A DNA stretch of 64,000 nucleotides from Thecaphora thlaspeos (lineage: Eukaryota > Basidiomycota > Ustilaginomycetes > Urocystidales > Glomosporiaceae), in contig UWYS01000008.1 in the NCBI GenBank assembly GCA_900291925.1, forward strand, positions 806,001 through 870,000, in the 5' to 3' direction. Both the position numbers and the translations under genes were made by a program. Below are positions 1 to 64,000 of the stretch, one piece after another (positions within the stretch are counted from its first letter, which is position 1; every line of letters begins with the position of its first letter). The notes below the pieces were generated by a model. The model searched no databases and was not told where the DNA came from. It saw nothing but the letters and a program-made list of their open reading frames with translations.

Positions 1-198
1 CCCATTTCGACGCGTGCCCCCCTCTTCCGCCCCTCTCTTTGCGTAACTTCTGCTTGCTCGGTGGGGAAGCAGGCGTGGCGGTTTCGAGCAGACGTGGTCT
101 GGTCCGCTTGTTTTTCGGCACCTCAACGACAACGACGAGCTCGTCCGCTCCTGCTGCAAGGCTTAGCCAGGCGCGAGCAGTAGATCGCGAAGCCCGCC

Positions 199-3100
199 AT
201 GTCTTCGCAGGTCTCGCCTCCGAGCCCGCCGCTGTCGTCGCCGCAGCATACGACCTACAACGAACAGACACCCCAGTTGGACTACCCCTCCCCTCTCTTC
301 TCGCCTCCGCAGGCCGAGGCTGCGCACAGCAAGGTCGGCTCGATGGGGTTACCCGTGGGCGTGGTCCGATCCGGCAGTAGCGCCTCGCGATCCAGCGCCT
401 ACCAGCCGGCTGGCTATGCTAGCATGGGCACCGCGGGCGTCGTGCTCCAGCAGCCGACGTCGTATGCACAGCCGGCGCAAGTGTCGCAGCACCCTCCGAG
501 CAAGCTGGCCACCGGCGGACAGTCGCACGCTCACCGCCCCGTCTCGGCGATGCCGACCCCGACCGACCGCGGGTCCAACGCCGGTCGCAGCTCGAAGCCG
601 GCCGCGAACAACTCGACCAACGTCTTCGCATCGATGGGGCCTGGCTACAACGAGCGCCGGGCGAGCGCTCACCCGACCATGACGAGCAGCCACAACGGCC
701 GCTCCGGCGCCGCCGGCGCCCCTCCCCTCCCTTCGAATGGCGGTGGCCTCGATCCGGGCACCAGCCAGGCCATTTCTTCGGGCATCCCCATCACGTCGCC
801 CGCGGCCCTCCAGTACTTTGCGGCCCACCCTCGCAGGCAGCAGGTCCACTTTGGCAATTATCTGCTGCTGCAGACGCTGGGCGAGGGCGAGTTCGGCAAG
901 GTCAAGCTCGGTGTCCACAAAGAATGGGGCGAGGAGGTGGCTGTAAAGCTCATCAAGCGCGAAAAGGTCGGTCCCAATGGGACGCAGCTGCAGCTCGATC
1001 CGACGCAGAAGGACCCTGCCAAGATGAGCAAGGTCGAGCGTGAGATCCAAGTGCTCAAGGACGTCCGACATCCCAACATCGTCCGCCTCTACGAAGTGAT
1101 CGAGTCGGACCGCTACATCGGCATCGTCCTCGAGTACGCCTCGGGCGGCGAGCTGTTTGACCACATCCTCGCCCACAAGTACCTCAAGGAGGAGCACGCC
1201 TGCAGGCTCTTTACCCAGCTGATCTCGGGCGTTTCGTACCTGCACCGCAAGAAGATAGTCCACCGCGACCTCAAGCTCGAGAACCTGCTGCTCGACCGCA
1301 ACCGCAACGTCATCATCACCGACTTTGGTTTCGCCAACAACTTCGAGGACCGGCGCGACGACCTGATGGCTACCAGCTGCGGTAGCCCATGCTACGCGGC
1401 GCCCGAGCTCGTCGTCCAGGACGGCCTCTACGCCGGCTCTGCCGTCGACGTGTGGTCGTGCGGAGTGATCCTCTACGCCATGCTTGCCGGCTACCTGCCG
1501 TTCGACGACGATCCGGCCAACCCGGACGGCGACAACATCAACCTGCTTTACAAGTACATTATGGCGACGCCGCTTTCGTTCCCTGACTACATCAGTGCCG
1601 AACCAAGGGACCTGCTCTCGCGCATGCTGGTCCCCGACCCGTTGAAGCGGGCCGACCTCGACCAGGTGATGTCGCACAGCTGGCTGTCGGCGTACCGCGA
1701 CCTGTTCCGATTCTCGGTCGACGATCTGGAGCGCGCTGCGGTCGAGCAGCAGACCAAGAAGAGGCAGGTCTACCGCCAGCAGATGCTCTACCAGCACCAG
1801 CTTCAGGAGCAGCAGAGGCGACAGCAGATGGAACGCAGCCAGTCGACCAAGCACGTCCCCGCCGCCCCCTTGAACGGCGGCGGCATCGGCAACGATGCGG
1901 CTGCTGGCCTAGGCGCCTTCGCGATCAACGACCCGCAGCAGGCGGTCAAAGCCCAACGCCACCAGAGCGCGACGGCATCGAGCACGACGATGCCCGATCG
2001 CATCTTCGAGACGGCCCCAGCTGCCGTCGATGGCAACACCCTCAGCCTCCCCGTTGCTCGCGTCGGGTCTGACGGCGCCCGGTCGCCCGCCGTCGTCGAC
2101 CCGGTCACGGCCCAGGGCAACGTCCGCGGCGAGCCCCGCACTCGCCTGGACGACACCGCGCCGGCGTCGCACAAGCGGGACTCAATTGGCAACACGAGGG
2201 ACAACGAACACCGCAAAACCGCCGCCTCAAAGACGCAGAGGCACACGATCCAGCTCGAGTACACCGGCGATCCTGACCGCGGCAGGTCGCAGAAGACCAC
2301 CCACCCGGACGCCTCGATTCCGCCCGTGCCCCGGGTTGTCCGAGACCGCGTCCCCCCCGCCACGGACGCCTTCGCCGTCGACGTTCCTAAGCCGGACTCC
2401 TCCGGCCGCATCACGGCGGCGGCGGCGGCGGCCGGAGCCACTAGCCCCACCCCTCGAGATACCGCCGGCGCCAGCGCGCTAGTCACCCCAGAGAGCGATG
2501 CTGCCGTCAACAGCCGGGCCAGGGAGGAGATGGTGCGCACCGCTTCGACCGCCTCATCGCACGCCGGCGTCCCTTCGCCGATCTTGGAACAGGGCTCGTC
2601 CGTGGTCCAGCCGCCGACGGCTGCGGAGGATCGCGAAGTCGATACGGACCGCACAAAGGCCTCGCAGCCCCGGATCCCGAGCGTAGCCTCCGGGAGCCAC
2701 TCCGTCCCCATCGCCAACGGCGCGAACAACCGTGGCCTCTCGAACCCGCTTCCGGCCAGCGAGCCTGTCTCGTTCCCGCCGTCAGGCGAGCGTGTCGCGT
2801 CGGCCGGTACACCGACGTCGCCCGAGAAGCGGTCGAGGCGCATTTCGCGTCCATCGACAGGCCACTTGCTCGGCTCGTCCAACAAAGCGACGCCGGAACG
2901 GACTAATTCGCGCCACCGCAAGGGCATGTCGACGGACAAGTTCTTCCTCTCACGTCTGCTCGGCGCCCAGGGCGGCAACAGCCCGGGAGCTCGCACCGGC
3001 GAAGACGCCGAGACCCGCTCCCAGGTCGGCACCGCTTTGGAAGGCTCAGCGACGCCCAGCCCCGCCCGGCCTGCCGTAGGCCGCAACCCCAGCAGCAACG

Positions 3101-4623
3101 GCCGGTCCGGCAGCCGACGAAAAGCGATGAGCCTCGTCGTGGGGAAGCCCGGCAACGCCTCCCCAGCAGCTCGCGACCGCGACAGGGCCATCGACGCAAA
3201 CGGCGCTGGGTCCCGTGCTATCGGTACCCGGCGCGAGATGGAGAACGTCAGCGAGGCCGCCTCGTCGAACTCGAACCCGCACGACGGCGCCGCGATCCAG
3301 TCGGTGCACCGCAACCCTTCGACGACCAGCTCGAGACCCCCCACTGCGGCCAGCAGCCGCCATGGCGGCCTGTATGACGAGTCGACGATCGGCAGCTCGG
3401 CCACCGGACCTTCCAGCAATGCGGCCAAGAAGGTGATGGACTGGTTCCGCAAGAAGAGTCTCTCGCGCGGCGGCTTCAGTGACCAGCCACCGTTGGGGCC
3501 GTTTGAGCGCAGCCCGTCGCAGGGCCGTTCGGCAAGCCCGGGTACCCCGCAGGTTGTCGTGACGAGCGCCACTGCGTCAGAGGGCATCGCGGCCAGCTCG
3601 TCGGTCCCCTCGTTGCGGTCCACCTCGGGCACGCATAGCCAGACCAGCCAGGCCAGCGAGGCGTCCCAGGCGACCACAATCACGGAGACCTCGCAGAGGG
3701 CCAGCGACGGCGTCATGTCGAGCGCCTCGACCGTCCAGCAGACGACTCCCAAGGCTTCTTCGGCCATGATCGCACAGCCTCAGGCCTCCGTCGACCGCGC
3801 TTCGCCGGCGGCTTTCGTCGCCGAGCAGCAGCAGCGGCAGCCTTCACCGAGGATCGACGCGCCGTTTGTCGATTCGCGCCTGCGCTTCCACCTAGGCGCC
3901 GTCGATCAGTCAGCGCTGACCTCCAGGTCGCCGATCGATGTGTTCGCCGAGGTACAGCAGGCTCTCTCCGAGATGGGCATTGACTGCCACAAGGAAAAGG
4001 ACGAGGACTTCAAGCTCGAGTGCGTCCGACGCAAGCGCGCCAAGACACTCTTTGGCGCGACGCAGGGTCTGAGCGCCAGCATCCGCACCTCGGTATTCCC
4101 ACCTTCGCAGGCCGAGCTCGAGCGCTCGTCCCGCTCCAGCAATGCGGCTGCCGCCATGCGGACGAGTCCGAGCATGGGCGGCGGAAGCCTCCGCAGCTTC
4201 CTCCGTCGCGGTTCCAACGCCCAGCCTCCGGGCGCTGCCAGTCCGATTTCTGGCAGCGGCTTCCTCTCGCCCTCAGCCACCGCCTCGCAGTTTGAGGACG
4301 TGCAAGGCGGCGGTCAGGCACAGGCGCCGCCGCCGCTTTACGGCGACGCCTCGGTCGATGGCGGGCAGGAGATCCGCTTTTCGGTCGAGGTCACCCGGAT
4401 CAAGAACCTGCCGGGCCTGTACAGCCTCGACATCCGGCGGATGAAGGGCAACCTCTGGGCCTATAAGTTCGTCTATTGCGCGCTGCTGGATCGGTGCGAG
4501 CTCGGCGGTGGCAGCAGCAGCAGCAGCAACCATGGCGTTGCCGCCGGCAACAGTGCCGCCAACTTGTCGGGTAGCCCGGCAGTCAATGGCCGCACAGTCC
4601 TCCAGCCTGCTGTGGCTGTGTGA
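199..4623 (+). CDS. KIN4: Kin4-type CAMKL serine/threonine kinase
   Basis: This intronless gene encodes 1474 residues. The kinase domain covers about residues 219-503. It has a glycine loop GEGEFGKVKLG, the VAVK lysine, the catalytic loop HRDLKLENLLL, DFGFANN at about 375, and an activation segment reading SCGSPCYAAPELV. The glycine loop and activation segment are typical of the Kin4/Frk1 branch of CAMK-like kinases. About 220 disordered residues precede the domain and almost 900 Ser/Pro/Ala-rich residues follow it. The last 80 residues (about 1392-1435, RFSVEVTRIKNLPGLYSLDI) look like a KA1-type membrane or autoinhibitory module. In budding yeast Kin4 holds back mitotic exit when the spindle is mispositioned, so the same role here is inference. 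The ATG at 199 has a plausible leader and opens a low-complexity N-terminus. The protein is nearly twice the length of yeast Kin4 (about 800). Confidence 0.9.
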   Translation: MSSQVSPPSPPLSSPQHTTYNEQTPQLDYPSPLFSPPQAEAAHSKVGSMGLPVGVVRSGSSASRSSAYQPAGYASMGTAGVVLQQPTSYAQPAQVSQHPPSKLATGGQSHAHRPVSAMPTPTDRGSNAGRSSKPAANNSTNVFASMGPGYNERRASAHPTMTSSHNGRSGAAGAPPLPSNGGGLDPGTSQAISSGIPITSPAALQYFAAHPRRQQVHFGNYLLLQTLGEGEFGKVKLGVHKEWGEEVAVKLIKREKVGPNGTQLQLDPTQKDPAKMSKVEREIQVLKDVRHPNIVRLYEVIESDRYIGIVLEYASGGELFDHILAHKYLKEEHACRLFTQLISGVSYLHRKKIVHRDLKLENLLLDRNRNVIITDFGFANNFEDRRDDLMATSCGSPCYAAPELVVQDGLYAGSAVDVWSCGVILYAMLAGYLPFDDDPANPDGDNINLLYKYIMATPLSFPDYISAEPRDLLSRMLVPDPLKRADLDQVMSHSWLSAYRDLFRFSVDDLERAAVEQQTKKRQVYRQQMLYQHQLQEQQRRQQMERSQSTKHVPAAPLNGGGIGNDAAAGLGAFAINDPQQAVKAQRHQSATASSTTMPDRIFETAPAAVDGNTLSLPVARVGSDGARSPAVVDPVTAQGNVRGEPRTRLDDTAPASHKRDSIGNTRDNEHRKTAASKTQRHTIQLEYTGDPDRGRSQKTTHPDASIPPVPRVVRDRVPPATDAFAVDVPKPDSSGRITAAAAAAGATSPTPRDTAGASALVTPESDAAVNSRAREEMVRTASTASSHAGVPSPILEQGSSVVQPPTAAEDREVDTDRTKASQPRIPSVASGSHSVPIANGANNRGLSNPLPASEPVSFPPSGERVASAGTPTSPEKRSRRISRPSTGHLLGSSNKATPERTNSRHRKGMSTDKFFLSRLLGAQGGNSPGARTGEDAETRSQVGTALEGSATPSPARPAVGRNPSSNGRSGSRRKAMSLVVGKPGNASPAARDRDRAIDANGAGSRAIGTRREMENVSEAASSNSNPHDGAAIQSVHRNPSTTSSRPPTAASSRHGGLYDESTIGSSATGPSSNAAKKVMDWFRKKSLSRGGFSDQPPLGPFERSPSQGRSASPGTPQVVVTSATASEGIAASSSVPSLRSTSGTHSQTSQASEASQATTITETSQRASDGVMSSASTVQQTTPKASSAMIAQPQASVDRASPAAFVAEQQQRQPSPRIDAPFVDSRLRFHLGAVDQSALTSRSPIDVFAEVQQALSEMGIDCHKEKDEDFKLECVRRKRAKTLFGATQGLSASIRTSVFPPSQAELERSSRSSNAAAAMRTSPSMGGGSLRSFLRRGSNAQPPGAASPISGSGFLSPSATASQFEDVQGGGQAQAPPPLYGDASVDGGQEIRFSVEVTRIKNLPGLYSLDIRRMKGNLWAYKFVYCALLDRCELGGGSSSSSNHGVAAGNSAANLSGSPAVNGRTVLQPAVAV

Positions 4624-6749
4624 TCACCAGTACTGTCGGTCATCCCTCCACAAAGAGTCATAACAGCACATCCACCACCACAGCCTCGTCGCTGCCACTG
4701 TCGTTCGCCGTAATCGTCGTCTGCCGCCGTTTGTTTCATCATCTTTCCGCTCAGCAGCAGCAGCACCACCATCACCACCAACCACAACACTGACTACAAC
4801 AACAGATATCGATATCATTATCATACCCCCCTTTTCTCCATGTTGTCGCTGATCGAGATTCACCAAACCGCTAGAATGACACCCCATCCATACCTAAAGT
4901 ATCAACCCATCAATCCACCACCTTCTTCCCTCTGCCATAGTTGTTTGCATCTATACCGGCGTCTCCTTCGCTCCTAGCCCAGACAGTCTCTTCTCCGGCT
5001 TTCTTAGATGCCGGCAGCGTATGCACGCGATCCAAGCCGCCTCCATGTTCGTCTCGCGCCTCCTCTGTTGTCAACTGGCTTTGCGCCGTCGGCCACATTG
5101 CGACATTCATTCACTACAGTTGCGCTATACAAGCCTACGCACACTCCACCTGTCGACATGGCCAGAAGGAGACGCTCCCGACACACACAGCAGCATGCGA
5201 AAAAAAAGCCTCTTGATCCTCTTCCTCCCTCGTCTTGGCCACCTTGGCCGAGACAATTTTTTAGCCCGTTTCTATGAGGCACCTACGCCTTGGCAATTGC
5301 CGACACGCAGAGCTATCATCGTCGTGGCCGGCCGGCCGTTCGTTTTAAGCGTTCGTGTAACTTGTTTAGCGCCGCCCTTTTCTCTTTGCAATCGCGTTGG
5401 TCCAGTGCTCGTCTGTCTGCCGCTCGTCAGGATGAAGGTTGCTGTGGCGGCAAGGCGTGCGGCGGCTTGGCCAGAGGATGCGAGGCCTGACACGATAAAA
5501 TACGAGGGTCTGTGAGAAGTGAGCGAAAGGTCCAATGGACTGCGGTACGTTGACGACGCTCGTCTGTAGCGTCTGGCAAGCGGTGCTGGGACGTCTTCGC
5601 TCGACCGTCGCGGCGTGCGATGCCTCTCACGTGTGCGCGCGGGCCTTGAACAGCCGAACCATACAAGTGAGCTAGAGTACAGTACTGTACGTACATACAG
5701 TACTGTAAACGGAGTGAAGAGATACGGGGGGCGAGGAGCATCATGGAATTGACGCCGGCTCCCCTTGCGTTGGATCTCTTTGCCCCGTCGAGCGGAGCCT
5801 TGCTATGGAGAGAAGAGCAGCTTGCAGCGGATGCGCGCTAGCGTACAGTCGATCGTCGAGCAGCAGCCTAGGCTGTTCCAGGGCCCAAGTTGAGTGGGAC
5901 GTCGAAAGAGCACAGTAAGTTAGTAGTTAGTACGTACTGTAACTATACCAAGACTGTACTCTTGAGCAGGAGAGCACGGACGTGCAAATCCTTATTGGGA
6001 CCTCGCCTACATGTTGGCGACTGGACGGGGCTGCCCTGGCATCTTGGTCTCTATTGAAGTCTCGTCCTTAGCTTCGAAACAAGCAAGGAGTAAAGTAGCA
6101 CTGTACTGCGTAGTTGCAAGGAGAGGCGAGATGGATACTCTTACTGTGAATACAGTGGAGTTCTGTAGTGTATGTATGTACTGTAGACGGCCCTTGTCGG
6201 CGTGCAGCAAGGCTCCTTGCGAGCTGTTAAGGTAAGGTACTCTGTACCTCAGAGTCGAGATAAGTACTGTACAGTTCGGCGCTCAAACGCCAACGTCCTT
6301 ATGCTACGCTGGGATAACTATCTGAGCTTCTCGGCGGCCTCGTTATTGACAGGCGAGGTCGACCATGCAAGATTCCTACATTTCACCCACCAACACCCCC
6401 TCGCCCCTTCTGTCCTCCCTTCTCTTTCCCCCTTTGAGCCGAAGCCAAGACGACGTCGTGACCTGAGCTTACCTATTAGTTACATACAGTACAGTAGAAG
6501 CCATGAAACAACCCCGCTATTTCCCTCTCGCCTGTGTGTCTCGTCGTGTCCTCTTACGTACGACGAAGCAGGGAAAGGATTTCAGTCGGTTGGCTATCAT
6601 CCGCAATGGTCTACAAAACCTCAATTCTAACGCTCGAAGGGAGAGGAGGGCAAGTTAGTGTATCTCTCTTCTGGGCGCTAGGGAGGGCACAGTACTGTAT
6701 GTACTGCAAGACGGCACCAACGCTTGCTTCACGCCAGTCAAGCACTCAG

Positions 6750-6777
<28 letters not shown>
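6750..6777. repeat. (CT)n microsatellite
   Basis: About 13 uninterrupted CT dinucleotides in the intergenic region, some 65 bp left of the 95 bp tandem repeat. Confidence 0.9.
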
Positions 6778-6781
<4 letters not shown>

Positions 6782-6843
6782 GTCTGTCGCCTCAAATAGG
6801 CATACGTATTGAGACGTGCCTTGGTCGACCAACGAAAGGGTCT

Positions 6844-7121
6844 GGTGCCCGTGCGCAGGGCGGGCGCGTCTGGGGTGATCGGCCGCCGCACCTGGCTTTA
6901 TTCTCTCGACGCCGTGCAGCCTCGCCCACCTGGCGTGTGGTGCCCGTGCGCAGGGCGGGCGCGTCTGGGGTGATCGGCCGCCGCACCTGGCTTTATTCTC
7001 TCGACGCCGTGCAGCCTCGCCCACCTGGCGTGTGGTGCCCGTGCGCAGGGCGGGCGCGTCTGGGGTGATCGGCCGCCGCACCTGGCTTTATTCTCTCGAC
7101 GCCGCGCAGCCTCGCCCACCT
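6844..7121. repeat. Three tandem copies of a 95 bp unit
   Basis: Units start at 6844, 6939 and 7034 with GGTGCCCGTGCGCAGGGCGG. Copies 1 and 2 are nearly identical over 95 bp. Copy 3 differs at GCCGCGCAGC versus GCCGTGCAGC and loses the last bases of the unit. The period is not a multiple of three, so this is not a protein repeat. Each unit contains GGGGTGATCGGCCGCCGCAC and a TTTATTCTCTCGACGCC stretch. Confidence 0.95.
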
Positions 7122-7984
7122 GCCTCTGCTCCTCCATCCTCTCTGTCGTCGTCGCCCGCCAGGGCACGGGAGGTAGTGCAGGACTGTCGCCATCCGAAAT
7201 GACCACCCTCCACCTCGCCTGCGTGAGTGCTTCGACCGTTGCGCTACTGTACTCGGTAGTCACAAACGTATGGACAGAGTCCATATGTACATACGCGTAT
7301 GTACTGTAAGAACTAGTCACGTCTGTCTGCTGCCCCTCGTGGTGCCATGAACAGAGGTTGCCATCACATGCAAACTCTGGTGGCGCATCAACCGCTTGTC
7401 CCTCCTTGGGTTGGACTCTTCCAGCCGACAAGGTGCTGGGCGCATGTCCCGCCTCTATGTAAGTCATCGGGGGCTTTCTTCAGGGCCGCCTTTGCTCTGG
7501 CAGCGCGGTAGCGCAGGACAGGACTGTATCCGTTCCTGTAACCGCCTACTAGATCACGGACAACGAGGAGGTGGGAATACTTCAATGTGGACGTTGGCTC
7601 GCTCGTCATTGAGACCGCAGAGGCTAGGGTGTACTGTACTGTATTTAAAGATACACAACCGGAGGATGGGTCGGGTCGTCTGGGGCGTATGCCATCGTGT
7701 CCCTACCCTCGTCATCGCCATCACTCCCCAACACCCCTTCATCCTTCCGCTGTGCGGAAGACAAAAGGCATGCTGCTACGATCACTGCCTTGCGACCATC
7801 TATAAGAGAGCTAGCCTCTTCCATCTTTCGTCCGACGTTGTCCATTGCCAAAAGGCAGCACCATCGCTAGTCTCCTCTTCACCCCCTTGTCGCCCCCGTC
7901 CTCGGCCCCGCCCCTATCTCTGACGACATCGATCTGTATTCAACAGCAGCACCAGCAACGACAACGATCAAGATAGCTTCAACG

Positions 7985-9484
7985 ATGCTTGCACGTCTAG
8001 ACGATCGATGCTCGCTCGCCAGCCCGCTGAGCTGCAAGGCGCGTAAGCTGTTCGGCGGCGGCGGAAGCGTCGCGCCTTCACCCTCGCCCTCGCCCGACCT
8101 AACCGCAGCAGCGGGTGCGGCCAGACGGAAGCCTCGCTCTGCAACCATCAGCATCATACCCGGCCCCAAGAAAATATACTTGCCGAACTTGTCCAGTGGC
8201 TGGTTCAACAACCGATGCTACGACGCCGGTAGCATCTTGAGCCGCCGTCGAAAAAGTCACGCCAAGCCACCCTCTGACCACATCAGCCCCGATGTCGAGA
8301 CGACGCAGTCCGAGACGATCACGACAGTACCCTCACCGCAGCCGCCGCAAGTGTCCGTTGCAGATGCGCAGACACGGCAGTCGGCAGCACAACAAGAGTC
8401 TCTCGAAGAACAACAAGAGCAAGACCAGCAACAGCAACAACAGCAGCAGCAGCAGCGGGAAAAGGTGCGGCGGCGAAAGCGGTCGTTCTTCTTCAAGAAG
8501 CGCAAGGGCTGCGCCGGCGCAGAGGTCGAGGAGGCCTCCACGACTGTAGATCTGCCGCCGCTTCCCTCGACCGTGACGATCGCGCGGCCGCCACCTGTCA
8601 TGTCGGCGACGCAGCTCGAGGCGAGGCGGCTGCAAGACGAGCAGAACCTAGCTGTACTCGAAAGGGTTTCGGACCTCGTCTGCCAGGCGGTCCTTGGCGC
8701 AGGCGATCTCGTCACGCCACCGCGCCACGCAGAGGCCCGTCGGCGGCTGGCGAGCCCAGGCTGTGCCTCGTTGGCCTCGCCGAGGTTTTCCGACAGCGAG
8801 GGCGGTGGCGGTGGCGGCGGCGGCGGCAGTTCATCGTACACGCAGGCGTCGGACGGAGGCTGGCCATCGGACGCTTCCGAATCCGTCTACCAACGTACGC
8901 CGCCCGACCAGAGCGTGCTCGACCAGGTGTTGCTGCCATCGTCGATGAAAAGCCTCCGCCGCGAATGTCGAAAGCAGCGTCCCACCACTCTCTCGCTCGG
9001 CGCCGACTCGCACCTCCTCAGCGTCTCGCCGACGAGCCTTACTGCACGGCGCATCGCCACCAACGACGACGACAACGACGGCGATGTCGACTTCTTCCTC
9101 GGTGGCGGCAGAGGCGGCGGCTGCATCACGACGACGAGCTGGATGCATGGCGGGATGCAGGGCGGACCGGCCCCACCGCCGCGACCTGGCCGCAGCAGCT
9201 CGCAGCGCCTACGGACCGTCAGCCTCAGCATGCCCCGCACCGTGACAATGGAGGCGGCGGCGGCGACGGCAGCGCCCATGCCATCACCGCATGGCAGCGC
9301 CAGCTACCGCTCCCAGCTGAGCACGATCCAATCCAATTCGTCCAGCGAGGAGCTGTCGCCCAGCCTGTACTCGCCTCGGTCCAGGGCGTCGTTCGGCGAC
9401 ATCGACTCGCGGCCATCGACGCGCCACGGCGACGTCCCGTTTTCGACGCTCACCTTTGACTCGGTGTGGACCTCCTTCCCTTGA
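7985..9484 (+). CDS. Unrecognised 499-residue Gln- and Ser-rich protein
   Basis: I do not recognise the family. The single open frame has an ATG at 7985 after a C/A-rich leader and ends FDSVWTSFP. Visible parts are a conserved-looking segment near residues 45-75 (RSATISIIPGPKKIYLPNL), a glutamine-rich tract near 140-158, a strongly basic patch RRRKRSFFFKKRKG near 162-175 that could be a nuclear localisation signal, a glycine run near 277-284, and Ser-rich tails containing SxxSP-like phosphorylation candidates. There is no signal peptide or membrane segment. Codon-position GC bias is consistent with coding. A nuclear or regulatory role is only a guess from composition. Confidence 0.6.
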   Translation: MLARLDDRCSLASPLSCKARKLFGGGGSVAPSPSPSPDLTAAAGAARRKPRSATISIIPGPKKIYLPNLSSGWFNNRCYDAGSILSRRRKSHAKPPSDHISPDVETTQSETITTVPSPQPPQVSVADAQTRQSAAQQESLEEQQEQDQQQQQQQQQQREKVRRRKRSFFFKKRKGCAGAEVEEASTTVDLPPLPSTVTIARPPPVMSATQLEARRLQDEQNLAVLERVSDLVCQAVLGAGDLVTPPRHAEARRRLASPGCASLASPRFSDSEGGGGGGGGGSSSYTQASDGGWPSDASESVYQRTPPDQSVLDQVLLPSSMKSLRRECRKQRPTTLSLGADSHLLSVSPTSLTARRIATNDDDNDGDVDFFLGGGRGGGCITTTSWMHGGMQGGPAPPPRPGRSSSQRLRTVSLSMPRTVTMEAAAATAAPMPSPHGSASYRSQLSTIQSNSSSEELSPSLYSPRSRASFGDIDSRPSTRHGDVPFSTLTFDSVWTSFP

Positions 9485-10058
9485 GGGGCTCGATCCCGTA
9501 GCTAGCTTGTTGGCTAGCGTTTCCCTGACCGCGTTTGGTCGCCCGCCCTTTCGTCCATATTTGTCCTGCCTGGCCAGTGCAGCGCAGCGCCCCCATTCTC
9601 TCTTTGCCGCTGCCTTTTACATTAGAGCGGCCTGTCGCCATCAGCATCAAAACCCTCCTTGCCTTTGCCCTATCCCTGCTGTATTTGTAGGCTGTTCGAT
9701 ACTTCACTCCATCGGTAGCTTGATCGGTCCGCCTTTCGGCTTGTCCGTCAATACATACCAAGTCAGCTTCTGCACCCTCCCCCCGCTAATCGATGTGAGT
9801 CGAAGCAGTGTCTTGATGCCAGGATCGCCGGCCGTGAACCGTAGGTGTATGGCTCGAATGTGGGAACGTAGGTGGATTCTCATAGCACAGGAGGGCTGGG
9901 TACTAAAAATACACGGTCGGACGATCCCGGGACGCCTCCGTGGGCGAGCCGAATCAAATTCGGCAGAGCGGCCTCCTAATAGAGCCTAGCGGGGAGAGTC
10001 GGGAGACCTGGGAACACAGTGAAGTCGGCAGGCGACAGAGTGGCATGAGGTATGTCGT
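9485..10058. other. Convergent intergenic region
   Basis: This lies between the 3' ends of the plus-strand Gln-rich gene and the small minus-strand spliced gene. It presumably holds both 3' untranslated regions. No domain-bearing frame, tRNA or repeat was seen. Confidence 0.55.
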
Positions 10059-10554
10059 TCAGGATTCTCGGAGCTGTTTGAGGAGGACGTCCCGTTGCGG
10101 CTTCGAGACCTGTGTCGGCGGCGTATGACAAGAAAGACGGACAAGTCACATAGCGGTTAGAAATGGGTATCAAGGGAGACAGCCTCGCGCTGCCTTCGCT
10201 GTCTTGCCATAAGGGCGGGTGCGATTATGAGACTAAGGTCCTACTCACCTTCCAGTAGAGGTCCTTTCTACTGATGTGCTCTTCGATGCGGAGGTTGAAG
10301 GGCCAGCTTGGGTCGTTGCGCGCGGCGGCTTCTGTGGCCCTGCGTGCGAGCTGCTGTGCCACCGTCTGGCCGGGTTGCGCCTTGAGCTGCTGCGGGTTGC
10401 CCTGCTTTGAGAGCGGCTGGGTGCCGGAGCGGGCGATGCGGGACCCAGAGCCGGGCGAGGGGAGTCGGATCGAGGCAAAGGCGCCGGCCGGCAGAGGCTT
10501 GACGCTGACAAGCAGCGAGGTGGAGGGGTGCATACTGGAAGATGTATGTGCCAT
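10059..10554 (-). CDS. Small two-exon protein of unknown function (about 118 aa)
   Basis: Exon 1 is 10554-10249 and exon 2 is 10109-10059. The 139 nt intron has donor GTGAGT, branch candidate TTCTAAC and acceptor ACACAG. The phase is preserved and the product ends YWKVSKPQRDVLLKQLRES. The N-terminal 60 residues are Ser/Pro/Arg-rich with few acidic residues, which would suit a mitochondrial presequence. The C-terminal 45 residues (WPFNLRIEEHISRKDLYWKV) are charged and probably helical. The frame stays open upstream to 10806, but that stretch is a His/Thr/Pro repeat and is more likely leader. I do not recognise the family. It is divergent from the USP-like gene at 11187. The clean splice is the main evidence that it is real. 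Confidence 0.55.
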
Positions 10555-11186
10555 GCGAAGGAGGTTGGTAAAGGAGCGGGGCGGCGTGGAGGAGGTGAGG
10601 ATGGGAGGATGGGAGGATGGGAGGATGGGAGAGTGCGTGGTGTGAGTGTGAGGGTAAGTGTGAGTGTGAGTGTGGAAGAAGCCAAGGCGCGAAGGCCCGA
10701 CGCTCGTCTGGAAAAACCCTCGCTGTTCCCGGCTCCGAAAGCAGTGTGCCTTTTCCCCTCCACCTCGACTCCTCCGCACAGACCGCACCGCCTTCCCACT
10801 TGGCACCGGCCTCGAAGCTTCCGCTCGCCGCCGCCTTCTGTTCCTTCATCCATCACCCCCTTACGACTACCACTACCTCTGCTCTCGGCCTCGGCTTCTT
10901 CGACCATCCTCCCTCTATAGAGCGCAAGTGCGAGCAAGTCGAATCGACCTGGTATCCTTCCTCAACCGCACTAGCTTGCTTCGCAGCCCCGCGTCATAAC
11001 CGACAGCATCGTCGACCCTAGTCTTTGGCGGCAGGTCACATCTCGCAGAACATCTCTCCGCGAACGCCAAAGCCTTTCGAGCTTTGCTATCTCACGGCGA
11101 AAAGGAGCCTCCCTCAATTCGTTTCGGGTCATCTCCTGGCCGCTCTGGAAGCTGATCTTTGGCTATTACCGACCGAAGCGGCCGCA
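10555..11186. promoter_or_regulatory. Shared divergent upstream region with low-complexity repeats
   Basis: This 632 bp interval separates the minus-strand small gene from the plus-strand UBA/UIM gene and must hold both promoters. It carries four copies of GGATGGGA at 10599-10630, followed by GTGTGA-type repeats to about 10674. The right half is pyrimidine-rich, as expected of a 5' leader. Confidence 0.5.
10599..10630. repeat. GGATGGGA x 4 minisatellite
   Basis: Four perfect 8 bp units, followed within 10 bp by an imperfect GTGTGA hexamer array up to about 10674. Confidence 0.9.
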
Positions 11187-14100
11187 ATGTCCTCGGAGGA
11201 AGTTGGGTAAGTCGATCAAGTCGCGGCGGATAGGTGAGCCGGCAGATCTTGTGCAGCTTGCTAATTGATCATCGAACGTCCTGCCTCGCTGTCTTCGCTG
11301 CTCTCTTGGTCACATGCTTCACCACACCCCCTGAAAAAACAGCCAGCTGACGGCCATCACAGGATGTAGCGAGGCCGTAGCGAGAGACCTTCTAGCGGTG
11401 AGTTGCGACTGGCAGCAGAATGATCAGGCGATCTGGCGGCGTAGCTGCAGCGCAAGTGGTATACTGACCCTGACTCCTCCCTCTCCTCCTCGTCCTCCTA
11501 CATTGCGTCGTTCCGTCCTGCAGAAATACGATCGTAACATCGAGCGCGCTCTCAACGCGTTCTACGAGGCACAAGATGTAGGTCATCACGCCGTTGCGCT
11601 GCAATCGTGATCGGTGCCGGCTGACCCTCTGGTGCTAGCTGCTTCGGATACAAGCATTGTAACTCCTCTGTTCTGCTTTGACTTCGCTCCCTCAGCAATC
11701 GAGCAGCCAGGTCGCCACCCCAGCAACATCGGCATGGCCTGACTCGTTTCCCGACCCCCACGTCGAATGGTCAAAGCCGGCCGGACCACCACCCTCTTCG
11801 TCGATCGCGACATCTGCGGCGGCGGGGCCGTCCGCGGAGCGGCCACAGCAGTCTGTGACGATCCAACGACCGTCGATCGAGCCTCCGGCCTACGACTTCG
11901 GTGAGTTCGAAAACGGTAGGTGCCGGCTGCTCTTCCTGGTGAAGCTTGTCTCTTCTGCGCCTCTGTTGCTGTCCTTCTTTCTCTGACCTTCCCTCGTTGC
12001 TGTTTCTGCTCCACCTCCTCACTTCCTCGCCCTCGCAGGCCTCGCTGCCAATGACAGCAACGGCCCTATAGATCTCACTGGTGACTCCATTCACGACGAG
12101 GACATTCGAAAGGCCATGGCTGCGTCGCTCGAGGATTTGCAAGGCGCCGGCAGCGGCTACTCTGCGCAAGCATCCGCGGCAAGCCAGGCGACGATCGGGC
12201 CCATGCCCGAATCGCAGCAGCAGCATCAAACGGTGAGTTATGACCCCTCCGCAGGTGTCGCTTGACGCAGAGCACGGGTCTAAATTGCGACATACGGACA
12301 CGATGCCTCGGATGCCTCACTTTGTTGTTGTTGTGTTTGTGGCGACGGTGGTGGTGCGATGATCCCTTGATGTCTCCTGAAGGCGGCGGGCCGGCGGGAA
12401 AGCGCAACAGGCTCCACACGACGAAAGAGGCGAGCCGTCTCCTGTCACTTTCTAGCTGCATCTGATGCAGCGCCGCAGACCTCAGACGAAACGGAAGCTA
12501 TATCATCCGTCGCTGCTCCTGGCTCGCCCAATCCTCTGGCGGCTGCTGGAAAGTACGGCCTAAGAGATCGAGGAAAGATCGCGAGACCGACCCAGGGCCT
12601 GGCAGCTCCAGCCAGCCTAAGGTTGAGCGCCACAGAGAGGTCCTCGGCGCCCGGAGGCCGGCATCAGGGCAGCAGGACGTACGGCCGACGTCGCGCCAAC
12701 AGGCGCCTAAAGGGGGAACTGTTCTGCGAGGAGGTAGATTACGACATGGTGGGCATCCTGTTCCGATGGCGGGTGGCCAGCTCGGGGACTGCAGCGCTGG
12801 CTGTGTCCTCGATTCGTTTCGAGCAGCTCCCTGCTCGCCTATGCATCTCGCTCCTCTGGACGGCGGACGGCGGGAAAGGGAATGTGCCGTTGAATGCCTT
12901 CTTTAGGGGCATCGGGGTTTCCGCACATTCTCTGATTGCCTCGAGACTCTTCTTGCTGACAATGTTTGCCGGCTTTTCCTTCTATATTCTGTCCGCATCG
13001 ACATTGCCGGGGACAGACGCTTTCGGAGGACGAACAGCTTCGCCAGGCGCTCGAGGCGAGCGTTCAGAGCCATAACGGCGGCGGACTCGGTCAGGAGACG
13101 TCGGGATCCAGGACGCCGCTCCTGCCACCGCATCTGGAGCTGGGCGAGAAGAGCCAGCGCAAAGACGGGACTCCCATCGCTCTCGTTCCTCCGTTTGCGA
13201 CAATCGAGGTCGTCGCGGCCCTGCTCCAGGCAATGTTCGCCTCGACGCCAGCGCGCCACGCCTTTCTTTCGTTTGCTCTGCCAGACGAGAGGGCCACGGA
13301 CCTGGTCAACTACTGGAAGGGCGTCTCTCCATCGTCGTCGTCGTCGTCGTCATCGGACGCCGATGCGCCGCTGTATGCGTCCATCGACCCGCGCTACCGA
13401 CCGGCGGTCGACCTTTGCCGCCGTTTGCAGACGCTCTTCGCCTTCATGAATGAGTCCGAGCGATCGGCCTGCGTCGTCACCGATGTCTCGACCCTGACGC
13501 CGAACCGTATCCACCTGATGGGGGCCAATGCGGTGCCGCCAAGCACGATCGCGACGACCTTCTACGAGTTCGTTGTCTCTAGCTACGAAGACGCCGTCAA
13601 GGCGACGGCGGCGCTTTTCACCGCGTCGGCAGACCAGCTGCCTCCAGGCATCAACGCGGCCGAGCTGCAAGAGCAGATGGCCCGGGAGCAGACGAGGTAG
13701 GTTGGTCCAGATATGGTCTAGGAACAGCGAAGGTGCCAATAGATCCGTGCTGACACGCTATTTTTGTTCCCACATTCGTTGCTACTCTCGTGATCGTCGA
13801 CGTGCAGCGTCTTTCAGTCGTACGGCGCTATCGCACATGCTTCGCCTCCATCGCCCTCGGACGGTCACGACGCTGATGGCATACCCCACCCTGCGAGCGT
13901 CCCAGTGCCGCGGTGCTTCCTGCGGCTGATCCACGACGCGGTCAACAGCGACATATTCAGCTGCCTGAGGGCTGCTCTAGCGACCGATGGTGAAGGGGCG
14001 CTCATCACGGACGCGGCCGGCGTCCTGGCGATGGCCGTCGATCATCAGCCGGCCAGCGGCGACGAGTCACTCCCGCCTTTTACCGTCGAGGAGACGCTGT

Positions 14101-15318
14101 ACCTGGATCCCTTCCTCTGGAACAAGCGGAGAGGCCTCCGTCTCGACTCTGAGCTGTACGCTCCCGAGCTTCAGGTCACCCACACGGCGATACAGGAGCT
14201 CGAGGCTCGGAAGCAGAAGCTTGAGGGCGCCGGCGACAAGGAATCGGCGACGCTGCTCAAAACAGCCGTTGATTACTTCGAAAGGCTCACGCTGGCGGAC
14301 AAGGACACGATGCGTGGGCAGATGCAGAGCGAGGCCGCACTGCGGCTCAGGCAGATCCTCGCAAGGCTCGAGCAAGACCGTAGAGGTGAATATGAGAAAG
14401 CTGGCCGTGCCGGAGGGCAATATCGACGTCAACGGTCCGGAAACCCGCAGGACCGTCACGCTGATTTCGACGTCGTTGTTCACTGTGGCTCGCTTCAATT
14501 GATCGCTGTTCAGACACGGACGCGCTGATCGGCTCGCTCAGAGCGCAGGTCGACTCCAAGGGAGTAGAGTCGCAGCGATTGGCCCGGGAGGAGGCAGCAA
14601 GGCCAGAGTGGCGAAAGGTGAGCTCGGGCACTTTCTTTCAGCCGACGAGAGCGGACCTGCGCTGAAAGATCTGGTCTCTTTGTCTCTCCAACCCTCTCGT
14701 CTATTACCCTTTCTTTTCTGCGCAGGTGGCCTACGAGCTGCAAGCTGTGTTGGTGCACGAGAGCCATCGCATCATGTCGTACGTCAAGCAGCGCGACAGC
14801 AAGTGGTGGCGTACCTGTGGTGGCGTCGCGTCGGAGGTGAGCGTCGAGGAGGCGACGGGCGACAAGCTGCGCGACCGCAACTCGGGCGACGTGTTTTGGG
14901 TATGCTACCAACGGCGACGGTTGGATCAGACGCCCGGCGAACCGTGTCCCGAGGCGACCAAGGTGAGTGTCCCTTCTCGCTCGGGCGAGGGCGAGAGAGC
15001 GCGATGTTGCCCAGGCATGGATGATGGTGAAGTGCTTGTGACTGACTAGTTTGGTCTGGTCCTCCTGTCGTCCCTGGCCTGCACTCATGGTGTCAGAGTG
15101 CGGTACAAGAGGACAACCTGACGCTGCAGTCCGAGCTGCTGTCGCTGGCGCGCTCCGACGCAGCGACGCCCATCGCCACCGATATGGGCGCAGGCGGCGA
15201 CGAGGGCGACGGCAACGACAACGGCAACGACGCGCAAGCATCAACGAAGGCGATCCCGACGTCGCCGGCGCCCGATACGGAGGGCACGGCCAGAGCCGTC
15301 GAGGACACCGAGGCTTAG
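11187..15318 (+). CDS. UBA/UIM protein with degenerate USP25/28-type domain
   Basis: About 11 exons give some 872 residues: 11187-11206, 11343-11397, 11524-11577, 11696-11900 (or 11915), 12039-12232, about 12479-12748, 13017-13696, 13808-14385, 14514-14617, 14726-14962 and 15097-15318. All junctions keep phase; donors are mostly GTGAGT or GTAAGT and all acceptors end in AG. Exon 6 is the least certain. An N-terminal UBA-like helix (LTAITGCSEAVARDLL, then NIERALNAFYEAQD) is followed by two ubiquitin-interacting motifs, DEDIRKAMAASLED and EDEQLRQALEASVQ. This UBA-UIM-UIM order is that of USP25/USP28. The USP-like part starts at TPIALVPPFATIEV, where active enzymes have a GNTCW box, and ends with YELQAVLVHESHRIMSYV, where they have a GHY box. 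Both catalytic boxes are therefore lost. The likely role is ubiquitin binding rather than cleavage; the cellular process is unknown. Confidence 0.75.
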
Positions 15319-16480
15319 ATATGGGGCAGGCCAAGCGGGCCGCTCACAGTCGGAATGTTAGACGCGATGAAGAGAGTGGGCGTCGTCGAATGCAACACCT
15401 TGCCTGCTACTGTCAACCACTTGTCGCTGCAATACAGTCCGGCTCTGAGTACTCGTTCGCCACAGATGCTTGCCGCGCCGTCATGAGGCGCGACGGCGAC
15501 GACGACGACAACCCAAGAAGGACGGTAAGAATGACCAGAGGTCATGAGGCGAGGCGGGGCAGAGACGACGCGGCTCTTTGTGCCGGGCGCGCCCCTCTGG
15601 CGAGGGCCAAAAAAAGCACGGGAGCGAGGCATCCTGGAAAAGCGCGGCTTCTCGGCCTCTGCCTCCTGAGTTAGCACTGAGTTGGCACCTCCCTCCGCCC
15701 TTCTCTCGCTTCCACCACCGCGCTCCGTACTCTCAAACGCCACCGCCTCCCAGCCTCATCGCGCTAACCACCATCATCGCCACCACAACCACTACCACCT
15801 CCACAGCCTCCCCCGCTCATCTGACGCCTTTGATCGGTACGACAACCTTGACATTAGCGAGCAGTCCAGTCGACGCTCTTTTCCTTATTCACGACCGCCC
15901 CCAACTCGACCACCGCCTTCGGCCCCGCCACACGTTTTGCAACCGTCGACTTCATCTCCGCCCTTCTCTGGATTTTGGCGACGCCTGCATCTCGTCTCTT
16001 TGCATCCTCCCTGGCCTCTGCCCGCCCCACCAATCTGGCATCGGCCGTCCCAGCTGATGACCCCGGCCGCTGCCAGCGCACACCCGAGTCAGGTTTGACC
16101 GGCAAATTGTCCCGGTTGCCATCACCTTTCCGCCTTCGACAATTCCCTTCTATCACCCTTTCGCAACTCGCCCTCGCCTCTTTCCAACGACCCTCATGCC
16201 CCCTCCCCCTTGACAAATCAATCGCGCCATGTGCTCCACCTTCGCCCAGTATCGGCTCTAATTCTTCTACCGTCCACCAACCAAGCCGCTCGATACGATA
16301 CTCTCCACCGCCACCGCTCGTGGCGCCGGACTGCAGCGGCCCCTACCGCTCACCATAGCAGCAGCAGCAAAAACAGCACCAGTCGACACGCCGCCCTTGT
16401 TCACGTTTCCAGCCTCCTAAAATCTCCTCCCGCGGCATACTGCGATCTCCCAGGAGACACGCAAGCCCGGCTTCGTCGCC
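15319..16480. other. Intergenic region and CT-rich leader
   Basis: The first 350 bp follow the stop of the ubiquitin-binding gene. From about 15690 to 16480 the plus strand is strongly C/T-rich (CCACC, CCGCC and TCTC runs), typical of a long 5' leader for the RasGEF that starts at 16481. Open frames here are Pro/Ser/His composition artefacts. Confidence 0.6.
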
Positions 16481-19400
16481 ATGTCTAGCTCATCGCGACA
16501 GCACGCGCTCGCCGCCAGGGCGACCGCGATGCCACAATATAGCCGTCCCGGCGCCGATACCCCTGTCGCGCCGCAGGATCACGCCGCAGCCGCCTTCACC
16601 TCACCTCCCGCCGACGTCGAGACGACAAACTGGAACGCCGTCAAGATGCTCGCCAGCAAGTACGGCATCTCGCTCAAGAGCGCCGCAGACGTGCAGAACT
16701 CCGCCGTCGCTCGGGCGCAGCAAGCCGAGGAAGATGGATCCGCCCAGAACAGATCAGCAAACTCCGAGGATCTAGGGGTCGGCACACCCTTTGAGATCAC
16801 CGCCACCAAGCTCGAGGGCGGACGCTTCATCTATCGCTTCAAGTGGCGAGGCCACAGTGCGCCGAGCGGCGGCTCCTCCGAGGTGGGCAGGAAGAACGCC
16901 ACAGACGGCCGTCAGCCAGGCCAGGGCGAAAACCAGACGGACGTCTCTTTCGTCCCACGCTCGGTCTCGTCTGGCGCCATCGTCAGCGGCAACGGCAGGC
17001 CGTTCGGGCCGGAGGAGCTCGCAGCGCAAGCTGGGCAAAGCCGTTTCCGAAAGTCGGGGAGCTTCATGCTCAAGAGCTCGCGCTCAATACCCGTCCTGCG
17101 CGGTAACCGATCCGCCTCGAGTAACCAGAGCCGCAGCCCCTTTGCTGTAGCTGCCGGAGAAGCGGCAGCGACGGAGCTCACGCGGGGTGGTCTCTTCCTC
17201 CCCAACCGCCAGGCCGCTGCCGCTCTAGGCGACCGTTCTGATGCGCCCCACGGCGTTGGACCCAGCGCGTGGCACGGCCTTGGCTCCAGCTCGCTGGCGC
17301 CCGCGGCCGGTCCCTCGTCGTCTTCATCCTCCGCCAGTCGGTCGGCCTCGGCTGCAGCAGGTGGCTCGGTTGCAATGGCCCGTGCAGAAAGCACTCCTGT
17401 CAAAGGCGCCCACGCCAAGCGCAACTGGACCGGACGGCTGGAGGAGGGGGATGTCCTCGGTGCCATCCTCGGCCTGCGCCAGGAGGCGGTCTGGACGGCG
17501 GTCGGCGACTCTGGACGCGGCGAAGCCGAGCCTCTTGAGGTCCTGCGAACGCCTGACGTCAACTTAGACCAGGCCTCGGAGCTACCATCGAAGGCGCACG
17601 CACACCTTCGGAAAACGGCGGATCCCTCACTGCTCGGTTTTCACGACGGCCACACGCCGTCAATACAGGTGCGACCGTTCGGCAGTGACGTCCTCTTGCA
17701 GCCCGAGCCGCCACACACCTTTTCCCGAGCGATGCTTGGAGTCCAAAGGCCTTTCCCTGCTGATCGCAGCGCCGATCTCACCGATGGGACTGATCCCGGG
17801 TTGTTCTCGACGGAGCACGTGCTGCCCGAGCTCGACCTGGGGAATCGTTTCGCCATGTCGTCTCGCGTGCACCATCTCAGAGAGGTGCCGTCGTCAGCCT
17901 CAGTGGCTTCCGATGCCACCGCCAGGGGGGATTCGGCTACTTCGACTGGTTCCGTCGACGACCCCGCGACAAGGCCACCTGCTGGGCGGGAGCAGGAGCA
18001 GGAAACGGCGTCGGGCATCGTCCTGTTCGACGTCCTCCAGGACTACACCCGACCCCCGCCTACCCATAGAGATGTAGCAGCCACCGCTTCGACCCCTCGC
18101 TCGTCGAGCGCGGATAATGTCTCGTCTCACCGCCGCTTCAACTCTGCCGACCTGCTGACGAGCTACTCCATGCAGGGCAATGTCGAGGCGCAGAAGCACT
18201 TTATCGCCGAGGCACAGTCGCTTCCCACCTCTGCTGCTCCTGGAGACGATCCACGCTTCGCTCTGTGGGCGGTTCGCAGCGACAGGGGCGACGGCGTCCT
18301 CATCGCCGCCGGGCGAGACGGCGACACCTCTGCGATGCAGTCCCTCCTGCTTGGTTCGTCGGTCCACAGTCTCGCCGGCAACAAGCGTCGAGGCGGCAGG
18401 ACGGTATCGTCGTCATCCTCGTCTTCGACGCGGGTCCTCGAGGAGAGCATCTCTGACGGATCCGGGCGCAGCGCTCGCAGCGGCTTCAAGGCTGACAGCC
18501 GCCGCTTCCGGGGTTTCCAGCAGGGCTCAGACCTCTTTGCGACGGGCAAGGCGGTTCTGCTCGCAGCGACGCCGGCCCGTCTCGTCGCCGAGATCACTTC
18601 CGAGATCGACCAGCGCCTTTTGACCGACTTCTTCTACACCTACCGCGACTACATGGCGCCGAGCGAGCTGCTGCGGCTGCTCACGCTCCGCTTCGACTGG
18701 GCTCTGGCCGAGCCGACGTCTGCGCAGGACGAGGCGCGCCGACGCATCGTCCGGGTTCGGAGCTATGTTGCGATCAAGTACTGGCTCCTCCACCACTTCG
18801 AGTTCGACTTCCTCCCCAACCGCGAGCTGCGACAGGGCCTGGCGCGCTGGCTCAACGCAGTGGTCAAGGACGAGCGGATGCAGTCGCGCCCGGCGGACCT
18901 CGGCATCATCAAGAGCCTCCACAAGATCGTGCGGGGCCTCAAGGCGAGCTACGCCAAGAACGGGGTCGGAGCTCTGCTGTACCACGACGTTGGCCGAGTT
19001 CAGCAGCAGGGTCACACCGCGCAGGGCACTCGCAAGGAAGGGATCGTCGATATCGAGCCGACCGGACAGGATCTGGAGGGCGGCGCCAAGCACCAGGACG
19101 ATGCGGACCCGCGCTCGCCGGCCGTAGGCGATGTCGACCTGAGCTTTGCTGTGGACGAGTGCGAACATGATGGCGACGCCGCCGCCGCCGCCGCCGCTGT
19201 CGCAGCTGGTGCCGACGGATCTCCACGTCTGGCCAACGGGACATCTGGACGGCATGCATCCAACAACGAGACCGTTCAGGCCATCCGGGCCGCAGCGCTG
19301 AAGGCGGCCGCGGAGTCAGTGGTTCTCTTGCCTCACAGGCAGGCGACCGCCCACATGAAGCCGACCCTGGCTGCCGCGCAGTCCCCCAACCTGACCTCGA

Positions 19401-22333
19401 GCGCATCTCGCCCGCGGCCCCTTCCTCACGCCCACAACACGATCTCGAGGGTCTTTGTCCAGACGGTGGGCCGGCTCTCGCGCTTCAAACGCGTGCTCGG
19501 CAACCGGTCGACGCTGCTGCCCAGCTTGTCGTCGACCGACGCCGGCCACGACGATCTCGAGTTCGAGGCCAACGACTCTGGCGACCTGCTCTTCATTCGT
19601 GGTGGCCTCGAAAGCTTCTTGCAGTACTTCGACATCGACAGCACAGCCGGCAGCAGCAGCGCTAGCAACGCTTGGGGCCCGTCGTCACTGTCTGACAGCA
19701 CTGCAGAGGCTGGCGAGCAAGAGGAAGACGACGAAGACGAAGAAGACGACGAGCGCCAGGTGTCGGACAGCACCACAAAAGAGACACCGAGCTTGAGCGC
19801 GTCTTCTGTCGACCACTCGACGCCGGCGAGCTCGATCGACCTGACTCCCCACAGCTTCGACGATCCACCATCGCACGAGCCTCCCGCCAAGCCGGAGCAC
19901 GACCTCGGCATACAGGGCGTCGAGCCCAGCCTCTCTTCGGAGTTGGAAGACCCAGGCGAGAGCGCGCAGCCCTCGTTCGGCCCGCTCGGCCTAGAGCTAA
20001 GCTCCATCGGATCGCTGACCGCGTCGAAGCATCTTCGTCATGGTTCGGACCACCTTCACCACACCACCAGCGATCAGACGCTGCGGTCCGTGTCTCGACT
20101 GGAAGAGGCGGTGGCCGCAGGCTGCGGAGAGAGTGTGGCTCGGCGCACCCCGTCGAGGGCTTCCAGCCGCAAGGCGGCGCCAAGCGTACGATGGTCAGTC
20201 AAATCGCGCGCCAGCGGGCCGAGAATCGTCCAGATCGACGACATCGATCTCTCCAGCGACGAGGACGACGGCGCGGTGCGGAGGGCTCTGCGCCGGCTTC
20301 CGGGCGCCCGCGACCTCCGGATGGCTAACAACGTCCGCGACCTCGAGCCCGTCCGCCAGAGCGTCGACTCGATGGCCTCGTCGTTCGCCCATTTCAGGAT
20401 CTCGGAAGCGTTCCCGAGGACCCAGGCTCGTCCGATGAGTGCCGACAGCGTCGCCCTTTCTGCGGCCTCGAGCCAGCCCGCCTTCGGCATCGTCCAGTCC
20501 GAGATGCTAGACCCGGACGAGGCGCTGCAAGGTTACGAGCTGGTCAAGGGCTTCCGGCTCGATGGGTTCGACAGCGACGACGACGAGCCCGGCGATGTCG
20601 AGGCCGCGCTGCGCCGGCTCGAAGGCATCATCGACGAGGATAAGCAGCGCGAAAAGGCGAAGAGGGTCGAGGTACTGTGGCAGAAGTCCCTCGCCCGCAA
20701 CGCCGGCGAGGGAGACGGAGATGGAGATAAGGGAAGCCCATCGGCGACCGCTGCTGCGCTCGACAGTGTGGAGAAGCCGTCCCGCTCCTCGGTCGTGGTC
20801 AAGCCCGAACGCCGCTCGTACAGCTCGGCCGCATCGCTGGCGGACAACGAAGAGGAGGAGCACGCGGACACCTCCGGCCACTCTGGCTCTACCGGGCCAA
20901 CCGACGCCACACGGGCGGTCTATGACGAACCCAAGGAGGAGCTGTCGGACACGCTCGATTCGTTCTTGGATCTAGACGAAGACAGCCCGCGGGTATCTCG
21001 AGCCCGACGGGAGTCGGCCTCGTCCAACCTGTCGTACGATGAGCAGCGTTCGCCGCCGCCGTCACTCCGCGCGGTCCTGCCGGCAGAGACTGGCAACGAA
21101 GCCGCCAGGGAGGCCAAGGGCAGCAAGAGGGCCTTGCGAGGCCCGCAGTCGGCAATTGCACCGCCGTCCAAGACGGCCGTCGCCATCACCAATGCCCCTC
21201 AATCCGGCTTCTCGGTCCAAAACGCCCGCAGGAACCCGCCGCATAGGGCCGCCGCCATCGCCGCCGCCGCGAGGTTGACGTTGCCCAACCGCTTCGGCGG
21301 AGCTAGCATGGCCCCGCCGCCGGTCCACCGCTCCTTCCTGTTCGCCTACCGCTCTGACGTGATTGCGCGCCAGATGTGCCTGATCGAGGCGGAGCTGCTT
21401 CAGGCCGTCAGCTGGGACGAAATGGCTGGATCGCGCTGGAAGGAGCGCCGCTACAAAAGCGAGGTGACCGACTGGGAGAGCTTCTATCGCGACCGGGTCC
21501 GCGACCGCCTCGAGGCGCAGCGCAACAACCGTATCTACCGCGAGTGCGCAGTCGAGGCGATTGTCGCACGGTTCAACCTGACGTCAAACTGGGTGGCGAG
21601 CGAGGTGGTGCTGACGCAAAGCCTCGACGAGCGCGTCGCCGTCGTGAGCAAGTTCATCCGCTTGGCGCTGCGGTGCTATCTCCAGTCCAACTACGCCTCG
21701 CTCGCCCAGATCATCTTTGGCCTGTCGACACCGTGGGTGGAGAGGCTGCACCACACCTGGTCGCGCGTCGGTTACTACGAGATGCGCATCTGGCGCGACC
21801 TCAACTCATTCGTCGGGCCCAAGAACAACTTCCGCCACCTGCGCAACGCGATGCAGGCCATGGCGGTCGATGCCGGGATCGAGGACCTCAGCTCGGCCGG
21901 ATCCACCAACTTCACCGCCGCCGCCGCGACGACGGCGGGGCACCACCACGTCGCAAAGCAAGGCTGCATCCCGTTCTTCGGCCTGTTCGTCTCGGACCTG
22001 ATGGTCAACGACCTGCTGCCGAGCCACCTGGACCCGTCGTCGCCCGACTCTCCGCCCTCTGTCGACGCCGAGACGGGTCGACTGACGCAGCTGGCCAAGC
22101 CGGAGGCGTTCGACCACCTCGCACCGCTGCCGGCTGGCGTCGAGTTCGAGCCGCTCGTCAACATCTACAAGTACCGCATCGTCTCGTCGACCATCAAAAA
22201 CGTCCTCGCGTTCCAGGAGCGCGCCAAGGCGTACAACTTTGAGGCCGATGCGGGCGTCTATGTCAAGTGCCTCAAGATCCGCTGTCTCCAGGGCGAGCAG
22301 CTGGCAAAGGTCTCGCACGCGGCGGAGCCATGA
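16481..22333 (+). CDS. LTE1: Lte1-type Ras-family guanine nucleotide exchange factor
   Basis: This intronless gene encodes 1950 residues. A RasGEF N-terminal (REM) module lies at about 690-800 (LTDFFYTYRDYMAPSELLRL). A catalytic RasGEF domain fills about 1615-1930 (FLFAYRSDVIARQMCLIE, then VEAIVARFNLTSNWVASEV, and PFFGLFVSDL near the end). The roughly 800 residues between them are Ser/Asp/Glu-rich and include an acidic EEDDEDEEDDE stretch. REM and GEF modules split by a very long spacer are the hallmark of fungal Lte1, which promotes mitotic exit and opposes Kin4 in budding yeast. A Cdc25-type Ras activator is the alternative; no SH3 domain is visible, and catalytic GEF domains alone do not decide it. 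The GEF domain has a short insertion near the expected FLGLYL segment (Ala/His-rich, around 1805-1825). Confidence 0.85.
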   Translation: MSSSSRQHALAARATAMPQYSRPGADTPVAPQDHAAAAFTSPPADVETTNWNAVKMLASKYGISLKSAADVQNSAVARAQQAEEDGSAQNRSANSEDLGVGTPFEITATKLEGGRFIYRFKWRGHSAPSGGSSEVGRKNATDGRQPGQGENQTDVSFVPRSVSSGAIVSGNGRPFGPEELAAQAGQSRFRKSGSFMLKSSRSIPVLRGNRSASSNQSRSPFAVAAGEAAATELTRGGLFLPNRQAAAALGDRSDAPHGVGPSAWHGLGSSSLAPAAGPSSSSSSASRSASAAAGGSVAMARAESTPVKGAHAKRNWTGRLEEGDVLGAILGLRQEAVWTAVGDSGRGEAEPLEVLRTPDVNLDQASELPSKAHAHLRKTADPSLLGFHDGHTPSIQVRPFGSDVLLQPEPPHTFSRAMLGVQRPFPADRSADLTDGTDPGLFSTEHVLPELDLGNRFAMSSRVHHLREVPSSASVASDATARGDSATSTGSVDDPATRPPAGREQEQETASGIVLFDVLQDYTRPPPTHRDVAATASTPRSSSADNVSSHRRFNSADLLTSYSMQGNVEAQKHFIAEAQSLPTSAAPGDDPRFALWAVRSDRGDGVLIAAGRDGDTSAMQSLLLGSSVHSLAGNKRRGGRTVSSSSSSSTRVLEESISDGSGRSARSGFKADSRRFRGFQQGSDLFATGKAVLLAATPARLVAEITSEIDQRLLTDFFYTYRDYMAPSELLRLLTLRFDWALAEPTSAQDEARRRIVRVRSYVAIKYWLLHHFEFDFLPNRELRQGLARWLNAVVKDERMQSRPADLGIIKSLHKIVRGLKASYAKNGVGALLYHDVGRVQQQGHTAQGTRKEGIVDIEPTGQDLEGGAKHQDDADPRSPAVGDVDLSFAVDECEHDGDAAAAAAAVAAGADGSPRLANGTSGRHASNNETVQAIRAAALKAAAESVVLLPHRQATAHMKPTLAAAQSPNLTSSASRPRPLPHAHNTISRVFVQTVGRLSRFKRVLGNRSTLLPSLSSTDAGHDDLEFEANDSGDLLFIRGGLESFLQYFDIDSTAGSSSASNAWGPSSLSDSTAEAGEQEEDDEDEEDDERQVSDSTTKETPSLSASSVDHSTPASSIDLTPHSFDDPPSHEPPAKPEHDLGIQGVEPSLSSELEDPGESAQPSFGPLGLELSSIGSLTASKHLRHGSDHLHHTTSDQTLRSVSRLEEAVAAGCGESVARRTPSRASSRKAAPSVRWSVKSRASGPRIVQIDDIDLSSDEDDGAVRRALRRLPGARDLRMANNVRDLEPVRQSVDSMASSFAHFRISEAFPRTQARPMSADSVALSAASSQPAFGIVQSEMLDPDEALQGYELVKGFRLDGFDSDDDEPGDVEAALRRLEGIIDEDKQREKAKRVEVLWQKSLARNAGEGDGDGDKGSPSATAAALDSVEKPSRSSVVVKPERRSYSSAASLADNEEEEHADTSGHSGSTGPTDATRAVYDEPKEELSDTLDSFLDLDEDSPRVSRARRESASSNLSYDEQRSPPPSLRAVLPAETGNEAAREAKGSKRALRGPQSAIAPPSKTAVAITNAPQSGFSVQNARRNPPHRAAAIAAAARLTLPNRFGGASMAPPPVHRSFLFAYRSDVIARQMCLIEAELLQAVSWDEMAGSRWKERRYKSEVTDWESFYRDRVRDRLEAQRNNRIYRECAVEAIVARFNLTSNWVASEVVLTQSLDERVAVVSKFIRLALRCYLQSNYASLAQIIFGLSTPWVERLHHTWSRVGYYEMRIWRDLNSFVGPKNNFRHLRNAMQAMAVDAGIEDLSSAGSTNFTAAAATTAGHHHVAKQGCIPFFGLFVSDLMVNDLLPSHLDPSSPDSPPSVDAETGRLTQLAKPEAFDHLAPLPAGVEFEPLVNIYKYRIVSSTIKNVLAFQERAKAYNFEADAGVYVKCLKIRCLQGEQLAKVSHAAEP

Positions 22334-22903
22334 GCAGGCTCTGGCCTGCCACTGCGACCGATCCGATCCTCCCTCCTTCTGTCTTGTTGGACTCGCTCTC
22401 AAGCCGTCACCGTCTCGTCACACTCCGCCTGTCCCTCTTCGGTAATCGCTCCTCGCCGCGCCGGCGCCTGTCCGGCGTTTGGTCCTCTTCTCGCCCCGTT
22501 TTCCCCTTTTTCCCATCTCACACCAACTGTATACCACTCGTGTCTCTCTCTATCCCTCCCTCTCTCCCTCTCCTACCTTCACTCCTCAGACCGACTCTAT
22601 TTGACGTTCGTTGTAATCCACATCCCCACGCGGCATCTATGAAGTCTCCGCACTCTCGCCACCTAGCGCGCCTACCGCTCCTTTGTCTCGTCTCGTCTCG
22701 CATCCGAATGCAACGGTCCTTGTTCTCGCTCTTTGCTCGATCGTATCTGCGGATGCTACCCTTGGGCTGTGCGATTAGCTTGTTTCTATTCCTGGGCCAT
22801 ACAAGGGGGCCTCAGAAGAAAGAATGACAACTCCAGCTCGACCTTCAGGCTGTCGAAAACTCTGCCGACCGACGTGTGTGATACTGCGCCGTCGCTGCAG
22901 CTC
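22334..22903. other. Convergent intergenic region
   Basis: This 570 bp lies between the stops of the plus-strand RasGEF and the minus-strand NOC4 gene. It is rich in TCTCTC and CCCTCC words and presumably holds the two 3' untranslated regions. No gene or long repeat was seen. Confidence 0.6.
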
Positions 22904-25501
22904 CTAACCGAAGTTGAACAACCTCGCACAAAGATCCTGTTGACCCGTCTGATCTACCTTTCTCTTTTTGGCCCTTTGCTGTCTCTTTAGATCTTCGATT
23001 GCCTCTCTAGCCTCTCTCTCCTGACCATCCTCCTCCTTCCAACCTGCTTCTCTTTCCTTCCTGCTCCTCTCTTGGCGTTCTGCCCTGTACTCTTGCTCCT
23101 GCTGTTCGTCTGCCTTTCTTTTACTTCTCTCTGCCCTCTCCCTAGCTGTCAAAGTCGGCAAGATGTCTACCCGATCGTAAGCGGCGGGGAGGATGGATTG
23201 AGTCGTTGCGCCTGCGCCGTATCCGCCCGGAAGACTGTAGGCGACAACGGGCGGTACGATGGGATTGGGTTCGCGACGACGAGAAAAAGTCGAATCGTCG
23301 CGACGTAGCGTCTTTGTCGTTTCGGTCTCAAAGAGCGTTCCGTATGTAATGTCGAGGAAATCATCGAGGTTGTACCGTTCCTTTGTAAAAGGCTGTGCGA
23401 AAATTTTGGCGAGAGAAGTGAGGCTGTAGAGGTAATGTTGTTCTCCTCCCTTCTCCACGACATTCTGCAGACAAACGTTTTCGCTCGATCCGACCTGCGC
23501 CCGCGGAGCAGAAGAGGCGAGTGACGCTCCGAACGTAGCGAGCTCCCATAACGAACTCTCGATCGCGTTCGTCTTGAGTGGATCCGACTCGGTCGCGAGG
23601 AACGGATCAGAGACGCCAGCTGGACCGATATTGAGGCGGTCATCGTTCCATTCCTTGTGGATCATGCCGAGGCAGCGTGGGTGTCGTTTCAGCAGGTTCC
23701 ACACGAACGGTAGCACAGATGCGATCGCCGCTGGAGGAGCCCGCAGCGAGAGGCGAGAGAGGCGTTTCGCAAACGATGCCACCAGCGCCGCGGAGAGGTG
23801 CGTCGAGCTCAGAAAGACATCCAGCAGGCGCAGGAAGCGAGAGCGGTAGCGCATGTGCAGCACCGACGCATCCAGCAGCGCATAGAGGCGCGTGTAGAAC
23901 TGAGGGTAGTCCAGATTGTGCCGAGTCACCAACGTAAAGATCGCATTGAGCGCCAGCAGCGCCGTCGCGCCCCGAGAGTCGAGGCAGCCGACAAGGAAGT
24001 CGTGCAGCATCGTCGGACGCGTGAGGTGCGGCAGGATCTGGGCGTGCAGACGCACAAGGATCTCATGCGTCGCCGCGAGGCTCAGGTCGCCGCCGACCAG
24101 GTGGCTGCCGCTGCCGCTGCCGCCGCCGCCGCCAACGAGCTTATTCTCGTCGTCCGAAACGCGGCGAGGCAGCAGGAGGTCCGACCAGGCACGCGAGAAC
24201 GCAGCCTTCTGAATCTCGATCCGGTGCAAACCCTCGTGGAAGCTGACGTCCTTGCGCTTCCGTCGCGATCCCGCCGCCTTGGCAGCCGATCCGAGCCCTT
24301 CGACGGCCGACTTGTCCTGGCCTTTGCGCTTGTCGACGCTGTCGCCCCCTTCGTCGCCGCTGTCCGAGAACCATCCCTCCATGTCGACCTCTTCGGCGCC
24401 GTTGTCATCCGAGTCGCCATCTTCGGTCACCTTGAGGCCGCCCGCAGCTCCCACCGCGGCCGCCTTCTTCTTGCCCTTCTTGATCGCCGTCGCCGAAGAG
24501 GCGAGTGGAATGGAGAGCTCGTCGACAAGGAAGTTGTTGATGTCCCCCTGGTCCGCAGGGATGGCGGTGAGGAGCAGTAGCAGCGAGAGGGCGTCGGCAC
24601 GAAGGCTGGGGTTGCGAGCGGCGCTGGGCGAGGGCCTGCGCAGGACGGTGCTGATCTCGCGCAGGGCGGCGAAGCGGACGTCGTCGTGCTTCTGCATGCC
24701 GTTTTCGGCAAACTTGGCACGGACGTCTGTCGAGATGCTCTCGTCCCTCTTGATGACGATGCTCCGCTTGCTCTCCGACTCGCCGCTGCCCAGTTTGTGA
24801 TGAAGCGAGGGGGGACCGGCGATCAGCGAGACGACCAGGGCGCGCCACGGCGAGAGGGACCATTGCGCCTGCCTCTGAGCCTCGTCGCCAGCGGCAACAG
24901 CAGCCGACGAGGAGGGACCGACCGAAGACATTGCACTGGCGGTGGCAGCGTAGAGACGGGAGAGGGAGGACGACGCTGCGACCTGGAGCTCCATCAGGAG
25001 CTCGAGGCTGGTGGAGCGGAGCTCGAGCAGATCGTGGTTGAGGAGGGCGCAGAGGAACTCTACGCCGTCGTTCCACCGCTGCCTGATCCAGTGTGCGACG
25101 GCCTTTTCGGCCTCGTTGCGCTTCACGGCACCGCTACCGCCTCCCGGTGCGATGAAGCCGTCGGAGTCGACCTCGTTGTCGAGGAGGATCTTGTCTTCGT
25201 TGCAGAGCGCCTTGAGGCAACGTGTGAGGATGTGGATGCATCGGTGGACGGCCTTGGCCGAATACTGACGGTCCTTGACGCTGCCCTTGTCAGCGACAGC
25301 GGCGGCGGCGTCCGGGACGTTGGAGAGGAGGGCGTGCTGCCTTGCAATGGCGATGAGGTCGGCGAGCGGGTTGAGGTCGGACGAGCTGGCGAGGGTCTTC
25401 TGAAGCGAGGCAATCTGCGAGAGGAGCTCCGAGGGCGCCTCCTTGGAGACGATGGCTGCCGTGGCCGTCTTGGACGGCTTCTTGACGGTCGCTGATGGCA
25501 T
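22904..25501 (-). CDS. NOC4: Nucleolar complex protein 4 (ribosome biogenesis)
   Basis: One uninterrupted frame encodes about 865 residues from the ATG at 25501 (MPSATVKKPSK). The same frame continues to an upstream ATG at 25603, but that segment lacks the Lys/Thr start expected and looks like leader. The C-terminal half carries the CBF/MAK21-type helical repeat of the Noc family, with segments such as LLALNAIFTLVTRHNLDYPQ, FYTRLYALLDASVLHMRYRS and PFVWNLLKRHPRC at about residues 510-640. Noc4 works with Nop14 in nucleolar assembly of the 40S subunit. An acidic Gly/Asp/Glu stretch precedes the domain. The C-terminus is a coiled, highly charged region (Arg/Glu-rich) ending DLCARLFNFG. At about 865 residues it is longer than yeast Noc4 (about 550), mainly through low-complexity inserts. 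Confidence 0.88.
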   Translation of the reverse strand: MPSATVKKPSKTATAAIVSKEAPSELLSQIASLQKTLASSSDLNPLADLIAIARQHALLSNVPDAAAAVADKGSVKDRQYSAKAVHRCIHILTRCLKALCNEDKILLDNEVDSDGFIAPGGGSGAVKRNEAEKAVAHWIRQRWNDGVEFLCALLNHDLLELRSTSLELLMELQVAASSSLSRLYAATASAMSSVGPSSSAAVAAGDEAQRQAQWSLSPWRALVVSLIAGPPSLHHKLGSGESESKRSIVIKRDESISTDVRAKFAENGMQKHDDVRFAALREISTVLRRPSPSAARNPSLRADALSLLLLLTAIPADQGDINNFLVDELSIPLASSATAIKKGKKKAAAVGAAGGLKVTEDGDSDDNGAEEVDMEGWFSDSGDEGGDSVDKRKGQDKSAVEGLGSAAKAAGSRRKRKDVSFHEGLHRIEIQKAAFSRAWSDLLLPRRVSDDENKLVGGGGGSGSGSHLVGGDLSLAATHEILVRLHAQILPHLTRPTMLHDFLVGCLDSRGATALLALNAIFTLVTRHNLDYPQFYTRLYALLDASVLHMRYRSRFLRLLDVFLSSTHLSAALVASFAKRLSRLSLRAPPAAIASVLPFVWNLLKRHPRCLGMIHKEWNDDRLNIGPAGVSDPFLATESDPLKTNAIESSLWELATFGASLASSAPRAQVGSSENVCLQNVVEKGGEQHYLYSLTSLAKIFAQPFTKERYNLDDFLDITYGTLFETETTKTLRRDDSTFSRRREPNPIVPPVVAYSLPGGYGAGATTQSILPAAYDRVDILPTLTARERAERSKRKADEQQEQEYRAERQERSRKEREAGWKEEDGQEREAREAIEDLKRQQRAKKRKVDQTGQQDLCARLFNFG

Positions 25502-26134
25502 GGTGATACCGTGTCGAGCACCAACACAGGGAAGCCTGGTGCGTTGGGATACGTGTGGTTGTACGTGGCTGGCGGGATGAGAAGATGAGAGAAGGGAAGG
25601 CAAAAGGGCCGGGAAGGGTCTGGCACTAACTCTGAGCAGTAGCTCGACGAGAAACTATTGCGAGCGGCCCGCCTGCACTTTCCAAAAAAAAATCCACAGC
25701 CAGCCCGTCGGCCGCACTTTAATCGGCCGACAGAGTGCGGGCACGCCGCCCCCACCCCCCATATTGCCCTTCCGCCCCTCGCTCCTCCAGCGCGGCGGCC
25801 GCCTCGTCAATCCAGAGCATTCGCGCCTAGTGTCACACAGGCGATCGAACAAGGAAACGACGATTGTTTTGGATTCAAGGTTACAAGAGATGAGGTATAC
25901 ATGCAGGGTGGCTAATGCTGGGCGATGATCGAGAGTTGGATGATGCGGTGGAGGGAGAGATGGACGGGAGACGGGCTATGTACAGATTAATCTTAATCGA
26001 GAATGCTTGGAGAGACGACCGCGAGCAAGTAGTAACTCAGACTAGAGGAGGCAGCCCGGCCAGTCGAGTCGTATAGAGAGCGAGCGCAGCGAGAAAAGCA
26101 TGAGACAGTGCATTGGCGGCGGCGACGGCGAGGG
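25502..26134. other. Intergenic region between two minus-strand genes
   Basis: This holds the NOC4 promoter and leader and the 3' region of the MAP kinase. No coding frame was supported and no repeat was noted apart from a short A run near 25683. Confidence 0.55.
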
Positions 26135-29916
<3,782 letters not shown>

Positions 29917-31719
29917 TCAGAACCAGTTCCCTGGCACATAATTGGGATCGTATGCCGAACCACGACGCAACTCTCTGCGGGGACCAGCAGCATGCGATAG
30001 GATGCTCTCATCCACGAGGATGCTCGAGTCGTGGCTATATATCGACAGCGTCCCCGTCGTGATGATTGAGCCGCGCCCATCCTCACGTCCCGACGTATGG
30101 TGGTCTATCATCTCGCGTTGCTGCGTCGTCATACCGCCCTCGACACCGGTGAGCGGTGGTAGTTCAAACGACGTACGACGTCGTCTCTGAGGAATCGCAC
30201 TTACCGTCGCTTCGCTCAGACGGTTCTCGATGTAGGACGAGAGAAGCTTGTCTGCGTCGAAGGAATCGACGAGGCCGGGCGAAAGGCCGCTCGAGCATCG
30301 CGTCGCGTTGCCGATGGAGAGACGAGGTGGTATCGATGGTACGCCCAGTGGCTGAACGTGGTCGTTGCCGTCGTCGGCTCTTGCCCTCTGATGGACATCT
30401 TCGACAGAGGGGATGATCGAGCGGCGTATCTCGCTCCGCGTCAGAATCGACACATCGATCGGAGTCGGAGCAGAGGATAGCGAGGTGCCCAAGTGCGACA
30501 CGACCGATCCGCTCAAATACCGACTTCCTATCGAGCTGAGCGAGGTCGAGATGTGATGTCGATACGTGGGCAGATCACCCTTGACGGCTGAAACGCTTCT
30601 CAATAGCCTGCCGCTCGCCGTCTGCATCACCGAGTGCGAGCGCGAATGTCTCTTTGACAACGATGCCGAGGGCGGGTGTGACTGCACGGATTTACCCTTC
30701 TCCGTCAGATGGCTGCGGACCGAGGAGAGCACGACGTGGTGGATGTGGGAGAGCTGCGACATCGAGGCGACAGAGTGCGACTCGATCGACGACGACGTAG
30801 AGAGCCGTCGCGCATGCCGCCCGAACTCGGGCGGGAACATCGTCTGCCGTCGCACCGAGGCCATCTCGTTGCGTTGCGAGGCAGAGATGTAGATGGGCGT
30901 CTGGCTGCGATCGCGCGGGAGCTGCTCCCTCTTCTGTCTGCGCCAGCGTCGCAGCAAGACGGCGAGCGCAATCAGGAATAGCGGCAGGACAAGCCCGAGC
31001 GTCAGCCCGTATGTTGTCGCTTCGCGATTGCTGTTGTTGGACGGGGATGATGAGGTGGGGGAGGAGGCCGGTTCGCCGCCGTCGATGGCTGCCGGTAGGG
31101 CGGAAGGCGAGAGGTCGGGAGAAGTGGCTGGCGATCCTGCCGTCGCTACTGCAGCTGCTTCGGATGAAGCGGGCGATGTGGTGTTTTCCGCCGTGGTCAG
31201 GTCGGACGTCGTTGAAGATGACGACGGCGGCTGTTCAGGCTTTCCGCCATCGCCGCCGCTGCCGCTTTGTTTCGCAGCATTGCCCTTCTGCTGGCGCTCA
31301 TGTTCATTACTGCCACCCTTGCCTGCCTGGGCAGCGTGGCGTCCGTCATGTTTCTCGGCCTCTCGACCTTTGTTTTCTTTCCGTTGACCTCGACTGCCAT
31401 GTGCGTCTTGTTTGTCGTCGTCGTCTTTGTCATGGCGCTGCTGCTTCTTGTGGCGACGCCCGTCTTCCTGGCTGTCTCTATCCTGGCTCGTCTGACTGCG
31501 TGTATAGGCGGACGGAGAAGATTGGGTAAGAAGGGCTGACTTGGGCAGTACGGTCGAGATTTGACCGAGTGTGCTGCGTTGGGACACGTGCGCTACTCAC
31601 GGCTGCTCTTGACGCTTGTGATGTCGTCGAACGTCTTTTTGCTGCCAGTCGCTGCGCCTAATCGCCTCTCGCTGCGATGCGGGACGAATAAACTTGTGGC
31701 GGGAGCGTGTAGAGATCAT
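29917..31719 (-). CDS. Ser/Thr-rich single-pass membrane protein, family not recognised
   Basis: The main exon (31495-29917) has no ATG before its membrane segment, so an upstream exon is needed. The best model joins 31719-31601 to 31495-29917 through a 105 nt intron with donor GTGAGT, branch candidate CTTAC and acceptor ACACGCAG. That gives about 566 residues in one frame. Residues 1-100 are charged and Lys/Asp/Gln-rich, then Ser/Thr-rich to about 195. One transmembrane helix follows (GLTLGLVLPLFLIALAVLL) with a basic RRWRRQKR stop-transfer. About 340 Ser/Arg-rich cytoplasmic residues end PNYVPGNWF. The layout resembles fungal wall-stress or polarity proteins such as Mid2 or Axl2, but there is no visible signal peptide and no conserved ectodomain, so no function is assigned. 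A further 5' exon with a signal peptide could have been missed. Confidence 0.6.
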
Positions 31720-32328
31720 CGAGACCTGTGGTTTGCTCTTGCGGTTCTCGCTCAAAAGACAGGCCAAGGGACGGGGTTAAGCGTGGGATGGAAGCGTTCA
31801 GTTGGAAGGAAAGAGTGGAGTCGCTGTGGCGTGGAGGCCAGCGGCGTGCTGCTGACGAGTTGCTGAGGTTGGAGGAAGCGGCCAGGCGGTGATGGCGTTG
31901 CGTATGCCTATTCGCCGTAGGTGGGTGATGGCAAGATAGACGATGGCAGCTCCGGACAAAGAGGGAAGTCAACAGTCCATCTAGATGGGGGTTGGAGCAA
32001 GGACGAGGTTGGAGCAGGGACGAGGACCAGGCCGAATGCAGGGACAGTGACGAGGACAGAGAGAGGGGGGAACGAGGGAGTGGATGGATGGCAAGGTGAC
32101 CCACCTACATAGGCGGGACAGTGTTGGCTGCAACGCCCCCCACCTGTTCGCTCTATACAAAATGGCAGCACAGCATCGCTGAGGGCGCGGTGATGCTGGA
32201 TGGATCGTCTCGCAGCAAGCAAACTCGACCAAGGTGAGAGAACACAGGCCGACGTTTGAGGCTACCAACGTTCCAAGTAAGTTAAGAGCGGGTCGATGGG
32301 CTCCGTGCCGCGGTGACGCTAACTACGT

Positions 32329-32367
32329 TGGTGCTCGTGCTCGTGCTCGTGCTCGTGCTCATGCTCG
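32329..32367. repeat. (GTGCTC)n hexanucleotide array
   Basis: About six tandem GTGCTC units, the last changed to ATGCTC. Confidence 0.9.
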
Positions 32368-32520
32368 GACAGGTTGGTCGGTAATATGGGCGGCAGCAAT
32401 GAGAATGAAAACGCAACAGCGGCGGGCGTCGCGTTGAAGTGCTTTGTTGCGCGGCCATTGCGCCCGCGCTTAGCGCTGTACGTATGTGTTGATGCGCTAG
32501 GCAAGCAGACGTAACCTGTG

Positions 32521-32579
32521 GCGCTGGTGTTGGTGTTGGTGCTGGTGCTGGTGCTGGTGCTGGTGCTGGTGCTGGTGCC
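32521..32579. repeat. (GCTGGT)n hexanucleotide array
   Basis: About nine tandem GCTGGT or GTTGGT units in the upstream region of the deacylase gene. Confidence 0.9.
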
Positions 32580-32833
32580 AGCGGCAAAGAAGGCGTGTAG
32601 TCAACTGTACTGTATCAGCAGCATCAAGCATCGTGTCCGCCGCGTCGCTGCTGTCGGCGTCGCAAATCTTTGCGAGCGGCGCTCCGAAGACGCCGCCACG
32701 TCAAAGTGGGCGGCGCAGCAACGCTTTGGCTGCCTTGTCACATTCGCCTCAACCAACCCTCGGCCCCCACAGCATCGACCCACTCGACGCTTCTCTATTC
32801 ATCATCGCAATCGACACACCAAGCCAGCAAAAC

Positions 32834-33265
32834 ATGCGCGCAGTCTTACAGCGTGTCAAGGGCGCATCCGTCCACGGTAAGCTTGGCCCCCCTCGCCAAT
32901 CGCTCCCCCTTGGCGCACACCATCGCTGCACCGCACGCCCACAGACAGAGCTACTGACTCTCGTTCGTCCCCGTCCCCACGGTGCAACAGTCGACGGCAA
33001 GCTAGTCATCGAGTTGGGCGGAGAGGTTCTGTGCGTTTCGCAATTCACCTTACACGCCCGTACCGTACAGGGAACCAAGCCCGACTTTCACCGCGCAATG
33101 GGTGCAGATCAGGCCAGACTCATCTACGATGCCTTACTCAACAAGCTAGGCGATACCTACTCTCACCCACATATCAAGGACGGTGCGTTCGGTGAGATGA
33201 TGGATGTTAGTCTTACAAATGATGGTCCTGTTACCATCTTGCTCGATACGGCCGAGAAGAAGTAA
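32834..33265 (+). CDS. DTD1: D-aminoacyl-tRNA deacylase (Dtd1), internally shortened
   Basis: Exon 1 is 32834-32876 and exon 2 is 32991-33265, with donor GTAAGC and acceptor CAACAG. The product is 105 residues starting MRAVLQRVKGASVHVDGKLV. Dtd1 removes D-amino acids wrongly attached to tRNA. The two family signatures are present: SQFTL in the segment GGEVLCVSQFTLHARTVQG, and the Gly-cisPro loop in SLTNDGPVTILLD. Normal family members have 145-180 residues. Here VDGKLV runs almost directly into the segment before SQFT, so about 45-55 residues of the first half (the GLxVLVGI and KILNLRLF strands) are absent. The intron is too short to encode them. The gene may be a hypomorph or pseudogene, or the sequence may contain a deletion. 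It is convergent with CTU2, 91 bp away. Confidence 0.8.
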   Translation: MRAVLQRVKGASVHGKLGPPRQSLPLGAHHRCTARPQTELLTLVRPRPHGATVDGKLVIELGGEVLCVSQFTLHARTVQGTKPDFHRAMGADQARLIYDALLNKLGDTYSHPHIKDGAFGEMMDVSLTNDGPVTILLDTAEKK

Positions 33266-33356
33266 CAAGGCGGACGTCAAGTAGTTATAATTAGAAGAAC
33301 GCTGTCCCTCTTGCAATGTCTCATCGCTAACAGTCGATGTTCATGCGGAGACGCCT

Positions 33357-35702
33357 CTATCGTCCCACGCCTCCTTGGCCGTCCTCGTGGACCTCTTCGT
33401 CGTCGCCGTCGCCATCGCCGAGCAGGAACTCGTCAATCTTATCCCTCATCTCCTGCCTGTCCACCTTGCGGGGCAGCTGCGTCGCACCATCGCCCTTTGC
33501 AGCCGCCATCTGTCGTCTCTCCTTATCGGCCGATGCATCCAACGAAGCTTCCACCCCATCTTCGGTATCATCGACGTCCGCCCTTCCATCTTGTCTCCCA
33601 CCTACCAGATCCATCTTTGCTTCTGGGTCACCCTTCTCGTCGGCAGAGGTAGAGAGACGGTGTAGTGCGTTGCAAAGGACAAAAGGCGGTAGCGCCATGC
33701 TCGCACTCTGCGACTGCGACCCTGCTCCCTCCTCGCTAGAGTGCACCGTGGAGCGCACGAGGTTGCGACGTTCCGGCGTCTCGAGTAGCAAGATGCAAGC
33801 GTAGCAGAGCAATGAGGCCAGCTCTATCGTGTCCTCCTCCTCCTCCTCTCCGCGCCGTGTCGCCTCCGCCCTTGTTCTCATCCCGTCCGCCCAGTCCAGC
33901 GACGAGATTGTGATCTCGTTCTTCCAATTCTTGGCGCCCGCTCCGGCGGGCATGTAGCAGAGCGGACATGCACGTCGCACCTTGCGCGCAGGCCAGTGCG
34001 GCAGGTTCCGGGCGACGTGGGCGAGCCGGCTCCCGCGAGCACCGACGCGCGGTTCCAGCACCATGGAGCTGCCGTCCGAGGCCGCCTCCTTGGTCATCGC
34101 TTTCCGCGCCTTGCGGCCGAGGGGAACAGATGGGCCGACCTGCTGAAAGGCGGGAACCGAGGGGACGGTGGCCCGCGGTGATGGCTCGATCACAGGTTCG
34201 TCGGAGTCGGGAGACTTGAGCACCAGCTTGCTGCCTGTCTTGCTGATCGTGCTGACTGTGGAAGGAACACCGCGTTCGAGGTTGAGGATAAAAGCTGGCC
34301 AAGAATGAGGAGTGGGGCAAGGAAGGGCGTCAGCACGCCAGTACATCACCTGGGAAAGGACCACGGGTGGTTGCGCGACGACTCACTCTCCGTCAGCCGT
34401 CCGATGCTGCTCTTATCCATCAGAGGCTCGCCGGACGCGTTGAAGGCCGAGCCGGCGGGCACGGACGAGGGCACCAGGTCCTGGTCGGGGAGCCACTGCA
34501 GCTTGTTGGCTTCGGCAAAGAACTTGACCTCCTGCATGAGGTGCGGCTTGAGGGGCCGTGTGATCAGCAGTTCTGTATAGCGAAGAATTGGGAGGGGAAG
34601 AACGGTGGTCGACGGTTAAGCAAGCATGTCACAGAGTGTAGAGGAAACGCAAGAGGAGGTAGGACGTGCGAAACTGACCATCGACCCAAACGGCCTCTGA
34701 CCCTTCGATCGGCAACTTGTGCCCTCCGCCCTTGGCGAGCGACTCGATCAGCCGGATCGACATGCGTGTGCTGCTCTCTCCCAGCATGAGGGCAGAGCAT
34801 CCGCGCCTGACGGCCTCGCGGCGCAGGAGGTAGTTGATGAGGATGCGATGAAGGTCCTCTGTCCTGGTGCTGGCCGAAGCGATGCCGGTGCGCGGTGTGT
34901 CCTCGGGATGCAGCGAAGCGAACAGAGAGCGCAGCGCCGCCTTGTCATCCTCCACGCTGGTGACGGAGCGCGACAAAATGCGGCCCTGTCCCGCCTCGGC
35001 GGAGCAGCTGACGGCGGCGGTGGCGGGGTGGGAGGAAGAGGCGTCGTCGTCATCATCGACGCGGTAGACATCTTCGAGCTTGAGACCGACGAACTGGAAC
35101 AAGTCGTGACATGCATCGGACTCGACGATGGTGCGAGCCTCTTTGGTCCTGTCGCGACCGTCTGGAAGGATGGCACTGTCGTCGATGAAGATGACGTATA
35201 CCTTGGCAACCTCGGACGTCCTGCCCATGGACGACATCCTGCTGGTGATCGAGGCAACGCCGTCGTCATCATTGGCAGCAGCGGCGGCGGCGGCATTGAC
35301 AAAAGGCTTGGCGCTACGCTCGTGCTCGTACTCTGGTCGGAAGTAGCGTGCGGCGGCGCGGAGGAGGGTTCTGCTGGAGATGCCGCCGCTCCATGCGAGT
35401 GCGATGCTGGCATTGACGGCCTCCCTGTCGTCGTTGCGCGCCACGGATGGTGCGGGGGCGGGGATGGCGGTCGCGGTCGCGGTGGCGGCGCGGGCAATGA
35501 AGTGGGCTATGCCGGCGCCACGAGCGGCCTCGAGGCCGGGTTTAGCCTTCTGCTCGAAGTTTGCCTTTGCGCAAGGCAGGCAATAGGCCGACTCGCGGAA
35601 GAAGACGGTGGCGGGGGCGGTGCGACAGCGCAGGCACACGGACTGTACCGGCGCATCTTGTGCGATGGCAGGCGCAGGATCGTGCGGTTGTGGGCAGGGC
35701 AT
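33357..35702 (-). CDS. NCS2: Cytoplasmic tRNA 2-thiolation protein 2 (Ctu2/Ncs2)
   Basis: Exons are 35702-34679, 34572-34387 and 34294-33357, phases preserved; the first donor is GTCAGT, the second GTGAGT. The product is about 715 residues. Ctu2/Ncs2 is the partner of Ctu1/Ncs6 in 2-thiolation of wobble uridine U34 of Lys, Glu and Gln tRNAs, using sulphur from Urm1. Visible features are an N-terminal zinc-type pair (CLRCR, CLPC), the ATPase-like segment LAWSGGISSRTLL near residue 105, a run ITRPLKPHLMQEVKFFAEAN in exon 2, a C-terminal CPLCYMP motif, and the terminal MRDKIDEFLL helix of this family. Length beyond the usual 450-500 comes from Ala- and Asp-rich inserts. Its 5' end faces KAE1. 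Confidence 0.9.
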
Positions 35703-36024
35703 GCCGGCGGTATTGCTTCGTGGTGGAAACGACTGCGGGGCGGCAGGTAAAAGGGGGTTTAAGATGGAGGGCGGTTGGTGAGAGGTGCTTGGTGGTGCTT
35801 GACGGGCGGAAGGCGACGTTGGTCGGCGCCTTTTTTCTCGCTCAAAAAAAGCTCATTTTTTGCGGGAGCCAAAGTGGAGCGGCAAAAGGCCGACTTGCCG
35901 AGGCCGGAGACACGCACAGGCGCCCTTTGCCTTGTTCTTCCTCGCCATCACCATCGCCATCGCCATCGCCATCGCCATCACAAACCCTCTCTGCCCCAAC
36001 CCCGGCCCCCCTCCCAGTGCCACC
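35703..36024. promoter_or_regulatory. Bidirectional promoter between CTU2 and KAE1
   Basis: Only 322 bp separate the two start codons, so both tRNA-modification genes must be driven from here. It contains T/A-rich CTCAAAAAAAGCTC at about 35840 and a CATCGC array at 35945-35981 close to the KAE1 start. A shared control element is inference. Confidence 0.55.
35945..35981. repeat. (CATCGC)n array in the KAE1 leader
   Basis: About six CATCRC units about 45 bp upstream of the KAE1 start codon. Confidence 0.85.
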
Positions 36025-37684
36025 ATGCCCACCGCTTCCACCTCCACATCTCCCTCACCACAGCCCCCCTCGTCAGCGAGAAAGCGCCACAGGAACCCCG
36101 ACCCGCTGCCCACCCCCACCCGACCTTACCTCGCGCTCGGCCTCGAGGGAAGCGCAAACAAACTCGGCGCCGGCATCGTCCTCCACAAGCCGCTCGATTC
36201 CGCGTTGGCCTCGTCGCACGCAAACAGCGTCTCATCGCACTCCGTCGGACAGGTCGAGGTCCTCTCCAACGTCCGCCACACCTACGTCACCCCGCCCGGC
36301 CACGGCTTCCAGCCCTCGGACACCGCAAAGCATCACAAGCAGTGGATCCTCAAGGTCGTCAAGGAGGCCGTGCGCAGGAGCGGCCTCACCAGTCTCGAGC
36401 AGGTCGACTGCATCGGCTACACAAAGGGCCCCGGCATGGGTGCCCCGCTCCAGTCCGTCGCCCTCGTCGCCCGCACCCTCTCCCTCCTCTACCGCAAGCC
36501 CCTCGTCGGCGTCAACCACTGCGTCGGCCACATCGAGATGGGCAGGACCATCACCGGCGCCGCCAACCCCGTCGTCCTCTACGTCAGCGGGGGCAACACC
36601 CAGGTCATCGCCTACTCGGCCCAGCGCTACCGCATCTTTGGCGAGACGCTCGACATCGCCGTCGGCAACTGCCTCGACCGCTTCGCACGCGTCATCGGCC
36701 TCAGCAATGACCCCAGCCCCGGCCAGAACATCGAGCTCGAAGCAAAGAAGGGCAAACGCCTCGTCCCGCTGCCCTACGCCACAAAGGGGATGGACGTCTC
36801 GCTCGCCGGCATCCTCAGCGCCACCGAGGCCTACACGCGCGACAAGCGCTTCCGCCCCAACGCGCCGCGGCCGCTCGACGACGCACCCGTCGGCAGCCTC
36901 GCCAACGGCCAGACGTGGAGCGGCGAGGGAGGCGGCAAGCACATCGTCAACCTCGCTGCCGACCAGCCGGCGGCCAAAGAGGGGGGCGAAGAGCTCAAGC
37001 ACGGAGATCAGGTCGACGAGGAAGAGCAAAAGGGCGGCGCTGCGATCGACGTCTCGCAAGCGGGCATCGGGCAGCTGGACGCCTCTGTCGATGTCATTAC
37101 GCCGGCCGACCTGTGCTTCAGCCTGCAGGAGCACATCTTTTCCATGCTGGTCGAGATCACCGAGCGCGCCATGGCGCACATTGGCAGCAGGGAGGTGCTC
37201 ATCGTCGGCGGCGTAGGGAGCAACGCGCGCCTACAGCAGATGATGGGCATCATGGCGGGCGAGCGCGGCGGCAGCGTTTTTGCGACCGACGAGAGGTGAG
37301 TGGGCGCGGGCGATGGGTTGGTTGACGTTGAGCTTCAAGAGGATTGTCGGAGTGAGAAAAGAGGCGACACTGAAAGCTTTTCCTCGTCCGCTGTTCTGTG
37401 TGCTCTGATCGCTGCTTGCTACCACAGGTTCTGCATCGACAACGGCATCATGATTGCGCACGCCGGGCTGCTCTCGCATCGGATGGGCCTCGAGATGACG
37501 TTGGACAAGAGCACCGTCACGCAGCGCTTCCGCACCGATGCGCCGCTGATCTCTGTAGGTGTCAGTCGATGGCCAAGACGCTCGTCGCCGCAGCCCTGTG
37601 ACGGATGTGATGGCTGCTTACTGACGCCATGACGCTCGCTTGGCGCTTTGCTTTTCCTTTGTCGATGCACAGTGGCGTGGATGA
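36025..37684 (+). CDS. KAE1: KEOPS complex catalytic subunit Kae1 (tRNA t6A37 synthesis)
   Basis: Exons are 36025-37295, 37428-37554 and a tiny last exon 37673-37684 encoding WRG and the stop. Donors are GTGAGT and GTAGGT. The product is about 469 residues. Kae1 transfers the threonylcarbamoyl group to A37 of ANN-decoding tRNAs within KEOPS. Motifs visible are the ATP-site start [25 protein letters not shown], the metal site [35 protein letters not shown], and near the end [14 protein letters not shown] and [15 protein letters not shown]. An insertion of some 80-90 Gly/Glu/Lys-rich residues at about 270-358 separates [10 protein letters not shown] from [14 protein letters not shown] and is absent from typical members (about 335-390 residues). 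The ATG at 36025 is preferred over an in-frame one at 35860, which would add a basic low-complexity stretch. Confidence 0.93.
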
Positions 37685-38252
37685 GAGCAGCGGCAGTAGC
37701 GGAAGATTGTGGTGTGCTATACCTTGTTGATGAGAGAAACATCACATGATCAACTGTACCACAGCGGAGAGAAGGGGGCGGTGCGTATATGTATGTGCGT
37801 GCGTGCGTGCGTGCGTGTGTGTGTGCGAAGGAAGGGCAACAAGTCAAGAGGGAGTGCAAGCAGAGGCAGCAGCGACAAGGAGCGTCGGTGGCGCTGAGCA
37901 AGAAGCGGCAGCTACGGCCGGCGCGCAGGGACCACCCGCGCCGCTCGCTCGCGAAAAAGAAAGGGTTCAGCCAGACAGGCATGCCCGTCTGCTCCTTCTT
38001 TCCACCATCACCACCACCGCCATCGTCACCACCATCGTCCCAGCCCCGCCATTCGGCACTCGACCTGCCATCCAGCTCGACGTGCCGCCGAGCTCGGCCC
38101 GCCATCCCTCAGCCTGCTTGCCCGCCCTTTCCTGCCCCGCGGGCCTCATCACACCGACCAGCTTCGTTTTCGGTATCTCAGCAGACGCTGCAGCCTTATA
38201 CCCCTTCTTGTCCGCCTGCTCGTCTTGTCCATTTACGACCACGATCACGACC
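37685..38252. other. Intergenic region and ATG5 leader
   Basis: This lies between KAE1 and ATG5, same strand. It contains a TGCG/TG array at 37794-37827 and a C-rich leader (about 38000-38250). No independent gene is supported. Confidence 0.55.
37794..37827. repeat. (TGCG)n/(TG)n microsatellite
   Basis: About five TGCG tetramers running into TGTGTGTG, about 110 bp after the KAE1 stop. Confidence 0.9.
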
Positions 38253-40043
38253 ATGTCGACAATATCAACACCCCAGCTGGTCGGGACGTCATCGTCGTTC
38301 GCCTCGCCCAGCACCGGCCTCTCTTCCTCGCCGCGACCATCGTTCCCGCCGCCGCAGTTCTCGGGCTTCTCGCCATCTTCGGCCGCCAGCCCTTCGCCCG
38401 TGCAGAGCGCGCCGCCGCCTCCCAACGCGACCTTCAGGAGGCTAGTGTGGTCGGGTACGATCCCCATCGCCGTCTCGCTCGATCCGTCAGACCTCCCGCC
38501 CGGCTCGGACCAGAATCTCGCTTCCACCTACCTCGTGGTGCCCCGCGTTTCCTACCTGCCATTAATCGTCCAAGAGGTGCGCCGGTCGATGGTCGAACTG
38601 GTGCTCGACGACAACGCGCTCGCGGCAGCCGACGACAAGGAATGGTGGTTCGAGTACGAGGGTCAGCCGCTTCGATGGTGAGCAGTGGAACAGCCTCACC
38701 TTGCAACATTTGCACTCGCAGCACGCAGGCTGACGGCGTTGATTACTACCTTGCCCCTTTGTGACCTTGACGCTCCTTCCTCGCCCCTACCTCGGTCACG
38801 CAGGCACTGGCCGGTGGGACTGCTGTACGACTACCACACGAGCAACCCGGCCGCTTCGACGATAGCCAACAGTGCAGCAGGGACCGCAAGCGGCGCCACG
38901 CACCTTTCGCGGATCGATGGTTTACTGGCCTCTTCTGGCCCGCCGGCGATATCGCAGGCGACTAGCCCGACGTTGTCGCGGCAGGCCGAGGCCTCTGCGC
39001 TCAGACGGCTGCCATGGCAGATCCGGCTGCGGTTGAGCAAACCGCCGCTCGACAAGCTGCACTCCAAGTCCGGCGTCGACATCTGCAAGACGAGCTTCAT
39101 GTCGATGATCAAGGAGGCCGACTTTGTGCGGTACGGCAGCACCAAGAGGGTCGTCAATCTGCGGAGGATCGAGCAGGATGCGCTGTGGGAGAGCGTTGTG
39201 CAGCGTAAGTGCCTTACGAAGACTACAGAGGCCCTTGCCCGTTGAATGAGGCTGAAGGAACAACGATTGGGGAACCTGTTGCTGATCGTGCGAGCTGCGG
39301 CCACGTGTGTTCCTCACTCATCCTCGCCAACAGACGACTTTGATGCGTACTGGTCTGTAGCTCACAAACTCGTTCCAATCACGCAGCCGCTCGCGACGTC
39401 GAGCAACGCCGACGCGTACGCAGCGGCGGCAGGATCAGACCGTGGCGACCACCCGAGCCGGGCACTAACGGCATCGCTACGCAATGGTCCATCGGACGAT
39501 CGACCGGGCGGGTCAGCAGCGGCGGCGGCGGGGATGCATCGGCAGGCTTCCTTTACCTCGCAGTCGAACGAGTCGCAGGCGAGCCTGGCGCCCAGCATGG
39601 TCTCAACGATGACGGCGGCTACATCATCCGAAGCCCACAGCGGCGGGACGGCGACGCCCTCTGACGCCTCGCAGCAGGCGTTGAACAACGGCGGAGGTAA
39701 CCACAACAGCAATAGCAACGGCGGAGGTATACGGAGCGTGCCGATCCGCATTCTGCTGCCAGACGGCGCGCCGTCGATGCAGGAGCCGGTCGCGCCACTT
39801 GTCGAGGACGGACGGCCCGCGACGCTTGCGACGCTGCTGTCGGGCCTGTTTCCGCTGCTGTTCCCGCCGCCGCCGTCGTTTTCGAGCTTCCAGGCGGCGA
39901 GTCCGCCTCTGGCGTACGCAGTGATCCAAGGAGTGAGGATGCCGCTGGATGCAGAGGTCGGGTGGCTGGGATCGACGATGCTGAGCCCAGACGGGTGGGT
40001 GACGATCGTGATTGGCCTGCTCGCCCACGGCGCTACAGCCTGA
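38253..40043 (+). CDS. ATG5: Autophagy protein Atg5
   Basis: Exons are 38253-38677, 38804-39204 and 39334-40043; the product is about 511 residues. Atg5 is covalently joined to Atg12 and, with Atg16, forms the E3-like complex that lipidates Atg8 at the phagophore. The core is split by linkers: LVWSGTIPIAVSL and YLVVPRVSYLPLIVQEV (first ubiquitin-like fold), [20 protein letters not shown], then LPWQIRLRL and FMSMIKEADFVRYGS, where the lysine (about 245) sits at the Atg12 conjugation position, then DFDAYWSVAHKL, and a C-terminal part with VPIRILLPDG and AEVGWLGSTMLSPDGWVTIV. A 55-residue disordered N-terminus, a Ser/Gly-rich insert after LPWQ-upstream residues and a Ser/Gln/Asn-rich insert of about 115 residues make it longer than yeast (294) or human (275) Atg5. 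Confidence 0.92.
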
Positions 40044-41178
40044 GAGAGGAAGGAGGGAGGTGCCCGGGTCAGAAGGAGGACGAGGAGGCAGCGACGCTTT
40101 GCATTTTTGCTTTGGCGCGCTTGGGTCGCGAGCTTGTTGCTGGCGATGGTGGCGGACGCTGCTTTGTATGCGCAATGGAAGCTCGTATCTTCCTTGATGG
40201 CTAGCCGTTGATGATACCGTTCGGCGTTGCGAGACGATGCGTGCGTGGCGAGGTACAGTATGTTGACCGACGTGGGGGAAGATCATGACTGTACCGGCGG
40301 TCATCAAGATTCTTTTGTGACGTGACGTGCGGGGAGGAGAAGCGATGGGAGCCATCGAACGTTGTCCGGCCAGTCAGAGCACACCCAACTACATACTGTA
40401 CAGTAACGCACATGTCCTGTCGCATGCTCCTTTGCCCCTCTTCTCCAGCTTGTCGTCTCTCGCTTCCACCTCGCTTGATCAGTTGACCGCTCGCACGCAC
40501 AGCACTCAACGAGACGCCATCCGAGCCAGAGTCAAAATCCTCCTACTACTTACTACTGCACTGTAGCCTCTTGCCAAGCAACCTCCGTCCACCTCTGCAA
40601 CGCAGCACCAACTCGAGAGACGAGGCTGGCTGCGAGGGGAAGAGAGAAGGGAGAGGGGAAACCCATGTATTGCCGGACCCCGCAGGGGGGGACGCCGCGA
40701 GCTCCGAGCTGGCGCCATAGGGCCGGCCGGTTGAGCGCTGCATGAGAGCGAGGCGTAGAAGAGCGCAGGGCGCGCGAGAACGAAAGAAAGCTAGCTACAT
40801 GCGAGGGGAGCGAGCGAGGACATGTAAGAAGGGAAGGGTGGGCGAAAGGAAGCAAGTCGACGTCGTCGAACGGCGTCGACGAGGAGAGATGATGGAGGAG
40901 AGGAGAGAGGGAGAGGGGCGGAGTGCCAGCGAGGCAGGCCGGCTCGCTGCCTCGCTGCCTCGCTGCCTCGAACCGGCGCACCCTGCGCCCGGATCCGAGC
41001 GCCGAGCAGCATCAGGTCCGAGCGTCGTCGAGCCAACCGATCACCTACAGTACAGTACATACCTACCTCGTCTACCTTGGTGCTATAAGTAAAGCCTCTC
41101 GAGATGTGAGTTCCGCAGACCTTTCTTGTTTTCCCTCCCGTCCCTTCCACCTTGTCACACCCCTACCGCACCATCATC
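40044..41178. other. Intergenic region, no supported gene
   Basis: This 1.1 kb lies between ATG5 and the lactonase gene. It carries TACTGTA-type words at about 40251, 40395 and 41046, an 8 bp CTCGCTGC triplication near 40950-40975 and a G/A-rich stretch at about 40620-40920. Open frames are short and compositionally odd. Confidence 0.55.
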
Positions 41179-42510
41179 ATGTTGGCTCCCTCCCGCTATC
41201 GTCGTCTGACCGCGGCCATCTTGGTCCTCTCTTTTCTCTTCTCGAGCAGCATGGCTTCCCTCGATTTCTCGTCTCACCTCGCCTCCGCCGGTCATAAAGC
41301 CAAGATGGATCTTCACCTCCTCGCCACCACCTTTAACGGTACCGTGTTGCCGTACACGGTGGACACCAAGATGTCCTCCTTCACCCGTGGCACTTCATCT
41401 TTTGCCTCGACGACCTTTGGAGAGAATCCGGGCTGGATCTGCTACTCGCCCACCTTTTCCTCCTCTTCCTCGACGGACGCACACCGTCGTATGCTCTACA
41501 TCGTAGATGGAGCGAGTTCCAACATCTACGCCGCCTCGCTCGACACACTCGATCCACTCTCCCTCTCTGCTGTGGGAGAACCGGTCTCTTCGAACGGAAT
41601 CGAACCGGTATCGTGCGTCGTTGGACACGGACCTTCGGCCAATACGCTGTTCGTCGCCAACTACGGCAGTGGAACGATGGCCTACTTCCGTCTTGATTCC
41701 AAGACGGGTGCCATCGATGCCGCCTCTAGAGAGGTCTACCAGTTCACTCGTAACGGTACGGGTCCCGTGGCGGATAGACAGTATCAAAGTTATGCACACC
41801 AAACCCAAATTTCACACGATGGTCGATGGGTGTACGTGTGCGATTTGGGTGCGGATGTGATTCATCGATTCCAGATCACACCGTCGATCGACAAAGACCA
41901 AAAGGCAAAGGTCGAGTATAAGGGCGATACAAAGGTGGATGCAGGTAGTGGACCGAGACACATGACATTCTACCCCTCCACCACGCTACCCTCCAATGCC
42001 AAACGAGACGATGCCACGACAACCGTACACGCCTACCTCGCCTCCGAACTCTCCTCTACCGTCACTGCCTTTTCGTACGATGCCGATACGGGCAAGCTCC
42101 ATCAACTAGGTCAACCCCTCTTTCCCTTCCCACCTGAAACTCCCCTCTCCGGTCCCAACATCCTTCCCACCAATCGAACCACTGCCGAGATAGAAGTCTC
42201 CCCTGACGGTCGATTCGTCTATGTTTCCAACCGTGGAGATAGCAAAGAGGATCACATCTCCATCTTCCGACGCGATTCAAAAGATGGTACCATCCAGTTC
42301 GTAGAGTGGGTAGGAAGCGGGGGGTTGCTACCGAGACATTTCTCCCTGAGCTCCCCCAGTGATGGAGCGGCAGACTATCTCGTCTCGGCCCATCAGAATA
42401 GTCAGGATCTTGTCCTTTTCAAGAGGGATAGCAAGACTGGAGCGCTGGACAAGTTGCACAAGATCAAGCATGTTGGCGTCGTGGTGTATGCTGGCTTCCT
42501 ACCGGCTTAG
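41179..42510 (+). CDS. Secreted lactonase-type beta-propeller (6-phosphogluconolactonase family)
   Basis: An intronless gene of 443 residues. Residues 1-25 form a signal peptide (basic MLAPSRYRRL, then TAAILVLSFLFSS). The rest is a seven-bladed propeller of the fungal YkgB/3-carboxy-cis,cis-muconate lactonase family, with recurring blade ends: NTLFVANYGSGTMAYFRLDS, HQTQISHDGRWVYVCDLGAD, GSGPRHMTFYP, EIEVSPDGRFVYVSNRGDS and PRHFSLSSPSD. Family members hydrolyse sugar or muconate lactones. Substrate cannot be read from sequence, and a secreted one is likelier to act on an extracellular lactone or glucan product than on pentose-phosphate intermediates. N-glycosylation sequons (NGT, NRT) agree with secretion. 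The coding DNA looks less GC-extreme than its neighbours, with more T-ending codons. The frame opens upstream of the ATG, but 41179 gives the clean signal peptide. Confidence 0.85.
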   Translation: MLAPSRYRRLTAAILVLSFLFSSSMASLDFSSHLASAGHKAKMDLHLLATTFNGTVLPYTVDTKMSSFTRGTSSFASTTFGENPGWICYSPTFSSSSSTDAHRRMLYIVDGASSNIYAASLDTLDPLSLSAVGEPVSSNGIEPVSCVVGHGPSANTLFVANYGSGTMAYFRLDSKTGAIDAASREVYQFTRNGTGPVADRQYQSYAHQTQISHDGRWVYVCDLGADVIHRFQITPSIDKDQKAKVEYKGDTKVDAGSGPRHMTFYPSTTLPSNAKRDDATTTVHAYLASELSSTVTAFSYDADTGKLHQLGQPLFPFPPETPLSGPNILPTNRTTAEIEVSPDGRFVYVSNRGDSKEDHISIFRRDSKDGTIQFVEWVGSGGLLPRHFSLSSPSDGAADYLVSAHQNSQDLVLFKRDSKTGALDKLHKIKHVGVVVYAGFLPA

Positions 42511-42783
42511 CGAGCCAGTCAGAAAGGAAAAAACCAAACCGACAATCCCGCGCGAATCCATGTCACAGCCCTGTACACAAACCCCTCTCGTCGTACCGCT
42601 GGAAAAAGCCAACGCAATTCATCAAAATCCACATGCGTTCCGACAGAAGGACGATAGGGAAGCCGCTGCCGTGAGCGGAGTCGTCTCGATTGCTAGCGTG
42701 CAAAGATGGTCGAACGATAGGGCGGTGTGTGTCTGTCTCCCGTCTTTGGCATCGCCGACTGCGCCGGCCGCCGGTGTCGCCTC

Positions 42784-44472
42784 TTATCGATTCGTGACGC
42801 CGACCAGCTTGACGCCCGCCAGACCTTGCATGATGGTCTCCATCGTCTTTGTGTCCTGCACCAACGTCGTGCTGAGGTGATTGAGACCTTGCTGTTGCGA
42901 GGCGAGGATCTGTGCGGAGCGAGCGAGCGAGCGAGCGCAGGCGGTGCAGCAAAGACTCGGTATGGTCAGCGAGACTGAGCTGTCGGCACTTCTTCCAGGC
43001 CGAGGTCGAGACGAAGACAGGCGAGAGCGGATTGATCACTCACCTTGGCCACCCTGTCGAGGCCCTGTTCGTCGACGACGGCCCACTCGGTCCCGTCCCT
43101 CCGCCCTTCCCTCGCCATCGTCTCCCTCTTGGCCCTCACCACGCCCAGCGTGGCCCAGAGCTCGTTCACCTTGGCCCTCAACCTCGCGCCGCCCGCGCCC
43201 TTGACGCCGACGATCTCGCGCTCGCACGCCTCGAGGTTGGCCATGAGCCTCTCCTCTTCCTTGCCGATACTCTTGCCGCGCAGCGCCGGAATCAGCACGG
43301 CGCATTTGGTGACGAGCGAGACCAGTCGATGGTGCAGCTGCGTCTGGCGCGACGAGGCCGCGGCGTAGCGCACCGTATTGGTCAGCGCGTGTTTTTGGTG
43401 CAGCGCAGAGAGACGGATCGAGATGCTGGAGAGGAGCGTGCGTTGGCGGTTCGTCTCGAGCGTCTGCGACTGCACTCGCTTCTGCAGGTCTGGGAAGCCG
43501 AGGGCTAGCACGGGGTAGAGGCTGCCGAGGTGGGGAAAGGGCCGACCGATTCAAGGGACAAGGGACGCAAGGTCAGTCTGCTGTGATCCATCGATCTCGA
43601 GCCTTGTCGAAGCTTATCCGCGCCTGCATCCTGGCAAGATGGCGAAAGCAGGACACTCACCGTTCCGGATCCGGGTTCTCCCTGATAGCTGCGGCCCAGA
43701 GCTGGTCGTGCAGCGGCCCGACGGCGTCCTGCCGCCTCCCTTGGATCATCTTGAGGTTCTGCGCGTTGCCAGCGTTGTTGTAAAAGTAGTAGAGGAAGCG
43801 ACAGGCGGCGGCGTCGCGCGTGTCCCATGCGGCACGGATCTGCTCAATCTTGGGCGCCAGAGAGACGCCTAGCTTCTTGTATGGCTGCTGTTGGAGCTGC
43901 TGCTGCTGCTGTCCCTGTTGTTGTTGTTGCTGCTGCTGCTGTTGCTGTTGTTGTTGTGGTTGACCAAATCCGCCGAAGCTGTTGGCGAAGCCGGTGTTCT
44001 GGCTTGCGCCAAAGGAAGGGGCGGCGTTCGAGGTGGAGGCGCCAAAGAGGGAGGTGGAAGGCTGCTGCTGCTGCTGGGTCTGTGCTGGCTTGCCGAACGA
44101 GAAAGCGCCGCCGGTAGCGCCAGTGGCGTTGTTTGTTGAGGATCCGAATAGTCCGCCGCCTCCGAAGCCGGTGCCCGTAGACGCTTGTTGCTGCTGTTGC
44201 GGTTGCGGTTGTTGCTGTTGCTGCTGGGTTTTTGTGCTGCTGCCGAACGAGAAGAGTCCCCCGCCTGTAGCCGGTTGTTGTTGTTGTTGCTGCTGCTGCT
44301 GCTGCTGCTGAGGCTGCGTGGTGGATGAGCCGAACAGCCCGCCTGTAGATGCTGGTGCATTGTTGTTCTGGCCGCCTGGCTGTGGCTGTCCGAAGGAGAA
44401 GCCGCCGGAGGTCGAAGGGGCGGCTGTCTGGGCGGTGGCGGTAGCCGCCGGTGCGCCAAAGGAGAAGGCCAT
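42784..44472 (-). CDS. NUP57: FG nucleoporin of the Nup57/NUP54 type
   Basis: Exons are 44472-43661, 43521-43044 and 42909-42784; donors are GTGAGT, phases kept, 471 residues. Nup57/NUP54 forms the central-channel Nup62-like complex of the nuclear pore. The N-terminal 230 residues are FG repeats (SFGAPAA, GGFSFG, GGLFGSS, FSFGK, FGGFGQP) broken by long glutamine tracts. Then KKLGVSLAPKIEQIRAAWDT, CRFLYYFYNN and LYPVLALGFPDLQKRV match the conserved alpha/beta part of this family. The C-terminal half is coiled coil (QTLETNRQRTLLSSISIRL; ERLMANLEACEREIVG; LNHLSTTLVQDTKTMETIMQ) for heterotrimer assembly. The second intron contains a GCTC tetranucleotide run. Gene and DUF1748 gene are divergent. 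Confidence 0.9.
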
Positions 44473-44597
44473 GGTGTGTGATGTGCCTGGGCTAGGGAAG
44501 AGAGGGTAGCGGGAGAGTCGAGATGATAGCGGGAAGGGATGGCAGAACAGGTGGAAAACAGACGGCGATGATGGGAATTTCGGGAAGGGGACTAGTA

Positions 44598-44654
<57 letters not shown>

Positions 44655-45089
44655 AAGGTAGAGAGGCAGCCTGCAAGCAGGCCTCCCTTCTGTTGCTCGC
44701 TTTGCAGCGTCAGCGCGTCCACCCGTCGGATCCGCACGCCACGGCAGCTCATGGACCCCTGACGCGGTAGAGCCACCACTCGACTCTCGCAACAACCTTG
44801 CCCAGTCCAGCCCAGCCGTGCCCCGCCCTGCTCCACAATCCATCACCATCACCATCACCGTCAGACCTCACCCGCCACCCTTCCTTTTGCCCATCGCTCG
44901 ACTGCGCCTTTAAACCATCTCTCTCTTTCTGCCAGCAGCGCTCCATCGCACTCTCTGCCTTTTCTCCCATCCACGCCCTTGGCCTTCTCGCCCTCAACCT
45001 CTCACCCTTCCTTCTCCCCCCAATTCTCCTCAAGTGCCTATTCCACTTCCCCATCCCCCGCCCCCACCCTTCACGCCAAATACACCGCG
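44473..45089. promoter_or_regulatory. Divergent upstream region of NUP57 and the DUF1748 gene
   Basis: 617 bp separate the two start codons. It contains a GA microsatellite (44600-44653), pyrimidine-rich on the NUP57 strand, and a CT-rich leader for the plus-strand gene. Confidence 0.5.
44600..44653. repeat. (GA)n microsatellite
   Basis: About 22 GA dinucleotides, then interrupted by AAA, about 130 bp upstream of the NUP57 start. Confidence 0.92.
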
Positions 45090-45320
45090 ATGCTAGGCCG
45101 TTTGGTTCACTACGGCGCCGACGCCGTCCTCATCTCCTGCTTTCTCGCTGGCATCAAGCGCCAGACGGGCCTCACACCGGACGTCGACCGTATCGTCGAG
45201 CCTACCACAAAAGGCTTCGTTGAAAAGTACCTCGGTCTCGGTGAATTCATCTTTGACAGCGGCGTCGCAGCGGCAAGGGCGAGTCAGTTCTTCAAGAAGG
45301 ACGTCACCACCATCAAGTAG
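45090..45320 (+). CDS. Small DUF1748-family protein (Mco6-like)
   Basis: A 76-residue single-exon protein starting MLGRLVHYGADAVLISCFLA. It follows the DUF1748 pattern throughout: a hydrophobic N-terminal helix with HYxxDAVLIS, GIKRQTGLTP, then a segment ending EKYLGLGEFIFD. The yeast member is the small mitochondrial protein Mco6; its molecular role is not established. The frame is open upstream to 44979, but that part is a Ser/Pro-rich leader, and the family starts at this methionine. No introns. Confidence 0.85.
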   Translation: MLGRLVHYGADAVLISCFLAGIKRQTGLTPDVDRIVEPTTKGFVEKYLGLGEFIFDSGVAAARASQFFKKDVTTIK

Positions 45321-45752
45321 CCATCCTTGGCCGCGCTTCCTTCAAGGCAGAGACTGAACAGCAATCGTATCGCGCGATTTGGCGATTTCTCCATCCTCTC
45401 TCTTCGCTGAACCTGCTCCCTCATTGTTTCTTGCTTCAAGATGACTCGGCATCACGCGTCGCCCGCTCAAGCCGCCTTGCGCCTCTGTCCGGACCGCCAT
45501 CACGCCCCCCATGCCCAACTCCATTCGCCTGCCTCACTTTCAGTTTCAAGCAACGCTGTATGACTAGATACCATTCTTCTCTCCCTCTGCGCACAAACGA
45601 GATCCGTGCTCGCTTTACCTGTCACACGATCGATCTGGTACCGGCTCAGAACTGGCACAAGCGTCTCGAAGACCGTGAATAGTAGGGATACAAAAGGGCG
45701 GACAGCGCAGCGTAACATCGAGGGCAGGCAAGTGCAACCGCTTCCATCGACT
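45321..45752. other. Convergent intergenic region
   Basis: 432 bp between the stops of the DUF1748 gene and the minus-strand Apq12-like gene. No coding frame or repeat is supported. Confidence 0.55.
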
Positions 45753-47027
45753 CTAGCGAGCGGCAGCCCTGCCCTGTCTAGCTCGTCCCCTCGTCCCCAA
45801 TCCGATGGGCTCCTCGTCCCGCTCTCCCGCTCCGATGCCTCCATCTCCACTGCCGCCAGCGCCCGTCCTGAAGCTGGCGCCAATCGAATCGAGCCAGGCC
45901 GTCGGGTTTTCCTGAAACTTCCTCATCTCGTCCTGCACCCGTCCAGCGGCTCGCAGGGCAGAGGCCGCGTCGATCCCCTGCCTCTGTCCCGCCGAGATCA
46001 TCGATCCCAGCAGGCCGGCAAAGTCCACTCCGCCTCCTCCTCCGCCATCCTTGTGGCCGTCGCTGTTGTCGTTGTTGTGGCGACCCTCGTTTTGCGTGCG
46101 ACCCAAAAGGTCGCTGAAGGCACCCAAGCCGCCGCTCAGGTCGGCGGGCAGGTTGTCATCGATGTCGATGCCACCGTTGGAGCGAGCGTTGCGGCGGTTG
46201 CGAGGCTTGCGATCTCGCCCAGAGAAGGGCGTGGAGCGTCTTGCTCGCGAGTTTGAGCTTGCTGCGCCGCTGTTGGAAAGCTGCGAGTAGATTGCTGAAA
46301 AGGCAGGGTTCGATACGAACGAGTTTACTGCGCGATCGAGGGGATGGCAAAGGATATGGACGGAGGCGTGTGGGCGACGGACGGCACAGAGAAGGAGTAA
46401 GCGGTCGGAACTTGGCCTCAGCCTTTCCACGCCCCCGTTGCTGGAGAGAAGGTAAATGACAAGCGGTGGACGAGAGCAGATAGCGGGCGGAGGAGCAGCA
46501 TCAGGACCTCAGACAACGCTGGTGGCTGCGGCGAGCACGTCTGGCGTTTGGCTCGCGGCAGATTTGTGCGCAAGCAGACGAGCGACGGGAGTAGGAGGAT
46601 GAGGGGGAGGAGGAAGAGGAGGAGGAGGGAAAGGAGTATTCCAGGACTCACATCTGCCAATCTGGTCGAACCAGCCGGATGGCGGAGCGTGTTCGACCGA
46701 GTTGATGGCTTCGGTGTTGTCGGTCCACCATGCCCACATGGCGATGGCGGCGCCGATGATTGCGCCCCACTTGATCCCCCACCAGGCGAGCGATATGGCG
46801 TTGCGTACGGTGCGGTAGGCGATGACGAGTGCGGCATAGGCGAGGAAGAAGGTGATGAGGGGCGGCAGCAGCGTCGAGGTCCAGGAGGCGGGGTCGTTAG
46901 AGGAGCCGAGGAGGCTGTAGATGAGGTTCGAGAAGCCGACCAGCACGCGGAAGACTGGATAGGGGATGAATGTGCTGAGCAGTTCGTGGAAGGCGCCGGG
47001 AAGATCGGCGGCGTCGGCGCCAGGCAT
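45753..47027 (-). CDS. Apq12-like nuclear envelope/ER membrane protein
   Basis: Exons are 47027-46652 and 46327-45753; the 324 nt intron has donor GTGAGT and acceptor GCGCAG. The product is 316 residues. Two adjacent hydrophobic helices (LITFFLAYAALVIAYRTV and GIKWGAIIGAAIAMWAWW, about 50-105) joined by the amphipathic RTVRNAISLAWW resemble the Apq12 family. Yeast Apq12 works with Brr6 and Brl1 in membrane remodelling during nuclear pore assembly. An additional N-terminal hydrophobic stretch FRVLVGFSNLIYSLL is present. The second exon encodes a disordered Gly/Arg/Asn-rich tail with DLSGGLGAFSDLLG and a short helix VQDEMRKFQENPTAWLDSI. Yeast Apq12 has only about 138 residues, so the tail is extra. 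Family assignment rests on the hydrophobic pair and is moderate. Confidence 0.65.
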
Positions 47028-47801
47028 GTTGGAGCGCTGGTTGAATGAAGTTGGTGGATGCTGGCGTAGACGTGTGCCAAGCTGGGATGGCTTGCCCAGG
47101 GGAGCGGGAGTGTGTGAGATGGATGGGACGCACGCAGAAGGTGGGTCGCTGGGTGAGTGCGGGTTGCCCAGTTTCTAAGTAGTTGGCTGACAGAAGAGCG
47201 GTTGGCGCCTCAGGCCCGGGTAGGATGGGAGAAAGAATTTGACGAGGGGATGGAACGACGAGGGGATCCTGACGGCGAGCTTCGAGAGGGGTAGGAAAAG
47301 CTGCTCCTCAGTAGCATGCAGGGTGCAGCAGGGTGCAGCCACGTCCCTCCACGTCGCTTCCACGTCAAGGCAGCCACATCGGGAAGGCTGCTTTCAAGGA
47401 TCGGGGCTGAGCGCCAAACACCTTGCGACGGACGGCCAAAAGGGCGGCCATCAGCGCGACCCTTTCGGCCCGTCGGCGCTAAGTTATCGTTTGGGGCGCG
47501 CACGCACCGACCTGACCTGACTCGGTCACGACTCGCTCCATTTCTTGACTCCTTTGCAACGGACCAGCAGCGTTGGGATTGGGGCCAGCGACCCTCGGCT
47601 CCACCGCTTCCCTTTGGCACTTCCCTCCCCCCTCCCCCCTCACACATCTCCCTCTCTTTCCCTCCCTTCCTCCGTACACTTCGATACAGCGGCAACTGCA
47701 TCCCTCTTGGCCCTTGGCCCTTCTTCCTCCTAGCTCACTCTTCCCTCCCCCTCGCTGCCGCCTCCTTTCTGCTGCCGCTGCCGCTGCCGCCGCCGCCGCC
47801 C
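47028..47801. promoter_or_regulatory. Divergent upstream region, Apq12-like and Sec14-PHO13 genes
   Basis: 774 bp between two divergent start codons. The right 250 bp are CT-rich (CTTCCC, CCTCCC) and end in a CCGCTGCCGC run just before the ATG at 47802, typical of a 5' leader. The reading frame of the downstream gene remains open through it, but composition argues against coding. Confidence 0.5.
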
Positions 47802-50246
47802 ATGTCCCGCTTCCTCGCACGGCTCAGCAGGCAGTCCTCCGAGGCCAACTCGATCCGCTCGGCAAAGTCGACCGAGTTGCTTGCCGCCGACCTGCCTCCG
47901 AAGACGCACGATCTTATGCTCAGGCCCGCAGATGGACGCACGCCCAAGCAACGTCCCGAGCTCTCCGCAGAGCAGCAGGCAAAGCTCGTCCAGTTGCGCG
48001 AGTTTCTCCAGGCCTATGTCGCCGCCAAGCCGCCCGCACAGACAGATTACACATCCTGGGAGCAAAAGTGGATCGCTCCAGACGAGCTTTACCAGCGCTA
48101 CCTCCGTGCCGCAAAGGGGGACCTCGACAACGCCAAGCAGAGGCTCATCGGCACGCTCGAGTGGAGACGAGAGTTCCGCCCCGAGATTATCGCGCCCGCA
48201 GACGTCGCCGTCGAGGGAGAGACGGGCAAGCACGTAATCAGCGGCTTCGACAAGGACGGCCGTCCCATCCTCTACCTCCGCCCCGGCCGCGAAAACACCT
48301 CGCCCAGCCAGCGTCAGATCCGCTATCTCGTATGGAGTCTTGAGCGTGCCATCGACATGATGCCCCAGGGCGTCGACAACATCGCCATCGTCATCGACTA
48401 CAAGGGCGCCACCACCCAGTCCAACCCCTCGCTCTCCACCACGAGGCAGGTCGCAAACATCCTCCAGAACCACTACGTCGAGCGCATGGGTCGCGCCTTT
48501 GTCTGCAACGTCCCCTGGGTCCTCAACGCCTTCTTCACCGCCATCACGCCCTTCCTCGACCCCATCACAAAGGACAAGATCCGCTTCAACGCCGACCTCA
48601 GGGAGTTCATCCCCGTTGATCAGCTAGACGTCGAGTTCTACGGCGGACGCTACAACTACGACTTCGACTTCAAGACCTACTGGCAGACGATCATCGACTT
48701 CTGCGGCATCGCCAAGGACGGAACCAGGACGCACCCTTCCTACGCTCGCAGCGACAAGGGCGCCGGCGCTGCGGCTTCGTCCGGGAAGGACCAGGCCGCC
48801 ACTCCGGCGTCGGCGGCAGAGGGGAACGCTTCCACCGCTGCTCTTGCGCCCGCTGTCGACTCCTCCAAGCCCATCGAGCAGCACGCCGATGCGCTCGCTG
48901 CCGAGGCGGACGTTACCACTGGCACGTCGGCCATCGGCATCGGCGCCGCTGTCGGGGCAGCGGGAGCGATTGGCATCACGGGTGCCGGTGCGGGCATGGG
49001 CGCAGCGAAGAGCGAGGCGGCGGCGGCATCAGCAGCAGGACACGGCAGCGAGCAGCCGCATGGGCCGTACACCTACCTGAAGACCACCGACGCCTACGAA
49101 AAGCTCATGGATGACTACGACACGTTCCTCTTTGGTGAGTGACGGCGAGACATCTCTCAGCAGTCGCATGGACACCCGGGACATTGATGTTGACGTGCAC
49201 ACATGTCATTCTTCGTTCTCCTGCCCCCTTCCTACCTCGTAGACTGCGACGGCGTGTTGTGGTCGGGCGACGAGACGATCCCCGGGGCCGTCTCCGTGCT
49301 CGAGAAGCTGCGGAAACGCAACAAGCAGGTCATATTCGTCACGAACAACGCATCCAAGAGTCGCGAGACCTACCTCAGGAAGTTTGCCGGGATGAAGATC
49401 CAGGCCGACATCTCGGAGATCTACTCGTCGTCGTATGCGTCGGCTGTCTACCTGAAGCGCGTGCTCAAGTTCCCGGCCGACCGCAAGGTCTACGTGATCG
49501 GAATGCATGGGATCGAGGAAGAGCTCGACGCCGAGGGCATCCTACACTGCGGCGGGACCAACAAGGTGGACAACGTCTTCCTGCCGGCGCTCGACTTTAC
49601 CATGCTGCAGTCGGACGATGCGATCGATCCCAAGGTGGGCGCGGTGGTGTGTGGTTTTGACATGCACATTTCGTACATCAAGCTGGCCAAGGCGTTCAAG
49701 CACCTCACGCGGACCGGCGCCGAGGGCGAGGTGGAGGAGGGCAAAGAGGGCGGCGGATGCCACTTTATCCTGACCAACGACGACTCGACGTTCCCCGCCA
49801 AGGGAGGACCGTGGCCGGGCGCGGGCTCGCTCTCGGTGCCCCTCATCTTTTCCACCAAGCGGACGCCGACCGTGGTCGGAAAGCCGCACAAGCCGATGCT
49901 CGACTGCATCATGGCGACGTGAGTACCGATGGACCCGCCTCGAGGGAGCTGCAGTGGATCTCAACCTGTTCGTTCTGACCTTCTTGCCTCGGCCCGTTTT
50001 CGTCCTGAATTCGACGTCGCCGCCGCCGCCGCCGTTGCCGCCAACAGGAAGCAGTTCGACCCGAAACGGGCGATCCTGGTGGGCGACCGCCTCAACACGG
50101 ACATTGAGTTTGCAAAGGTGGGCAAGATTGCCTCGCTAATGGTGCTGACGGGCATTTCGACGAAGGCCGAGATCGACGCGCCAAACGCCAAGACGGTGCC
50201 GGACTTCCTGATCGATAGCCTGGGCGACCTGGATGCCTTGCCTTGA
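47802..50246 (+). CDS. Fusion of Sec14/Pdr16-like CRAL-TRIO domain and PHO13-type HAD phosphatase
   Basis: Exons are 47802-49134, 49243-49918 and 50048-50246; total about 735 residues. Residues 55-310 are a Sec14-type lipid-transfer unit close to Pdr16/Pdr17: YLRAAKGDLDNAKQRLIGTL, SGFDKDGRPILYLRPGRENT, NIAIVIDYKG, NHYVERMGRAFVCNVPWVLN and TPFLDPITKDKIRFNAD. A linker of about 110 Ala/Gly/Thr-rich residues follows. From about 418 comes a complete PHO13 p-nitrophenylphosphatase: DTFLFDCDGVLWSGDETIPG (motif I, Asp 445 and 447), VTNNASKSR (motif II), CGFDMHISYIKL, GKPHKP (motif III Lys) and GDRLNTDI (motif IV). PHO13 enzymes remove toxic by-products such as 2-phosphoglycolate. Intron 1 splits motif I between phases exactly (TTT G / AC TGC GAC). 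The two parts may instead be separate genes with an internal start, but no promoter-like gap is visible. Leaving intron 1 in would stop at 49142. Confidence 0.85.
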
Positions 50247-51222
50247 GCGGCGGCAGCGGTGGTGGCGGCGGAGCGCGACTGTGCTCAAACTCGGGCTTGC
50301 TGTCTTTGTGGTTCGTGTCAAGACCAGGCCGCGGCGGACCGATCGACACTAGACGTCGACTAGAGTGTCATTGCAATAGACAGATGATTGGTGCAGGCAT
50401 AGGTTCGCGGCCAGGCGCTTAGGATGTTGAGTGGTGTGGCGAGAACCGCTTTACTATCGTATCATTGCGGAAAAAGGGCAGGAGTAACTTACACTGGTCT
50501 GCCATTAGGGCGAGGTGAACAGTCTGTCGCTACGGTAAGAGTGATACGCCGACAGACGATTTTGGCAACATGGCTGTACGGTATGACGGGCCAGGGTGTG
50601 GTTCTAACTTATCGGTGCGGTCTACAGTGGTAGCTACATAGTAAATGATGAAGATCTCGTACGAACGAAGGCCGTAGGCTAGTTGGTCAGACCCTGGACG
50701 CCGCGCGGGGCTTATGTAGGCAGGCGCTAATTCTTTCGACACGTAACGTAGTTACTCTGCCTTTTCTGAGCCGAGCTGCGAAGCACCGTACAGTACTCAC
50801 GCTCTAAGCGGAATGCATTCGTGCATGGCTTAGCAGCCTTTGACGACGATCTAGTAACTGTCACTACCGCCTCACGCAGAACAGGCAGAGGAGGGGAACG
50901 AGCGGACGATGGAAAATGCTTTCACGATGCAGCCCATCTGTCTGCATCGCAGCCGATACAGACCGCCTCATTGAAGCGATCTTTCTCTCCCTTTTCTCCG
51001 CCCCCCTCCGCGCCGTCGTCGATGCAGTCTCGAGTGATTTCGCTGCTGTTGTGCATACAGTGCGGGTGTAGTCTTGCTACACTGTACTTAGCCGCCTCGA
51101 ATGGCGTACGGATCGACCATGGAGGGGCGCCGTAAACACTGTAGCCACTGCGCTCCAGGCTAAGCGGGTGCGAAGAGACGAGCTGATGATGGTCTCAGCC
51201 TTGCAAATGGGGGGCGAGCCAA

Positions 51223-51246
51223 GCTGCTGCTGCTGCTGCTGCTGCT
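51223..51246. repeat. (GCT)n microsatellite
   Basis: Eight GCT triplets in non-coding DNA. Confidence 0.9.
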
Positions 51247-51496
51247 CGTCGTTAGTCAGTTTGTGGCCGCCAGAGGTCCTTGGCTGGCTTCGCTTAGGCT
51301 GCCGCCATAGACATGGTCTCGAGACGAGACGAGACGAAACGAGAGGCGGCGCCGCGGCTGGCGCTGCTTTGCTTGCCTTTGCGGCCATCGTAAATCGTTT
51401 ATGTTTAAGTTAATCGAACAGTCGGACTTAGGCAATTCAAGTTGCGCGCCCGCAAGTCAGGACAGGTCGAGCGAGGAGGCAGGGCGCGTCGCTCTG

Positions 51497-51536
51497 CCAT
51501 CGACGCCTGCCATCGACGCCTGCCATCGACGCTTGG
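51497..51536. repeat. 13 bp unit x 3
   Basis: Three successive copies of GCCTGCCATCGAC (first and last imperfect). Confidence 0.85.
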
Positions 51537-51568
51537 CTGCTCGTCGTGCTGCGCCTCGTCAGAGAAAA

Positions 51569-51570
<2 letters not shown>

Positions 51571-51600
<30 letters not shown>
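51571..51600. repeat. (GTC)n microsatellite
   Basis: Ten GTC triplets about 720 bp upstream of the MARVEL start codon. Confidence 0.9.
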
Positions 51601-51601
<1 letters not shown>

Positions 51602-52318
51602 GAGGGGTCGTCCACGCCCGCCCATCTGGCTCGCCGTGTCTCTCTTCCTCGTCTCCGCCTTGCTCCCAAAGCCTTCCCGTCCTCGCTCCCTTCCGTTACT
51701 TACCCCGCTCGCTCCCCTCTCCTTCCCCTTCCCCTTCCCTCCCTTGCTCTGCTCCCTCTTCCCCGCATCGCAATCACCTTCCTTTCCTCCCTCCCTCCTC
51801 TTCCTCATACCCCACATCCTCTCCATCCCTCCCCCGTCCCACCCTCCTTCATCACCCTCGGTCGTGGCGGCCAGTATCCCTCCCATCCATCCCTACCGCT
51901 CCTCACCCTCCTACTTCGCCCTGCTACACTTTCCTCCCTCCGTCTCCCGCCGCCAGCCATCTCCCCACCTCTCACCTTCAACCACGCCCGTCACCCTCCA
52001 TACGTGCCCCGCTTGCTCGCTCGCTCTCGACACACCGTCACAGCAGGAAAAGGACATCGCACCCCTCCTTGCTCTTCTTGTAGCATCTTATTCCCCTACC
52101 CATTGCTTTGCCGCTCCCGACCTCGTCTCTGCTGCTTGCCTGTTTGCCCCCGCTCCCGCCCTTAGCGCTCGTTCGGCAAAGGACGCCTCCGTCACCTCCT
52201 CGCCCCGACACAACACCATCCATCCTCGCGCATCGCAGCCCGACTTCTTCGCACGCTACGCTCCCTCTGCCCTCGCTCGGATCGACCGAACGACCACCCA
52301 CACACCGCCTCGTCCAAG

Positions 52319-53425
52319 ATGGGTCTGCCAGAGCGACGCTCGCTATCCGTCCCGGAGCCGTCACGCAACAAGCTTCCGCCCGCCATCCATCCCAACCTCC
52401 TCCTCGTCGTGCGCTTCCTCCTCACCGGCCTCGTATGCCTCCTCAGCCTCGCCACCGCCATCATGGCCATCCTCGTCGTCCAGTACTACAACTCACACGA
52501 GCCCATCATCAAGCCCTCCTGGGGCTCCCTCATCTTCCTCATCGTCCTTGGCCTCCTCACTCCCATCATCTACTTTGGCTACAACATCTTCCTCCCGCTC
52601 ATGCCCTTTATCCGCTACGGCGACTTCCTCTACGGCCTCTTTATGGTCAAGATGGAACTCCTCCTCCAGTTCGCCATGTGCGTCCTCTGGATCTCGGGAG
52701 CCCTCGCCTACGCCGCCGACTTCCGCGGTCGGGAGAACTGCCAGTTTGACGGCTACCTCCACTACACCAAGCCCGCCGACTTCGGTCATGTTTGCGACCT
52801 CATCAACTACGCCGTGCCCCTTAGCTGGGCCACGTTTGGCGTCCAGGTCGCCCTCTGGGCCCTCGAGACACTGATCGGCATGTACATCTTCCTGTTCCTC
52901 GACCAGGAGTCGCTCAATGAGCCCGTCTTCGAGTGGGGCGGGCGCGCCTACAACTACCAGAACACGGCGCGCCCACGCAGCTCGATGATCGGCCGACCGA
53001 TGCGCGCCTCGGCCGCCGCCGGACCCCCGCCCGCCCAGTCGTACCGCAACGGCGGCCGTCGCTCGCCTGGCTCCGTCTCGGACCTCTCTGTCACCGGCTT
53101 CGGAGGCAGCCCAGGGCGACGCGGGGCGCAGTACGCCGACCCGGACATGGAGTCGCGCGCCAGTCAACCGTTCTCGCTAGGGTCGAGAGGTCGTCGCGGC
53201 GCCGCCTACGGCGGCATGGCTGGAGACGAAGAGAGCCAGATCGACGGACCGAGAAGCGTGTCGAGCGGCGAAGGCGGTGGCGGAGGACGCGAGGGACTCG
53301 CTGCCGCCGCGGCAGGGGGCGGATCGCGGCCCGTCCGCAAGTCTCCCTCATCGTCCCGGAAGCCGCCAAAGAGCGTCGACAAGGACTCTGGCTGCCATCT
53401 CAAGGAGGACGAGTCACAGCGATGA
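52319..53425 (+). CDS. MARVEL-domain four-helix membrane protein
   Basis: A 368-residue single-exon protein. Four hydrophobic helices occupy residues 28-55 (LLVVRFLLTGLVCLLSLATA), 66-92 (GSLIFLIVLGLLTPIIYFGY), 112-135 (LLLQFAMCVLWISGALAYAA) and 163-192 (WATFGVQVALWALETLIGMY). This is the spacing of fungal MARVEL proteins, which sit in the plasma membrane or in sterol-rich patches. The C-terminal 175 residues are cytoplasmic, Gly/Arg/Ser-rich (RRGAQYADPD, GRRGAAYGGM), with Ser-Pro and Arg-Ser phosphorylation candidates. Specific function is not known. The ATG at 52319 follows a very long CT-rich leader, and its context (AAG ATG GG) is good. Confidence 0.82.
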   Translation: MGLPERRSLSVPEPSRNKLPPAIHPNLLLVVRFLLTGLVCLLSLATAIMAILVVQYYNSHEPIIKPSWGSLIFLIVLGLLTPIIYFGYNIFLPLMPFIRYGDFLYGLFMVKMELLLQFAMCVLWISGALAYAADFRGRENCQFDGYLHYTKPADFGHVCDLINYAVPLSWATFGVQVALWALETLIGMYIFLFLDQESLNEPVFEWGGRAYNYQNTARPRSSMIGRPMRASAAAGPPPAQSYRNGGRRSPGSVSDLSVTGFGGSPGRRGAQYADPDMESRASQPFSLGSRGRRGAAYGGMAGDEESQIDGPRSVSSGEGGGGGREGLAAAAAGGGSRPVRKSPSSSRKPPKSVDKDSGCHLKEDESQR

Positions 53426-54368
53426 TGAGGGCGCCACCTCGCCGATTGAATTTGCTCCGCCTCGCGCGCTACCCACACCACTATCCTGCTCCAACGTTCT
53501 CTCCGTCTCCTTTCCAGTCTCGTTTTTCATCGCGCGACCGCCGAACTTTGCTCTCCTGCTCGACCCACCCCGACTCGTCACCCCCGTCCATCTCCCCTCC
53601 CCAACGTCACCGACCCTGATCGCTCCTTTCACGACAGCTAGGGGTTCATTTACTTGTTCCCTGCTCTACCTGCTCCATCTCCACTCCACTCCAAGCCATG
53701 CCAGTCTACGTCCCTTGAAGCCTGACCCGCAATACCTTCACTATCTCTCGCACTCCACTCCACTCCACGCCACGCCCCCATCTCCCGCGAGGACTCCATG
53801 GACTGTTCCGACTGCGGAACCGAGTCGCTTGGATCCTCATTCATCATCTGATCGACAACTTCCCATTGCACCGTCCCTGACGCTCCGGTTCTTGTTATCA
53901 CCCCACTTGATTACCGACTGCTTCCGGTTCCGCACCCGTCTGTAGCCAAGCTTGGGCGATAGACGGAGTATATACCATTCCCGACGATCCGCTGCGCTCG
54001 AGGATGCGAACGTGCGCTGTTTCCTTTTGGTTGTTTTCATAGCTTGACGATGCTAGGTGCTCGTCGGCCTGGTCGTCTGACTTTTTCCATCTTTGGCATG
54101 CTAAGGCGTTTCTTCTTTCTCGTGGCTGTCTCGTAGCCCGTGGTCAGAGGGTCAGAGGAGAAGGGGATTCAAAGACTTGCTTGCTTGCGTTATGAGAAGG
54201 GGAAGGGAAGGGAAGGGACAGGGACCGTACATGCGAGAGCGAGGGGATGGGAGAATGAAGACGTAGCGCAGCTTGCATAGGTTCGATACAGCTCGAGCGT
54301 CAGGAGGATCAGAAGGGACACGGCAGCGATACGGCGATAGGGCGGTGGGCCACTTGAGATAGGAATGA
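53426..54368. other. Convergent intergenic region
   Basis: 943 bp between the MARVEL gene stop and the Fmp46-like gene stop, transcribed towards each other. It contains C/T-rich stretches (CACTCCACTCCA-type near 53680 and 53755) but no supported gene. Confidence 0.55.
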
Positions 54369-55226
54369 CTACATGACGAGACAAGCGCCGCCGTTGCCGC
54401 TATGCTTTTGCGCGTTGGCGTCGTGTCGGCCGTGTTGCTGCTGCTGCTGCTGCTGCTGCTGTTGTTGTTGTATACGCTGCAACATGGCCTGAACGCCTTC
54501 GACGGTGTTGGTGGCAAAGCCCTCGTCCCACATGACCACGAGCGGACCATCCTTGATCTGCGGCGGCACATTCTGACCTCCCCGCTGCACGTCGTCCTCA
54601 TCGTCGAGCTCTTGTCTGCGCGTCTGCAAGATCTGTCTCCTCCTCGTTGTCTCCTGCACCGAGACATTGGGATGCTTTGCTGCTGTCTTTGCCGGATGAC
54701 TGTCAACGTTGGGCGTGGTGGGATCTGGATCGAAGTACTGTAGGATACTCGTCATCTGATCCGGTGTAGGCGGTTGGAGAGAACGGTCCAAGACTTCAAT
54801 CTCGAACGGAGTAGAGGTCGGGTCGGAGGCGGCTTGGCGAAGGTATTCCGATGCTAGACCTCCATCGTTGCGTAGAGGTGAGAGGGAAGAGTCGAGTTGC
54901 GATTGAACTACGCACGTCTCGCCGCCGTGCGTGGAGGAGGGGGAGGATGTGGGCGTCTGACCTTGCCGAACGGTGTCGCGACGAGGCGGAGGGTAGGTAG
55001 AGAGCAGGTGGAGGATCTTTTTGGACGTAGGTGAAGAGGCATCGTGGCTAGATGTGGTGGTGGTAAAGGAGGGCGATGGGGAAGGGGAAGGGGAAGGGCG
55101 TGTGAGAGAGGGGGTCAGCCTAACGGCGGTGGCGTGGAGCCGACGGGACGACAGAGAGGAGGGCGAGTCAGGGACGACTTACAAGAGGGTGATGAGCGAG
55201 GGGCCCTTGTGGAATCGGAAGGACAT
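54369..55226 (-). CDS. DUF1687/Fmp46-like thioredoxin-fold protein with C-terminal CaaX box
   Basis: Exons are 55226-55183 and 55047-54369; the 135 nt intron has donor GTAAGT and acceptor TCTAG. The join gives MSFRFHKGPSLITLFHDASS, matching the LFHNPxSP start of Fmp46 proteins, which have a thioredoxin-like fold. Later family features are PFEIEVLDRSLQPPTPDQMT (usual: FExEVxExPPTPDQ) and DGPLVVMWDEGFA. The product is about 240 residues. The end is unusual: a 12-residue glutamine tract, then HSGNGGACLVM. CLVM fits a CaaX prenylation box, which the mitochondrial yeast Fmp46 does not have. No mitochondrial presequence is evident. Function is not established for the family; a redox or GST-like role is inferred from the fold. 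Confidence 0.8.
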
Positions 55227-55555
55227 GGTGAGCGAAGGTGTGGCGCTGCTGCTTGGGTGTGTGTGGGGATGTGGACGGAGGTGGCGGTGGCGGTGGCGGT
55301 GGCGGTGGCGACGAGGTTGGGTCGTCGTCGAGGAGCGTGGGCGGGCAAAGAGGGTCAGTGCGTTATGTGAACCCTGCATTCATTATGTGGAGGTCGGCCC
55401 AAGGGTTTTTTCTTGGTTTGCCCTCGTCGCTCCTCGGCGTCCCTCGGCATGCCTTCTTCCTTCCTCTTCGTTCCTTCCCTCTTTCCTTCTCCTCCTCCCC
55501 GTCCTTATTTGGCACCGTCTCATCCTGTCCCTTCGCAACCTTCACCTGACCGTCC
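55227..55555. promoter_or_regulatory. Bidirectional upstream region of the Fmp46-like and F-box/WD genes
   Basis: 329 bp between divergent start codons. It has a GGTGGC array at 55280-55310 and a CT-rich leader for the plus-strand gene. Confidence 0.5.
55280..55310. repeat. (GGTGGC)n array
   Basis: Five tandem hexamers, about 60 bp upstream of the Fmp46-like start. Confidence 0.88.
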
Positions 55556-57823
55556 ATGGCTGTCACGCTGCCTGCCACCCAGGCCAGGCAGACGCTCCTC
55601 ACCTCGCTATCCTCCGACCTCTTCCTCCTCATCGCCGCCCACCTTGATCCGGTCGACCTCGCCAGCCTCTCGGCAGCAAGTAGGTGGCTTCTACGCCTCG
55701 TCGACCATATCGCCTGGCGCTCCTTTACTCTGCTCCACCACGCTGCCTTCCTCCTAGATCGGAGCGAGGCCCTATCTCATTCTTCCGCTACCGCTTCCCA
55801 GCCCTCCTCGCTGGCCCGCTCCGTCTGGTGGTACAGGGCGCGCTTCTACCTTGCCGTCAGCCAGGCTTGGAACGCAAAGGTCCTCTATGCTGCACAGAAT
55901 GACCTCCCCATCCCTTCAGAAGCGAGCTCGGCACACCGTCCAGACGCAGCAGCAGCAACATTAGCACATGCGCCTCGTGCCCTCACCCGCGCCGTCGCAT
56001 CCGATTGGCACAAGTCGGCCAAGCTCGCGTTCGCCATGCCCTACCTCGTCGTAGGTCGCAAGAGCCTCATAGTAGCCATGAGGTCGCACCTCTACATCTT
56101 CAAACGCAAGCATCTCGGCTACGGCCGGGCTGTACCGTCACCAGCTACGGCGTCCAAGGCTGCAGAGGCGACCACCACTCCACCCGAGGCCCTCGACTTT
56201 GGTCGATGCCAGGTACTCCATCTCAACAGTCAAGCGACGCCAGCTAGCGGAAGCACGTGTGTAGCTACCGATACCACGCCCGGTCCATGGCAAGACATCA
56301 CTGCCATCAGGAAGCTCGACTCCGACTGCGAACAGCTCCTCGTCGGATACGCAGACGGATCACTGCAGCGGATACACATTGCCACTGCGGCCAAGTCCAG
56401 CGGTAGACGCAGGAAAGTCAGAGCCAGGCTGGTCGTCCACGTCCAGCAGACGTTTGCCGCAGCGCAGCGTCAGGAGATCGCGGACGTCTCTTCTGCGTCC
56501 TTGACCAGGACGCGAGCCGATGGCGACAAGGCAGAAGAGACGCTGCTAGCATCAATCTCGAAGCGTGGTGCATTGCAGATCATCACATCATCGACATCAG
56601 CGCGATCAAATGACGGTCGCGATGGCGACCAAGACGAGGACCTGGACGGCACACAACAGCTAGATGAGTGGCAGATTGACAACGAAGGTCGAGCTACATA
56701 CCGACGCAGCTCGTCCGGGCCCACGACAAGCACGTCGAGCCACACCCCGGACGGCGAAGAAAACCGAGTAACGAGAACGACGACGACGACGCCAGCAGGC
56801 GGCAATAGACGCTTCCGCAGCCCCGCTTTCAACAACGCCCCTCTTACCAACTCGGGGTTCTTGACGCCCGATGCAAAGGCGACGCGCGCATGGAGCGTCC
56901 ACGTCGGCGGTGGAGACGCGCCCCGTCAGCACGATCGGAGGTGGATCGCTGTTGGGCTTACGGGCGATCCAGCGCTTTTCGTAAGTCGGCCCAGACGACT
57001 CGCGGGTGCTTCCCTGTGTGTCGAGGAGCAAGGACGGCTGCTGATGCGTTTCCTCATCCCCTGATCTTGCACTCGCCAGATCTATAAGCTCGATACCGCA
57101 GGCGGACCGTCGAGCCGTCCCCGTCTTGGCACCGCCTATGCCCTTACTTCTTCCCCTGGCCAACGCACGTCCGTCTTTGCCCTAACCATCGCGCCTCCAT
57201 CTTCCATCGTACCCTCCTACCTCCTCTTTGCCGGCTTCTATGACGGATCGGTGCGGGTATACGACACGCGTCAAATCTACACGGATGATCTAGAACGAAG
57301 CGGGACATTGGATCCAATCACGACGTTCACCGATGCGTTTGACGATACGTCGATTTACTCTCTCTCATTTGGCGGATTGAGAGGGTGTAAGCTTCTGGCA
57401 GGTAACAGTGTCCATGCGCGCGTACGGTGTTGGGACCTCACGCATCTGACGAGACGTTTCGAAGCTGGTCATACGTCTCTTTCGACATCATCAAAGCAAA
57501 ACGACGACCACAAGAAGGATAGAGAAACGAAAAGTGGTAATTGGTCCGTCTTTACGGCGTATCCTTCTACGTCACCGCAATATAGTATTGTAGCGGACGT
57601 CGATAGGGTTTGGGGCGTCACGGATCGGAAAGTTTGGTGTCTTGATTTTGGAAGACCCGTCTTGAACCTCGATGTCGACAGGAAGAACGATGCAAGAGAA
57701 TCGATAAAAACTGACGCGGAAAAGGTACAAGGAACGGTGGCTTTCTTCGAACATGATGATGGATTACTCAAGAGAAGTCGACTCGGGTTTTTTGAGAATG
57801 GGAAGAAGCAACGATCAGGGTGA
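55556..57823 (+). CDS. F-box-like, WD-repeat type protein
   Basis: Exons are 55556-56980 and 57080-57823; donor GTAAGT, acceptor GCCAG, 722 residues. An F-box-like segment occupies residues 18-55 (LSSDLFLLIAAHLDPVDLAS, then RWLLRLVDHIAWRSF). Beta-propeller type blades follow: ITAIRKLDSDCEQLLVGYAD with GSLQRIHIA, ARAWSVHVGGGD, YLLFAGFYDGSVRVYDTRQI, SIYSLSFGG with ARVRCWDLTHL, and VADVDRVWGVTDRKVWCLDF. F-box proteins of this kind act as substrate receptors of SCF ubiquitin ligases, so that role is inferred. The target is unknown. WD signatures are weak, and low-complexity inserts (Thr/Ser/Arg-rich) separate blades. The second exon is noticeably less GC-rich at codon third positions than the first, with many A/T-ending codons near its 3' end. 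Confidence 0.75.
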
Positions 57824-57981
57824 AAGACTTTATTCTGTATTCATATCGCATCTTTCTACACGGACCAACTGGTTGACCGATAGACTTTGCGATGGAAGTC
57901 TTGTTAACCAATAACTACTCCCCTGTCGCCTATTGCATCTGTGATCTGTTTCGTCCTTAACCTCTTCCTCACGACCATACC

Positions 57982-59682
57982 TCACTGGACCTTCTTCGCC
58001 GGGGCTACGGTCCGTTCGTCCTTGACGGTCAACCAGAGGTATACGAAGAGTAGAAATCCAAGACTGGTGCTAAACGCTCCGGCGATGTAAGGCCAGCTGC
58101 TGCTCAAGAACCGAGGGAACTCATCGTGGTTGAAGGGTCGCACGGGTGCGGTGTCCTTTTCCAAGACAAACGTCCATCCGTGTCGCTTAAAGTCGACGAG
58201 GAACGTAAAGACACCGTGTCGATCTGGGATCTGGAACGTCGTTGTGAAGCGTCGCGATGTCGATGAAGACCAAGAGGGCGAGGAAAGGTCCGTCACATTC
58301 CCACTGTCGATGGCGATGAGGTCGGTGGTGATATAGGGATCCAGCATCTTGAACGTCACCTGCAGCGGAAGGTCGTGCGGCGCAGGAATCCAGCCGTGCT
58401 CGGCAGAGTAAATCGATAGGTCCAGGTCGTACGTCACGTGGTCCTTGATGCGGTACATCTTGTTGCCTTCGCTCGTCTCCTCGTAGTCTTCGCGCAGATC
58501 GTCGGGGCTATACTTGACGCGACGGTGGTGCGTAGCTTGCACCTTGAGCACCGACTTCTCCTGGAACACCCACTGCGTCAGGTCAGAGACGACACGTGCG
58601 TTGAGCGTCTCGTACCTGGCCGAGAGGAAGGAGTCCTTGAGCATCTCGGTGCTGCCGAGGAAGACGGCGCGCGCCGAGCTGTCCTTAAGCTGGAAGCCCG
58701 AGACGAGCGAAACGGTGTCGCTCGACGACCTCGCGAGGCCGGCGACCAGCTCGTTTTTCTGCTCGAGCGCCTCGAGCCCCGCGCGTCTCTTTGCGATCCA
58801 GCTGTCCTTTTCCTTGCGCTTAGACGGGACAGCGACGACGGTGGGGACGGCGGCGGGTGTCGAGACCGTCTCGTACGTCTCTTGCTCGCCATCGACGATG
58901 CGAGTGGCGATGCTGGTGACGGCGGCGGGCTGCGAGTAGGATGTAGTCGAGCGGGGAGCCTCGTCCTTGTCCCTGACCAGCTCAGGGGTCTCGGAGGAGT
59001 ACGAGGTGGCGGCGGGCACGATGAGGGGGAAGGCGAGCGGATTGGCGCCGAGACGGTGGGCGATGCCGCGGTACAGGATGGGCTGCGACTTGGCCAGCTC
59101 GAGGGTCTGGGGCGAGAACACGGCCGGGTTGGTGATGATGCCTCCGGCGGGCAGGTCGACGTTGTTGGCGACGTGTGCGGCCCTGCCCGGACCGAGGAGG
59201 ACGGTGGTGTGATTGCCGGCATCGAGCTGATCGTCGAAGCTAAAGTGGTCGACCACGGCGGACCCCCTCTCTTCAAGTTCGACGGAGAACTCCCTCGAGA
59301 GGTCGCGGAAGAACTCAGAGACGTGCGAGTCGAGGCCAAAGAGGACGTTGCCTCCGTCCTTGAGGTAGTTTACGAGGGAGAGCGGTGTGAGGTCCGGGCT
59401 GAGCGACTTGCTGGAGGGGCTGAGGAGGATGAGGTGGTCGTACGCCTTTACGTCGTGTTCGACCAGCTGTGGCTTGAGCGCCTTGGGCGTCTTGAAGGTG
59501 AGCTTGTATCCGCGCGAAATGAGCTGGTCGAAGAAGGAGGAGAAGTCGGACTGCGGCTGGTCGAGGACGACGAGGATCTGTCGACCCGTCGCCGAGGGAC
59601 CGTGGGAGGAGGCGGCGTAGGAAGGCGAGACGGCCGAGGCGACGAGCAGCAGAGCTGCGCTCAGGATGGAGAAGAATTTCAT
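57982..59682 (-). CDS. WBP1: Oligosaccharyltransferase subunit Wbp1/OST48
   Basis: A single exon encodes 566 residues. Wbp1 is an essential subunit of the ER oligosaccharyltransferase, which transfers the lipid-linked glycan to Asn residues. A signal peptide starts at 59682 (MKFFSILSAALLLVASAVSP). The lumenal part begins RQILVVLDQPQSDFSSFFDQ, with HLILLSPSSKSLSPDLTPLS, GGNVLFGLDSHVSEF and HVTYDLDLSIYSAEHGWIPA. A transmembrane helix near the end (YIAGAFSTSLGFLLFVYLWL) is followed by a short cytoplasmic tail ending KKVQ, which fits the KKxx ER-retrieval motif. An insert of Glu/Thr-rich residues around 275-320 is extra compared with yeast (430 residues). An in-frame ATG at 59901 lies in leader-like sequence. 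Confidence 0.92.
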   Translation of the reverse strand: MKFFSILSAALLLVASAVSPSYAASSHGPSATGRQILVVLDQPQSDFSSFFDQLISRGYKLTFKTPKALKPQLVEHDVKAYDHLILLSPSSKSLSPDLTPLSLVNYLKDGGNVLFGLDSHVSEFFRDLSREFSVELEERGSAVVDHFSFDDQLDAGNHTTVLLGPGRAAHVANNVDLPAGGIITNPAVFSPQTLELAKSQPILYRGIAHRLGANPLAFPLIVPAATSYSSETPELVRDKDEAPRSTTSYSQPAAVTSIATRIVDGEQETYETVSTPAAVPTVVAVPSKRKEKDSWIAKRRAGLEALEQKNELVAGLARSSSDTVSLVSGFQLKDSSARAVFLGSTEMLKDSFLSARYETLNARVVSDLTQWVFQEKSVLKVQATHHRRVKYSPDDLREDYEETSEGNKMYRIKDHVTYDLDLSIYSAEHGWIPAPHDLPLQVTFKMLDPYITTDLIAIDSGNVTDLSSPSWSSSTSRRFTTTFQIPDRHGVFTFLVDFKRHGWTFVLEKDTAPVRPFNHDEFPRFLSSSWPYIAGAFSTSLGFLLFVYLWLTVKDERTVAPAKKVQ

Positions 59683-60075
59683 CCTGTGAGGTGGTTGCAG
59701 CGAGCGGTGGAGGGCCGAGCTGGCTGGGTGGGTTGATGGGGATGGACAAGGTGGGTGGGGTGAGAAGAAGAAGCTGCCGGGGCAAGCTGGCTGGGCTAGA
59801 CTGGGCAGGGCCGGACTTGGCTGGCTGGAAGTCGACGCTCCAGCGAAGCGGCTGCGTCCGTGCGTAACGAGGCGACTTCTTCCTGCCGCAGGCGTGCCCA
59901 TTCACTCGCGCGACAACTCCGAGCAGCTAGCTCAGCCTGCTCCACTTTTCCGGCTGGACCCCCGAAGTCGCTCATGCACCCTCGTTCGCCACCAACCACC
60001 ACCTAGTCCTCGCCACCGCCGCCGCCACCGCCACTACCACCACCCTACCCTCCCTTCGTCACACCCACCTTCACC
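59683..60075. promoter_or_regulatory. Divergent upstream region of WBP1 and YJU2
   Basis: 393 bp between divergent start codons. It holds CCACC/CCGCC runs on the YJU2 side (60000-60075) and presumably both promoters. Confidence 0.5.
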
Positions 60076-61218
60076 ATGGCCGACCGCAAAGCACTCCTCC
60101 ACTACTACCCGCCGGACTTTGACCCGTCTAAGATCCCGCGCCGCAAGATTGCCAAGGATGCGCAGCAGGTCGTCCGCCTCATGGCCCCCTTTAGCATGCG
60201 CTGCAATACCTGCGGCGAGTACATCTACAAGGGCAAGAAGTTCAACGCACGCAAGGAGACCGTTCAGGGCGAAGACTACTACGGTATCAAGATCTTTCGC
60301 TTCTACATCAAGTGCACCCAGTGCAGCGCAGAGATCACTTTCAAGACGGATCCAAAGAATACAGGTGAGTAGGCCGCCCTTGCCCCTCTTCCCTTCGGGC
60401 CTGCTCGCAACACTTGCTATCATGTACACTGACCGCTGCAACCTTCACTCCACCTCTTCGCTCCGCAAACGACAGACTATGTGGCGGAACACGGCGCCTC
60501 GCGCAACTTCGAGCCGTGGCGGGAAGACACCGAAGGCGGCGAGGAGGTCGACAAGCTCGCCCAGCTCGAGGCGGAAGAAGCGGATCCCATGAAGTCGCTC
60601 GAGACAAAGACGCTCGACTCGCGACGTGAGATGGAGATCCTCGACGCCCTCCAAGACATCCGCACGCGCAACGCCCGCCTCGAACGCGTCGATGCCAACG
60701 CCGTCCTCGACAGCCTCGCCTCCAAGGGTAAAGGCAGAGCCGACGCCGACGAGCTCACGCCAGAGGAGCTGGAGCGGAGAAAAGCCGAAGAGGAAGACGA
60801 GGCACTGGTACGCCGTTACTTTAGCAAGGCGCAGGACATAGAGGTGGAAGAGGAGAGGGGCGAAGCGGAACGAGAGGTGGCGCGTCAAGAGAACGACACG
60901 GAAAGGTCTGGGACGTCGAGCGGATCGCCGGTCACGCCAAGCGATGGTGCTTCGGCGAGAGCGACCGGCTCGGCGACGCGGATGATCAAGAGACGGATCG
61001 ACGACGAAGGCGACGAGGCGGAACCGGACGTGATGAGCTTGTTGAGCGAAAGGGCGAGGGCTCAGCTGGCTGCTGCGACAGCGACGAACGCGGGGAAGGC
61101 GACATCAGCGACGGCAACGGCATCGACAACAACAGGGGCGGGCACAGCCCCGCCTCCAACCAAGAAGAAAAAGGGCACCAACGCCTTCGGCCTCGTCAAG
61201 AAGAAGGCCACGGCATGA
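60076..61218 (+). CDS. YJU2: Splicing factor Yju2 (Cwc16/CCDC94)
   Basis: Exons are 60076-60364 and 60476-61218; donor GTGAGT, acceptor CGACAG, 343 residues. Yju2 joins the activated spliceosome with the Prp19 complex and promotes the first catalytic step. Conserved features come in order: [40 protein letters not shown] (first CxxC), [20 protein letters not shown] (second CxxC) and [17 protein letters not shown]. The C-terminus is charged, with [20 protein letters not shown] as a likely nuclear localisation signal. Length is close to CCDC94 (323 residues). The stop lies 361 bp from the convergent Hrp1-like gene. Confidence 0.93.
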
Positions 61219-61579
61219 CGTATGGCACGGCACGGCAGTGTCTCTTTCTCCCTCCGCTCTATATCTCCTTCCTCTTGCAACCCGCAACCCCCACGCCAAC
61301 ACCTGGCTCCCTGTACTTTTAAGCTCCAACTATTCCACGCCTTTGGGTAACACCCGATCCCTTCTGCCTTCGCCGCCCGCTGCTCAGTCGGTCTCGAGAT
61401 CGAGATTTAAAAGAGCCATGCTTGTCCGCCCGCTCCTCCCGCCGTCCGTTCACAAAGGAGAGATGTCGTTTCATTCGACGACGCCATTTTGTTCTCGTCT
61501 CGAGTACAAAAAGGTGGACGACCCGAAAGTGCTACACGCGGTCTGAAGGTTCATTCCCGCCAATATCCAATGTAATGGG
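61219..61579. other. Convergent intergenic region
   Basis: 361 bp between the YJU2 and Hrp1-like stops. Nothing but presumed 3' untranslated sequence was seen. Confidence 0.55.
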
Positions 61580-64000
61580 CTAGAACCGCTGTCCTTTCTG
61601 CTGCTGACCTTCATAATTCCTTGCTCCTCCACCGCCTCCGCGCTGGGGAGACCTCTCTCTCTTGTGCGGATCGCGCGACGCTGATCTTTTGCGACTCTCG
61701 TCCCGACCCGCAAACCCTCCTCCCGTAGTCGGTGGACTGCCCCTCATGGGTCGAGAAGGTAGGCCGGCAGAGTTGGGCGGTGGAAGAGTACCACCACCTC
61801 CTCCGCCGCCGCCGCCGCGAGGTTGGGATGGGGTACGATTGAACCCACCTGCTCCTCCCATCGTTCCGCCGCCGGGAGCTCGATATGCTCCACCTCCGAC
61901 GGCGCTACGGTTGGCAACTCCGCCTCCACTTCCTCCGGCGAACCCACCCATCCCCATACCGCCCATCATGCTGCCGCCTCCTCCGCCCATACCTTGCATA
62001 CCACCCATCCCTCCCATAGCGCCCATTCCCATTCCACCGCCTCCCATCATATCCATCCCGCCCATTCCACCTCCCATGCTAGCCGTCATCTGCTGCCATG
62101 CCAACTGAGGGTTCCAGCTGGCCGAACCCCAGCCCATCTGCTGGTACATCCTCGCCATCGCTTGCGGATCGAAGCCGCCACCTCCTCCCGCTCCACCGCC
62201 CATCATGCCCATGGCGGCCATGGGGTTCATCATGGGGGTCATCATACCAGTTGCTCCTCCCACTCCCGCTCCACCGCCCATCACCCCACCCATACCTCCC
62301 ATCCCACCCATACCGCCCATGTTCCCCTGTCCGAACCCACCACCGCCGCCTCGATTGTTGTCGAACCTAACACCACCCATGCCGCCAGCGCGCGCATTCG
62401 ACTGACCCGCGTCGTTCTTCGTCTGAGCTCGCTTGATCTCCACCATTTTGCCGTCAAAGTTGACCGGCTGGATGCCGAGCAGGTGCGTCACGCTCGACTC
62501 GTCCTGGAACGTGACGAAGCCAAAGCCGCGCGGATTGCCAGTCTCCTTGTCCATCATGCACGTGCTGTCCAGCACCGTCCCGTACTGTTCAAAGTACTGC
62601 CGGAACGTCTCGGGCGTCACGCTCTGCGGCAGTCCGCCGACAAAGACTTTCTGAGAGCGCGAGACGTTGTGTTCCGGTCGCGGGATGGCGCGTTTCGGGT
62701 CGATCTGGACGGTGGTCAGGCGGGCAGCGTCATACGAGGGTCGCGAATGAGTGTTAGCTTGCAACCGTCTCGTCGAGGCCTTATCCCTCGTGCCCGCGGG
62801 GGGGTCCGACTGCTCCACTACTCACCACCTTGCCGTCGAGAAAGTGCTCGCGCACCATGACCGTGTTGACCGCCTTGGGATCGACAAACGTCAGGAAGGC
62901 AAAGCACCTCGAGCGACCCGTCAGCGCATCGCGCATGATAGTGCAGTGCTCGACCTCGCCAAACTGCGAAAAGTACTTCCTCAGCGAATCTGTGTGCAGG
63001 GGACGTCGCGAAGACAGATGGGCCGGCGAGGCGTGTCAGTCCGTGATTCCAGCGATGCCAATCTCAGCCCACCAAGTCGAGCGGACCTTGACGTGCAAGG
63101 GTCCCACGTCCACACTCACCATCGGTCGTGTCCCAATTGAGTCCGCCGACAAACATTTTTCTGTGTAGTGTCGAGGGCCGGGATGCGTTCGAGATGGGCG
63201 AGCAGTGGAAAGAAGAGAGGGAGAGCGGGGGTTTTGCGGTCGGGTGCGGGATAAGGCGGGGTGAGGGTTGCATGGATTGCATTGCGTGCAGGCAGCAGGA
63301 CGGATGCAAGATACATCGTCCGGTGTTGTGTGTAGCGTGTGTGTACCGTCGAGAGGAGGGGCAATGAAGTGGCGCGAGAACGGACGTACCGAGAGTGTGC
63401 GTAAATAGATGCGGCCGCCGAGAGAAGGAGGTAAGCGGGGAGACGACAGGAGGAAGCGATAGACGTGTGTAAGACAGGATCGAGTTAGGGGATGTCAATC
63501 AACTGGTCGGTGGGCGACTACGAGAGACAAGGAAGACGACGACGACGAAGAGGCGATAGAAGGTACAGAAGCTAGAAAGACGACGCAGCTTGGCTGGCTG
63601 TAGTGATCTAGTTCGCGCGCGGAGCTAGGCGAGAGCGCGGCAACTGCAGCGGTGCCGTCGGGCGCCTTCCTGCCCTTCGACGAAAGGCCGAGAGCCGTGC
63701 CGGCCTTGCCTTCCTCGCAGCGTAGAGCTGGCCGCAGCAACGGCATCGAAATCATCTCTTATGGAAGTGAAGGGAGGGTAGAAGGCGAAAGACGGGCTGG
63801 CCTCGTGGCGAGCCAAGCCAAGTTCTCTGGATCTGAGCGGCGGCACTTACCCTTCCTCTCGCATCTCGTGCGGCTGCACTTGCTGTCGATCACCGTCTGC
63901 TCCGTCGCCCTGGATGGCCTGCTGAAGTGCCGGATTCTGGAGAAGGCCATTGCTGTCCTGAATGCCCTGCTGTGACGCCTGCTGCGAGCCGTCGCGGTTG
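61580..64000 (-). CDS. HRP1: Hrp1/Nab4-like two-RRM RNA-binding protein (5' end outside window)
   Basis: Exons seen are 64000(beyond)-63851, 63160-63120 (41 nt), 62989-62826 and 62704-61580; all phases match. The partial product begins in a Gln/Ser/Asp-rich region (QNPALQQAIQGDG). RRM1 reads GKMFVGGLNWDTTDDSLRKY then RCFAFLTFVDP. RRM2 reads KVFVGGLPQSVTPETFRQYF then GNPRGFGFVTFQ. The segment IDPKRAIPRPEHN between them is the signature linker of the Hrp1/Musashi/DAZAP group. The C-terminus is Gly/Met-rich (GGMGGM repeats), contains QMGWGSASWNPQLAWQQM, and ends in Arg/Gly-rich residues suited to methylation. Hrp1 binds UA-rich 3' UTR elements for cleavage/polyadenylation and mRNA export. The first visible intron is about 690 nt, unusually long here, and RRM1 is split by a microexon. 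Confidence 0.88.

Follow-up and report, generated by a model that had tools for sequence, protein, structure and literature searches.

A gene joining a Pdr16-type Sec14 domain to a PHO13-type phosphatase in Thecaphora thlaspeos and other Ustilaginomycetes

The window analyzed here is a stretch of 64,000 nucleotides of the Thecaphora thlaspeos genome (contig UWYS01000008.1, positions 806,001 to 870,000 of the forward strand). At 47802-50246 (+) it carries a gene of three exons encoding a protein of 735 aa, with a computed mass of 79.9 kDa. In this protein, a Sec14 domain of the Pdr16/Sfh3 type is followed by a linker rich in Ala and Gly, and then by a complete HAD phosphatase of the PHO13/PGP type (Table 1). 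Upstream of the fusion, an open frame on the other strand (46512-47174, -) has hydrophobic stretches and, by eye, a likely start some 0.8 kb before the fusion ATG; it has no Pfam match, and it may share a promoter region with the fusion gene. Two neighboring frames have Pfam matches to a 7-bladed lactonase (41110-42507, +) and to the oligosaccharyltransferase subunit OST48 (57985-59901, -). Opposite the Sec14 exon, the minus strand stays free of stops for 297 residues (47733-48623, -), probably as a by-product of codon bias.

Table 1. Features of the fusion gene (window positions) and of its product (residues)
Feature	Window position	Strand	Description
Exon 1	47802..49134	+	ATG at 47802; Sec14/Pdr16-like domain, linker, first phosphatase residues; residues 1-444 plus one base
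CRAL_TRIO domain	48219..48641	+	Residues 140-280; Pfam PF00650, 1.5e-42
Codon E227	48480..48482	+	Aligned with Pdr16 E235 (PI binding); invariant in 20/20 fusions
Codon K259	48576..48578	+	Aligned with Pdr16 K267 (PI binding); invariant in 20/20 fusions
Linker	48729..49067	+	Residues 310-422; Ala/Gly rich
Conserved linker block	48867..48989	+	Residues 356-396 (41 residues); alignment columns 389-432
Intron 1	49135..49242	+	GT-AG (GTGAGT...GTAG); if retained, protein ends FLFGE-stop
Exon 2	49243..49918	+	HAD motifs I-III and cap; Pfam PF13344
Intron 2	49919..50047	+	GT-AG
Exon 3	50048..50246	+	HAD motif IV (VGDRLNTD), stop codon; Pfam PF13242
Hydrolase_6			Residues 442-544; Pfam, 7.1e-30
Hydrolase_like			Residues 656-731; Pfam, 3.7e-16

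The initial annotation had described a continuous frame running from the Sec14 domain through the linker, joined to motif I by an intron in the correct phase. This proved to be the case: the coordinates are exact, the DNA is free of stops between the two halves once intron 1 is spliced out, the translation of the three exons passes through the junction, and 19 full-length relatives have the same layout. Left unspliced, the exon 1 frame ends with ...DTFLFGE-stop, short of the phosphatase nucleophile, so that removal of intron 1 is required to reach motif I. A hidden intron between the halves was rejected, position 49135 being the sole strong donor in 48701-49242 with the donor patterns tried. 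The open linker frame is by itself weak support for a fusion. Under a first-order Markov model with the linker's own composition, 14.8% of random linkers would be stop-free over 135 codons, compared to 0.5% using the composition of the downstream intergenic DNA; the GC content by codon position (0.73/0.70/0.75) is not diagnostic. The case for the fusion is one of sequence conservation across species.

A full-length search of a collection of 5.8 billion proteins, with length limits that exclude stand-alone PHO13 proteins, gave 71 matches among 7996 candidates scored. Nineteen database proteins with both the CRAL-TRIO and the phosphatase domains (P0001-P0019) cover 100% of the fused query with 62 to 81% identity and have the same architecture from end to end; the remaining 52 matches cover at most 52% of it. 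The named carriers are Pseudozyma flocculosa, Thecaphora frezii, Testicularia cyperi, Moesziomyces antarcticus, Pseudozyma hubeiensis, Sporisorium graminicola, Kalmanozyma brasiliensis, Ustilago loliicola and U. tritici. A taxonomy look-up places T. frezii in the Urocystidales and Testicularia in the Ustilaginales, the order to which the other named species presumably belong. NCBI records exist for 13 of the 19 proteins, and six come only from lgn or ena. Other lgn/ena entries look intron-unaware: P0073 stops precisely at the end of an unspliced frame of the window (see below), and by eye P0074, P0084 and P0278 contain apparently translated intron stretches at conserved positions. If so, the six full-length fusions from these sources would be uninterrupted reading frames. 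For four of the six, the longest contigs measure 11,176 to 39,965 bases; P0003 and P0008, on contigs of 3,376 and 2,834 bases, may be transcripts. Four of the 19 (P0004, P0006, P0010, P0015) had been given names that combine PDR16 with PHO13, so annotators had already noticed the architecture. No publication describing the fusion was found, as judged from titles and abstract openings in result lists of which some were capped. We conclude that the fusion is a real gene, confirmed by sequence conservation in two orders of Ustilaginomycetes, and that it is a new instance of a multidomain Sec14 protein, with an architecture named in some databases. The close relatives retrieved are thus fused, in disagreement with the case of separate orthologues in all close relatives that the initial annotation had considered, with one protein, P0073 (see below), that may be unfused.

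The identity assigned beforehand to the two halves agrees with Pfam, with the PDB matches and with the PGP_euk family. For the Sec14 half, the CRAL_TRIO score is 145.4 bits against a cut-off of 22.6, and the nearest solved structure is yeast Pdr16/Sfh3 (4j7q, 1.8e-52); this half is nearer to Pdr16 than to Sec14. Residues E235 and K267 of Pdr16 are presented as a PI-binding pair, for which a mutant is described, in PMC4331669. The equivalent pair is intact, and the fused half qualifies, on its sequence, as a Pdr16/Sfh3-type domain, predicted to bind PI and sterols. Members of this type also form dimers and are found on lipid droplets and at peripheral sites. The solved yeast Pdr16/Sfh3 chains comprise 333 to 360 aa with no second domain named, whereas here a phosphatase follows. 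Another combination was observed in P0043 (Sanghuangporus vaninii, 724 aa), where CRAL_TRIO occurs with PF01266, possibly as merged neighbors.

The HAD motif set consists of a DxD nucleophile, a Thr, a Lys and the acidic motif IV. These motifs had been reported intact, and the six residues concerned (D445, D447, T478, K658, D683 and D688) are indeed invariant in all 20 aligned fusions. The best PDB match of the phosphatase half is mouse PGP (7po7), and the homologue P0001, which was scanned against NCBIfam in place of the window protein, passes the phosphoglycolate phosphatase model PGP_euk (TIGR01452) with 244.7 bits for a cut-off of 201.95. By these matches, the phosphatase half is a member of the PGP/chronophin group; the PTP family is absent among the seven Pfam families found at E 0.001 in the fusion protein. 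According to PMC6904873, the substrates of PGP are small soluble phosphates (2-phosphoglycolate, 4-phosphoerythronate, 2-phospholactate and glycerol-3-phosphate), and two roles are ascribed to the enzyme, metabolite repair and the regulation of glycerol-3-phosphate. The earlier view that both halves look functional is backed by the conserved residues and by the predicted structure of P0001. PHO13 is followed by EF-hand-type domains in P0052 (Backusella circina) and by PF00756 in P0055 (a Geoglossum simile MAG record), each of which may be a gene-model merge.

The source genome (20.59 Mb, 32 contigs) was searched, with the best candidates scored exon by exon, and the counts are lower bounds. 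The other Hydrolase_6 match is a different HAD, an FDIDGV-type frame at C17, which was not matched by the phosphatase half (tblastn, 1e-3). A third, weaker match, to Hydrolase_like, at C14, was also unmatched by this half (tblastn alone, 1e-3). There are at least 10 CRAL_TRIO matches, the closest other Sec14 being 36% identical to the fused Sec14 half over 326 aa. Compared with P0192, a stand-alone protein from Malassezia, the fused Sec14 half shows 56% identity, and that closest paralogue 38%. Given these identities and the absence of second matches, the fused halves look orthologous to the stand-alone proteins and seem to be the sole such copies in this genome. In particular, the fused phosphatase looks like the only PHO13/PGP-type phosphatase of the fungus.

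Unfused relatives of each half were collected in two length-limited searches that kept fused proteins out. Their spread rests on the names displayed, and a lower-ranked or unnamed unfused Ustilaginomycete could be missed in the best 120 of 2726 matches (phosphatase) or the best 120 of 145 (Sec14). Among the former 120, stand-alone PHO13 proteins of about 310 to 360 aa, as opposed to the fused form, were found in Jaminaea, Tilletiopsis, Tilletia, Ceraceosorus, Tilletiaria, Sympodiomycopsis, Acaromyces and six named Malassezia. Among the latter 120, stand-alone Sec14 proteins were found in Malassezia, Exobasidium rhododendri and Ceraceosorus guamensis. A taxonomy look-up assigns Jaminaea and Tilletia to the Exobasidiomycetes, a class that also takes in the other genera except Malassezia. 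The earlier statement that yeasts have the two halves as separate proteins is in line with the Sec14-only PDB chains of yeast Pdr16 and with these unfused relatives in other Ustilaginomycotina. Five Malassezia proteins among the best 120 of 145 Sec14 matches (P0192, P0197, P0202, P0206, P0210) are named '4-nitrophenylphosphatase', yet their Pfam domains are of CRAL_TRIO types alone, and P0192 has no NCBIfam family match; these names were probably transferred from an Ustilaginomycete fusion.

Trees were built for the phosphatase (42 rows, of which 22 unfused were hand-picked from the lists of relatives) and for the Sec14 half (44 rows, 24 of them unfused, hand-picked and cut to 360 residues, except for P0275, cut to 232 residues, where its frame breaks by eye). 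A structure alignment comprised 17 of the 19 fusions (without P0010 and P0013) and 49 unfused rows. In the phosphatase tree, the 20 fusions and P0073 form a starred clade (100/99), which adjoins Tilletia (93/83, not starred). Forcing the fusions into one clade costs 0.53 log-likelihood units (p-AU 0.454). In the Sec14 tree, the fusions lie on one side of a weakly supported branch (79/25). These results fit a single origin of the fusion, in a shared ancestor of the Ustilaginales and the Urocystidales. As for P0073, its phosphatase, placed inside or beside the fusion clade, begins at its own Met and ends with ...MLDCIIAT, precisely at the end of the unspliced window frame 49194-49922. Its amino terminus can be aligned with the last part of the linker encoded in the window, and it can therefore not be called unfused; its lineage may predate the fusion or have split it, or P0073 may be a fusion truncated by an intron farther upstream or by the end of its contig. 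Scans to place P0073 in a genome gave no match in viral contigs and 13 pattern matches in genome contigs, none of them a relative.

The linker differs in length and composition among the fusions, and much of it is variable and gappy. The Sec14 and HAD parts have mean column identities of 0.88 and 0.92, compared to 0.18 for the initial stretch of the linker and 0.30 for columns 433-457. Between these, the conserved block has a value of 0.71, with a consensus near KHADAIAASQLTExGATVGLGAAAGTTAALAV. It is recognizable across the 20 aligned fusions, with partial loss in P0016 and P0018, and its local score in the 19 relatives is 90 to 181. In the 263 unfused proteins already retrieved, the block was not detected relative to shuffled controls. 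A derivation from the tail of an unfused Sec14 was rejected, since the best local score in this set, 49, is no higher than those obtained with 20 shuffled controls (38-53). A transmembrane linker was likewise discarded: the best 19-residue hydropathy is borderline (1.02-1.81 over the 20 fusions), and the model contains no confident helix at this place. This block is the best hint of selection on the join itself.

The structure was predicted for the P. flocculosa homologue P0001, which is 81% identical to the window protein. In this model (pTM 0.52; inter-domain error not returned) both domains are predicted as separate confident units, with no sign of firm packing between them. The sole long helix of the linker (343-366 of P0001) has low confidence, and the linker-equivalent stretch as a whole is mostly of low confidence and disordered-like.

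A conserved fusion does not by itself establish functional coupling. The explanation that we favor, and whose chances we put at about even, is that of a single polypeptide in which a Pdr16/Sfh3-type Sec14 domain, followed by a flexible linker, keeps what is apparently the sole PGP of the fungus near membranes. The join would have arisen once, in the ancestor mentioned above, and the linker would allow the two domains to move independently. For yeast Pdr16, PMC5748980 gives lipid droplets and the cell periphery as locations. In the fusion, the Sec14 domain may hold the phosphatase close to the surface of lipid droplets, the ER or the plasma membrane, where it would clear soluble 2-phosphoglycolate, 4-phosphoerythronate and 2-phospholactate, and possibly glycerol-3-phosphate. 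Lipid binding would then set the place or timing of the phosphatase, without supplying its substrate. A comparable arrangement exists in human PTPN9/PTP-MEG2, where a Sec14 module is also joined to a phosphatase and localizes it to secretory vesicles, as reported in PMC10225987. By analogy, the simplest coupling would be positional. The likeness is one of working principle and not of family, since PTPN9 is a PTP phosphatase of the animal lineage whereas the present enzyme is a fungal HAD.

The main rival is a real but neutral fusion, in which two genes joined by chance in an ancestor, the domains kept their old jobs and the linker is a spacer. The retention of family residues in both domains, their modeling as separate units and the largely variable linker are all compatible with it. 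However, every one of the 19 full-length relatives retrieved, over two orders, carries the join, and one linker block is conserved, so that we consider neutrality rather improbable, if a serious possibility.

More speculative is a stronger form of coupling, a lipid-gated phosphatase, in which occupancy of the Pdr16 domain by PI or sterol, together with the linker block, would switch where PGP works. The Ala/Gly block, borderline hydrophobic, is a possible candidate for membrane or lipid-droplet contact. We regard this version as doubtful.

Somewhat less likely again is that the locus yields separate proteins, by alternative transcripts, retention of intron 1, internal initiation or proteolysis of the linker, with the fusion as a precursor or as one isoform. 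If intron 1, which immediately precedes motif I, were retained, a Sec14-plus-linker protein ending in FLFGE-stop would result; the conserved block could be a processing site; and a hybrid transcript alongside a shorter product has a precedent in yeast LDO45/LDO16, as described in PMC5748980. The window also has in-frame Mets at 399 and 436, 46 and 9 residues ahead of motif I, starts at which would give products of 36.4 and 32.7 kDa. P0001 has two such Mets, and P0005, P0007 and P0019 one each; the Met 9 residues before motif I is shared by the window and three relatives. Nevertheless, 15 of the 20 fusions lack any Met from the end of Sec14 (DG[TS]R) up to the motif I nucleophile, and the first Met beyond motif I follows 50 or 87 residues later, when the nucleophile has already been passed, so that an internal AUG of the same frame gives no active enzyme there. 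A free phosphatase from an internal start is thus unlikely in these 15, and possible in the window. In addition, six relatives apparently lack an intron before motif I.

The suggestion that the Sec14 pocket presents a lipid-linked phosphate as substrate to the phosphatase found no support and is very improbable: the physical joining to a lipid-binding domain speaks for it, but the enzyme matches the PGP/chronophin family, whose PGP members use small soluble phosphates (PMC6904873). Finally, an annotation artefact, in which predictors merged two adjacent genes, was rejected as scarcely credible, for although such merges occur (P0043 may be one) and an open linker is not improbable under its own composition, the window DNA is stop-free between the halves after removal of intron 1, and the architecture is common to all 20 aligned sequences, with the linker block recognizable even, in part, in P0016 and P0018.

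The share of PGP in lipid metabolism is disputed in the field, and a conserved natural fusion of PGP to a lipid-transfer domain hints at a membrane or lipid link. If lipid gating were true, the removal of glycolytic side-products or of glycerol-3-phosphate would be coupled to the state of membrane lipids across a whole class of smut fungi. In PMC10225987, multi-domain SEC14L-PITPs are placed in animals and streptophytes; beyond the multi-domain proteins named there, the fusion would add an enzyme-bearing Sec14 protein in fungi.
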